From a virus, in the IMG/VR virus record IMGVR_UViG_3300005939_000003, positions 1 through 39,984 of that record: a DNA stretch of 39,984 nucleotides, one strand, 5' to 3'. Shown piece by piece: positions 1-39,984 of this stretch (the first letter of the stretch is position 1; every line of letters begins with the position of its first letter). The translations under genes and the position numbers were made by a program. The notes below the pieces were generated by a model. That model was not told where the DNA came from and made no database searches. It was given only the letters and a program-made list of their open reading frames with translations.

Positions 1-39
1 CTTGTTAGTAGATTTTGAACAAGAAACCTAGAGAAATAA
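1..39 (+). CDS. C-terminal end of the membrane-anchored coiled-coil protein (rest at 39494)
   Basis: The first 12 codons plus TAA are the last codons of the gene starting at 39494, repeated here because the circular sequence overlaps itself. One of the codons is UGA, read as glycine. It is not a separate gene. Confidence 0.9.
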
Positions 40-80
40 CCTTTTATATTAATTATATTAAAAAAAATGAACTCTACATG
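1..80. repeat. Terminal direct repeat marking the circular junction (copy 1)
   Basis: These 80 bases are identical to the last 80 bases of the window (39905-39984). The frame of the final gene continues exactly through the junction and stops at 37-39. This is the signature of a circular (or circularly permuted, headful-packaged) genome opened at an arbitrary point by assembly. Because the repeat lies inside a gene and is short, I do not read it as a packaged terminal repeat, though sequence alone cannot exclude that. Confidence 0.9.
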
Positions 81-333
81 ACTATGACCATCAGTGGAAA
101 AAATGCCTGAATTATCTTTCTGACAAAAGTCAGTTTGATTAAGATTTAATCCTAGTTGAGATGATCAGGTATGAAAACTTAAACAACTATATGCTACAAT
201 TATTGATAAAATGGATGCATTAAGAAATTCAGAATGAGCATGAAAAGAGACTAAAAGACTAGCAAGTATTGCTATTACAGAAGCACAATCTGCACAAATG
301 CGAGCAGTAAAGGCACAAACACGAAGTGATTAA
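67..333 (+). CDS. Acb2-like anti-CBASS cyclic-nucleotide sponge
   Basis: The 88-residue product resembles the Acb2/Tad1 hairpin family, small phage proteins that bind and sequester cyclic di- and trinucleotides made by bacterial CBASS defence, so that the effector is not activated. Seen here: an N-terminal LRFNPSGDDQV segment (25-35), a predicted helix KLKQLYATIIDKMDAL (37-52), then a second helix from ETKRLASIAITEA to SAQMRAVKAQTR (61-86). The F-N-P-S opening and the A-Q-M-x-A-V-K-A-x-T ending are what I recognise from the family. Length fits. All eight glycines are UGA, so in a standard-code cell it would stop at codon 5. It lies just after the last early gene in the circle. Family assignment is by motif recall, not a search. 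Confidence 0.72.
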
Positions 334-364
334 ACTTTTTTATATATTATTACATTTAAACAAA

Positions 365-1078
365 ATGAAAAGAGCATTACAAAACTGACTTACAGTATTG
401 GCTATACTATGACTAGGATTCCTAATTTGATTAGTAATCTTTGGAGGAGCATGAGACGATTCAGCTAAGTTAGAACTAGCAGTAGAACAAAATGAAGTAT
501 TAGAAACAGATCTAGCAAATGCAGTAAAAAGATCAAACATGTTATTAACAGAAATTACAACATTGAAAGAAACACCAGTTATAGTAGTAGAAGAAGAAGC
601 AGAAGGAGCAATTGATATGATAGAAGATATTGTAGCAATATCAGAAAGACCAGCAGTAACTTATACAACTAAAGATGCTGAATGGAATTGGAGTTTAAAA
701 TCTAGCACATCAAAAAATGTATTCAGAAATCTTACAAAAGTTTCTTACATGGATTGACTAAATGCTACATTTGTTAAAGCACCGCAAGATGCTATTGGAT
801 GAAAATTAGTAGTAACATTAGATGTTGATGGAGTTGCATATTCTGCATATCCAATGCATACATGGAATGTTACGGTATGATATACTGATTGTAAAATCGC
901 AGGAGTTCTTGATAGAAATTCTTTTCCCGCAAAAAGAATTGTTGATTTATCAGAATTAAACTGTACAAAATGAATAGTGAATGTTATGGAAGATCTAAAA
1001 AACTGAGCAAGAATTGCCATATACCATGCAATGGATAATGGAATCAGTTATGATGGTCAAATCGACTTCTATAAATAA
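365..1078 (+). CDS. Membrane-anchored protein of unknown function
   Basis: 237 residues. The N-terminus has one clear membrane segment (about residues 8-28: L-T-V-L-A-I-L-G-L-G-F-L-I-G-L-V-I-F), then a helical acidic stretch (about 33-90) likely to be a coiled coil. A compact C-terminal domain (about 95-237) is rich in beta-type residues and contains two cysteines. This suggests a soluble domain held at the membrane, with topology unclear. I do not recognise the domain. It follows the Acb2-like gene by 31 bases and precedes the RNA-gene stretch, so it may belong to the same accessory or host-interaction block. A role in exclusion or counter-defence is only a guess from position. Confidence 0.8.
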
Positions 1079-1086
1079 AACTACAC

Positions 1087-1171
1087 ACGGCTTGGTAGCA
1101 CAAAGAGAGGGCTATCATGATCTCTAGCAAGGTGGGGCTACGGATACTGAATCATGTCATACGATTCGATT
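1087..1171 (+). ncRNA. Candidate structured RNA, unclassified
   Basis: No reading frame fits here, and the stretch is more GC-rich than its surroundings. Nested stems can be drawn: GTAGC 1095-1099 with GCTAC 1137-1141, enclosing AGAGA 1104-1108 with TCTCT 1121-1125; then GAATC 1149-1153 with GATTC 1163-1167 around a nine-base loop. The stretch begins directly after the AAAACTACACA leader that elsewhere precedes start codons, although no ATG frame follows. It lies just upstream of a tRNA. I could not fold it into a standard cloverleaf, so a divergent or long-variable-arm tRNA remains possible. Confidence 0.4.
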
Positions 1172-1200
1172 TGGGAGGTTTATTAAACATTTTCCTCCCA
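1172..1200 (+). other. Perfect 7-bp hairpin before the tRNA
   Basis: TGGGAGG (1172-1178) pairs exactly with CCTCCCA (1194-1200) around a 15-base AT-rich loop. No T-run follows, so it is not a typical terminator. It ends five bases before the tRNA and may be a processing signal or part of the upstream structured RNA. Confidence 0.5.
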
Positions 1201-1205
1201 TATAA

Positions 1206-1277
1206 TGCAGGGAGAGTGCTGGTTCTCGATCTCGTCTCATAAGCGAGGTTACGGTCGTTCGATTCGACACTCTGCAA
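1206..1277 (+). tRNA. tRNA with CAU anticodon (Met, or Ile if lysidinylated)
   Basis: A complete 72-nt cloverleaf. Acceptor TGCAGGG (1206-1212) pairs with CTCTGCA (1270-1276) with one G-T pair. D-stem GAG/CTC encloses a loop containing GG. Anticodon stem CTCGT/GCGAG (1231-1247) encloses loop CTCATAA with U33 and anticodon CAU at 1238-1240. The variable loop is GTTAC. The T-arm GGTCG-TTCGATT-CGACA has four good pairs plus a G-A mismatch at its base. Discriminator A1277, with no encoded CCA. The anticodon stem lacks the GGG/CCC pairs of initiator tRNA, so elongator Met or Ile2 is more likely. The D-stem is short and its spacing slightly irregular. Confidence 0.85.
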
Positions 1278-1302
1278 ACTTATTTATTATTTAAAACTAC
1301 AC

Positions 1303-1524
1303 ATGGAGAAATTAGAAATGGGAGACGTTGTTTATTACATTGAATGAGATACAATTCAATGACAAAGTATTATTTCAAATAAGCTAAGAAAAAAGATCGA
1401 AGAATCATGAATGCTATGGACTAAAGATCTAAAATTAGCTGAGAAAGCTTTAAGAGATAATTTATGAAAACAACTAGATGCTCATGTTAAAGATCAATTA
1501 GGAAAATTTATCCGTAACAAATAG
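1303..1524 (+). CDS. Hypothetical small protein upstream of terminase
   Basis: 73 residues, lysine-rich and predicted mostly helical after a short beta-like start (M-G-D-V-V-Y-Y-I). The start is well fixed: the ATG directly follows the leader TTTAAAACTACAC, shared with the genes at 6945 and 36937. It ends five bases before the small terminase gene, so it probably opens the packaging operon. Product not recognised. Confidence 0.75.
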
Positions 1525-1528
1525 AAGC

Positions 1529-2206
1529 ATGGTAAAAAAGACTTGAACAATGAAAGATCTAGCAAAACGTGCCAAAAAAACGTGAACAAGTACAGCAAAA
1601 ACCACAAAGATTAAGAAACAAATAGTTAAGAAGAAACAATCTAGAGACGAAAGAATCTTAGAAATTGAAATAAATAATAAGAAATGAATTAAAGTAAATA
1701 CCAACATATGAAAATGATCGCCTTCAAAATATAAACCTAAATATGTAAAAGAGATGCTTGAATATTTTGAGAATCATGTAAAATGATGATACTATGAAGA
1801 ATATATTACAGAAGAATTTGTATGAAAAAATTGAGTGATGAGGGAGAGAATCAACACTAGACCAAAAGCTCCACCACGATTTGAGTGATTTGCAATGAAA
1901 ATATGAGTTGATGTTAGAACACTTAGGAACTGGGCTACTGACAGAAATGAAGGTAAATTATTATATCCGTCTTTTTTTCTATCGTACAAGAGATGTTTGA
2001 GTATCCAACTAAGAATGCTTAAAGATCTAGGTATAACCTGACAATACAATTCAAGCATAGCTAAATTATTACTAAGTGCAGAGCATAGTATATTTGATCT
2101 AAGAGAAGATCAACAATCAACATCAGATTGAAAGAAGAAACAAGAACTTAATGAGAAAGACCTAATGGAGGAATTAGGAGAATTTTTTGCAAATTGAAAG
2201 AAATAA
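1529..2206 (+). CDS. terS: Putative terminase small subunit
   Basis: 225 residues. The gene abuts the large terminase directly (TAA then ATG with no gap), the usual position for the small subunit that recognises phage DNA and loads it onto the packaging motor. The N-terminus (1-60) is very basic (KKT.. LAKRAKKTG.. KQIVKKKQ). The middle (70-150) carries repeated aromatic and glycine positions. A segment around 140-185 (R-N-W-A-T-D ... L-S-I-Q-L-R-M-L-K-D-L-G-I-T) resembles the helix-rich DNA-binding part of small terminases. The C-terminus is acidic and helical (D-L-M-E-E-L-G-E-F). The assignment rests more on position and size than on a distinctive motif. Confidence 0.6.
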
Positions 2207-3874
2207 ATGACACAAGATTACACTTTAAATAATGTTATGGATGTACCTGAGAACTTTTTGATAGAAGAAATGTTAGATTTTTCTTGATTATCTAGAGAAG
2301 AAACATTGGAGAAGTGGAGATCAAACGTAAAATATTCAACAGAACAAAGAGACGAATATATAAAACAAGTACAGCACAACAATCTGAAAAAAAGAATATC
2401 TATAATGAGACGTGCTGAATGAGATAAAAAATTCCAAGAGTTTTATTTAGAACAATGTAAAAAGAGTCCATTAATGTTCTTTGCATTATTCTTATGGACA
2501 TATAATCCTAGACTAGATAAACCGCATCTACCGTTCATACCATATCCATTTCAAAACGATTTTATATTATCAATAGTTAATAGTATTGAGAAATGAGAAG
2601 AAGTATTTGTAGAGAAAACTAGAGACGTATGATTCTCATGGCAGATGATCTGAATATATACACGATGATGGTTATTTCACTGATGGAGTACATTATCATG
2701 ATCATATAAAGAGGATTATGTAGATGAGCAATGAAATATGGATAGTAACTTTGAAAGATATAGATACGTATTGTCTAGGCTTCCTGAGTGGATGCTACCT
2801 GACGATATGGCATCAAAATATATGAGTATATCATCAAAAGAAGATTGAGACAAAGAGATAGCAGGAGATTCATGACCTAACTTTTGAACATGATGACGTA
2901 GAAAAAGTGTATGGTTAGATGAGTTTGCATTATGGACTAGAGACTCTACTGCATTTAGAAAGACAAAGGATGTTACAGATTGCAGAATATTCTGATGAAC
3001 TCCTGAATGAACCAACAACGTATATTGAAAAGTAATGACCAACCATAAAGATTATAAACATTATTTATGTAAAAAGATCAGATTACATTGGCGTGATCAT
3101 CCACTAAAAACACAAGCATGGTATGATATGCAGAAAGCTACTAGAACAACATTAGATCTAGCAAAAGAGATAGATATAAGTTATGAAACATCAGTATCAT
3201 GAGCAGTTTATCCACTATTTACAAGGATGGCATCAAAAGGAACATTTGTATATGACATAAAGAGAAAAACATATTGATCATGGGATTTTGGTAGAGATTC
3301 AAATGCTTTTATATTATGGCAAAAGGATTATAAAACATGAATGTTATTTGTGATAAAAACATTTGAAAGAGTATGATGGCATATAAAAGACTTTGCATGA
3401 TTAGTAATATGAAAACCATATCAATGAAATAATCGAGCATATACTACTGAGGACTATGAGTTGATGGAGTATATGAGAATGATCAGATTTAGTGATCATT
3501 TCTGAGATCCATACAATTCTGATACTAAGACCACAGTACAAACTGAGACAATTAGAGAAGCATTGAGAGAAATGTGAATAAATTTAACAACAAATAGAAA
3601 ATCTACATTGAGAGAAAGAATCAATAAAACTCAATTAATGTTGAATAGAGTATTTTATGATAGCGAATGTCATGATCGAGAACAGGCAATAATTCAATCG
3701 CATTATCCACAAATAAAAGAATGATCTGAAAGTACATCAGAGAAGGATAAACCAGTACATGATGAGAACTCTCACTACAGAACAGCTACAGAATATTTTG
3801 CAGATAATGAACCAAATCATTTAGAAGATCCAAGCGATTGATGAGTTGTCGTTAATTCAACTTTATTAAATTAG
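2207..3874 (+). CDS. terL: Terminase large subunit (packaging ATPase and nuclease)
   Basis: 555 residues, the ATP-driven motor that packages DNA and cuts the concatemer. Walker A is KTRDVGFS (137-144), with UGA encoding Gly142. Walker B is SVWLDEFA with D238 and E239. The coupling motif reads C-R-I-F-G-G-T-P-E-G, both central glycines being UGA. The nuclease domain begins at YGSWDFGRD (D360), and the late HYRTATEYFAD region supplies the terminal acidic residue. Family and length are typical. These invariant glycines are the clearest proof in the window that UGA means glycine. Start ATG abuts the small-subunit stop. It ends in TAG, followed by a promoter-like repeat. Confidence 0.93.
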
Positions 3875-3876
3875 GC

Positions 3877-3904
3877 TTGATTTTTTAAAATAAACGAATA
3901 TAAG
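3877..3904 (+). promoter_or_regulatory. Promoter-like repeat upstream of portal (TTGATT-16-TATAAG)
   Basis: TTGATT (3877-3882) and TATAAG (3899-3904) are separated by 16 bases and sit directly after the terminase stop. The block CTTGATTTTTTAAA followed by GAATATAAGAAAAT recurs at 22020-22052 with the same spacing, again directly after a stop codon. Recurrence at two operon boundaries supports a promoter for the head genes. Here about 30 bases of leader remain before the portal ATG. Confidence 0.6.
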
Positions 3905-3935
3905 AAAATAAGTTTTAATTCCAACAATCTATTTT

Positions 3936-5828
3936 ATGGAATTCAAAGGAAAAGATTTAAAAAAGATTAAAGAGCTAACTATATCGGAGTTCACAACCAG
4001 TAAAAATGCTTCATCACAAAAGAGACAAACCATGAGAGACAGGACATGGCTCTATAATGTTTCTAACGTTGCGGACGAAAAAGTTAAAGTAAATCTTATC
4101 AGAAGTCTAACAAATTCATTATTAGCATTATATTATCAAGACAAATTGAGTATTAAATGGACAAGTAGAGACTTGTATCATTTTATTGAAGCTAGTAATT
4201 TTCAATCAGTATGTGAGTATGATTATGATAATCTTTCTATGGAAAAAGCAGATTATACTAATCAAAAAAATAGGTTCACAAAATGAGTATGAATCAGATT
4301 ATTAGACGGATGGGATGATCGTCAAGACTATAAGAATCCTAGCTACAAAGTAGTAGCACCTGAATCATGGTATCCTGATCCAAGTGGACATACATCAGCT
4401 GAGAACTTCCAATACATGGGATTTGAAAGAATTATGTCAGTGCAAGAAGTTAAAGCAAACTCAGATATTTGGATGAATACATGAAAAGTAGAAGCATGAC
4501 TTTCTCCTGATATGCAGGAAAAGATTGAATCAGATGCAAGTCCTAGAGATATGACAGCATTAGAAAAAGAATTATGATGATCAAATACAGTAATTTATGT
4601 ACATTATTCAAGATATAAAGGACTTCCAATACAAGTAACCATGCGAGGAGCATCAGAACTATTGGATGTTAGAGTTGTAGAACCATTGATTAGAAAGGTA
4701 AAAGGAAAAACAGAAGTCCTAAAATGGATTCCTGTATCTTTGAATTACTACGAACCTGTAGATTGAGATCCACGAGGAATTTGTCTATACGATATAGCAG
4801 AAGATAAACAGAAATTAAAGACATTGATGTATAATCTTATCAGAGTACAAGCCATCAAACAAGCATTATGAGGTAAAGTATTCTTAGATAAATCAATATA
4901 CTTCAAATCTAAAAAGATATTAGAGCAATGAGTACAATGACCACAATATATACCTGTTGATATTAAAAATAACGCAAATATAGGAAATATGATGTATAAT
5001 GAGCCAGTACAAGGAATGACTCAGGATGTATATAACTTCCCACAATTATTAGATCAACAAGTTCAAGATGATACAGGATTGAGTAGTTTGACTAGATGAG
5101 TAGCAGATCCAAATGCAGACACAGCACGTGAAGCTCAGATAGCACAGATGAATGCCAACATTAATTTGATACTCTGAAACAAAATAAACTCACGATGAGA
5201 AAAAGACTTTTGGGAGCTATGGTATCTTTATTATAAATTCTACTTCTCTGCTAAAGATGAGAAATATACAGAGCTTAATAGAGGTATATGACAATCATGA
5301 GACATATTCTCACGTAAGAATATCATAGGAGCAAACGATCCAAGACTACAAATCCAAAACAAATGAGAATTAGAGTCTAAGAATAAATCAGAATTAGCTA
5401 CTTTTGAGAGAATATATACATTGACTTTAAACGATCCTACTACTCCACCAGTTGCAAGAAGGTTTATGAAACGTAAACTTTATGCTATGCAATGAATGAG
5501 TTTAAGAGAGATCGAGCAATGATGTCCGTATACTCCAGAAGAATTGGATGCGAAAGATCATGTTATATTATTGAATAACAATATGCCTGTGATAATAGAA
5601 GATCCTAATGAAGATCATTACACATATCTTTGTATTTATCAATCAGCATTATCTACACCTGCAACAAAGTCAGCAATAGAAATGAGAAAGATGGCATATA
5701 TACAGAGCTGACAACAAGAATTGATGAATCAAGCATGACCAAATCAAGCAATGCAGAACCATGCTTCAAGACAATCACTATCTCAACAACCACAAAATTG
5801 ACCACAACCACTTTTAAATAATTACTAA
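3936..5828 (+). CDS. Portal protein
   Basis: 630 residues. It should form the dodecameric ring at one vertex of the procapsid through which terminase pumps DNA. It follows terminase and precedes scaffold and capsid, the standard order. Features seen: an N-terminal helical region, a wing-like region with D-W-Y/W-Y-P-D-P positions (about residues 135-160, APESWYPDPSG), a long helical segment with D-K-Q-K-L-K-T-L-M-Y-N-L (about 287-300), a D-D-T-G-L-S-S-L-T-R-G segment (about 380-390) of the type that precedes the stem and crown helices in podovirus portals, and a glutamine/asparagine-rich C-terminal tail that could form a barrel. The size fits P22-like and N4-like portals. Function is inferred from order, length and these segments. 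Confidence 0.8.
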
Positions 5829-5836
5829 AACTACAC

Positions 5837-6229
5837 ATGTTAATACTTACACAAGAAGAAAAAGACTTATTATGACAAGAAGGAGTTAAAGCACTTATTG
5901 ATGAATTTACAAGAGCATTTTTGGTAAATAAGATCAAACAAACTCAACTTCCTGAAACTATTAAAAAACTAGAAGATTGGTTTACAGATGAAGGTTATGA
6001 TTACAATCATCTTTATTCTAACGAAGAATTTAAAGAAGAAACTATCAAAAAATTCCCTGATGTAAAAGATCCAATGGAATTAGTAAAACAATGAGAATTG
6101 ATCAAAACAACCTACACAACTAAGTATTATAAACTTCAAGAAGAACTGGCAAGCTGAGTTGTATTAGAAAAAGAAATAGCAAAATCATGAATAGTATTGG
6201 CAGACTTAAAAAAACTTTTAACTAATTAA
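5837..6229 (+). CDS. Hypothetical protein of the head operon
   Basis: 130 residues, acidic and largely helical. The start directly follows the ACTAAAACTACAC leader. The C-terminal part (about 80-128) has heptad-like spacing (L-Q-E-E-L-A-S-G-V-V-L-E-K-E-I). It lies between portal and scaffold, so a head-assembly or portal-associated role is likely from context. I do not recognise the family. Confidence 0.75.
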
Positions 6230-6240
6230 TTTACACACAA

Positions 6241-6918
6241 ATGACTGAAATGACACTAGAAGAAGTAAGAAAACAATATCTTGAAGTTCTAGGAAAAGAA
6301 CCAAGAAATCAAATCAAAAACAATATTGAAGCAATGCAAAAAGAAATTGAGAAAGCAAGAGTAGTTAGTTCAGAAAACACAGAAAATTGAACTAAAGAAG
6401 AAGTTAGTTCAGTAGATGAGACTAAAACTGAAGAAGTAGATGCACCTGATGCACCTTCTGATGAGACTATTGATCAAGGAGAACCTGATGCTGAACCAGT
6501 TGCACCAGTAGAAGAAGAAGTTGAAGAAGGATCAGTAAATCTAAAGATCAGAAAAATTCAACAGTTCTACGGAATAAATACTGTAGATCTATACGAAGAC
6601 GATAAACTTAAAGCACATGAAATCACAAAAGCAGAGATGACAGCTATCAAAAAATGGAGAGCTGATTCTTATGAAGTAAACGATATTGTATTAGACATAA
6701 ATTCAGCACCTGATTACATCCAAGAGATTATAAGATTCTATGGTATAACTATAGCAGATCTTAAATCTGAGAAATTAATTAAGGCAGTTGTATATGGAAA
6801 AGCTACAAAAGCAGATGCAAAATTGGATAAGAAAATACATCAATTAAATGAATACTACCTAAAATTAGTAAAAGAAAACACAGTAAAAAGTGGAGACTAT
6901 GCAGATACTTATCTGTAA
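6241..6918 (+). CDS. Hypothetical head-region protein with acidic linker
   Basis: 225 residues in three parts. An N-terminal helical segment (1-45) is followed by a low-complexity linker rich in E, D, P, V and A (45-100). The C-terminal half shows two copies of a similar module: I-R-K-I-Q-Q-F-Y-G-I-N-T-V-D-L-Y-E-D-D-K-L (about 103-125) and I-Q-E-I-I-R-F-Y-G-I-T-I-A-D-L-K-S-E-K-L (about 160-180). The repeated F-Y-G-I-x-x-x-D-L core also echoes the EFYGVKLRELEK segment of the next gene. These look like small helical modules of shared origin. Role unknown, probably virion or assembly related. Confidence 0.75.
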
Positions 6919-6944
6919 TATTTATTATTTAAAACTACACACAC

Positions 6945-7538
6945 ATGTCAAACGATCGAATGCAATGATCAGGTTACACTGATTTTGCCAAAACACATCA
7001 AGACAAATTACAATGGGGTAAGGTTATAGTTCAATTTGCAACAGAAAAGAATATGAATCCAATAGATCTTACAACAGAAAAGCTTATAGAATTCTGAGTA
7101 TTGCAGGCAAATTTAAAACCAGCAATGATGGCAGTAGTGGACAAAATCATAGAATTTTATTGAGTAAAACTACGGGAGCTAGAGAAATGAACGGATATTG
7201 TTGAAAGATATTGAGTAAAACCAAACCATCTAGATACAATTCTGCAACACTCTGATATTTGAGTAGCTTACAGGAACTTTAAAAGACAATACACATGAGA
7301 GGAAGCAGATCACTCTGATTGATCAATACATAGTAATGATATATCAGACGAGGATATTCCAACATCACAAGCTCATGTTGATCAAGACCTTTGAGAAGAA
7401 AAGATATTAAAACAAATGAAAACTACTGAAAGGGAGAATCTATTGAAACTTATTGAAACTGAACAAGATAAAGAAAAAATTAAACTGTATAATGCACAAC
7501 TAACAGTTTTAGATCTTGAACTTAAAACCAATGGTTAA
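6945..7538 (+). CDS. Hypothetical head-region protein sharing the FYG module
   Basis: 197 residues. Start follows the same TTTAAAACTACACAC leader as the gene at 1303. Residues 25-75 contain helical modules including I-I-E-F-Y-G-V-K-L-R-E-L-E-K and R-Y-G-V-K-P-N-H-L-D, similar to the repeated modules in the preceding gene. The C-terminal third (about 155-197) is a charged predicted coiled coil (E-R-E-N-L-L-K-L-I-E-T-E-Q-D-K-E-K). It overlaps the next gene by 8 bases, so the two are probably translationally coupled. Function unknown. Confidence 0.75.
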
Positions 7539-7824
7539 TATAGAGGATAAACATCTAAAGGCATTAATAGGAATAACTAAGAGTGAACATCGAGCCTGAT
7601 TCAAAGAATATTTGGAGATTAGAAGGCAAGAGGTAGAAGATACTATTCGATCGTTACAATTAGACTCTTATAAAGCAAATGGATCTACAGTTTTAATTAG
7701 AAGACGTGAGGTATTCAATGAGATAGCTACACTTAAAGAAGATGTTAATGCAGAATTGACTGTAAAAGATCTAGCATCAAGACATGAGAACTTTATGGAT
7801 GAACTGATAGAATCAATGAGTTAG
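7531..7824 (+). CDS. Hypothetical small helical protein
   Basis: 97 residues, strongly charged and predicted all-helical, with a single UGA glycine. It starts inside the last codons of the gene at 6945 and ends in TAG before a 155-base intergenic region, so it closes the portal-proximal gene group. Not recognised. Confidence 0.72.
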
Positions 7825-7878
7825 AATCAATTACTTAAATGTAATTCATTATATGGGTAGTTTGTAGGTTTACGTGTG

Positions 7879-7930
7879 TAGTTTCCTATAAACTATCCAA
7901 TATAATGGTTTGTACTGTTATAATGGTTTG
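7879..7930 (+). promoter_or_regulatory. Promoter-like cluster upstream of scaffold and capsid
   Basis: Two identical 12-base copies TATAATGGTTTG begin at 7901 and 7919, an 18-base period. Each contains a perfect -10 hexamer. Just upstream is a hairpin or operator-like inverted repeat, TAGTTT (7879-7884) with AAACTA (7890-7895) around CCTAT. No good -35 hexamer is visible. The arrangement fits one or two start sites, or a regulator site, for the highly expressed scaffold and capsid genes. Confidence 0.5.
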
Positions 7931-7979
7931 CGACACCATATATCAAAACCGTATCCTGAGAAGGAATATTTATCTTTTA

Positions 7980-8783
7980 ATGTTATGCACGATGACACAC
8001 ACCGAAGACGACAAAACTCTAGATGAGATGGAACAAAATCTAAACGATCTAGATCCGAATGATTTACACACTGAGACTAAGAAGGATGACGATTCATCAA
8101 AGGAAGATGAAGACGACAGCAATGCAGATGACAAAGCTGACGACACTAATCCTGACGATAAGTCTGATGACGATAAATCTGACGATGATTGAGAAGATGA
8201 TGACAAATGAGACGATCCTAATCCTGACAAGGATGAAGAACAGAAAAAAGAGGATAAGAAAACATGAGTCAAAAAACTTCTATCTCAAAGAAATGAATCT
8301 AGAGAAGAAGCTAAAGCTTTGAAAGAAGAATTAGCGGAAGCCAACGAAAGATTAGAAAAGATTAAGAAGTGAGAACTTGATGATGATTTCGATGACGATG
8401 CTGACAAGGACTTAGCACTAATTGATGCTAAACAAGATGTTAAGCTGGTTCAAAGAGACATCAACAAAGTGGAAAAGGGTATTGATAAGACAAGAACTTC
8501 TGAACTAGAAGATTTCATGACTGCCAATCCTGACTTAGACGATCTAAAAGACGACATTACGAAATTTGCTAAGGAAAATCCAAATCTATCTATGGATAAT
8601 GTGTCAAAGTTAGTAATAGCTGAGACTGATCCTACTAGATTATTGGATGAACAACAAATCAACAAACTTAAATGAGGGTTAAAAGTTTGAGGTAGAGATA
8701 ACAAAACGACTACGAGTAAACCATCCATTGACACTATGAACACTGACCAAATGGAAGCGGAATTAGAAAGTCAATTTGGATAA
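7980..8783 (+). CDS. Putative scaffolding protein
   Basis: 267 residues. It should guide capsid-protein assembly and leave before maturation. It lies directly upstream of the major capsid gene, as scaffolds do. The N-terminal third is an extreme acidic stretch of D, E, K, N and S (about 8-100, with DDKSDDD-type runs). It is followed by a coiled coil (about 105-130, E-A-K-A-L-K-E-E-L-A-E-A-N-E-R-L-E-K-I) and a helical C-terminal half ending E-A-E-L-E-S-Q-F-G. The ATG at 7980 follows TATTTATCTTTTA, as other starts here do; an internal ATG at 7992 is possible, and an upstream one at 7905 would add a cysteine-rich, unlikely extension. The reading rests on composition and position. Confidence 0.75.
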
Positions 8784-8811
8784 AACCATTTTATTTGCAA
8801 CTATTTAAATC

Positions 8812-9756
8812 ATGGGAATGACAACTAAAGGAAACGTCAATACCTCATGACAATTGTTACAAATTCGATTAAACCGCACTGTATTAGAAAACTTCGAGCC
8901 AAATTTGAGATTTTACTCTATGGGTAAAAAATCAGCATGGAAAAAAGGGTACAACACTTTGTCTCGAACAAAGGTAGATAGAAAAATATCTACACCTGCA
9001 TCTGTATTATTGACAGAAGGAGTTACTCCAACTGCTACTAATATAACTACTACTACTATATCTGTAACTGCAAACCAATACGGAGAATTTGCAACTATCA
9101 CAGATATTCTAGAGGATTCTTCTCCAATCCAAATGATTAAGGAATCTGCAAAGGTTTTAGGAAAAGATATGGCTAGAGTAATGGATTCAGTTATCCAAGC
9201 TAATCTTGAAACAAACTGAACAAACGTTATCTATGCAGGATCAGCAACTTCTAGAGCAACTTTGGGAGCTACTGACCTGATGACTCCAACCCTTCTAGCA
9301 AAAGCAAACGCATTTTTGTCTACAAAATCAGCTCCTACAATGGGAGATGCTTACGTAGCAGTTATGCATCCTAATGTTATTTACGATCTTCAAACAGGAG
9401 CATCAGCATGAGCTTTCTTAGATCTTAAAAAATACACTGATGCTAATGCGAAAGACATCATGAACTGAGAAATTGGTATGTTGTACAACGTAAGAGTAGT
9501 AAAATCTGCATGGGTTCAATCTTTCACATCAACAGTTACTGTTTATCCAACTTATGTAATGTGAGAAGGAGCATACGGAGTTGCTGATTTGCAAGCTTTG
9601 AGAACATACATCACTCCTAGATCTGCATCTGATTCAGATCCTTTGGCACAAAGACAAAAGGTGGGTTGTAAAGTAGCATTTAATTCTATTATATTGCAAC
9701 AAGACGCAATGACTAGAGTTGAGTCAGCTTCTACATTAGCATATACATTTAGTTAA
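8812..9756 (+). CDS. Major capsid protein, N4-gp56 family
   Basis: 314 residues, the likely shell protein. The pattern V-L-L-T-E-G-V-T-P, then T-A-N-Q-Y-G-E-F-A-T-I-T-D-I-L-E (about 80-100), then A-Y-V-A-V-M-H-P-N-V-I-Y-D-L (about 180-195) and a C-terminal G-V-A-D-L-Q-A-L-R-T-Y-I-T-P segment matches the N4-gp56 family of HK97-fold capsids. Codon use differs from its neighbours: of 20 glycines 11 are GGA, 3 GGT, 1 GGG and only 5 UGA, while the tail-hub gene at 11056 uses UGA for 33 of 45. A good hairpin terminator follows, fitting a strongly expressed gene. Confidence 0.9.
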
Positions 9757-9763
9757 GATAACT

Positions 9764-9797
9764 TAGGAGAGGGATCAAACCTTCTCCTATTTTCTTA
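9764..9797 (+). terminator. Intrinsic terminator after the major capsid gene
   Basis: TAGGAGA (9764-9770) pairs with TCTCCTA (9783-9789); an inner GG/CC can extend the stem. The tail TTTTCTTATTTTACTTT follows. It is placed eight bases after the capsid stop and would uncouple capsid transcript levels from the downstream genes. Confidence 0.75.
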
Positions 9798-9822
9798 TTT
9801 TACTTTATTACAAACTTAAAAA

Positions 9823-10269
9823 ATGGCATTTTTAGACCATGAAGTGAATTGTCCTGTACTAGATCCTGCTTTGGCAGTATCAGCAGTAGATGCGACAAAA
9901 GCTAAAGTTTGAGCAACGTGTTTAGTAAAAATTGGATGAGACTTATCTCGACCAATTGTAGCTGATACAGATCTTACAGCTTTAGTAGGAACAATATCAG
10001 ATGATTTTCAAGCTATATTTACTTTCTGAGTAAAATATAACGCAACTACAGGACTTAATGAATATACTGTAGAAAAATCTGACGATAAAGCAAAAACATT
10101 AAAAATGAATACATGAGAAATTAAAAAGTTAAATAATGAATATGCAATATTGTGATTTATGTTAGTAATTAATGAAAGTTGAGCAGACTTCGTATGAGGT
10201 ACAACTGAATTGACTGCTACTGGAATCACTACAGTATTTGTAGATTACTTTGGATTCGTGGGTTCATAA
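9823..10269 (+). CDS. Hypothetical virion protein downstream of capsid
   Basis: 148 residues, beta-rich, with conserved-looking turns (D-H-E-V-N-C-P-V-L-D, G-V-K-Y-N-A-T-T-G-L-N-E-Y). Size and position immediately after the capsid gene suggest a decoration protein or capsid accessory protein, but I see no diagnostic motif. It has its own hairpin downstream at 10276, so it is flanked on both sides by terminator-like stems. Confidence 0.75.
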
Positions 10270-10275
10270 ATATTA

Positions 10276-10306
10276 TGGAGATCTTCATGATCTCCAATAA
10301 AATGAT
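10276..10306 (+). terminator. Hairpin terminator candidate
   Basis: TGGAGATC (10276-10283) pairs perfectly with GATCTCCA (10289-10296) around TTCAT. The following tract is A/T-rich (ATAAAATGATAGTTTATTTT) rather than a clean T-run, so termination may be weak. It could instead protect the 3' end of the upstream message. Confidence 0.5.
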
Positions 10307-10333
10307 AGTTTATTTTATTATTTTATATAGATC

Positions 10334-11056
10334 ATGGCTAGAACAATAAACGATTATATTACAGAACGATTATTTGATAATGCAAAGAATGCAACAGATC
10401 TTACTCCTGCGAAAGCATTAATTCGATTCAATAGATATTTACATAGAGCTGAAAATCAAATAGCTCATTTTGTTATGGAATGATTTTTTGATGAATGATT
10501 AACAATTAGTCTTGTTGCTGGTCAAACAGAATACGATCTTCCATTATGAGATTCAGGATCTCCAGCAGTACCTACAATACCTGAATTAAAGGCATTGTTA
10601 GAATGTACAGTTAAATATTCAACTACATCATGAGAAGGAAGTTGAGTAAAAGCTACAGAGATGCCAGCAGGAAATCTACCTAATCCAGTTGCACGATATA
10701 CAGACAATCAATCAGTAGATGCTCCATATTTTAGATTTGATAATAAAAAACTAAGAATATATCCAGCACCTACAATAAATGTTACAAATTGATTAGTATT
10801 AAGATATGCTAGAACAAATGTAGATGTTGCATTGACTACAGTAGAATCAGCTCTATCAATACCTCGAGATTATATATGGGTAATTTTAGAAGGAATGTCG
10901 TACCAATTAAAGAAAACAAATAAAAGTGTTGATGCTAAGTTTTATAAAGAGGAATGGAATGAAGCATTATTAGAAATGCTAACTGCTATATGAGATAGAT
11001 ACATGCAACCATGACAATATAGAAATCCTGTTTTAACTAATCTTATGCGATTATAA
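10334..11056 (+). CDS. Putative head-tail adaptor protein
   Basis: 240 residues. The N-terminus is a helical repeat-like segment (D-Y-I-T-E-R-L-F-D-N-A-K-N ... A-L-I-R-F-N-R-Y-L-H-R-A-E-N-Q-I). Next come a beta-rich part with the turn S-L-V-A-G-Q-T-E-Y-D-L-P (about 60-72), the pattern F-R-F-D-N-K-K-L-R-I-Y-P-A-P (about 135-150), an L-R-Y-A-R segment, and C-terminal helices. This order, including the late LRIYPAP then LRYAR strands, is typical of podovirus adaptor proteins that sit between portal and tail. It follows the capsid genes and its stop overlaps the next start by one base (TAATG). Confidence 0.7.
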
Positions 11057-12582
11057 TGGCAAAAAAATATCTAGAAAAACAATGGAATAGATGAGAGTCG
11101 AAAGATCCTTTTGTATGACACAAAGGACAATTCCAATATGCTAGAAATGTAAATGTTAGAGATATTTCTAACTGAATTTGTCTAAGCTCTTTATTAGAAA
11201 ATACGAATGACACAGGAAATAATCCGACATCAAGATTCATGTATGTCTGAAATAATCACTCACAGCTAGTAAAAATTGAGACATGATGATTTCAAAGAGC
11301 TTTATTACAAAATAATTCACAACGACCTACTACAACACAATTAATCTGAAATCTTACATGAGATTCAGATGATTTTGTATTAAAATTTCAAGAAGATATA
11401 TGGGCATTTTGAAATGATATAACAGTATTTGATACAACGTTATGACAATGAGCTATAGCACCAATAGCATCTCCAACATATACAGATCCATTTAGTGGTA
11501 CTGTACATACATTTTGATCTGCAACAGCAGTTCTAGACTACTCTAACACAATGTTATTAGTAGCTGATCATAATAAATTATGGAGATATATACCAATAGC
11601 AACTCCTGAACTTCCTATTTGATGGAAAGTTATAAGAGAATTTGAAGATGATTCTGAGATCAAAGGTTTAACTATGGAGGGAAATTATCTAAAAATATAT
11701 CTAGTAAATAATAATTTAGATACAAAAATTCATTATGCAAAAGGTACTTTCGATGTAGAAGATACATGATTAGTACAAACTGTAAGTTTTGATAGATTAT
11801 ATCTAGAAAGTGTAACAACTGATTGAACATCAGATTATGCATTATTTAGAAATTCAGCAGATTCAACAGAATATATATTATACGAAATAAAATGATATAG
11901 TAGGATGGAGATGCAAAGAACTAGACTTCCAAATGATGGATGAGATATGACAACATTTATATGATCTCCATGAAATAATATGGATATTAAAGATGGAGTT
12001 CTATATTGTCCTATGGCAGATTGAATACGAACATTTAAGAAAGTAGATTGAATATGGAGTTGATTACTAGAATGGACTCTAGATGATTTTTTGTGAAATT
12101 ATTATCCATATAATTGTTATATATTTGGAGATTATTTTTATGTAAGTTGCCAATATCAATTTTGATGAGCTTATAGAGAACTTAGAGCGAATACAGAATG
12201 GATTAGTAATACATATCAACCTAGTGGATTCCTAATTTGAAGAATATACGATTGATGAATTATGTGAGAAGGAAAAACTAATTTAAAATCAACAATATGA
12301 TATTTATTGTCTAAAGATAGTGCTTCTGCTTGAAGCATAACAATCAAAATAAGACGTGATAGAGAAAGTACATGATTTGGTAACTTCTACACTATAAAAA
12401 CTGTAACAGATGTTGATAAGATGTATGCTGATCTATTTCCAACAACAGATCCTGACTTCAATAAAGAATGGAATGTTATGGAGTATCAAATACTTTTAAC
12501 AAGATGAACAGACGAAACAGTAACACCAAGATTTTATGAACTCAATTTAAACTATGACCTCACAAGAAGAATTAAATCCTAA
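11056..12582 (+). CDS. Tail-hub or DNA-stabilization beta-propeller protein
   Basis: 508 residues, beta-rich throughout, with repeated W-x-F, V-L-D-Y, L-K-I-Y-L-V and V-L-Y-C-P segments suggesting a propeller-like fold. The C-terminus W-N-V-M-E-Y-Q-I-L-L-T-R-G-T-D-E-T, then T-P-R-F-Y-E-L-N-L-N-Y, is the closing strand pattern I associate with phage tail-hub proteins such as the P22 gp10 type, which plug the portal after packaging. It is translationally coupled to the adaptor upstream. 33 of its 45 glycines are UGA. Assignment is by fold-like pattern and gene order. Confidence 0.62.
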
Positions 12583-13357
12583 CATGGATGTGGATACGGG
12601 GTTCTACGATGATCCAGTTGAAGTCAATAATGATTTCGATGATCCAATCCAAGAAGATACACCATGATTGAATCAGCCAGTAGATAATCTAAGATTATTC
12701 GATATGGGAGATTTTTCAAATGAAGGAATGAAAACATATCAGGGTAGAAAAAATTGGAATGTTATGGTATGATCAAAAGGTAAATCAATTGAAATGATAC
12801 CAGCAGATATATTAAATATGAGACTGGGATGAGACGAATCAAGAAGTTGATCATGAACTCAAATATACGATGATTTCTGATTTGCACTAAATAATGCATC
12901 AGATAATATATCAGCTATTGAAAATACCTGAAACATCATTACTATCCAAAGAGATGGGATATATAAAGTAAGCTACAACTTTTGAGTGAATTTTGTATCA
13001 CATATCACATGATATATATTATGAATAGCCTGTTCTGATGGGCAAACATTGTTCCATAAAGAGTATGCAAGTAACACAGGAATACAAATAAATGTATCAG
13101 GATCTATAAGTTGATCATGTTCAGATTGATGATCAGTAAGTGGGTCATGTACAGCATCATGAACAATATATCTAGATGATCTGAGGATGACTAGACAATT
13201 TAATTGAGGATATAGAGAATCGTTTATGGAACTGAAAAAATGAGATACTCTAGAGTTCGTAATGTTAGCAGAATATGAAGCAACGTTCTCATGAGAAATA
13301 AAACTATTAGAGGATTATACAGATTTGAGTGTACAATATTTAAAATCTAACCGATAA
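12554..13357 (+). CDS. Virion protein with C1q/TNF-like C-terminal domain
   Basis: 267 residues. Residues 1-100 are acidic and asparagine-rich. The C-terminal part (about 105-267) has the strand order of a C1q/TNF-type jelly roll: N-I-I-T-I-Q-R-D-G-I-Y-K-V-S-Y-N-F-G, then a long glycine/serine loop with several cysteines, then F-M-E-L-K-K-G-D-T-L-E-F-V-M and the closing Y-T-D-L-S-V-Q-Y-L. Such domains form trimers on phage heads or tails and often bind surface glycans, so receptor or surface attachment is plausible. I chose the ATG at 12554, which overlaps the previous gene by 29 bases; ATG 12584 in the same frame is an alternative. Confidence 0.65.
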
Positions 13358-13360
13358 ATC

Positions 13361-14947
13361 ATGGTAACTTTTGGAGAAAGGGGTAAAATGAGAAATCTAA
13401 ATAATGACTACAATGCCTGAAAACAAACAGAAGATAGTGTCTTAAAACAATGACAAAAAATCATTGATTGATCTGATATATCTAACGATATAAATCCAAA
13501 AATAGAAACTCCTGCCAATCCTAATGGTACAGCATGAGCTTTAACTAACGTTAGAAATGCTATAGCACCTGCATGAACTCCAAAAGTAGAAGATGTGAAT
13601 CCAAATATTAATGATGAAACAAATCCAAATAATGTACCTGAAACAGAAATAAATAGCTGAGATCCAACAGATCCTGATCAAGTACAAATTGATTATGATG
13701 ATGTAAATAATACTGACTTTTTATTCAAACAAATGCTGAATTGAGAGGTAATACAAGGTCAATGAGTAGCAACTGAGAAAGCAAGAAAAAGACGAAATAA
13801 CTTCAATTCTATATCATCTCTATCTCCTAAACAGATCTGAGATAGTATAATTGCAGGAACATTAGAACAATTTGATCCTTCAATTATAGACATTAAGAAT
13901 GTAAATCCTGAATTATTTGCATGAATAAGTGCTTATATAGAAGCAAAGCAATGATTGGATGATATAAATGCAGTTTGAGAAAGTATATATGATTCACTAA
14001 ATACAACAAAAAAAGATGGAGATCCATATGCAAATTATAAAATAAAGACTGATAAAATAACACCTCCTACAACTTTGGAGAAATATAATAAGAAATTATT
14101 TGACAAAATTACTGCACAATTCTGAGAGAATTCAGCTGAGATGTTCACAATGACACAACAAATTATGCAGAATCCTGAGATACAATTACAAAAAGATGTA
14201 GTATGAGAATTAGACAAACAAAGAATGCAAATGCAAGAAAATATATACAATTTGCCAGCAGATGCTAAAGCAATATTATGATCATCAGCACCTGATTCAT
14301 TAACAAGTGCTTATATATCTCAACAAACTAGAAACCTACAAACACAGTTGAGAACTATAGATAATGAGTTATTAGTTGAACAATGAAAATTAAGTAGTCA
14401 AATGGAAGAAGTAGATACAATATTAGATGCTTTCTATAAAGGTATGAAAATGGATGCTGATCTTGCAGAAGCAGAACTTAAAGCTAAAAAAGGTTCAGGA
14501 TGATCAGGATGATGATCAAGATGAGGTTGAGCTGATTCGTCATGATATAATAATCTATTTGAAGCAATGGCGAGTTGATCATTTTGAGGATCATATAGCC
14601 AAACAGCAATGAAAACATATGGGCTATGACCTACTACAAAAACAGGTATAAAAGAATGGATATGAAATAATAAATCATATGAAGAAATATTAAATCTAGC
14701 ATGAAGTTCTTATTTCACAGAATGAGATATTGAAGAAATGATTACAAATATGGGTAGAGATGTAATATCTGAAATAAAAGCAGTTATGTCATGATGAGGT
14801 ACAGAAGAAGAACAAAATACAAAAATTCTAGGTTTATTATGATGAATACCTGAGAAGGTTCAAAAACAATTGTTAAAAAAAGCATGAATTAAATGATCAT
14901 GGTTCTTCTGATTACGAGGAAGAAGATGAGAAATTTTAGATAGCTAA
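13361..14947 (+). CDS. Hypothetical internal virion protein
   Basis: 528 residues. The N-terminal 120 residues are Asn/Pro/Asp-rich and probably disordered. Residues 125-370 are long helices with Q-M-Q-N-P-E-I-Q-L-Q-type spacing. A linker of almost pure glycine and serine (378-395) follows, mostly UGA-encoded. The C-terminal part (about 400-528) begins with S-S-G-Y-N-N-L-F-E-A-M-A and resembles the short region that phages place before peptidoglycan-crossing or ejection domains. It sits directly upstream of the giant polyvalent gene, so an ejected or internal protein is the best guess. No catalytic motif seen. Confidence 0.7.
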
Positions 14948-14958
14948 AACAAATATAT

Positions 14959-17900
14959 ATGTGATTATTTGATTTCTTCAATAAAGCTAAAGATAAAGTA
15001 ATAGATATTTTTGATTGAGAAAATGATGTACCTACACAGACATCACAAGTACAGCAATGATGAGTGAATGCTATGTTATGATCTAATCCTACACAACCAA
15101 AACAATCATTAGTTTGAACTGAATGAAAATGATATGTTAGAGGTACTAAGGATAGAGGTGGACTTGCTTCAATAACAGAAGCACCTAGCTTTTTTGAAAA
15201 AACCAAAAACTCTTTCACAAATAAACGATGGAATCCAGTACAAGATATGGCTAGACCACAAGAAGAAGTTAGAGCAGAAAAACAAGAAGAATTTAAAGAG
15301 TATTGAAATCTAGCATGATCAGCAGAACAAAAAGCACAAATATTAAAAGGTTCAGTAGCTCGTATGTGATTTGATACTGCAAAATGACTTGCATGACCAA
15401 ATATAAGATCTGCATGAAATCTAATTACAGATCCAGCATGATTTATAGATAAATATTTACCCGATTCATTAAAATGATGAATTATATGAAAATATATATG
15501 ATCTAGTATTAATCCTGTATGATCAATATTAAATGCTTCATTAAGTTCTAGTATGCAAAAAACTGTAGAATCACTTATAAATAAATGATCAAATACAGTG
15601 GTTGATGCAATAAAAGAACAAGAAACAAAGTTTTTTGATAATAGACCACGATTGGATGATCTTCAATCTAAAACAGATCAGAAATCTATGCTAAAAGCAT
15701 TATATGAATGAGATATAAACACAGTCTGAAATAAGCTTGTATCAGTTATATGACAAAATATTTGACCAGTCCTTGTAACTCTTTTAACAAAGAGTCCTAC
15801 AGCATGAGGAATGGCATTTCTTCCATTAGAATCAAATTCAATGTTAGAAGATCTAAATACTGATCCAGCAACAAAAGATCTAGATCCATGAACAAAAGAT
15901 ATATTAGCAAATATGTATTGATTAATATCATCTTTCATAGAATGAAAAGGTATGGAAATAGCTCTATCTCCATTAACTATAAAGAAAGCTATAACATGAA
16001 AATCATGACCTGCATTATTAAGTGCAGTAAAACAATTAGCTGAAACAATGTGATTTGAATGAGCAGAAGAAGTAGCACAATCAAATCTACAAGATGCGAT
16101 TGCTATAATTATGTGATCAGATAGAGATTGGAGTACATTAAAAGAAAATTGGGATCTATTTGTTGAAGCATGATTAACAAGTTTCTGAATATGATTACCA
16201 TGATCTATACAAGCATGAGTAAATCAATCTCAAATAAACAAACAAAATAAAAGAGATGAAGCAATTAAAAAGATAGATGGAAAAAGAGTAGAGGAACAAA
16301 AATACCAAATAAAAGAATGAGAAGCAAATGAAAAAACATTCAATTATAAAGAAGAATTAGAGAAGACTCATCAAGAAAAAAGACAAAAAAGAACAGATCT
16401 ATATGATGAATATAAAGTAAAAGACGAGGAGATTTCTGTTGTATATGATGATCTGAAAGCTCTAAATATTGATAAGAAATGATATTGACCTTGAATATCT
16501 ACTTTAACTGATGTATTAGAAGAATGAAAATTCAATGAGGTTATTGCAAGAAATTTAACAGACTTTGATTTCTTTGATAGATTACCAAAAAGATCAAAAG
16601 ATATAATAAATAGACAGATAGAAGTTTTTGATAAATATAATAATGTTAATAAAGAATATGATAAAATATACCAAGATCTAGAAACTAAAAGACGAGATAA
16701 TTCAAAAAAAGAACTAACAACAAAATTTATAGAAGATCTAAAGACATCAAGTAAAAAGGATATTGTATCAAGACAGATGTTAGAGTGAATGCTTAACAGA
16801 TGATATAAATGACCTGAAATTAGGATAGCAAAAGAAATATTGGATTCTATGGAATGAGAAAAGGTTAGTAAAATAGAATTTATAAAGAAATTTAAAGATA
16901 AATTATTGCCATTAAACGTAAAGGAATCTAGAAAATTTGCAGACTATAATTATTTAATAGATGGAAACAGCAAAGAATATAAAGAATCAGGTAGATATGT
17001 AGAAGCAAAAGCTCAGACAACATGGCTATTAGAATCTCCATATGAAACAAAAGCTCAGACAACATGGCTATTAGAATCTCCATATGAAACAAAAGCATCA
17101 TGATCTCACTTTGGAAATGATACGGAGTCATATTTTTGACATGTAAGGATAGAAGAAATAGAGGAGGATAATATGATAAGATTAATTGAGTTGCAGTCAG
17201 ATCTAATGCAATGAAGAAGATATGAATGAGATAGTAAACTCCATGATTCAAAATTTTATGTTAAGGAAACGACAAAGCAATTAAAAAGATTAGATATTGA
17301 AATAGATACATTACAAAAGCTTAGAGACAATAAAGAAATAGCAGAGGAGATTATAGATGAGAAACATCAGTTATTCAATAGATCTTTAGAGGAAAGAGAG
17401 GTATCAGAAAATATAATGATAGAATCTGCAAAGGAACTAAGAGTTGAGACATATATATTAAGATCATTAGCATCAGATCTTTTAGAACATCAAAAAGGAA
17501 GTGTTCATGTTGAGAAGACGATTGACCAACTAATTGATTTTGTTGAAGCTAATATAGAAGCAAAGATTATATATTTCAAGAAAGAAATTAAAAACGAGCA
17601 GGATAATATAGACAATGCATCAGAAGAAGAAATAACTAAATTGCAACAATTTGAAGATTATAAAAGTAAACGACATGAAAGATTAGTAAAAGAATTTATA
17701 AGAGAATCTAAAAGCAAAGGAGCAGAATCAGTACAAATACCAGTTTGAAAGACAGTAGCAAAAATTCAATGATACTTAGAAACAGGATGACAAATGCCTG
17801 AATGATTAGAGGTATGAGATGAGCATGAATGAGATTTATGAAATGTAATTGTTACAACAGTTTATTGAGATTGATCTTGATATGGAGTAATTTCTGACTC

Positions 17901-20900
17901 AGAGTTTGCATTTGAGACAACTGTTGAAGAATTTATAAAGGAAGAAGTTGATAATTTGTTTGAGAATCTTGACGATTATGATGCTACAGAGTTTTTGAAA
18001 GCTCAATATCCTGATACAGATCTATGAGATTTAACTGAATCAGAATATGTAACTGAAAATCTACAAAATGAATTTGAGGAGTGGGTAGAAGAAGATAGAT
18101 ATACGAAAGATGATCATGATAGAAAAATGAGAGTATTAGATACACTTGAAAATATGTGATATTGAATGGTTGTAGCAAATAATGATTGAAATATTACAGT
18201 ATTCAAAGAATGAGCATATGAGGAATTTCAATCATCATGAGATACTGAATGATCAGATCGAGATGAGCAATATGAAAACCTATCTGATGAACAAAAAACA
18301 GTAGTAGATTTCTATGATAGAAAATTAATACCATATATACAAAAAACAAGAAAAGATGCAGAAATAGTAGAGTCAGACTGAGCTGAATGGATACAATTTG
18401 ATCTAAAAGAAGAAGATAAATGACCAGTAGTAGCATTTAAAAAATCAACTACAGACAAGAAAAAAGAATTAAAAGACGATGAGAAATATTTTGAAGCGGT
18501 AGACAAAGCTTATGTCTTTAAGAGTCCATTAGCAAAGGAAATATCACAAACAGAAGGGCGAAAACTAATAGAAAAACAAGCAAAAAATGCTTGATTTGTT
18601 GCTGAATTCACTGACAAGATATTTACTGATGATTGACAGGAAGCTCTAGGATCATTTTTCAAAAATACAATTACATTAGCAAAAGATATTACTGACACTA
18701 CAGCACAACATGAGTTATTTCATGGATTATTTAGATTAACAGATACAAAAACAAGAAAAGAGTTATTGGCAGAAGCAATGATATATTTAGATACAGATAA
18801 TCAACTTATTGCTGAGGAGCGACTTGCTGAATCTTTTTGAGTATATGCTAGAAGATGACAAATAAAAGCTTTTGAATTAAAAAGATCAACATGAGTAGAT
18901 TGATTTATTGAGAAAGTTATGGATTTCTTTCAACAAGTTTTTGAGTTCTTTCAAGCAATGAAAATTGATAGAGCATCAATCAACCAATTATTTGATGATA
19001 TGATCGAAGGAAAATTCAAAGATGTAAAATGATTCAGTAGCTCAAAGATACCTAGCTCTGCTAAAACATATTATAAACTTCAAACAGATCCATACACAAG
19101 ATCATACAATAATTATGTTGAGAGAGTACAAAAAATGGAAGCTAGGGAGCAGTTGATATGAACTGTTGCATGAAAGAAAGTTGATAAAGCACACTCTGAT
19201 AAACAAAGCAAATCATGGAGAAAAGACCAAGAAAGTCTTATAGAATCTATATGACAAGAATTTGAATTAGATGCAAACGAAGCAGTAGATATGTATGATA
19301 AAATGGTTGATGATAGACAAATGAAATCAGATTCAAGAAAATCTTTCGATAAACAATTTGAAGAATATACAAAAAGATCAGAAGCAAATGCAGATCCATT
19401 GACTCAGGATCTTAATCCTATGGATGTAAAAGAGATAAATACAATATTAAATAACGATATATTAGAGACAGCAGAATTTTTTGAATCTCTACCAAAAAAA
19501 GAGAAAGAAGAATTTGACACAGTATTTTGAGTAAATCTTTGAGATCTTAAATGAGCAAATCTAACAGAACAGCAAAAGAAATGAGTATCTATATTTGGTT
19601 GAGCAATGCTAAAATCTAGAGCTAGATGAAATGAAATATCAGAAGTAGAGAATATATTGAGATGAAAAGATCTATTAAAAAAATCACAGATACTTAAAGA
19701 TTGATATGGTAAATCAGAAGATTTCATCAACAAAGAATTATTGATTCCTAATAAAGAGATAAACGAAACATATTATGATGATAATGCAGTAAATGAGGAC
19801 GAAGCTACTATGATCTTATGACATGGTAGATTTAAGGTTATGAAAGAAGTTCTACAATATATGAGATGAACTTTTAGACCATGAGGAACAATTATAGAAA
19901 ATAGATCTCCAAAATTACGACAAGACTTCAAAGATCAAGTAGATTTTGAGGAAGAAGATAAAGTTATGAAATTATATGAAACTATAGATATTAGAGAAGA
20001 TAAAATAGAACCTACAAAGAAATTAAAAAGATGAACTAGAAAAGCTCTAGCAAAGACTGAGAATATTCTAGAATTCTTATGAGTATTAGAAGATAGAGAA
20101 AAGGCAGATTTCTTAAAATTATGGTTATCAGCAAGATGACAAGATTTCAAGACATCTAAAGAGATATTAAAATCATATGGATTAGCACCAGCAGGGTTTG
20201 ATAAAGCTCTAAAATTCTTTGATGAAGCATATATGGATCTTATCGAAGCTGGAATAGAAGTTTGATATAAAGAAAATTATTGGGCATCTATGATCAAAGA
20301 TAGGCAATGATTATTAGAACACTTTAAAACAGATAAAGAATTACGAGGACACATAGAAAATGCAGTAGAAAGAGTAGAGAGGATCAGGGGGAAAATGTCT
20401 GATGCGGAGAAAGAAGATCTAAGGATAGCACTTATATCATGAGCAAGACCTGAATGATCAGATCTAAAATTATCGTTCACTCAAAAGAGGGTTTTGGAGA
20501 CTCTAACAAAGGAGACAGCAAAATTCTACTTCAACATGAGAGAAAGTATGTCTAAATATATGAATCAATATGTTTCTAAGGTAACAATGGTAAAATTCCT
20601 TGAATCAAATTGGGATACAAAAGATGAACTAAATTCATTGGTAGTTAAAAAAGTTAAGTCTTATGTAAAAGATGGATTGGTAGATAAATGACAAGAAGAA
20701 ATTGTTATTAAATATATGGTATCTCGTATAGGTTCAGATGTTACTACAGAACTGGTACAAAAATTAAAAGCACTTACATATACAGTAAAGATATGTAATT
20801 TTGCTAGTACAATGACACAATTATGAGACGTATGATTGGGAGCATCAGAATATTGAGTAAAGCCAGCCACAAAGAATTTCACAAGAGCTATGCTTTGAAA

Positions 20901-21906
20901 ATCTATATTCAAAAAATCAGATGTTGTACACTCTATATCATCAGATGTTCCAATGTGAAAATCTAGCACAGAGCAGTTATTGACTAGGTTATTGACTATA
21001 ACATGATTTACAAAAATGGATAGATATGGTAAAGAAGTTATATTAAATAGTGCATTTGATGAAGCAGTAAAATTAACAAAAAAATGAGATAAGAAGTTTA
21101 TGAACTTTCTAAACAAATATTATTCAGAAGAACATGTAGAAAAACTTGTAGATGATTTCAAAAATAAGAGAAAGAATAAAAATACTAGACAATATGTATA
21201 TGCTCAATTATGTAAGATCCAGCCACAAAGTCAGACAGAGATGACAAAAGCATATTGGGATCATCCATGAGGAATGAGATATTTATACACTCTGAAAACT
21301 TTTGCAATTAAGCAGACTGATTATGTATTAAATATGATCAAGAAGAATTATGAAACATATTCAGCACCTGTAGCAACATTAAAATCTATAAGATCAATAT
21401 TATATATTATATTGTTTGGTATGCTGAAAGATGAATTAAAAAATATATTCTTATTCAGAAAAAATAGTTCATGGTTATATAGAATGATCACATGAAAGAA
21501 ATCAACATGAGCAATTCAGGAGCAGTTTATGGATAATCTATTACAATTATTTATGTTCTCAAAATATAGTATATATCAAGCAAAAACTGAATGAGTGGGA
21601 GCTATGATAAAAGATCTATTGATTGGAATACCAGCATTAGATATATTAACATATCCAGCATATGATCTACAAAAGGTATATGATTGGTTAGTAAAAGATT
21701 GAGATCCAGTAACATATAAAGATTTGAAATCATTTCAATTAATACCAATAGTATGAAAAAATATATATTGGAACTTTGGAAGATGACAGGCATCTCAACA
21801 AAAAGCATACTGAAAAATAAAGAAAGAATCTGAGTATTGATTAGATTTAGATCTTGACTTAGACCTTGACCTTGACTTAGACCTTGACTTAGATTTAGAT
21901 CTTTAA
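14959..21906 (+). CDS. Giant polyvalent virion protein with zincin protease motif
   Basis: A single 2,315-residue frame, 17% of the genome. Residues 1-450 hold small-residue, partly hydrophobic helices with a basic coiled coil after them. Residues 717-748 (S-H-F-G ... G-H-V-R-I ... L-I-E-L-Q-S-D) match the large-polyvalent-protein domain pattern S-H-x ... H-x-R ... E-I-Q-S-D; the companion G-A-E-S-V-Q-I-P-V-G-K-T segment is at 921-932. An HELFH zinc-protease motif lies at 1251-1255, with E1286/E1287/E1291 in E-E-R-L-A-E-S-F as candidate third ligand. Residues 2087-2120 carry the late Q-P-Q-S-Q-T-E-M ... L-K-T-F pattern of the same protein class. Such proteins are packaged and injected with phage DNA. 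It begins ATG-UGA and ends in a (Leu-Asp)10 tail. Confidence 0.85.
17006..17096 (+). repeat. Exact 42-bp tandem duplication inside the giant gene
   Basis: Copies at 17006-17047 and 17048-17089 are identical, and seven bases of a third copy follow (17090-17096). Each unit encodes 14 residues (Q-T-T-W-L-L-E-S-P-Y-E-T-K-A), so the frame is kept. It lies just before the EIQSD-like domain. Identity at the base level indicates a very recent duplication or active slippage. Confidence 0.95.
21841..21903 (+). repeat. Leu-Asp dipeptide repeat at the C-terminus of the giant protein
   Basis: Residues 2295-2315 are ten Leu-Asp pairs plus a final Leu. The codons vary (TTA/CTT for Leu, GAT/GAC for Asp), so the hexamers TTAGAT, CTTGAC and TTAGAC alternate rather than repeat exactly. 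The protein pattern therefore seems maintained while the DNA has drifted, which argues for selection on the peptide. Confidence 0.9.
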
Positions 21907-21914
21907 TTTATCAA

Positions 21915-22019
21915 ATGGAAGTTTTAGCAATTATATTTGCATTATGTTTACGATCTTTCTTCATCTATGAGATAATCAGCGATGTGAGAAGATCAAAACG
22001 TAACCAGCATCAAAAATAA
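21915..22019 (+). CDS. Tiny single-span membrane protein
   Basis: 34 residues: a hydrophobic N-terminal helix (E-V-L-A-I-I-F-A-L-C-L-R-S-F-F-I-Y) followed by a basic tail (R-R-S-K-R-N-Q-H-Q-K). It contains no UGA. It begins eight bases after the giant gene and is followed at once by the second promoter-like repeat, so it closes the operon. A small membrane helper is possible; function unknown. Confidence 0.65.
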   Translation: MEVLAIIFALCLRSFFIYEIISDVRRSKRNQHQK

Positions 22020-22020
22020 C

Positions 22021-22048
22021 TTGATTTTTTAAATATTAAGAATATAAG
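22021..22048 (+). promoter_or_regulatory. Promoter-like repeat, second copy (TTGATT-16-TATAAG)
   Basis: TTGATT 22021-22026 and TATAAG 22043-22048, with 16 bases between. The surrounding block matches the copy at 3877. The following ATG (22052) lies only three bases past the -10 hexamer, so if this is the promoter the first transcript would be leaderless or start inside that gene. Confidence 0.6.
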
Positions 22049-22051
22049 AAA

Positions 22052-22276
22052 ATGAAGACTATACTACCAAATGAGCTGAAATTTCAATTTGCAGATAACG
22101 TATATTCAGCACAATTAAAGGACTGATTGTATGTTATAAAGAGACTACTAGCACAACCATTGGAATGTAGGGAAGTGATAATCTGAGAATGATTCGATGT
22201 AGTTGAACAGCATATAAAATTGAATGCATGAGAAACTTTACATTTTGAATATAGATTAGATGTTGAACTGGTTTAG
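22052..22276 (+). CDS. Hypothetical small protein, start of tail-adhesin operon
   Basis: 74 residues, beta-rich with alternating hydrophobic positions (F-Q-F-A-D-N-V-Y-S-A-Q-L-K-D-G-L-Y-V-I-K) and a likely small barrel or sandwich. It overlaps the next gene by 17 bases. The ATG lies unusually close to the promoter-like -10 sequence. Not recognised. Confidence 0.7.
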
Positions 22277-22412
22277 TGATAAATATGAAAAAAGTTACTG
22301 AATTCCTAATGTGAAAAAAACTTTCACTGCACATAGGGTGGTAAAAATCACTAGACAATGATATTGGTTTTATAATGGTAAAAAAGTAATATGGAAGCTC
22401 CACAAATCATAG
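22260..22412 (+). CDS. Hypothetical 50-residue basic protein
   Basis: 50 residues, basic and aromatic (N-W-F-S-D-K-Y-E ... G-Y-W-F-Y-N-G-K-K-V-I-W-K-L-H). The frame stays open across two UGA glycines, overlaps the upstream gene by 17 bases and the downstream gene by 22, and is preferred over a 19-codon frame at 22285. Function unknown. Confidence 0.6.
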
Positions 22413-22924
22413 CACCAAGAGAATGAGAAAATAGTCATCTTGAAAGCCACAAATTAATAAACGTGGCTATATTATCTTTCACAAAGAAAATTTCTGAATT
22501 ACAAGATGCAGTTAAAAATTTAGAGTCAAAAGAATTAGACAAGTATCTATCTAAAAATTTAGATATTTTTTCTAAAAAGATTTCTGAATTAGAAAGAAAT
22601 GTAGAAACAAGACTAGAAAAGATCATAGATAGATTTGAAAAACCTATAGAAAAAGAGGTTATTGTCAAAGAATATGATTGAATTATAGATACTGCTAGTG
22701 AAAATATAGTAGAATTAGAGAAAATAGAATTCAAGAGACTATGAGCTTATAAAGTAGATATAGTTATCATAAAATCTGATACTAATATAAACGCAGAATC
22801 AATAGGTATGCCACAAGCATCAATTGAATTTGGATCATTTACACCAAGAATATGAGTAAGTTCAAAAAATGGTAAAAAAGCAATATTAGAATACCATTTT
22901 AAAATTTTAGTTCATGAGATATAA
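22391..22924 (+). CDS. Coiled-coil protein with beta-rich C-terminal domain
   Basis: 177 residues. Residues 25-90 form a heptad-patterned coiled coil (I-S-E-L-Q-D-A-V-K-N-L-E, F-S-K-K-I-S-E-L-E-R-N-V-E-T-R-L-E-K-I). Residues 95-177 are predicted beta strands (Y-K-V-D-I-V-I-I-K-S-D ... A-S-I-E-F-G-S-F-T-P-R-I). The layout resembles a short trimeric fibre or whisker with a terminal head. It begins a series of tail genes. Role inferred from shape and place. Confidence 0.7.
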
Positions 22925-22928
22925 AACA

Positions 22929-23246
22929 ATGATCTATGTTTATATAAAGAATTGATGAATTATACATAAGAATGAGAAACGTCTACAAACTGTAGAATGT
23001 GATAATATTATTATGCATGATTGAAACATAACTGATCAACTAATATATGAAGACTACACAATAAAAGAATATAAGAAATCAGATCAATATATAGAAGATC
23101 AATGAATAGAATGAATCAGAGAAGCAAACGAAAGATTAAAAAAAGAACTACACGATGAAAGAATTTGAAACGAACAGCTTATGACAAGACACATAAAGTT
23201 GAGAACAGAATTTGATTTACTTCGTACCAATATTGAAAATGATTAA
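22929..23246 (+). CDS. Hypothetical protein with charged helical C-terminus
   Basis: 105 residues. The first 50 look like short beta strands (Y-V-Y-I-K-N-G-G-I-I-H). The rest is a charged helix with coiled-coil potential (I-R-E-A-N-E-R-L-K-K-E-L-H-D-E-R-I). It is tightly packed between neighbours. Not recognised. Confidence 0.7.
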
Positions 23247-23250
23247 AACA

Positions 23251-23568
23251 ATGACTATGACCTGATCAGAGCAGGATATTAATGGGCTAAATCCATGAGT
23301 TGAAGATCTAACAGCAAACAATTTAGACTCAGATGGTATAACAAAGGCATATGGTAGGGGGTACACTCCTCAAATTCTGATTAAATCCATAGATACAAAT
23401 TGAGATATAATCTATATATCAGAAAACTCAGGAGATCCAGCTTCTAAACAATATCCATTATTGCCATGAAAAACACTTACTATGGATTTTAGTGTGTATG
23501 TTGCAACAATGAATGAGTTTTTTGTAACAGGAACAGCGGGCGATCTTTTATCCGTAATCGTAAGATAA
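23251..23568 (+). CDS. Hypothetical small virion protein
   Basis: 105 residues, beta-rich: Y-T-P-Q-I-L-I-K-S-I-D-T-N-G-D-I-I-Y-I-S, then Y-P-L-L-P-G-K-T-L-T-M-D-F, and a C-terminal S-V-I-V-R. This looks like a small beta-sandwich of the kind found in tail accessory proteins. It ends one base before the next gene. Confidence 0.68.
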
Positions 23569-23569
23569 A

Positions 23570-24604
23570 ATGACAGTAGGAGAGAATTGAGACATAATTG
23601 GTCTATTATGATTAAGGGTACAAAAGGCATGAGTAACTGTCATATCTTTTGCAAAAATAATGAATTTCATATGAGCAGTAAACGTAACTGATGTTGTATG
23701 AGTTGCTACTATAGAAATCCTAGACACAAATACATTTCTATGATTAACAGATACACCATCAGCATATACATCACAAGCTCTTAAAAAAGTAAGAGTAAAT
23801 GCATGAGCAACAGCATTAGAATTTGTAGAAGATACATTTCTAAGCTTGATAGATACTCCTGCATCATATGTATGACAAGGAACAAAAATGGTAACTGTAA
23901 AAGCTTCTGTAGATGGATTAGAATTCAGCACAGCAACACCTATAGTTGTTTGAAGTCTACCATCAAATATAGATTTCCAATTAGATCCATTTACAAGTGT
24001 TACAACAGCACCATTATCATTATCAGCAACACCTACTAATAGTAGTTGTGCTTTTGTATATACAGATTCTTGAACATTATTAAAAGAAGGAGTCGATTAT
24101 ACTATATCATGAGGTACAGTAACTCCTGTTTATGATCTAGGATGAATAAATATATATGTAAGATATTATAGTGATGGAGATATTGTAACATCTGTTAAAG
24201 AAGATTTTGCATCTGTAACAACATGAATCACATTGGCAAATACTCCTATGGATGATGATAATTTAAAGATCTTCACAGATTCAGGAATAAGATTATTTAA
24301 AACTGTAGATCGAACTATATTAAATAACATAGTAACCTTTCTTGTGAATCAGGGGAGTGTTGCAATTTGGACTTGATATGATGTCGCACAGCAACAAATA
24401 GATATGGTATACGAAATATTCACAGCAATAACAACTGGGATTACTCTGACAAATGCACCTACTTCTACAAAAGGGATAGAGGTATTCACAGACTCATGAA
24501 CAATGTTATTTGAATGAGTTGATCGAACTATAGCATGAAGCATCATAACATTTAGTCCAAGTATTGGATGATGAGATATTAGAGTTATATACCCAACAGT
24601 TTAA
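23570..24604 (+). CDS. Tail adhesin with repeated beta modules
   Basis: 344 residues. After a hydrophobic, glycine-containing N-terminal part (1-60), the C-terminal 200 residues contain related modules: F-V-Y-T-D-S-G-T-L-L-K-E-G-V-D-Y-T-I-S, L-K-I-F-T-D-S-G-I-R-L-F-K-T-V-D-R-T-I, and I-E-V-F-T-D-S-G-T-M-L-F-E-G-V-D-R-T-I. The shared F-T-D-S-G-x-x-L-F-x-x-V-D-R-T-I core marks repeats of a small beta fold, which in phages usually form fibre or adhesin stalks. No catalytic motif. The tandem repeats make this gene prone to recombination. Confidence 0.72.
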
Positions 24605-24628
24605 TTTTATTATTAAAGACCTTTTAAA

Positions 24629-26428
24629 ATGAACACAAAAGTACAAGCGAAAGACATTAAAAACCAAGCATTTCTAACTACGGGAACAGCACCTAGTTAT
24701 GCTATAACTATACCTAGAGAAACTGCTTATGCTGATATGGATAGAGTAGAGTTATTAATAAATTTCCATGAAATTGGAGCATGAATAGTAACTATAAACA
24801 TCAATTGATTAGGAGCAAAAACATTGACATGAGTATCTGCAATAACAGCAGATGAATACATGGAGGTAGTTTATGATCTATCAAAAGATGCATTTGAGCA
24901 ATTGGGATGAGGTTGAGGAGGTTGAGTAGATACTACTGCAATCCATAAAGCAACAGCATGAGAAATAAATGCAATAACTGAGAAATGATCTCCTGTTGCA
25001 TGAGATATGATAGTTATAGAAGATTCAGCTGATTGATTTACTAAAAAGAAAGTAGATATTGATAATCTTCCATGAGGTGGAACAGCACCAGTAACAAGTG
25101 TAAATGCAAAAACATGAGTAGTTGTATTGGATGCAGACGATATTGCAGAAACTACAGATCATAATTATATGACAGATGCACAAGAAACTAATTTAGACAA
25201 CCAAACAAATACAAATACTGGAGATATGTCAGATGCAAACGTTAAAACTGCTTATGAAAATAATGCAGATACAAATGCATTTACAGATGCTGAAAAATCA
25301 AATCTTGCAAACCAATCATGAGTAAATACATGAGATCAAGATTTAAGTTGATTAGCAAACAAAAAAGTAAATGTTTCAAGAACAACTACTACAAGTCTTA
25401 CTCCAACTGCATGAGCAAACGTAGAAGAAGATATTATAGAACTAGCAACAGCAGTTACAATAAATAGTATTGTGGGATGAAATTGAGACAGCCTTATGAT
25501 TAGAATTAAAGATAATGGTACTCAAAGAGCTATTACATGGGATTCTGATTATGAAGGAGCAATGCCAGCTACTACAACAATAAATAAAGTATTATATGCA
25601 TACTTTATGTATAATTCAACTTCATGAAAATGGAATATGTTATTCACAACAAGTTTAGATGATACTTCATGAGGATGATTTACTGATTTATTAGTTAATA
25701 TAGCTATAGGAGACACAATAGATCTTTCAACTAATCTGGCAAATGCTTCATGTGTAACTTTCAAGCCTGATGGGTTAGAGTTCTATATTTGAGATTGAAA
25801 TAATGATGTAGTTGCTAGATATACAATGAGTGTTGCATGGGATATTTGAACAGCAACATATACCAATGAGTTTGATATTTCTGCAAAATCAACATTAATA
25901 AAATGAATACAATTTAATGCTACATGAACAAAAATGTATATAAGTTGATCATCATTTAGCATACATGAATATGATCTATCAGTAGCATACGATATAACAA
26001 CATCAGTATTCTTACAATCATATTCAGATACATTTACTGCATTATATTCAATATCATTTAATGATGATGGTACAGAAATGATAGTTATTGCAAATAGATG
26101 ATCATGAGTACAATCAAACCTTTATGCATTATCAGTAGCATACGATATTTCAACAATGACATTTACAAGTGCATTGACATTATTATGACCATACCACTTT
26201 GCAAACTCATGATCAAATGCGTTTATACAACATACAAATGACTATATAAGACAATATAATCTATCAATAGCATACGATATAACATCATTTACTGACACAT
26301 GAATAGATGCATGACCAGATTCAGCATTTACACAATGATTTCAATGATATGTAAAAGATGATATGACTAAACTATTCTTTGTAGGATGAGGATGAACTCC
26401 AACTATAAAAGAATATAACAACGTTTAA
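24629..26428 (+). CDS. Tail fibre or adhesin with propeller-type repeats
   Basis: 599 residues. Residues 80-260 are glycine- and asparagine-rich. The C-terminal 220 residues carry blade-like repeats with the cores Y-T-M-S-V-A-W-D-I-G-T-A, Y-D-L-S-V-A-Y-D-I-T-T, Y-A-L-S-V-A-Y-D-I-S-T and Y-N-L-S-I-A-Y-D-I-T-S, each about 45-60 residues apart and separated by L-x-G-I-x-F-x-x-x-G-x-x-M segments. This L-S-x-A-x-D-I-x-T repeat is known from phage and marine metagenome tail proteins, predicted as a beta-propeller. Likely receptor contact. Confidence 0.8.
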
Positions 26429-26457
26429 TAATCTTTACTAAACAACCTACATAACAC

Positions 26458-26574
26458 ATGCAAACACGAGATAAAATCCTAGCAAAAATTATTGAAAAAG
26501 ACGATAAATCTAAAGAAGCAAAAACCAAAAATAAAAGAGGGAGAATATTAGGTTCTCTCTCTAAAAAGAAATAA
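26458..26574 (+). CDS. Hypothetical 38-residue basic protein
   Basis: 38 residues, more than a third of them lysine or arginine, no UGA. The start follows the CATAACAC leader. The end of the frame contains a strong 10-bp hairpin (see 26536). It may be a true small DNA- or RNA-binding peptide or merely carry the hairpin; evidence for translation is modest. Confidence 0.5.
   Translation: MQTRDKILAKIIEKDDKSKEAKTKNKRGRILGSLSKKK
26536..26562 (-). terminator. Ten-base-pair hairpin, terminator-like on the minus strand
   Basis: AGAGGGAGAA (26536-26545) pairs with TTCTCTCTCT (26553-26562), one G-T pair, around TATTAGG. On the minus strand the stem is followed by TTTATTTTTGG, a good U-tract. On the plus strand it is followed by AAAAAG. 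No minus-strand gene is visible, so it may block antisense transcription or act in mRNA processing. Confidence 0.4.
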
Positions 26575-26598
26575 CATTTACTTAGTAATCACTTAAAA

Positions 26599-27753
26599 AT
26601 GGTAATTAGACCACAACAAGAAAATGAATCAGAACAACAGATTCAAAATTATCAAGTAACGATTGCACAACAATGAAATCTTACTTGGAAAGATTCTGTT
26701 ACAGATGTTTGATCTCTACCATCAACATGAAATGTTGTAGGAGACAGTAGAACAGTATTAGCAGATTGATTTGTAAGAAAACGGGATTGAGCAGATTGGG
26801 TATTAATAGCAGGAGCATCAGCAGAAGCATTGCTTCCACGAGATGCATCAGGTTGAGCTTTTCCAACAGTAACAGCAGGAGAATCTGCGAATTATATAAT
26901 TTCTGTTGCAGGTACATTGCCAGCACCAGTATGAGCGGTAGAAATTTGAGATTGGATACTTTGGGATGGATATGTTTGGACACATATTCCAAATACTGCT
27001 GATCAATATGTAAATACAACTGTTGATAATGTTGCGGTTTGAGGATTGCCAGCATGAAGCTGACCATTTGACGAGCCAGTAACATCTCTATTAGATAGGT
27101 TCTTATATCCATTTATAGAGCTATCAGCAAGTTTATGAACATCGCCTACCTATAATACATATTATGAAAATTGAGTAGATCTAGCACCTTCTACACTTTC
27201 TGCAATTTTTGTGAATTCTCAAAATCCTATACATCCTGTAGAGGAAGTATTATTTAAAAGATGAGGAGTTTTGATAGACACAAAAACATGAGCAAATCTA
27301 ACAAGTCCACAAACATTTATAGAAGCTCCAGCAATTAGTGAAACAACAACATTTAGTTGTGAAGTTAAAGATGATCAGCCAGTAACAAAAATATGATCTA
27401 GAACTTACAATTTTGTATATCCAATGTATGGTTGAAATTCAGTAGCAGACGATTACTTGAATCGAACAGATCTTGCAAGTATCGAAGCAGTCTTAGCTAC
27501 GAAAAAAACTAGACCTGAGGAAGATACGGCAATTACAGATACTTTCACAAACGCAAGAAACATATTTGTATATCCTGCATCATATGGAGATTTAACATCT
27601 ATTATAGATTGAAACTGATTTGAAACTATTTCAAACTATGATAAATTTACAAAATCTTATACAACAAGGGATTGAAATGCCACATCATATAACATATACC
27701 AAATAAAATCAGACACAAGTCAGACAGCCTTTATCAATAACTATAATTTCTAA
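26599..27753 (+). CDS. Tail or fibre protein with carbohydrate-module-like segment
   Basis: 384 residues, beta-rich. Residues 90-135 contain V-G-A-V-E-I-G-D-W-I-L-W-D-G-Y-V-W-T-H-I-P, a G-D-W-I-x-W-x-G ... W pattern seen at the head of phage adhesin modules. The C-terminal third (G-D-L-T-S-I-I-D-G-N-G-F-E-T-I-S, then Y-T-T-R-D-G-N-A-T-S-Y-N-I-Y-Q-I) resembles conserved C-termini of tail proteins. Its stop overlaps the next start by one base. Likely part of the host-contact apparatus. Confidence 0.7.
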
Positions 27754-28076
27754 TGGTAGATTTTGCATGAATACAACTCGGATCTCCAATGGTGGAGAAT
27801 AGTGCATTGCCATTAGATCGTAAGACTTATTGGGATGACAGCACACAAAGAAACGAACTTACAATTACTCAAAGACGGGTATGAATGGTTTGATTTAAAG
27901 TAGATGACCAAAAATATTACAAACTAATTACTAATCAATTAGCAGGAGTCGATTTATTAGATTCAGATTGGATAGAAACAGAAATTGCAACAGTAGTTCA
28001 ACTTGTAGATACAGTTACTGCTACAAAATATAATCTACAAATAGAAAACTGAAATCTAGGTATAACAGCCGTATAG
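27753..28076 (+). CDS. Hypothetical tail-associated protein
   Basis: 107 residues. It is coupled (TAATG) to the upstream tail gene. It has several aromatic and charged beta strands (T-I-T-Q-R-R-V-G-M-V-G-F-K-V-D-D-Q-K-Y-Y-K-L). The pair resembles modules that recur at fibre junctions, with W-D-D-S-T-x-R-N-E-L before a short sandwich. Function not recognised. Confidence 0.7.
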
Positions 28077-28102
28077 CATTTTATATAATTATTTTTCAAA
28101 CA

Positions 28103-31100
28103 ATGAAACTATTTAAAAAGATATTAATGTGATTGCTACCTGTTATGATACTAGGTTCAGCTTTCGCTATAATATTACAACCTTACGTTACAAATTACAC
28201 AGCGGTAACAATACCAGCTGATGCAGATTTAATGTTGCTAGAGACATCTAACACAGGTGCGAAAGCAAAAATCACAGCAGAAAATCTAAGAAGTTATATG
28301 ACAGCAAATAGCTGAGATTATTTATTAGTAGCAAATAGTTGAGACTATTACACAACAAATCCACTTGCATATATAACAGGTGGGCAAGTGTTAGCTGATA
28401 ATGGACTTACAAAAACTGTAAATACAGTAGAAATGTGAGGAACTTTGACAAAAAGCACAAATATATATAATGACTGAAACAATTTCTATGTTCGTGGAGA
28501 TTGATTAAATGCAATATCAAATGCATGAATTGATAATTATTTAGCAACACATCCAACATCTATAGAGTTATACTCTAATAATTGGGATATGACAGTAACT
28601 GACTGAGTTGCTGAAATTAATGATGCATTTTGAAGCAAAGGAATAAACTATGCTTCTGATTATTCAGGAAATTATGATGCAAGAACACTTATAGACAAAT
28701 GATATGTAGATGCTGAAATATTATCTGCTACTCCTGATACAATATATACAGCAGACGGAACATTATTAGGGAGCAGGACTATAGATGCTTCTTGAAATAT
28801 TTTAAACTTTACTAATTTAGGTTTTCTATGATTTAATTGAGCTAATAATTTTGAGATAGAATTTGACTGAGCAGAGTTCAAATTTCAGTCAGATAGAATG
28901 CAATTAAATTCTCCACTAGCTTGAAATTTTGACTTTAATGATTTATGAGCAGTTTGGCATGACTGACAGGCAACTCCATTATGATTACAATATTATGCTG
29001 ATTATTCTTGAACTATGGTAGATAGAAGTATTGTAGATAAGTGATATGTAGATGGAGAAATAGTAGATGCTTCTACTTTACAAACTTGGCAAGATACAAT
29101 AACAAATCAAATAGCACAAGACTGATATATACATGTAGACCTTTGAGCTACATATATTGAAGATGATTGATGAGCAACATCAAGCCAAATAAAAATATGA
29201 GGATATGAATGGGAGATAAGCGATGAAAACTCTGACACTGCTTTAGTAATCAAATCTCCAACAAACTCAACATCTGAAGATTGACACATGCTAATGTACG
29301 ACAATAGAACGAGTCCTGAATGAATAGTTTATCTTAATGATTATTCTGCTACATTTACAGGAAATTCTTTAGTAAATAAACATTATGTAGATAATAGTAT
29401 TTGAGCTATAACATGAGATTTTTTACCTTTAGCTTGAAATACAGAAGCAACTAGAATTACTTGACCTGTACGATTAGAAAGTGAGGGTAGTATACAATGG
29501 TCTAATTATTGAGTACCTTGATTGCCTACAATGGAGATAAACTGATATATTGGTTGAAACGAATTACTTTTTCAAGTATATAGTGGTGCTTACAAATGAG
29601 GTTTTGGTATAGAAAATTTCTACCCAACTCTAAATTATCAATGAGACGATATACCTTATGCACAAAAAGTAGATATGCACTGATATTGATTGACAGAAAA
29701 TACTGATTATAGTTCTTTTTATACAGGATTATCTTTAGTAAACAAAGATTATGTAGATTGAGAAATTGAGACAGCAAGTTGATTCTATGTACATCTAGAA
29801 TGAGACGAAGAAATAAATTGAATAAAGACTTTTTCCGACAATACAGTATTTAATTGAAACACATTTTTCAATGGAACTGCAACATATATAAATTCAACAA
29901 ATTTAGATGTAGAAGATAAAAATATCTTCTTGTGAGTAATAACAGGGGCGACTGATATAACTGCAAATTGAGGTGGTACTTTATTGAGTTGAGACAATCA
30001 ACATTGACGAACTTTCGACAATGCTAATGATAGTTTTGATATAGAAACAGATAACTTAAATGTAACAAACTGAGCAGAATATAGAATAAATGATGTAAAT
30101 ATTTTAGCAAGCACTGTTGCAAATAGTACAACACTTGGAGCAACACAAAATGCAATAAGTGGATTCGTATATTGATTATGATATTTAACAACAGAAACAG
30201 ATCCAGTATGGAGTGCAGTTTCTGCTGATTATCTATTAGTAGCAGATAGTTGAACTTATTATAATAATACTATAGCAAGTTCATTATTGCCATACTTAAC
30301 AATAGCAAATAGTGGAAATTACTACGATACTAACTTTGCTATAGATAGCTGAACTTATTATGATGCAAACATTGCTAGTTCTCTATCTCCTTACTTATTG
30401 TTAGCAAACAGTTGAGATTACTATACAACAAATCCTTTAAATTATATAACTTTAGCAGAAGTACCTGCTGACGAAAATATATATAATATTGATTGAACTT
30501 TAACTTCTGATAGAACAATAAGTGCAGGAGGAAACAGTCTTACTATAACATGATGATTAAATACTTTGATAGATAGTACATATACAAGGATTAAATCTTC
30601 AACTGATGCAAACACTTTTGTAACAGTAACAACAGATGATGTATCTATCAACTCATCAGATAATATAACAGTATGAGATACTGCAAACGAAATAATAATT
30701 TGAGATATATACGATGCATGATTTGATGAATCTTATATGGAGATGGATGTTCTAAATAAAGATCGAAAAGTATCTTTGAATTGAGCTAGTGATCTATTAT
30801 CAATGTCTAATTGAGCTTTCTCTTATGCAGGATGAGCTGGAGAAATGTTTTTCAATAGCAATTGATTTGCTATGTATACTCCATGACTACCAGCAACTAG
30901 AAACGAAATAGGATATGATACTACGACAAAAATAGCAACAGTTAGAGGGCAAAGTTGAGTAACTTTGACAACACAATGAGCTGAAATACTTATGTCTCCA
31001 ACACTAATACAATCAAGTATAAACGATAGTTATATAGCAATCGCAGATAGTCCGTGAGCTGAATGAGTGTATATATCATCAAAAGAATGACCGGTATTTA

Positions 31101-31537
31101 TTGGTTATTATGACAGTCAAACAGTACCAGATACAGATGAAGTAAATATATGAGCAAATACAGAGATTAATCTTAAAGTTGCAAGTGTAGGATTCTGAGA
31201 AAGATTATTGGTAACATCATGAGTTGTAGCAATATGAAGTGATCAAGTATCAGTGCAAGCTAGAAACAATGTTTGATTACTATTAGATTGAGGAAATCTA
31301 CCTATATACATGTGATATAGTATGTGATGAGTACCAACACCTGATACAGATGAAATATATATGAGTGCAAATACAGATATAACAATTGAAACTCCAATAA
31401 TGGAATTGACTGGTTGAGTTATGAGGATGACAGATAATGGAAGCTCACGACAATTTGCAATAAATATTAGCTGAGAGTTAGATGTTCAATTCCTATCGTG
31501 ATCTACTCGAGAAACTGCTTCAACTTTTACAAAATAA
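28103..31537 (+). CDS. Long tail fibre protein with an N-terminal signal peptide
   Basis: 1,144 residues. The first 24 look like a secretion signal: basic M-K-L-F-K-K, a hydrophobic core I-L-M-G-L-L-P-V-M-I-L-G, then S-A-F-A. After it comes V-T-I-P-A-D-A-D-L-M-L-L-E-T-S ... K-I-T-A-E-N-L, a fibre motif I know from many phages. K-x-Y-V-D-x-x-I motifs recur at about 201, 315, 428 and 550, a period near 115 residues, marking tandem domains. A-N-S-G-D-Y-Y motifs recur near 70-90 and 712-783. The C-terminal 300 residues contain two V-P-D-T-D-E-V/I-x-I-x-A-N-T-x-I modules. A signal peptide on a fibre is unusual and worth checking against an alternative start. Confidence 0.78.
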
Positions 31538-31548
31538 TCTTTTAAAAA

Positions 31549-32214
31549 ATGGGACAAAGAACCAATGAACTAGAATTACTAGCAAATGCAGTAGCTCTAG
31601 CAAATGCTCAATCTTGATATGTTAAAACATACGCAAAATCAGATGATCTATTATATAAGATCTGAGATGGAGCAAAAAGAGAGGAGCTAATATTAGATAC
31701 AACATACCAAACATTATATCAAGCATATGCTTATAATATGCCTTGATGAGCCAGCACCGTAAACGGGATAACCACAACGGCGGCGACATGAGCTTCATTG
31801 AGTGGAAGACGATCTTTCTTATGATTCGATGATGCAAATGATATAAATGCTATGGCTTTCACAAACTTTGAGCTACCAAAAAACTATATAGCAGGTAGAG
31901 ATATTAAAGTTGAGATCCATTTCACATATTCTAGTGCATCAGGATGAGATATACTTCGAGGGTTAGGACTACAAAGGGTAAATGATACAGATGGGTATGA
32001 ATGAGACGGTTGACCATCTGAATTTGATGAAACAGTATTCTCAGCTTGAATACATACAGATTTTGAAGCTGAGAAACATGAATTTGTATTTGATGGAACA
32101 GGTTATGGACCATGAGATACAGTATCTGCTATGGTATATAGAAACACAACAGGATGAAATGCTGACACATTAGCAGTACCAGTATATGTAAACATATTAT
32201 CAGTATACTCTTAA
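31549..32214 (+). CDS. Putative receptor-binding or baseplate-like protein
   Basis: 221 residues. The N-terminus is helical (E-L-E-L-L-A-N-A-V-A-L-A-N-A-Q), followed by Y-V-K-T-Y-A-K-S-D-D-L-L-Y-K-I-G-D-G, then a beta-rich C-terminal domain (about 75-221) with W-less jelly-roll-type strands (I-K-V-E-I-H-F-T-Y-S, H-E-F-V-F-D-G-T-G-Y, V-S-A-M-V-Y-R-N). A segment at 31751-31785 uses GCC, ACC, GCG and ACG, more GC-rich than anything nearby. It is the last tail gene before the lysis module, where many phages keep the variable host-range protein. Confidence 0.68.
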
Positions 32215-32239
32215 TTTATATTATTAAAGATCTATCATT

Positions 32240-32422
32240 ATGAAATATACAGACACTCCTCTAGCAGAATTGAATTCTCTAGGGGCAACAGCAATAGATA
32301 CTATAGATACAGCATCTGTTGAATTAGATAAAGTAAACAAAGAACTATGAAAAAGAAAGATGCCAAAACTACAACTTGCAAAAACAGCAAAAAGAGCTAT
32401 CAAGATATTAGACAAAGAATAA
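32240..32422 (+). CDS. Hypothetical 60-residue helical protein
   Basis: 60 residues, predicted helical hairpin with basic C-terminal half (K-R-K-M-P-K-L-Q-L-A-K-T-A-K-R-A-I-K-I). One UGA. It starts the run of small genes leading to the holin. Function unknown. Confidence 0.68.
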
Positions 32423-32449
32423 GAAACTCATTTTATATCTTTCATAACA

Positions 32450-32701
32450 ATGACAGAAAGAAAAAGAAAATTCAATGCATTAGGGATCATTTCAATACTT
32501 GTAACTGTTGTTTGATGAGCCATATTCTACGGAGTTCAGGCTTGATCATTATCAAGACAGGTAACAGTAAATGCAATTAATATTGAAAAAGAATCTATTG
32601 AAAGAAAAGAATTAACTCTAGAAGTTAAGGAAATTTCAAAAACTATTATTGAAACAAGTGCATGAGTTGAATTCCTAGTTGATCTAGCTAAGAAAAGATA
32701 A
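32450..32701 (+). CDS. Small membrane protein near the holin
   Basis: 83 residues: a basic N-terminus (T-E-R-K-R-K), one membrane helix (about 10-28, L-G-I-I-S-I-L-V-T-V-V-G-G-A-I-F-Y-G), then a charged helix likely to be a coiled coil. The position beside the holin gene suggests a lysis accessory such as an antiholin or a membrane tether, but nothing specific is seen. It shares a base with the next start (TAATG). Confidence 0.7.
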
Positions 32702-32970
32702 TGTCAGAAAAGATGCATTTTAGTCCATGATTAAGTAAACACTACAGTCCTAAAGATTTTAATAGCGATGAAAATAATATGAATAAATGATGCGAAAACT
32801 TTGATGTAGAAACAGTAGGCGATTTCAATATGCTTATGTGAACATCTACAGAAGATGTAATAGTAGAAACACATAGACTTATACGTGAATGTTTGGGATG
32901 TAAAAGATTCCCAGATTGTACAAAAAGACACGAATTAGTTAAAATATTAGATGCAAATCCAAAAGTATAA
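32701..32970 (+). CDS. Zinc-finger-like small protein
   Basis: 89 residues. The C-terminal half carries E-C-L-G-C-K-R-F-P-D-C-T-K-R-H, three cysteines and a histidine spaced C-x2-C-x5-C-x3-H, a likely zinc site. The remainder is acidic and aromatic. It is coupled to the upstream membrane protein. It could be regulatory or structural. It is one of three small zinc-type proteins in this genome (with 36196 and 38133). Confidence 0.7.
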
Positions 32971-32995
32971 TTTTTAATCTTTGATATAATTACAC

Positions 32996-33223
32996 ATGAA
33001 AACTAATAAAAACCGATGGAAAAGTAAAACAGTATGGGCAGGAGTTGTAGCAGGATTGGTTAGTATAATGGGTTTTGTTGCAACAGTAACAGGAAATCCT
33101 GATCTATCTATTTCAGCAGAATTCCAAGCACAGATTATGCAAGCAATTATGAGTATGGTAACAACTGCATCAGCAATAATTGTTATTATAGGAAGATTTA
33201 AGGCAAGCCACAAAATTAAATAA
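32996..33223 (+). CDS. Holin
   Basis: 75 residues, no UGA. Structure: basic N-terminus (K-T-N-K-N-R-W-K-S-K-T), membrane segment 1 (about 12-32, V-W-A-G-V-V-A-G-L-V-S-I-M-G-F-V-A-T-V), a short loop (G-N-P-D-L-S-I-S-A-E-F), membrane segment 2 (about 46-68, I-M-Q-A-I-M-S-M-V-T-T-A-S-A-I-I-V-I-I-G), and a basic end (R-F-K-A-S-H-K-I-K). The W-x-S-K-T-V-W opening and the I-I-G-R-F-K-A-S-H close match common small phage holins, which permeabilise the membrane at lysis. It sits right before the peptidase at 33250, as holin and lysin pairs do. Confidence 0.8.
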   Translation: MKTNKNRWKSKTVWAGVVAGLVSIMGFVATVTGNPDLSISAEFQAQIMQAIMSMVTTASAIIVIIGRFKASHKIK

Positions 33224-33249
33224 TTTTAATTTTCTAAAAACCACACGAA

Positions 33250-34053
33250 ATGTTAGAAAACCTAGAACTGTATTTAGATGCAGTAGATCAAGCAGATTCA
33301 AGAGATTATTCATATGAGGATCTATATATGAAAGAATATTGAATGTGAAAATCACAAAAGCCTATTCGAGATAGAAAGGTAATGAAGATACGAGATCAAT
33401 TTGATCAAACAAGTACATATAAAGCATGTACAGAATATTCATTATGTAGTGCATATAATGCAAACAACGTAGCAGAATATCTAGAAAAAGATCTAGAATT
33501 CAAACAGCTAAATCCAATGTATAGATGGCACGTTTATCAAAATACTAGATGACGACCAAATACAGGATCTACACTCCAAAAGATGATGAAATTCTTTATT
33601 AAAAACAATTGGATTGAAGGATATATGAGAGCGGATACTATGGAATGATGTAAGAATGCTATAGATAACTGATTCATAATATATACCTGATCATCTAAAT
33701 TTGATTGGAGAAAATCATGAGCTTCATGAGTAGCAGAGCTATGAAATTGAGGATGACATGCATTTATAATTGATTGATATAATAACAGATGATTTACATG
33801 TCCTAATTCTTTCTGAGAAGATCGATGAGATGGATGATATTTCACTGTACCATATGAATACTTTGATAAAATGTTCTCTAAAAATGTTATAATAGATAAA
33901 GATGATACATGAATAATTAGTAGATTAAGTTTTGATAGAGAGTTCCAAAAAGCTATCGAAGCTGGAATCACTAATTGAGAAAGACCAAATGAGCCTGCTA
34001 CTAGAAAAGAGACAGCAGTGATGATTTATAGATCTCTTGCAATTAAAGATTAG
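33250..34053 (+). CDS. Papain-like cysteine peptidase with SLH-like C-terminus (likely lysin)
   Basis: 267 residues. The catalytic set can be read as Q53 (oxyanion), C60 in Y-K-A-C-T-E-Y-S-L, H170 in G-G-G-H-A-F-I-I-D-G-Y and N186 in C-P-N-S-F-G-E-D, followed by D-G-G-Y-F-T-V-P: the order and spacing of the C1 papain family. Residues 228-263 (F-D-R-E-F-Q-K-A-I-E-A-G-I-T-N-G ... P-A-T-R-K-E-T-A-V-M-I-Y-R-S-L) match one S-layer-homology repeat. It directly follows the holin and precedes the late terminator, so it is probably the lysis enzyme, cutting protein rather than peptidoglycan. Starts after the AAAACCACACGAA-type leader. A structural, tail-bound protease is the alternative. Confidence 0.8.
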
Positions 34054-34089
34054 ACTAATATATTGTAATTAGTTCGTATATTGAACTAT

Positions 34090-34107
34090 TATTAGTATTA
34101 ACTAATA
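34090..34107. promoter_or_regulatory. Palindrome, operator-like
   Basis: TATTAGT (34090-34096) and ACTAATA (34101-34107) form a perfect inverted repeat around ATTA. No T-run follows, so a protein-binding site is more likely than a terminator. Confidence 0.45.
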
Positions 34108-34129
34108 GAAAAGGAGGTGTTACATCTAG

Positions 34130-34160
34130 AAAGAGTGGATTTTATATCTGCTCTTTTTCT
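34130..34160 (+). terminator. Intrinsic terminator of the late operon
   Basis: AAAGAGTGGAT (34130-34140) pairs with ATCTGCTCTTT (34146-34156), 11 pairs with two G-T wobbles, around TTTAT, and runs into a T-tract (CTCTTTTTCTCTTG). It lies 76 bases after the lysin stop. Confidence 0.8.
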
Positions 34161-34231
34161 CTTGCAATTAAATCCTATTAATATATCAAATAGGTGCGGA
34201 AACTTCGATTTGACAATAGTCATGATTGAAG

Positions 34232-34266
34232 ACCTATCTTCCTAAGGGAAGGTAGGTTTTTCTTTA
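34232..34266 (+). terminator. Strong second intrinsic terminator
   Basis: ACCTATCTTCC (34232-34242) pairs with GGAAGGTAGGT (34247-34257), an 11-bp stem with one T-G wobble and a TAAG loop, followed by TTTTCTTTA. A textbook intrinsic terminator. Two terminators in tandem isolate the early region from late read-through. Confidence 0.88.
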
Positions 34267-34299
34267 TATGGAAACTTTTGGTTATCAGAAAAAGTAATA

Positions 34300-34333
34300 T
34301 TCTACTTGTATTAGTAGAAACAAATAATATATT
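34300..34333 (+). promoter_or_regulatory. Early promoter/operator candidate, copy 1 of a repeated hairpin
   Basis: CTACTTGTATTAGTAGAAA (34302-34320) recurs identically at 38614-38632. It forms a hairpin TTCTACT/AGTAGAA around TGTATT. Inside lies TTGTAT (34306-34311), and 16 bases later TATATT (34328-34333), a plausible -35/-10 pair overlapped by the palindrome, as in repressor-controlled promoters. It would drive the early genes from 34368. Confidence 0.55.
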
Positions 34334-34367
34334 GGAGTTGAAATAGATTTAATTCATTATAAATTGT

Positions 34368-34706
34368 ATGAACAAAGAACTGTGTATAGCTATAGTACAA
34401 AACATTATAGCAGAAGTAAAATTAGCATATCCATTTATGAAAATAAACCGCACAAAAGTTATGGAATATGTAGGATATGATAAAACATATCTATATGCAT
34501 ACCAAGAAGAAAGACTATCTGTGCATGTATACTCCAAATTAGTAACTGTACTAAAGGAGGTAGATATAGATGAGATGGTTATTGAATGGATGGCAGAAAG
34601 TAAATTAGACTGCTCTTTGGGGGAGAATAAAATACCTGTATCCACAGAGGATACTTTAGAATCTAAATTAGATGATGTTACATGACCCGAAAAATCTGAA
34701 CACTAA
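34368..34706 (+). CDS. Putative small early regulator
   Basis: 112 residues, first gene after the control region. It is predicted all-helical, with N-R-T-K-V-M-E-Y-V-G-Y-D-K-T-Y-L-Y-A-Y-Q-E-E-R-L-S-V-H-V-Y (about 26-54) arranged like a helix-turn-helix, followed by a helix V-T-V-L-K-E-V-D-I-D-E-M. The acidic tail ends with one UGA glycine. Position behind a palindromic promoter suits an autoregulator. The start follows ATTATAAATTGT, close to the leaders at 35448 and 37240. The HTH reading is by eye and uncertain. Confidence 0.55.
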
Positions 34707-35202
34707 GATTATTTTAGGATTAGTATTTATTTTGATCATATTAGTGATCGCTCGATGGAATTTAGTGTATTGAGAATCACAGATGATAGTAACTACTACA
34801 ACGAATGTACAAACAGTTATTTTAGAAAAACCAGTCCAAAGAGAACTGGTAAAAGAGAAGAAATTATACAAAACATGGCGACCAAAAGATGATCCAAGAC
34901 AAGAATATATCAATGAAACGTATAAATTATGATGAATGAACAAAGTTGTATTAAATGAATGTGAATGGTATGATCGAGATCCAAATAAAGTATGAGATGG
35001 ATGACATGCATATTGACTATGTCAGATGAATGATAGATTCCATGATATACCTGATCAATACTATACAGACCGAAGATTCCAAATTAAGTATTGCTTTGAA
35101 AAAAGAAATTGAGGATCTCTATTTTATTGACCTGATCGTGCTGACTGAGAGAATTGAGAGAAATGTATGAGTTATGCACCTAGAAGATTTTATTTAGAAT
35201 AA
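34675..35202 (+). CDS. Membrane-anchored lytic transglycosylase-like protein
   Basis: 175 residues. One membrane anchor near the N-terminus (about 11-30, I-I-L-G-L-V-F-I-L-I-I-L-V-I-A-R-W). Then a lysozyme-like domain: N-E-T-Y-K-L-G-G-M ... V-L-N-E-C-E-W with candidate catalytic E95, H-A-Y-G-L-C-Q-M-N (111-119), and Q-I-K-Y-C-F-E-K-R ... L-F-Y-G-P-D-R. This order fits the SLT lysozyme/transglycosylase fold, which cleaves peptidoglycan glycan strands. C96 and C116 could form a disulfide, suiting the cell exterior. It overlaps the regulator gene by 32 bases. A second ATG three bases upstream is in frame. Early placement, away from the holin, argues against it being the sole lysin. Confidence 0.7.
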
Positions 35203-35211
35203 ATACACACA

Positions 35212-35427
35212 ATGTGAAAACCAACATATACATTTGATCAGAATTGAAATATTACACATATAAAGCAAGAAATAACAATGACAATGGAAGAATTATTAGA
35301 TTATCATAGACCAAAAATAGATCCATTAGACCTAGATCTTATAGAAAGCAAATTTTGAGAGTTCGATGGATATATAAAGAAGAAGAAAATACTTAAACTA
35401 CTTAAAGATCATAACCTATTAAAATAA
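35212..35427 (+). CDS. Hypothetical small early protein
   Basis: 71 residues, starting ATG-UGA after an ATACACACA leader. The N-terminus is polar (K-P-T-Y-T-F-D-Q-N-G-N-I-T-H-I-K). A helical C-terminus is lysine-rich (Y-I-K-K-K-K-I-L-K-L-L-K-D-H-N-L-L-K). Function unknown. Confidence 0.68.
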
Positions 35428-35447
35428 CCTTTTAAATTATAAATCGT

Positions 35448-35852
35448 ATGACAATGATTAAAAAAACACTAACAAGAAGAAGCTTTATGAAAAAATCAAT
35501 GGACAAGGAAAAGGGTAAAGACAGAAGGGTAAGACTATCAAAAGATGACAAAGTAGAGATCAGAAAACTTTACAAAACCTGATCGTATACTTATAAACAT
35601 CTAGCATTTAGATATGGTGTAGTAATTTCTACTATATTTTGTGTTATACATCCTGATATTTATCAAAAGCATCTTAAAGCTAGGAGAGAATGGTGGAAAA
35701 CAAATAAAGATCGTTATAGTAGATCTTATATGAATAGTGCTGGTAGGGCTACAAGACTTTGGAAAGCAAACCTATATAAAAGATATATTTTAAACATACA
35801 AAATATAAAACTTAATATTTGGAAAAAATTAACAATACGATTAAATATATAA
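35448..35852 (+). CDS. Putative DNA-binding protein with HTH-like region
   Basis: 134 residues, very basic. Residues 29-60 (V-R-L-S-K-D-D-K-V-E-I-R-K-L-Y-K-T-G-S-Y-T-Y-K-H-L-A-F-R-Y-G-V) have the look of a resolvase or transposase type helix-turn-helix, with L-Y-x-x-G-x-x-x-x-x-L-A-x-x-Y-G-V as the core. A lysine, arginine and tryptophan-rich tail follows. It could be a transcription regulator or homing-type protein remnant. Starts after ATTATAAATCGT, shared with 37240. Only one glycine is UGA. Confidence 0.6.
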
Positions 35853-35880
35853 CATTTTATATTAAATAACTACACACATT

Positions 35881-36177
35881 ATGGCTACAAAAATTGAACT
35901 AGAAAGAAGAATAGAAAACCTAGTAAAAAAATTAGATACTAGAGAATATAATATAGATGAATTAAACCTAAAGAATTCTAGATTAAAAGAAATAAATGAC
36001 TGATTACAACAATCGTTTGATAAAGCTATAAAATTTGAATGACAGTATTACTGATTCAGAGAAGCTACTATTATTGCAAATTGATGATCTAATTATGCTA
36101 TGAGAGAATTAGATATTAGAATGTGAATGGTAGCAACTGCGGAACAAACAGAACGCAATAAACATAATTTTAGATAA
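35881..36177 (+). CDS. Hypothetical early protein with coiled coil
   Basis: 98 residues. Residues 3-50 form a coiled coil (I-E-L-E-R-R-I-E-N-L-V-K-K-L-D). The rest is mixed with W-less aromatic positions (F-E-G-Q-Y-Y-G-F-R-E-A). Start fixed by the AAATAACTACACACATT leader. Not recognised. Confidence 0.7.
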
Positions 36178-36195
36178 ATAAAAACTACACACAAA

Positions 36196-36330
36196 ATGTG
36201 AAAAACTTGTGAAAAAAAGAAATGCAATTTATGTTGATTAGAAGCAAACAAGGTATATAAGAAAAGATGATATGAGTGAACCTATTGCATATCATGCTAT
36301 ACAAAACTAGCAACCAAAAAGAAATGCTAA
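36196..36330 (+). CDS. Small zinc-ribbon protein
   Basis: 44 residues: C-E-K-K-K-C-N-L-C-G ... Y-C-I-S-C-Y. Two C-x2-C pairs (C-N-L-C and C-I-S-C) about 19 residues apart make a zinc ribbon. It begins ATG-UGA after AAAACTACACACAAA. Such tiny ribbons bind nucleic acid or protein partners in many phages. Partner unknown. Confidence 0.7.
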
Positions 36331-36357
36331 GTATTTTATTATGTCTAAAAACTACAC

Positions 36358-36456
36358 ATGAAATTAAATATAAAATATACATGAAAACGATGGAATATTA
36401 GAGATATATATATGTATATAAAATATAAGATATTAGAGGATGAAGAAATGAGATAA
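36358..36456 (+). CDS. Hypothetical 32-residue protein
   Basis: 32 residues, basic and tyrosine-rich (I-R-D-I-Y-M-Y-I-K-Y-K-I-L-E-D). The ATG directly follows a full AAAAACTACAC leader, the main reason to accept it. It overlaps the next gene by 17 bases. Confidence 0.55.
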
Positions 36457-36874
36457 ACAAAAGAAGATAGATAAAATTTATGAAGTGATAGCAGATAAGA
36501 CACTTAGTTTTTGATGTAGAATATCGGTATCAAAGATTAAAAATAAAAATGCAGATATGATAAACAAGGCTTTAGAATGATATATTGAATTTATAACAGA
36601 AAGATTTGAATTTGATTGAACAGAAAATTGAATAGAGGTTATATGAAACTTTGGAGATATTATGATAATAGATAGAAAATATAAAATAATCTGACACCCA
36701 GTAATGATATGAGATTGTCTGGACCGGATAGAGCAGAATGATGTATGATGAAGTGTTCGCAAGCAAGAAAGAATAGAGGCTTGAACTATGTTATACTGGA
36801 ACAATAAACGTGGACCAATAGAAGACCAAAGCGAAGAATGTATAGACTTAATATATAACCTTTTAACCAAATAA
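36440..36874 (+). CDS. Conserved-looking early protein (IADKTLSFGC/GHPVMIGD)
   Basis: 144 residues. It contains I-Y-E-V-I-A-D-K-T-L-S-F-G-C-R-I near the N-terminus (about 13-28) and I-I-G-H-P-V-M-I-G-D-C-L-D-R-I-E (about 84-99), then an E-C-I-D-L-I-Y-N-L-L C-terminus. These two motifs look familiar to me from hypothetical proteins of related CPR phages and CPR genomes, but I know no function. The I-A-D ... G-H-P-V-M-I-G-D glycine/histidine arrangement could be a small binding pocket. It overlaps the upstream gene by 17 bases. Confidence 0.68.
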
Positions 36875-36936
36875 AACCTATAACAGTATGAACCAAACCA
36901 AATAGAGTATATATTTATTATTTAAAACCACACGAA

Positions 36937-37152
36937 ATGGATAAAACAGAATTACTACAAATCTTAGAAAGATATGAAAATGATATATCTTTTATGAAAA
37001 GAAAATTAGGAAATATAGAAACGATATTAATAACCATTGCGGGGATTGGTATTTGAGCAACAATTAAACAATCATTGAATAAAAAAGAACAAGAAAATCT
37101 GACAATGTGAATCCACAGTCTTATGGATTCTTTGGATATGGAGGAAGACTAA
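36937..37152 (+). CDS. Small protein with one membrane helix
   Basis: 71 residues: charged helix (E-L-L-Q-I-L-E-R-Y-E-N-D-I), a membrane-type segment (about 29-44, I-L-I-T-I-A-G-I-G-I-G-A-T-I), then a polar helix. The start follows TTTAAAACCACACGAA. Resembles small phage membrane proteins linked to superinfection control or host membrane contact, but no specific match. Confidence 0.68.
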
Positions 37153-37203
37153 GACTAGAACTAAGAAGATAACAGGAAGGTAACAGCCTGTATACAGACT
37201 GGC

Positions 37204-37233
37204 TTATATTATGTTATATTATATTATATTATA
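37204..37233 (+). repeat. TTATA pentanucleotide repeat upstream of replication gene
   Basis: Six tandem five-base units, TTATA with one TTATG, end seven bases before the ATG at 37240. Immediately upstream is a hairpin AGCC/GGCT around CTGTATACAG. Five-base units would shift spacing, not a frame, if they slip. The run is extremely melt-prone, fitting an unwinding element or promoter spacer. Confidence 0.85.
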
Positions 37234-37239
37234 AATCGT

Positions 37240-37731
37240 ATGGCAACAAAAAGACAAATTGAAACAAGACTGCGAAAAGATACATATATCAAAAGTTTGA
37301 AAGCAACAGAGAAATTATTGTTTGTATATCTTTTGACGAATTCATTTACAAATATAGCAGGAGTATATGAAATAGGGATAGATGAAATGATAATAGATAC
37401 AAAGTTATTAGAGTGGCAGATCATATCCATATTGAAAAAGTTTGAAGAAGATTGAAAAATAGTATATAAGAAGAACTGGGTTTACATTAAGAATTTTATC
37501 AAATATCAATCTAAGAATCCTTCTATTATACAAGGTATTGTAAAAGAAATTGATATGATTCCTAAATGGTTTCTGAAAGAGATAGATATACAAATACCTG
37601 TAAGCAAAGATACAAAATATATTAAAGCAAAAAAGAAGATCACAAAGAAATACGAAGTAGATACAAGTCCAAAACCTATTATAGATAAAGACAAAGCTAG
37701 AGAAGCATTAAATAGAGGTAGATGAAAATAG
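37240..37731 (+). CDS. Putative replication organizer (winged-helix initiator-like)
   Basis: 163 residues. The N-terminal half, with R-L-R-K-D-T-Y-I-K-S-L-K-A-T-E-K-L-L-F-V-Y-L-L-T-N-S (about 10-35), I-A-G-V-Y-E-I-G-I-D-E-M (about 38-50), F-E-E-D-G-K-I-V-Y and N-W-V-Y-I-K-N-F-I-K-Y-Q (about 68-90), is the winged-helix module of phage replication organizers, which bind the origin and recruit helicase loaders. The tail is lysine-rich. No ATPase or helicase domain. The AT-rich TTATA run just upstream could be the origin. Starts after ATTATAAATCGT. Confidence 0.68.
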
Positions 37732-37755
37732 TTTTATTATATTAAATAACTACAC

Positions 37756-38142
37756 ATGAAAATTATTAAAAAATACATGCATAAAACAAATAACTGGAAA
37801 GCAAATGAATTCTCTAAAACACATTATCGTGTATATTTTGGGGATTACTCTAATCCAGCTGAATCTCTGCTAATACCAGCAACAACAATCGAAAATTCCT
37901 CTGATCGAATAGACGTAACAGAAACAAGTATTGAACACAAACAGAAATTTTTGTGAAAGAATTTCGAGCATAGGGATGATCATGGAGATGATAACTTATA
38001 TCAGGTTGTTGCAATAGATATACACAATAGATATATAATGATGATGGTTTGGGAAGAATTAGAAGAAGAAGTATTTACATATACTGAATACGATCTTTTA
38101 AGATGTTTTAAACCTTTTAGCGAAAAAACAACATGAAATTAG
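37756..38142 (+). CDS. Hypothetical early protein
   Basis: 128 residues, mixed alpha/beta, with a central W-K-A-N-E-F-S-K-T-H-Y-R-V-Y-F-G-D-Y and later L-Y-Q-V-V-A-I-D-I-H-N-R-Y-I-M-M-M-V-W-E-E-L. UGA appears only near its end. Start fixed by an AAATAACTACAC leader. It overlaps the next gene by 10 bases. Not recognised. Confidence 0.7.
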
Positions 38143-38297
38143 ATAAAGCAATATGTTATATAAGATGCAAAGATTGTGAATATAAGGAATACATATATTG
38201 AGATTATTCACTAACTTTATTTGCTAAGATATTAAAAAAGAAAGCAAAATGTCCTAGTTGTTGAAAAGGTACTGTTGTTTGACCATGAGATGATTAG
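38133..38297 (+). CDS. Small zinc-ribbon protein
   Basis: 54 residues with I-C-Y-I-R-C-K-D-C-E and, 30 residues later, C-P-S-C-G-K-G. The C-K-D-C and C-P-S-C pairs define a rubredoxin-like zinc ribbon similar to rpoP/rpl-type mini ribbons. Probably a nucleic-acid or RNA-polymerase-associated accessory protein by analogy only. Confidence 0.72.
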
Positions 38298-38319
38298 TTT
38301 TATTATATTATTAGAGATC

Positions 38320-38565
38320 ATGGAAAAAGTAAAGATGACCGCAGAGATATTACAAAATGCAATGGATCATATGAAAGCACCATATCCATACACAGAACCA
38401 TGAGATCCTCGAGGTAAACCTTTATCTAAATGGAAATTATCAGGTAGAAGGCTTAAAACTCAGCTATTTTATAGATATATTAGGATTCCGTTTACAGAGA
38501 GATTGATTAGATTGTGGAAAAGGAAACCTGATGGATTTATTGTTACTGCAAAAGAAGTTTTGTAG
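38320..38565 (+). CDS. Hypothetical basic early protein
   Basis: 81 residues, rich in lysine and arginine (S-K-W-K-L-S-G-R-R-L-K-T-Q-L-F-Y-R-Y-I-R). One UGA. It is followed by 117 bases that hold the second copy of the early promoter/operator hairpin. Charge suggests nucleic-acid binding. Confidence 0.65.
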
Positions 38566-38613
38566 TGCTTCCCATGAGATGATAACGATAAGTTAGCAGA
38601 AAAGGTATAATTA

Positions 38614-38645
38614 CTACTTGTATTAGTAGAAATAATCTCTATTGT
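38614..38645 (+). promoter_or_regulatory. Early promoter/operator candidate, copy 2
   Basis: CTACTTGTATTAGTAGAAA (38614-38632) is identical to 34302-34320. TTGTAT (38618-38623) is followed after 16 bases by TATTGT (38640-38645), the same spacing as at the first copy. It would drive the Rad52-like gene and what follows, including the Acb2-like gene across the circular junction. Confidence 0.55.
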
Positions 38646-38682
38646 AAAGAAGAACTATCTTTTATATTTAAAAATCACACGT

Positions 38683-39492
38683 ATGACATGATTAACTGAT
38701 TTATTTAAGCCATTTGAGGTAAAACGAATGGTACAAACAACTTACAAAAACGATACAAAATGTATCTGTGTAGCATACTTTGATGCTAGAGATACTATGG
38801 ATCAATTAAACAATCTTATTGGTATAAACAACTGGCAAGACAAAATTACTACAGTTGCAGGAAAAACTGTATGTAGTATCTGAATTAGAGTAGATGGAGA
38901 ACGATTACGAAGATCTGATATGGGAGACACAAAGGAATGAAAAGAGAAGACTACATCATCATGAGCATTTAAAAGAGCAGGAGTAAAGCGAGGTATTGGT
39001 AAATTTACTTATGATATACCTAACCAATATCTAGATTACAAGAAAGTTTGAAATTACGGACATGCAGTATTTGGTTGAGAATCTTTGAAGAATCCTATTG
39101 ATCTATCAAATCATTGTAATGATAACTTCATGCAAGGTAAGGTTGATTTGCCTGAGAAGATCTATGATGTAGTACCAGTAACTACTGAGTTATTGCAATC
39201 AGCTAAAGACAAATTAGATCAAATTGCCAAAGGAAATATTGACAAATTAGAGGTATTTGCTATTTCAAAAGATCAGAAAGGTATCATCAATGAACTTATG
39301 GGTATTATACCTGAGTTTGCTATGACAAAACCTACATGTTATTGAGAAGCAGAGGATTATATAGCAAAGTTCAAAAAGCAGTTCAGAGGTAGTATAATCT
39401 CTGGAGAACATAAACCTGATGCTGATTATATTAAAAAAGTATTTGGGGATGTAGAATCAAAAAAGATTTTATCTGAGTTAAAGAAAAAATAA
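38683..39492 (+). CDS. Rad52-family single-strand annealing protein
   Basis: 269 residues. The N-terminal 130 residues match the Rad52/22 annealing core: C-V-A-Y-F-D-A-R-D-T-M-D-Q-L-N-N-L-I-G-I-N-N-W-Q-D (29-53), a beta region V-C-S-I-G-I-R-V-D-G-E, R-S-D-M-G-D-T-K-E-G-K-E-K, then S-S-G-A-F-K-R-A-G-V-K-R-G-I-G-K-F-T-Y-D (92-111). The C-terminal half is helical and unassigned. It should anneal complementary single strands in phage recombination or replication. No partner exonuclease is visible. GGN outnumbers UGA for glycine, 16 to 7. The start follows ATTTAAAAATCACACGT, not a Shine-Dalgarno. Confidence 0.88.
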
Positions 39493-39493
39493 G

Positions 39494-39943
39494 ATGATAA
39501 CAGTAATTATAATATTATTTGTACTTATAGCAGTATTATTCTGTGCGGTATTATGACTGATTGATAGACTAGAAAAATGAGAAGCAGATAATATAAAAAT
39601 TAGAAAAAATGCATCTGATTATGTATTAGATACAAATAATTCATTTAGAAAAGTTCAGGGAGATATGGAGCATTTCAAAAGTGAATTAGAGAGTCATGAA
39701 GAAGAAATAGAAGATCTTGCAGATGATACAGATAAATTCTTTTATTTCTATGCTATAAAATATTTGCTAGAAGAAACAAGACTAAAAATCGACTCAAACA
39801 GTACATTATATATTGTTATTGAAGGTAAGGAGATAGACGAAATAGAGATGACGATCGAGGTAGAATGAAAAAATATAGAATTATCAAAAGATTGATTAAC
39901 ATACCTTGTTAGTAGATTTTGAACAAGAAACCTAGAGAAATAA
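39494..39943 (+). CDS. Membrane-anchored coiled-coil protein crossing the circular junction
   Basis: 149 residues. One N-terminal membrane segment (I-T-V-I-I-I-L-F-V-L-I-A-V-L-F-C-A-V-L-G-L-I), then a helical stretch (F-R-K-V-Q-G-D-M-E-H-F-K-S-E-L-E-S-H-E-E-E-I-E-D-L-A) likely coiled coil, then a mixed C-terminal region. It starts one base after the Rad52 stop, and its end duplicates bases 1-39. Possibly co-expressed with the Rad52-like and Acb2-like genes on one transcript. Function unknown. Confidence 0.78.
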
Positions 39944-39984
39944 CCTTTTATATTAATTATATTAAAAAAAATGAACTCTACATG
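39905..39984. repeat. Terminal direct repeat marking the circular junction (copy 2)
   Basis: Identical to bases 1-80, including the first 14 bases of the Acb2-like gene. Joining the copies gives a 39,904-bp circle with uninterrupted reading frames. Confidence 0.9.

What the first reader, a model, noticed from the sequence alone, without database searches (positions are those of the whole stretch)
2207..3874. UGA is read as glycine throughout (code 25), seen at invariant terminase glycines
In the large terminase UGA occupies the glycine of the Walker A loop (KTRDVGFS, 137-144) and both central positions of F-G-G-T-P. The papain G-G-G-H-A-F and SLT H-A-Y-G-L-C-Q motifs also need glycine at UGA. 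Tryptophan (code 4) would put W at these sites while real TGG codons occur elsewhere. Stops are only TAA and TAG. This points to an Absconditabacteria or Gracilibacteria host.
Basis: partly seen in the sequence, partly recalled or inferred. Interest (0 to 1): 0.75.

Follow-up and report, generated by a model that had tools for sequence, protein, structure and literature searches.

The report
Phage reads UGA glycine, CGA tryptophan

Summary
UGA occurs 584-589 times in frame in about 40 ORFs that end only in TAA or TAG. Against about 235 standard-code homologous loci, glycine is the best reading of UGA by far (log-odds +14.8, W -68). The terminase Walker glycine is Gly in 85 of 85 homologues. 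One detail is wrong: the two UGAs of F-G-G-T-P are not conserved glycines outside the recoded phages (mostly Val/Ile and Ser).

The interpretation 'code 25' is incomplete. The 61 in-frame CGA codons sit at conserved tryptophans (Erf/Rad52 columns W 67/73, 79/83, 82/83; portal 6/6), never preferentially at arginine. The Erf profile scores 97 bits with CGA=W, 77 with R. The four CGG codons point the same way on thin evidence. UGA=Gly plus CGA/CGG=Trp is the code published for Absconditabacteria. Chromosomal loci from one code-25 order (49 genomes) show the same CGA meaning; a complete genome there has tRNAs UCA (Gly-like) and UCG and CCG (Trp-like), and no genome scored for RF2. The phage carries none of these tRNAs and presumably uses the host's. 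Relatives form a clade with the same code; one more distant phage keeps CGA=Arg, a natural control. No CRISPR spacer matched. Code-25 phages of this host are published; I found no report of CGA/CGG=Trp in a phage.

The parts
1..80 (.). direct terminal repeat, copy 1 (identical to 39905-39984): the window is a complete, circularly closed map of 39,904 bp
39905..39984 (.). direct terminal repeat, copy 2
1206..1277 (+). tRNA with anticodon CAU, the only tRNA of the phage; no tRNA for UGA, CGA or CGG
1529..2206 (+). small terminase-like (GP3_package, below cut-off), 14 UGA, 1 CGA
2207..3874 (+). large terminase, 30 UGA, 3 CGA; UGA at Walker glycine 142; CGA153 at a Trp/His column
3936..5828 (+). 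SU10-type portal, 21 UGA, 3 CGA; CGA280 is Trp in 6 of 6 standard-code homologues
8812..9756 (+). major capsid protein, 5 UGA (136, 219, 251 at conserved Gly), 2 CGA at aromatic columns
10334..11056 (+). SU10-type adaptor, 8 UGA, 5 CGA
26599..28076 (+). two adjacent ORFs (26599-27753, 27753-28076) holding two of the four CGG codons, in contexts RK-CGG-DGADWV and QR-CGG-VGMVGF
33250..34053 (+). papain-like cysteine peptidase; UGA at motif glycines, CGA192 in NSFGED-W-GDGGYF
37240..37731 (+). DnaD-like replication protein; 2 UGA, 1 CGA (Trp in the single homologue aligned)
38683..39492 (+). Erf/Rad52-like annealing protein; CGA at 15, 74, 103 are Trp in 67/73, 79/83, 82/83 homologues: the strongest evidence for CGA=Trp

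Best explanation
The window is the complete genome of a tailed phage that uses the full genetic code of Absconditabacteria: UGA=Gly, CGA=Trp and probably CGG=Trp, with UAA and UAG as the only stops. Shown here: the meaning of UGA and CGA from aligned homologues; that a code-25 bacterial order uses the same CGA meaning, has (in its one complete genome examined) tRNAs with anticodons UCA, UCG and CCG, and lacks a recognised RF2; and that the phage encodes none of these tRNAs and no release factor was found among its annotated genes. Inferred: the phage infects a member of that order, and on infection host Gly-tRNA(UCA) and Trp-tRNA(UCG/CCG) read these codons in all phage genes, with no suppressor tRNA or code switch of its own.
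For: UGA: column tally against standard-code homologues gives G +14.8 and W -68; capsid profile 171.6 bits with UGA=G, 166 with A, 154.7 with W; GGN is the commonest non-identical partner in recoded relatives. CGA: Erf columns W 67/73, 79/83, 82/83, portal 6/6, terminase 53/85; score W +19.7, R -9.8; Erf profile W 97.1, R 77.0, next best F 83.5 bits; window CGA aligns with TGG 55, F/Y 37, CGA/CGG 13, AGA 3 times in recoded relatives; the commonest homologue residue is R at 0 of 7 well-covered CGA columns but 19 of 25 AGA/AGG/CGT columns, p 0.0005. CGG: W in L006 (3 columns) and L106 (TGG 7 of 9). Host: LeuRS motifs KW, NWCP, QWVLRIT, RYWG use CGA; CGA aligns with TGG about 62 times and with Arg codons once in loci of the order; tRNA(UCA) has a Gly-type acceptor stem, tRNA(UCG) and tRNA(CCG) have G73 like tRNA-Trp; RF2 over cut-off in 0 of 49; published for Absconditabacteria (PMC8629427).
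Against: Only four CGG codons, one aligned (to TGG), so CGG=Trp in the window itself rests on relatives and on the paper. At some CGA columns (portal 237, 420; capsid 19, 52) the homologues have N, A or F rather than W. The adaptor profile hardly separates W (51.5) from R (51.0 bits), and a weak, sub-cut-off Pfam hit of the papain-like protein was lost with CGA=W. No CRISPR spacer match. The G handles carry no taxon names, so naming the order Absconditabacteria rests on its code and on the paper. No proteomic data.
Confidence: 0.93

Rival explanations
1. Plain code 25: UGA=Gly but CGA/CGG still Arg; for instance a Gracilibacteria phage.
For: This is the code used for all such phages in the literature read here (PMC10746230; PMC13059738), and a relative, L278, does behave so.
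Against: Three Erf tryptophans and one portal tryptophan fall on CGA; 20-bit loss with CGA=R; no tendency to Arg in any comparison of the window. The code-25 loci L180-L182, L186, L187 use CGA 0-1 times in 8 kb.
Confidence: 0.04
2. Code 4 type: UGA=Trp (Mycoplasma-like or suppressor-tRNA phage).
For: UGA=Trp is the commonest UGA recoding in bacteria (general knowledge; also listed in PMC8629427).
Against: W is strongly disfavoured at UGA columns (-68); capsid loses 17 bits, Erf 11 bits; tryptophan is already written TGG and CGA.
Confidence: 0.005
3. A standard-code host with phage-encoded code switching: UGA read through late in infection by a phage suppressor tRNA.
For: Known for other recoded phages (described in PMC10746230).
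Against: The phage has no UCA tRNA; UGA lies in every gene class including replication and recombination genes, so no early gene set is free of it; it would not explain CGA=Trp.
Confidence: 0.01

Closest known systems
Absconditabacteria (SR1) genetic code: UGA=Gly, CGA and CGG=Trp (Shulgina & Eddy 2021, PMC8629427)
   Same: the same reassignments; CGA commoner than CGG; low GC; host tRNAs UCA, UCG, CCG
   Different: described for the bacteria; in the passages read, the only phages with a recoded sense codon are two AGG=Met phages from baboon metagenomes
Code-25 phages predicted for Absconditabacteria and Gracilibacteria by CRISPR spacers (Liu et al. 2023, PMC10746230)
   Same: dense in-frame UGA, almost no annotation under code 11
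   Different: analysed under table 25 only; CGA and CGG do not occur in the text
RSA-ATP1, 39,071-bp phage of Strigamonas methylophilicida, Absconditicoccaceae (mBio 2026, PMC13059738)
   Same: size, circular map, UGA=Gly, a tRNA-CAU gene
   Different: RSA-ATP1 carries its own tRNA-Gly(UCA), which the window lacks; lambda-like Bet/Exo instead of an Erf-like protein; treated as code 25
IMG/VR relatives L006 and L096 (dual code), L097-L101, L103, L104-L106 (UGA=Gly, few or aromatic CGA/CGG)
   Same: L006, L096, L097-L101 and L103 form a capsid clade with the window (99/95 support for nine rows); UGA=Gly
   Different: capsid identity 43-66%; CGA usage falls from dozens to almost none

Membership tests
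NCBI genetic code 25 (SR1 and Gracilibacteria) | UGA=Gly | tested here: met
NCBI genetic code 25 (SR1 and Gracilibacteria) | all other codons as in table 11, so CGA and CGG = Arg | tested here: not met
   CGA=Trp:
Absconditabacteria code of Shulgina & Eddy 2021 | CGA=Trp | tested here: met
Absconditabacteria code of Shulgina & Eddy 2021 | CGG=Trp | tested here: inconclusive
   four CGG in the window, one aligned (to TGG); relatives L006, L106 support it
Phage of an Absconditabacteria host | CRISPR spacer match | tested here: not met
   201 spacers, best match 15-16 bases; weak test, few arrays
Phage of an Absconditabacteria host | codon meanings match those of the host chromosomes | tested here: met
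Phage of an Absconditabacteria host | prophage or relative inside a host genome | tested here: inconclusive
   L278 lies in a MAG of the order with related portal and capsid, but reads CGA as Arg, so it may be misbinned
Caudoviricetes, SU10-type head module | portal, adaptor, capsid and terminase families | tested here: met
   SU10_portal and SU10_adaptor over Pfam cut-offs, PHROG 1357 capsid; virion morphology not testable

The most novel reading that the evidence does not exclude
A clade of Absconditabacteria phages has followed its hosts through both a stop-codon and a sense-codon reassignment (UGA=Gly, CGA/CGG=Trp), a combination that table 25 does not describe, while a relative in the same capsid family kept CGA=Arg. 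The meaning of CGA then separates phages by host lineage, and every code-25 annotation of these phages carries wrong residues at conserved tryptophans.
Probability: 0.8. Interest if true: 0.62.

Novelty: new variant of a known kind. Interest (0 to 1): 0.55.

Why it matters
It gives evidence from an independent genome that the CGA/CGG=Trp reassignment inferred for Absconditabacteria is real and well established, since a virus depends on it. It shows that a sense-codon change is no lasting barrier to viruses. It offers a host marker finer than UGA alone, and it warns that annotations of these phages under code 25 have arginine where tryptophan stands.

Tried and rejected
CRISPR: 201 spacers (with duplicates) from Cas1 neighbourhoods of the host order against window and relatives; only 15-16 base matches, taken as chance. 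Substitution test with the IMG/VR contigs listed at 94-98% identity: they are identical to the window at all 9,032 compared codons (the apparent mismatches are masked or differently read codons), so they are the same virus and not independent. Adaptor profile as a test of CGA: uninformative. Terminase search of eight code-25 genomes and of the order: no close prophage. Capsid hits in the wider class were mostly in standard-code loci. L278 as host link: rejected as proof because its CGA behaves as Arg. SLT identity of 34672-35202: no support. Pfam for the 2315-aa ORF: nothing.

Full report
What was checked. The ORF 2207-3874 is open for 555 codons only if UGA is read as an amino acid; it holds 30 UGA and no internal TAA or TAG. 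Under the standard code the window has no ORF over 151 aa; under table 25 it is filled by about 40 ORFs on the + strand, ending 33 times in TAA and 7 times in TAG. The first and last 80 bases are identical, so the window is a complete phage genome of 39,904 bp whose map closes on itself. Contigs of the same virus, identical at all compared codons, come from four other IMG/VR records.

UGA is glycine. I masked UGA, CGA and CGG in every window protein, aligned them to about 235 loci that use the standard code (GenBank phages and IMG/VR contigs found) and read the residues at the masked columns. Glycine scores +14.8, serine 0.8, tryptophan -68. The commonest residue is Gly at 15 of 27 well-covered UGA columns, against 17 of 22 for GGA/GGT columns. 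The Walker-like KTRDVGFS glycine is Gly in 85 of 85. Reading UGA as each of eight residues, the capsid profile scores best with Gly (171.6 bits; Ala 166, Trp 154.7). In recoded relatives UGA exchanges with GGA, GGT and GGG; L006 has GGN at most of the terminase UGA sites. The papain motif is supported by a PDB match; the SLT motif is not supported by anything I could run.

CGA is tryptophan. The first hint was that conserved tryptophans of the window terminase are CGA or CGG in the relative L006. The window itself has 61-62 in-frame CGA and 4 CGG next to 95-96 TGG and about 400 other arginine codons. In the standard-code set, CGA columns of the Erf/Rad52-like protein are Trp in 67/73, 79/83 and 82/83 homologues, a portal column in 6/6 and a terminase column in 53/85; the score is W +19.7, Y +4.4, R -9.8. 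The commonest residue is Arg at 0 of 7 well-covered CGA columns but at 19 of 25 AGA, AGG and CGT columns (Fisher p 0.0005). The Erf family profile gives 97.1 bits with W, 83.5 with F as next best, 77.0 with R (ten residues were tried). In recoded relatives window CGA meets TGG 55 times, F/Y 37, CGA/CGG 13, AGA 3. For CGG the window alone is too poor (4 codons, one aligned, to TGG); L006 and L106 say Trp.

A control from nature. The contig L278 (8.5 kb, with related portal and capsid) reads UGA as Gly but its CGA meets Arg codons 43 times and TGG never. So the method returns Arg where Arg is right.

The host. A DNA pattern for GHVDHGKT with both glycines written UGA found eight contigs, titled as Gracilibacteria, Patescibacteria group or uncultured bacterium; all eight are dense in in-frame UGA. 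Two (L184, UBA6263; L185, Tobar13m-G42) use CGA freely, and their LeuRS has CGA at the tryptophans of NWCP, QWVLRIT, RYWG and GSSWY. They belong to one order of 49 held genomes. Loci from genomes of that order, aligned to a complete genome there (G078, 1.13 Mb), have CGA opposite TGG about 62 times and opposite Arg codons once. G078 has tRNA(UCA) with the G1:C72, C2:G71, G3:C70, U73 pattern that Shulgina & Eddy take as glycine identity, and tRNA(UCG) and tRNA(CCG) with G73 as in its tRNA-Trp (identity elements read by eye from the sequences). No genome of the order has a release factor 2 over the curated cut-off, while 10 of 14 control genomes do. The other code-25 genomes sampled use CGA hardly at all.

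How it works. The phage has one tRNA (CAU) and none for UGA, CGA or CGG. UGA makes up 66% of its glycine codons (71% in G078) and lies in structural, replication and recombination genes alike, so there is no sign of a code switch between early and late genes. The simplest mechanism is full dependence on host tRNAs. The UGA share differs among genes (p 3.6e-8): 25% in the capsid, 30% in Erf, 91% in the terminase, which may reflect expression level; that is a guess.

Relatives. The capsid tree puts the window, L006, L096, L097-L101 and L103 together (99/95), with L105/L106 and L269 (the capsid of L278) nearby and one standard-code-like row, L268, among them. L006 and L096 clearly share CGA=Trp; in L097-L101, L103 and L106 the few CGA/CGG codons meet Trp or F/Y more than Arg. 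L104 and L105 have almost none.

Compared with what is known. UGA=Gly phages of Absconditabacteria are published: a CRISPR-based set (PMC10746230) and RSA-ATP1, which brings its own tRNA-Gly(UCA) (PMC13059738). The first never mentions CGA or CGG; in the second the word tryptophan does not occur and the phage is treated as code 25. Shulgina & Eddy report phages with AGG=Met but none with CGA/CGG=Trp in the passages read. Six literature searches of the open library found no phage with CGA/CGG=Trp; subscription papers and preprints were not searchable. I therefore call it a new variant of a known kind.

Limits. No spacer match, no proteomics, no named host. CGG rests on few codons.

Noticed in passing
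1079-1086, 1295-1302, 5829-5836, 6933-6940, 35868-35875, 36183-36190, 36350-36357, 37748-37755: AACTACAC occurs 10 times (1.05 expected by shuffling), mostly on the + strand and often a few bases before an ATG; a possible leader, promoter or ribosome-binding signal in place of a Shine-Dalgarno.
   Followed up: partly
34357-34370, 35437-35450, 37229-37242: TTATAAATYGTATG directly at three gene starts: a -10-like box a few bases before ATG, which would suggest leaderless transcripts.
   Followed up: no
14959-21906: A 2315-aa ORF without Pfam match, with a 42-bp tandem duplication (17002-17085) and a C-terminal (Leu-Asp)n tail from a short repeat at 21844-21903.
   Followed up: partly
whole window: The UGA share of glycine codons varies strongly by gene (12% to 100%), low in capsid and Erf, high in terminase.
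   Followed up: partly
L278 (8451 bp): A phage contig in a MAG whose chromosome reads CGA=Trp itself reads UGA=Gly and CGA=Arg and has higher GC (39% against 31%): misbinned, or a phage with a code differing from its host.
   Followed up: partly
1206-1277: A lone phage tRNA with anticodon CAU, diverged from the three CAU tRNAs of G078; RSA-ATP1 also carries a tRNA-CAU.
   Followed up: partly
L294-L300: Absconditabacteria-type genomes with Cas12a-like repeats (TTTCTACTATTGTAGAT) and up to 41 repeats per array, three arrays in the complete genome G078.
   Followed up: no

What the first reader, a model, noticed from the sequence alone, without database searches (positions are those of the whole stretch)
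14959..21906. 2,315-residue polyvalent protein hidden by recoding
Standard-code calling cuts this into dozens of fragments. Intact, it carries the EIQSD-type polyvalent domain, an HELFH zincin and the Q-P-x-x-x-T-E-M ... L-K-T-F module. An injected protease of this size in a phage of a tiny host is notable; it may attack host defences or process virion proteins.
Basis: partly seen in the sequence, partly recalled or inferred. Interest (0 to 1): 0.7.

Follow-up and report, generated by a model that had tools for sequence, protein, structure and literature searches.

The report
Giant modular phage cargo protein
A phage that reads the stop codon TGA as glycine encodes one 2,315-residue protein that joins a metalloprotease-like domain to an undescribed C-terminal module shared by several phages; it looks like a variant of the known class of giant proteins thought to be injected with phage DNA.

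Summary
Under genetic code 25 (TGA=Gly) window 14959-21906 is one open frame of 2,315 aa; it is shattered under the standard code. The zincin claim holds: HELFH plus a downstream invariant Glu align with 17 other phage zincins, a profile built without the window finds it (E 7e-18), and the AlphaFold core resembles solved zincins. Its nearest relatives lie in crAss-like giant proteins; one is positionally equivalent to crassvirus gp47, reported in virions by mass spectrometry. The 'EIQSD' stretch (ELQSD here) is weakly supported by one relative.

Beyond the finding: the C-terminal ~520 aa (QPQSQTEM...LKTF) is a real family (leave-one-out E 4e-50), found in five uncultured phage lineages, two TGA-recoded and three standard-coded. 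It has no Pfam or PHROG match and is not LPD38. The syntenic protein of a sister phage keeps only this module and carries a nuclease domain instead of the zincin.

Best reading: a virion-borne, ejected polyvalent protein made of a conserved C-terminal module and exchangeable passengers. Neither virion presence nor the protease target is shown. The missing zincin in the sister phage argues against an essential virion-maturation protease. New variant of a known kind.

The parts
14959..21906 (+). 2,315-aa giant protein gene (code 25, 116 TGA=Gly, TAA stop), predicted 264 kDa
15679..16248 (+). aa 241-430, N-terminal region with one hydrophobic stretch (aa 259-279); possible membrane or ejection segment (inference)
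   Evidence: hydropathy; borders set by eye
17002..17096 (+). 42-bp near-perfect tandem duplication, 2.3 copies, encoding KAQTTWLLESPYET twice (aa 684, 698)
   Evidence: the aa stretch is identical in L002 and L003
17134..18543 (+). aa 726-1195, EIQSD-type region (FGHVRIE, ELQSD, IPVGKTVAKIQGY blocks), weakly supported
   Evidence: collinear short blocks with L044 giant ORF, best E 0.002, alignment; end set by eye
18610..19047 (+). aa 1218-1363, zincin-like metallopeptidase domain
   Evidence: profile of 17 other phage zincins, E 7.2e-18; tblastn to crAss-like giants; AlphaFold core pLDDT about 90; zincin matches
18709..18723 (+). HELFH, predicted Zn ligands H1251 and H1255 and general base E1252
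   Evidence: H1251 and E1252 invariant, H1255 nearly invariant in alignment A8
18814..18819 (+). E1286-E1287, candidate third Zn ligand (E1287 invariant in 18 of 18 rows)
   Evidence: role inferred
20227..21792 (+). aa 1757-2278, conserved C-terminal module shared by five phage lineages
   Evidence: leave-one-out profile E 4e-50
21841..21903 (+). aa 2295-2315, (Leu-Asp)n tail, outside the conserved module
13361..14947 (+). 528-aa protein directly upstream, homologous to the protein at the same place in G001
   Evidence: 23.5%, E 1e-16
11056..12582 (+). 508-aa protein, syntenic homologue in G001
   Evidence: 30%, E 5e-45
8812..9756 (+). major capsid protein
   Evidence: PF25209 E 1.4e-9; 53% to G001
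3936..5828 (+). portal protein
   Evidence: phrog_1216 E 2e-4; 41% to G001
2207..3874 (+). terminase large subunit
   Evidence: phrog_10250 E 2e-6; 51% to G001

Best explanation
It is a phage-type polyvalent protein: a virion-internal cargo protein, encoded among the head genes, that is packaged and ejected into the host with the DNA. Its ~520-aa C-terminal module is the conserved part, most likely needed for packaging or ejection. The regions in front are exchangeable passengers; in this phage they include an ELQSD region and a zincin that most likely acts after ejection, by cutting the giant chain to free its parts or by cutting a host protein. Shown here: the gene, the code, the zincin homology and fold, the C-terminal family, and the swapped passengers. 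Inferred: packaging, ejection, catalysis and target.
For: Zincin profile E 7e-18 and C-terminal module profile E 4e-50, both built without the window, with no hit in 6 other window proteins or 6 shuffles. HExxH present in 17 of 18 related loci from other phages, each inside an open frame of at least 1,216 codons within the fetched stretch. Fold: helix, three strands, HELFH helix, two helices, core pLDDT about 90; leading VIA-align rows are zincins (PPEP, IrrE/PprI, lethal factor, ArdC) at Z 4.5-6; the 8 BFVD matches at E<=0.001 are listed at 1,103-1,497 residues, 7 of them named as crAss-like or cr-numbered phages and one without a name. The tikkala relative matches crassvirus gp47 by gene order and size; gp47 (262.5 kDa) was detected in virions (PMC10172136, passages read). 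Passengers differ between family members: SNase in G001 (PF00565 E 1.3e-8), methyltransferase-like in L036 (E 6e-5, under Pfam's cut-off). In G001, terminase 51%, portal 41% and capsid 53% identical, giant protein 21% over the C-terminal module only. In L042 the gene just upstream encodes a GH108 wall hydrolase (E 2e-18), which suits an ejection module.
Against: No virion or infection data. No Pfam or PHROG model convincingly matches the giant protein (the best PHROG E on any piece is 0.0024). MPTase-PolyVal and LPD38 profiles do not match. Foldseek against PDB gave nothing at E<=0.001 and Z 6 is modest. The C-terminal module was modelled with low confidence (pLDDT 44.5). No cultured phage carries the module detectably, so its function is inferred from conservation and position alone. 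The zincin-like stretch in L036 reads EEIIH, not HEXXH, so catalysis may not be needed in the family.
Confidence: 0.68

Rival explanations
1. The zincin is a virion-maturation protease that cleaves head or ejection proteins during assembly, and the giant protein is a structural polyprotein.
For: Gene lies in the head gene run after capsid and portal. Phage P1 DdrB is cut before packaging, possibly by its own zincin (PMC5512222, passages read).
Against: Sister phage G001, with syntenic head genes at 41-53% identity, has no HExxH in its giant protein. In L036 the motif is EEIIH. N4 vRNAP carries HExxH yet is packaged uncut (PMC5512222, passages read).
Confidence: 0.12
2. The zincin is an ejected effector that cuts a specific host protein, such as a defence sensor.
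For: Passengers are swapped between sister phages while head genes are kept, as for accessory host-directed functions. The same phage carries an Acb2/Tad1-like gene, so counter-defence is plausible.
Against: No target evidence. Self-processing explains the same facts, and Iyer et al. name processing as a likely common theme (abstract and passages).
Confidence: 0.3
3. The giant protein is a tail tape measure or other purely structural protein, with a zincin relic.
For: Size, position and helical C-terminus.
Against: HEXXH plus Glu kept; portal and adaptor profiles are of the podovirus SU10 kind; passengers are exchanged.
Confidence: 0.08
4. The giant protein is a virion RNA polymerase or RNA polymerase subunit, like N4 vRNAP or crassvirus gp47.
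For: The closest annotated zincins sit in proteins labelled RNA-polymerase subunit, and N4 vRNAP also has zincin then a large helical C-terminus (PMC12633501, passages read).
Against: blastp of the giant to N4 vRNAP: no match at E<=1. To the crAss protein only the zincin matches significantly. No polymerase profile in Pfam or PHROGs.
Confidence: 0.05

Closest known systems
Phage-type polyvalent proteins (Iyer et al. 2017, PMC5512222)
   Same: Giant multidomain phage protein with zincin in the head gene region; varied passengers in relatives
   Different: None of the Pfam polyvalent domain models matches; C-terminal module is not LPD38 and has no name in the libraries searched; recoded with TGA=Gly
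Crassvirus gp47-type giant virion protein (PMC10172136; tikkala WEU69768.1)
   Same: Same zincin clade (29% identity, E 1e-9); similar size (2,310 aa); gp47 is in virions
   Different: Zincin near the C-terminus there (2132-2258) and mid-protein here; no significant match outside the zincin; different phage type
LPD38-tailed giant proteins of podoviruses (Bacillus phage Palmer gp20 and others)
   Same: Palmer shares the capsid family (30.6%) and carries one giant protein with LPD38 near its C-terminus; other LPD38 giants are annotated with methylase or RelA/SpoT
   Different: C-terminal modules are unrelated by profile
Escherichia phage N4 virion RNA polymerase
   Same: HExxH zincin followed by a large helical C-terminal part, ejected
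   Different: No polymerase domain found here; no blastp match

Membership tests
Zincin-like metallopeptidase | HEXXH helix plus downstream Glu | tested here: met
   H1251 E1252 H1255; E1287 invariant in 18 of 18 rows
Zincin-like metallopeptidase | N-terminal helix, three-stranded sheet, two C-terminal helices | tested here: met
   core pLDDT about 90; zincin matches at Z 4.5-6, modest; Foldseek PDB not significant
Zincin-like metallopeptidase | Zinc binding and proteolysis | not testable with these tools
   needs assay
Pfam MPTase-PolyVal (PF18818) | Match to the curated model | tested here: not met
   no match at E<=10; the control rang in 3 of 14 genomes, none over cut-off
Pfam LPD38 (PF18857) | Profile similarity of the C-terminal module | tested here: not met
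   hhalign probability 0.4%; LPD38 profile hits Palmer when left out (E 6e-77) and none of 5 members of the new family; alone was uninformative, its controls did not ring
Phage-type polyvalent protein | Several unrelated domains in one large chain | tested here: met
   zincin plus C-terminal module firm; ELQSD region weak
Phage-type polyvalent protein | Delivered into the host with the DNA | not testable with these tools
   inferred from gp47 and N4 parallels
N4-type virion RNA polymerase | Polymerase domain | tested here: inconclusive
   no blastp match to N4, no polymerase profile; distant homology not excluded
EIQSD-type domain | Conserved motif blocks in order | tested here: inconclusive

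The most novel reading that the evidence does not exclude
The C-terminal module defines an undescribed carrier domain of uncultured phages with both genetic codes: a delivery tag to which phages attach interchangeable passengers (zincin, nuclease, methyltransferase), so that any passenger joined to it is loaded into the virion and ejected.
Probability: 0.35. Interest if true: 0.65.

Novelty: new variant of a known kind. Interest (0 to 1): 0.5.

Why it matters
It places the polyvalent injection strategy in a phage that reads TGA as glycine, a code used by the Absconditabacteria and Gracilibacteria, and shows how standard gene calling hides such proteins. The conserved C-terminal module with swapped passengers gives a concrete, testable candidate for the part that sends giant proteins into virions.

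Tried and rejected
LPD38 identity of the C-terminal module: rejected. TGA=Trp and TAG recoding: rejected. Direct Pfam and PHROG matches on whole protein and ten pieces: none convincing. Relatives in GTDB genomes: two scans, 206 stretches matched a pattern in all (143 and 63), none a confirmed relative. Cultured phages with the C-terminal module: none found with six queries from the five lineages against 50,697 records (P0001 and its C-terminus; P0003; P0004; L042; L038). The portal gave no tblastn match. Four records with related terminases were opened; they are annotated with tape measure, sheath or major tail proteins, so look like long-tailed phages, and were not pursued. The upstream 528-aa protein gave no meaningful PDB match. 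The fold of the C-terminal module is too uncertain to search. Literature: no paper found naming a giant or polyvalent protein in code-25 phages in searches; in PMC10746230 a term search found 'polyvalent' and 'giant' 0 times. The library holds open-licence papers only.

Rows dropped: of 19 zincin loci, L043 (this same virus) and L057 (same protein stretch as L056) were left out of A8. L059 was kept although it lacks the second His. L013, L034, L040 and L041 are overlapping fetches of records already held and were not counted again.

Full report
OBSERVATION. Window 14959-21906 (+) is one open frame of 2,315 aa with 116 in-frame TGA and a TAA stop. Under table 11 the longest + strand ORF listed inside it is 110 aa. 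The longest code-25 ORF in 200 mononucleotide shuffles of the window was 253 aa. Across the window the code-25 coding fraction is 0.915 against 0.171 for code 11. TGA means glycine: of 108 TGA positions aligned with standard-code homologues of the capsid, terminase and giant proteins, 49 face Gly and none faces Trp. The record is a virus record with an exact 80-base terminal repeat, which suggests but does not prove a complete genome. The same protein, identical over the shared 2,165 and 846 residues, is in two other IMG/VR records.

THE PHAGE. Terminase, portal, capsid and, among 37 scanned proteins, SU10-type adaptor and portal profiles point to a podovirus-like phage; morphology is inferred. 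Capsid relatives in named phages include the Bacillus phages Palmer and Page (about 30%). Palmer and Paenibacillus phage API480 each carry one giant gene after the head genes (1,678 and 1,631 aa). The host is inferred from the code: Absconditabacteria and Gracilibacteria use code 25, and so do many of their predicted phages (PMC10746230, abstract and passages). No spacer match was tested.

ZINCIN. tblastn finds the region in crAss-like giant proteins (4 records; 6 records). An alignment-based scan found 19 loci, one being this same virus. In the other 18, each match lies in an open frame of at least 1,216 codons within the fetched stretch, and 17 of 18 have HExxH. In alignment A8 (window plus 17) H1251, E1252 and E1287 are invariant and H1255 and E1286 nearly so. 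A profile from the 17 rows without the window finds the window protein at aa 1218-1363 with E 7e-18 (database size set to 100,000) and hits none of 6 other window proteins or 6 shuffles. It does not find the N4 zincin either, so this is a separate clade at this sensitivity. AlphaFold gives a confident core with the expected helix, three strands and helices (mean pLDDT of the whole model 63). VIA-align's leading rows are zincins, at Z up to 6.0, which is modest; Foldseek against PDB has nothing at E<=0.001; against BFVD there are 8 matches at E<=0.001, 7 in named crAss-like or cr-numbered phages and one unnamed. A profile search of PDB sequences has zinc metalloprotease Zmp1 / Pro-Pro endopeptidase on top at E 0.014, in keeping but not significant. 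The tikkala protein (WEU69768.1, 2,310 aa) corresponds to phiCrAss001 gp47 by order and size of the neighbouring genes (my inference). gp47 was detected in virions (PMC10172136, passages read).

ELQSD REGION. The motif is ELQSD at aa 744, not EIQSD. One zincin relative, L044, has VLEVQSD and two further blocks in the same order within one open frame. The best block has E 0.002. I call this weak support.

C-TERMINAL MODULE. The sister phage G001 (terminase 49-51%) has a 1,479-aa protein at the same place. It aligns to P0001 significantly only at 1752-2276 (21%, E 1e-22), lacks HExxH, and carries a staphylococcal-nuclease domain at its own C-terminal end (E 1.3e-8). Scans with growing alignments added L036/L035, L038/L039 and L042, whose giant frames are open in the standard code. 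Five lineages result. Leave-one-out profiles find each left-out lineage: E 4e-50 (window), 2e-57 (G001), 2e-45 (L036), 3e-85 (L042), 4e-74 (L038), with no hit in the controls. No Pfam or PHROG model matches the module convincingly in the members scanned. It is not LPD38: hhalign probability 0.4% and an LPD38 profile recovers Palmer when left out (E 6e-77) but none of the five. Passengers vary: zincin here, SNase in G001, a methyltransferase-like stretch (E 6e-5, below cut-off) and a weak zincin-like stretch reading EEIIH in L036, none named in L038 and L042. By a simple hydropathy scan a hydrophobic stretch lies within the module in 3 of 5 lineages.

CONTRAST. Between window and G001 the terminase is 51%, portal 41% and capsid 53% identical, while the giant protein keeps only its C-terminal module at 21%. 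The N-terminal three quarters have been replaced or have diverged beyond blastp. This is what one expects of a carrier with exchangeable passengers, and not of an essential virion-maturation protease.

MECHANISM. Most likely: packaged in the head, ejected with DNA, the C-terminal module serving packaging or ejection, the zincin freeing parts of the chain or cutting a host protein after entry. Steps after 'gene, homology and swapping' are inferred. Iyer et al. (PMC5512222, passages read) discuss both zincin roles and note that N4 vRNAP is packaged uncut.

NOVELTY. Giant injected zincin proteins are a known kind. What I did not find named is the C-terminal module, or this class in a code-25 phage (searches; open-licence library only). 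Hence new variant of a known kind, interest 0.5.

Noticed in passing
67-333 (+, code 25); match at 151-315: 88-aa frame with a match to the Acb2/Tad1 hairpin family (PF24729, 29.1 bits, cut-off 27, E 4.7e-8): a candidate anti-CBASS or anti-Thoeris sponge in a TGA-recoded phage. Eight of 14 control genomes ring below the cut-off, so caution.
   Followed up: partly
1-80 and 39905-39984: Exact 80-base direct terminal repeat, suggesting a complete genome or an assembler overlap.
   Followed up: partly
17002-17096: Near-perfect 42-bp tandem duplication inside the giant gene.
   Followed up: partly
21841-21903: (Leu-Asp)n tail at the end of the giant protein, beyond the conserved module.
   Followed up: no
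L012:1424-5863: Sister phage's giant protein carries a staphylococcal-nuclease domain after its conserved module.
   Followed up: yes
L044, giant frame, downstream of the ELQSD-like region: A second HExxH (HEFAH) follows the ELQSD-like region in the L044 giant frame, before its main zincin.
   Followed up: no
L059:4001-4420: A relative whose zincin lacks the second His (HEVME), a possible inactive form.
   Followed up: no
28103-31537: 1,144-aa code-25 frame with no Pfam or PHROG match.
   Followed up: no
1206-1277: tRNA-Met (CAT) is the only tRNA found; no tRNA-Gly reading TGA was seen by ARAGORN, so the phage presumably uses the host's.
   Followed up: no

Follow-up and report, generated by a model that had tools for sequence, protein, structure and literature searches.

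A papain-type peptidase with an SLH-like tail in the probable lysis cassette of a phage using UGA as a glycine codon

The locus considered here raises the question of how a phage leaves its host when the gene following its holin encodes a papain-like peptidase. The window, i.e., the whole stretch of 39,984 nucleotides of the IMG/VR record IMGVR_UViG_3300005939_000003, had been given a preliminary description, which proposed that this peptidase, fused to an SLH-like repeat, serves as the lysin instead of a muramidase or amidase, and that a phage of an S-layered CPR cell may release its progeny by proteolysis of the surface layer. Our analysis leads us to regard the protein encoded at 33250-34053 as probably the holin-released lysis enzyme of a phage reading UGA as glycine, probably working with a lysozyme-like protein of the same genome. 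The features on which the argument is built are collected in Table 1.

Table 1. Features of the lysis region of the window and slippery heptamers in related phages (L numbers denote loci of other contigs)
Feature	Position	Strand	Characteristics
83-aa protein, one predicted TM segment	32450..32701	+	Small-gene run before holin; TM prediction
Holin, 75 aa, two predicted TM segments	32996..33223	+	PHROG holin, E = 8.8e-5; PF04531 Phage_holin_1, E = 3.7e-4
Peptidase with C-terminal SLH-like repeat	33250..34053	+	Xylellain-type C1A (papain-like), 267 aa, code 25, no TM segments
Q50 codon, predicted oxyanion-hole glutamine	33397..33399	+	Invariant in 68 aligned sequences
C60 codon, predicted catalytic cysteine	33427..33429	+	Invariant; N-terminus of long helix 60-79 in model
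H170 codon, predicted catalytic histidine	33757..33759	+	Invariant; opens strand 170-174 in model
N186 codon, predicted catalytic asparagine, motif NSFGEDRGDGGYF	33805..33807	+	Invariant
SLH-like repeat, residues 225-263, GITNG and TRKE motifs	33922..34038	+	PHROG_18208, E = 7.3e-4; PF00395, E = 0.097
Intrinsic-terminator-like hairpin, end of late (tail-holin-peptidase) transcription unit	34228..34261	+	15-pair stem, then T run
Lysozyme-like (goose-type/SLT-like) protein, 176 aa, TM helix 7-33	34672..35202	+	Ten code-25 homologues; invariant E96, E98
GGGTTTA slippery heptamer	L127:1509, L128:4411, L129:6156, L130:11835	+	In-frame in overlap
GGGTTTA slippery heptamer	L137 12256, L138 4719 (reverse-complement positions)	-	In-frame in overlap

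The peptidase gene contains 18 in-frame TGA codons, and its frame is closed unless TGA specifies a residue; under the latter reading, the total length of the plus-strand open frames of at least 150 codons in the window rises from 347 to 10602 codons. In the alignment with relatives, TGA falls on eight glycine columns of the family (141, 147, 160, 169, 176, 189, 193, 196) and on just one tryptophan column, which indicates that it stands for glycine (code 25) and not for tryptophan; over the main ORFs of the window, 574 of the 873 glycine codons are TGA. On these counts, UGA is read as glycine in this phage, and its most likely host, judged from the code alone, is therefore a member of the Absconditabacteria or Gracilibacteria. 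A UGA suppressor tRNA was looked for in the window with ARAGORN and none was found; a tRNA-Met (CAT) gene is located within the phage at 1206-1277. The S-layered CPR host envisaged in the preliminary description fits with the Absconditicoccaceae, which use code 25 and possess 8-10 SLH-domain proteins and a full peptidoglycan pathway (PMC13059738), so that both candidate substrates of an envelope-directed peptidase exist there. The Strigamonas phage RSA-ATP1 (Absconditicoccaceae epibiont), compared by description, is also a 39-kb tailed phage with UGA as glycine and a host possessing SLH-domain proteins and peptidoglycan; the main text of the paper mentions no lysis gene (PMC13059738).

As to the catalytic domain, C60, H170 and N186, already noted to stand in papain order, are invariant in a 68-sequence alignment of the window peptidase with 67 diverse phage papain-like peptidases, and so is the oxyanion-hole Q50, which had gone unmentioned. 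The relatives were gathered by scanning with a pattern built on the His-Asn motif and its surroundings, which yielded at least 120 stretches, of which 67 were aligned; stricter patterns (TGA at two glycines, or strict spacing) matched just the near-identical contig of the window, and a close-relative scan with the protein itself found one near-identical viral contig and nothing in genomes. Searches with the single sequence were weak: Pfam C1 models remained under the cut-off, NCBIfam gave nothing useful, a PHROG_16701 peptidase was matched with E = 3.4e-6 and xylellain (PDB 3ois) with E = 7.5e-4. The profile of the phage relatives matched xylellain with E = 1.6e-83, and cathepsins and papains at about 1e-25. 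The AF2 model of the protein is of modest quality (mean pLDDT 67, core blocks 80-90, the tail of low confidence); its top PDB match in Foldseek is again xylellain 3ois (E = 8.9e-7), and its best viral structure matches are C1 peptidases of phages and giant viruses. Active-site placement, judged by the secondary structure of the model together with residue invariance, agrees with the papain assignment: C60 begins a 20-residue helix, H170 opens a strand and N186 comes right after a strand. Taken at the level of sequence and model, the domain belongs to the xylellain-type C1A (papain) peptidases and has intact catalytic residues; it is expected to be active as an enzyme.

Xylellain-type peptidases have already been described in tailed phages and bacteria (PMC10380794). 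With xylellain and the other short C1A peptidases the window protein shares the catalytic Q/C/H/N, the N-terminal D..DxRDY motif and the best fold match; it is distinguished by a four-residue insertion between Q50 and C60, by the lack of a stretch that the relatives possess after approximately residue 119, by NSF in place of NSW, and by the addition of the C-terminal repeat and the position in a lysis cassette. Neither Pfam, PHROGs nor NCBIfam revealed a muramidase, amidase, M15, CHAP or NlpC/P60 match; the catalytic domain, being of the C1A papain type, is thus not one of the known peptidoglycan-hydrolase domains taken as a mark of endolysins.

The tail was previously described as one S-layer-homology repeat, which stands as far as its motifs and its distribution are concerned and is weak in terms of Pfam alone, PF00395 scoring 13.1 bits against a gathering cut-off of 20.8; we therefore call it SLH-like and not SLH. 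PHROG_18208 matches it better than PF00395 does, and both the GIxxG and the TRxE motifs are found in the single repeat (GITNG...PATRKE). A tblastn search of phage records with the tail recovered two proteins only, annotated as lysozyme and endolysin, and a Moorella phage endolysin matching the tail has an SLH score of its own of E = 9e-16. The tail DNA pattern was found in six IMG/VR contigs, namely the twin of the window, a second code-25 phage (G012) and four with standard-code enzymes. Apart from the papain fusion, the tail is borne by six proteins, all of them wall hydrolases of phages, which Pfam assigns to four catalytic types (two Amidase_2, two Peptidase_M15, one Glucosaminidase and one Amidase_3, the last with a strong SLH match); no further phage papain-like peptidase among those compared has it. 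The Brevibacillus prophage endolysin LysBT1 likewise possesses one C-terminal SLH domain with GIIxG/TRAE-type motifs, by whose TRAE arginine the enzyme binds to the cell surface, and is the one endolysin for which such binding is known to have been shown; in contrast to the window protein, it is an N-acetylmuramoyl-L-alanine amidase acting in a Gram-positive host with the standard code (PMC12285257). The required arginine is conserved in the window tail as TRKE. The tail would accordingly be expected to bind a wall polymer, and the repeat as such suggests this function rather than S-layer cleavage.

That the peptidase gene directly follows a holin gene proved correct, the holin having, besides the PHROG match, a PF04531 score of 21.4 bits, the cut-off being 22. 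The cassette comes after tail genes and has the order one-TM protein, 89-aa protein, holin, peptidase. The holin-peptidase synteny is kept in G012 (contig IMGVR_UViG_3300033463_000377, code 25), whose peptidase-SLH fusion (L150:2772-3557; 261 aa) is 45% identical to that of the window over 241 residues including the tail and has all catalytic residues; a two-TM holin (L150:4477-4788; PHROG_1299, E = 5e-4) is encoded upstream on the same strand, with small genes between, and an 85-aa one-TM protein (L150:4810-5067) occupies the place of the 83-aa protein of the window, the two being compared by position only. These two are the only independent phages found to carry the papain-SLH fusion. The location of the papain-type peptidase with its SLH-like repeat in the lysin slot after the holin is thereby supported, and a role in lysis gains support from the conservation of fusion and holin in G012 as well as from the occurrence of the tail otherwise on six phage wall hydrolases.

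Where the preliminary description failed is in the absence of a muramidase. Two genes downstream of the peptidase, the window encodes a protein that combines a TM helix with the motif NECEWYDRDPNKVGDGGHAYGLCQMN, which led us to reject the peptidase as a muramidase replacement in this phage. The window copy was recognised by neither Pfam, PHROGs nor NCBIfam, and tblastn of phage records gave no match to it; a TGA-rich pattern of the NECEWYDRDPNKVGDGGHAYGLCQMN motif brought up ten homologues in code-25 phage contigs. E96, E98, G108-D109, G111, G115-L116 and Q118 are invariant in the window protein and the nine aligned homologues, so that the predicted catalytic glutamate and a GDGG...GL.Q motif (residues GD.G...GLCQ) are present. 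The family profile matched the goose-type lysozymes 4g9s and 3mgw weakly (E = 0.006), single members matched lysozyme-like Pfam families with E of 0.03-0.09, and the top Foldseek matches of the model, in which residues 7-33 form a helix, were g-type lysozymes at a non-significant E of 0.6. Given the weakness of this link, the product is likely, rather than proven, to be lysozyme-like.

Since a second wall-lytic candidate is encoded in the same genome, the peptidase may be accessory: the lysozyme-like protein would be the real endolysin, and the papain-SLH protein would remove surface proteins while lysis proceeds or once it is over, or would act on a non-wall target. We regard this as a serious alternative, to which we give somewhat less than even credence. 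It is favoured by the occurrence of the lysozyme-like gene in ten code-25 contigs, eight of which show no papain-like peptidase (these contigs may be incomplete), and by the N-terminal TM helix, a feature typical of SAR-type or membrane-anchored endolysins. However, in other phages the lysozyme-like gene lies among replication and methylase genes with no recognised holin beside it, in the window the terminator-like hairpin parts it from the holin operon, its enzymatic family is weakly supported, and G012, although it has the papain-SLH protein, lacks the lysozyme-like family. In the two remaining contigs of the ten (G008 and G010), the papain-like peptidase bears no tail and does not adjoin the lysozyme-like gene.

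We thus prefer a holin-released lysis enzyme, which may be pictured as follows from the papain family, the catalytic residues, the tail, the adjoining holin, the recurrence in another phage and the presence of a further wall-enzyme candidate, all of them read from sequence. Late in infection the holin would open the membrane; the peptidase, having no TM segment of its own, would pass through it; the SLH-like tail would dock the enzyme on a wall polymer; and the docked enzyme would cut peptide bonds of the envelope, either in S-layer or SLH-anchored proteins or in peptidoglycan peptides, probably together with the membrane-anchored lysozyme-like protein. As the presumed host makes peptidoglycan, cutting of its peptides is as possible as S-layer cleavage. 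In the former case, which is a variant of the holin-released enzyme rather than its opposite, the peptidase would be an ordinary endolysin acting on peptidoglycan stems or cross-links and not on the S-layer, the SLH-like repeat being its wall-binding module. The six other bearers of the tail, including two M15 peptidases, act on peptidoglycan by family, the Absconditicoccaceae make this polymer (PMC13059738), and the papain-like fold class also includes the CHAP and NlpC/P60 lysins (PMC10318531). The latter resemble the window peptidase as cysteine hydrolases in phage lysis cassettes, yet represent different papain-like families, neither of which matched it. The domain is of the C1A/xylellain type, and C1A papains, including the known members of this type, normally cut proteins and not peptidoglycan; the literature searched contained no example of a C1A peptidase that attacks peptidoglycan. 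We consider a peptidoglycan substrate conceivable, with about one chance in three in our estimation. The most specific scheme, namely two-enzyme lysis of S-layered Absconditabacteria or Gracilibacteria by their code-25 phages, in which the SLH-docked C1A papain cuts the S-layer and the membrane-anchored lysozyme is the other half, is offered tentatively and must be called rather unlikely as a whole.

It is improbable that the protein is a protease of the virion or of morphogenesis, or a cargo peptidase that happens to follow the holin. Peptidases of the xylellain type are indeed common in phages away from lysis cassettes (PMC10380794), and the code-25 phage G010 has a tail-less one (L143:958-1977) approximately 23 kb from its lysozyme-like gene, flanked by a metallophosphatase-like gene on one side and a large gene on the other. 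Yet two phages whose proteins are 45% identical share both the endolysin-type tail fusion and the neighbouring holin, and the tail is absent from every other phage papain-like peptidase compared. In standard-code phages, the neighbours of xylellain-type peptidases are often glycosyltransferase, methyltransferase and pirin genes, and no recurrent holin was found among the 25 commonest neighbour families, a tally in which single holins could be missed. The family alone, therefore, does not imply lysis, and the tallies give no support to regarding xylellain-type phage peptidases as lysis genes in general. Such peptidases are frequent in environmental tailed phages (at least 120 stretches, L008-L126).

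The combination of a C1A papain and an SLH-like repeat in a holin cassette appears to be new, although the peptidase family and SLH-bearing endolysins are each known; the literature searched yielded neither this combination nor a lysis enzyme from any code-25 phage of Patescibacteria. The papain-SLH protein beside the holin points to an unusual route of bursting the host, though a lysozyme-like gene is also present. If the proposed role is true, endolysins would gain a new catalytic type, a papain-type lysin bearing an SLH-like tail; such a lysin would point to the surface-protein layer as important for the cell integrity of these episymbionts, and it could yield an enzyme to open hard-to-culture Patescibacteria.

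One more protein of G012 (L158:3386-4162; 258 aa), with a TM helix and a coil, has a possible lysozyme/glucosaminidase-like end (YAESHIG). We did not accept it as a lysozyme, the resemblance ('MYAESHIG...NNWGG') having been noted by eye only and no library match having been obtained.

The lysozyme-like ORF of six code-25 phages lacks a start codon at or close to its 5' end (two of the six contain later internal TTG/ATG codons) and overlaps, in the -1 frame, the 3' end of a small TM-protein gene. Each overlap contains GGGTTTA, which in the frame of the upstream gene reads G GGT TTA and has the X XXY YYZ phasing; across 73 kb of these loci the heptamer occurs seven times, six of them at the overlap sites. 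A -1 frameshift at the heptamer thus probably joins the lysozyme to its membrane anchor, the predicted product being a TM-coil-lysozyme fusion of 230-292 aa. With an anchored lysozyme and a likely frameshift in relatives, the code-25 phages gain testable lysis genes. The window differs in that the anchor and the lysozyme-like part are encoded in one ORF.
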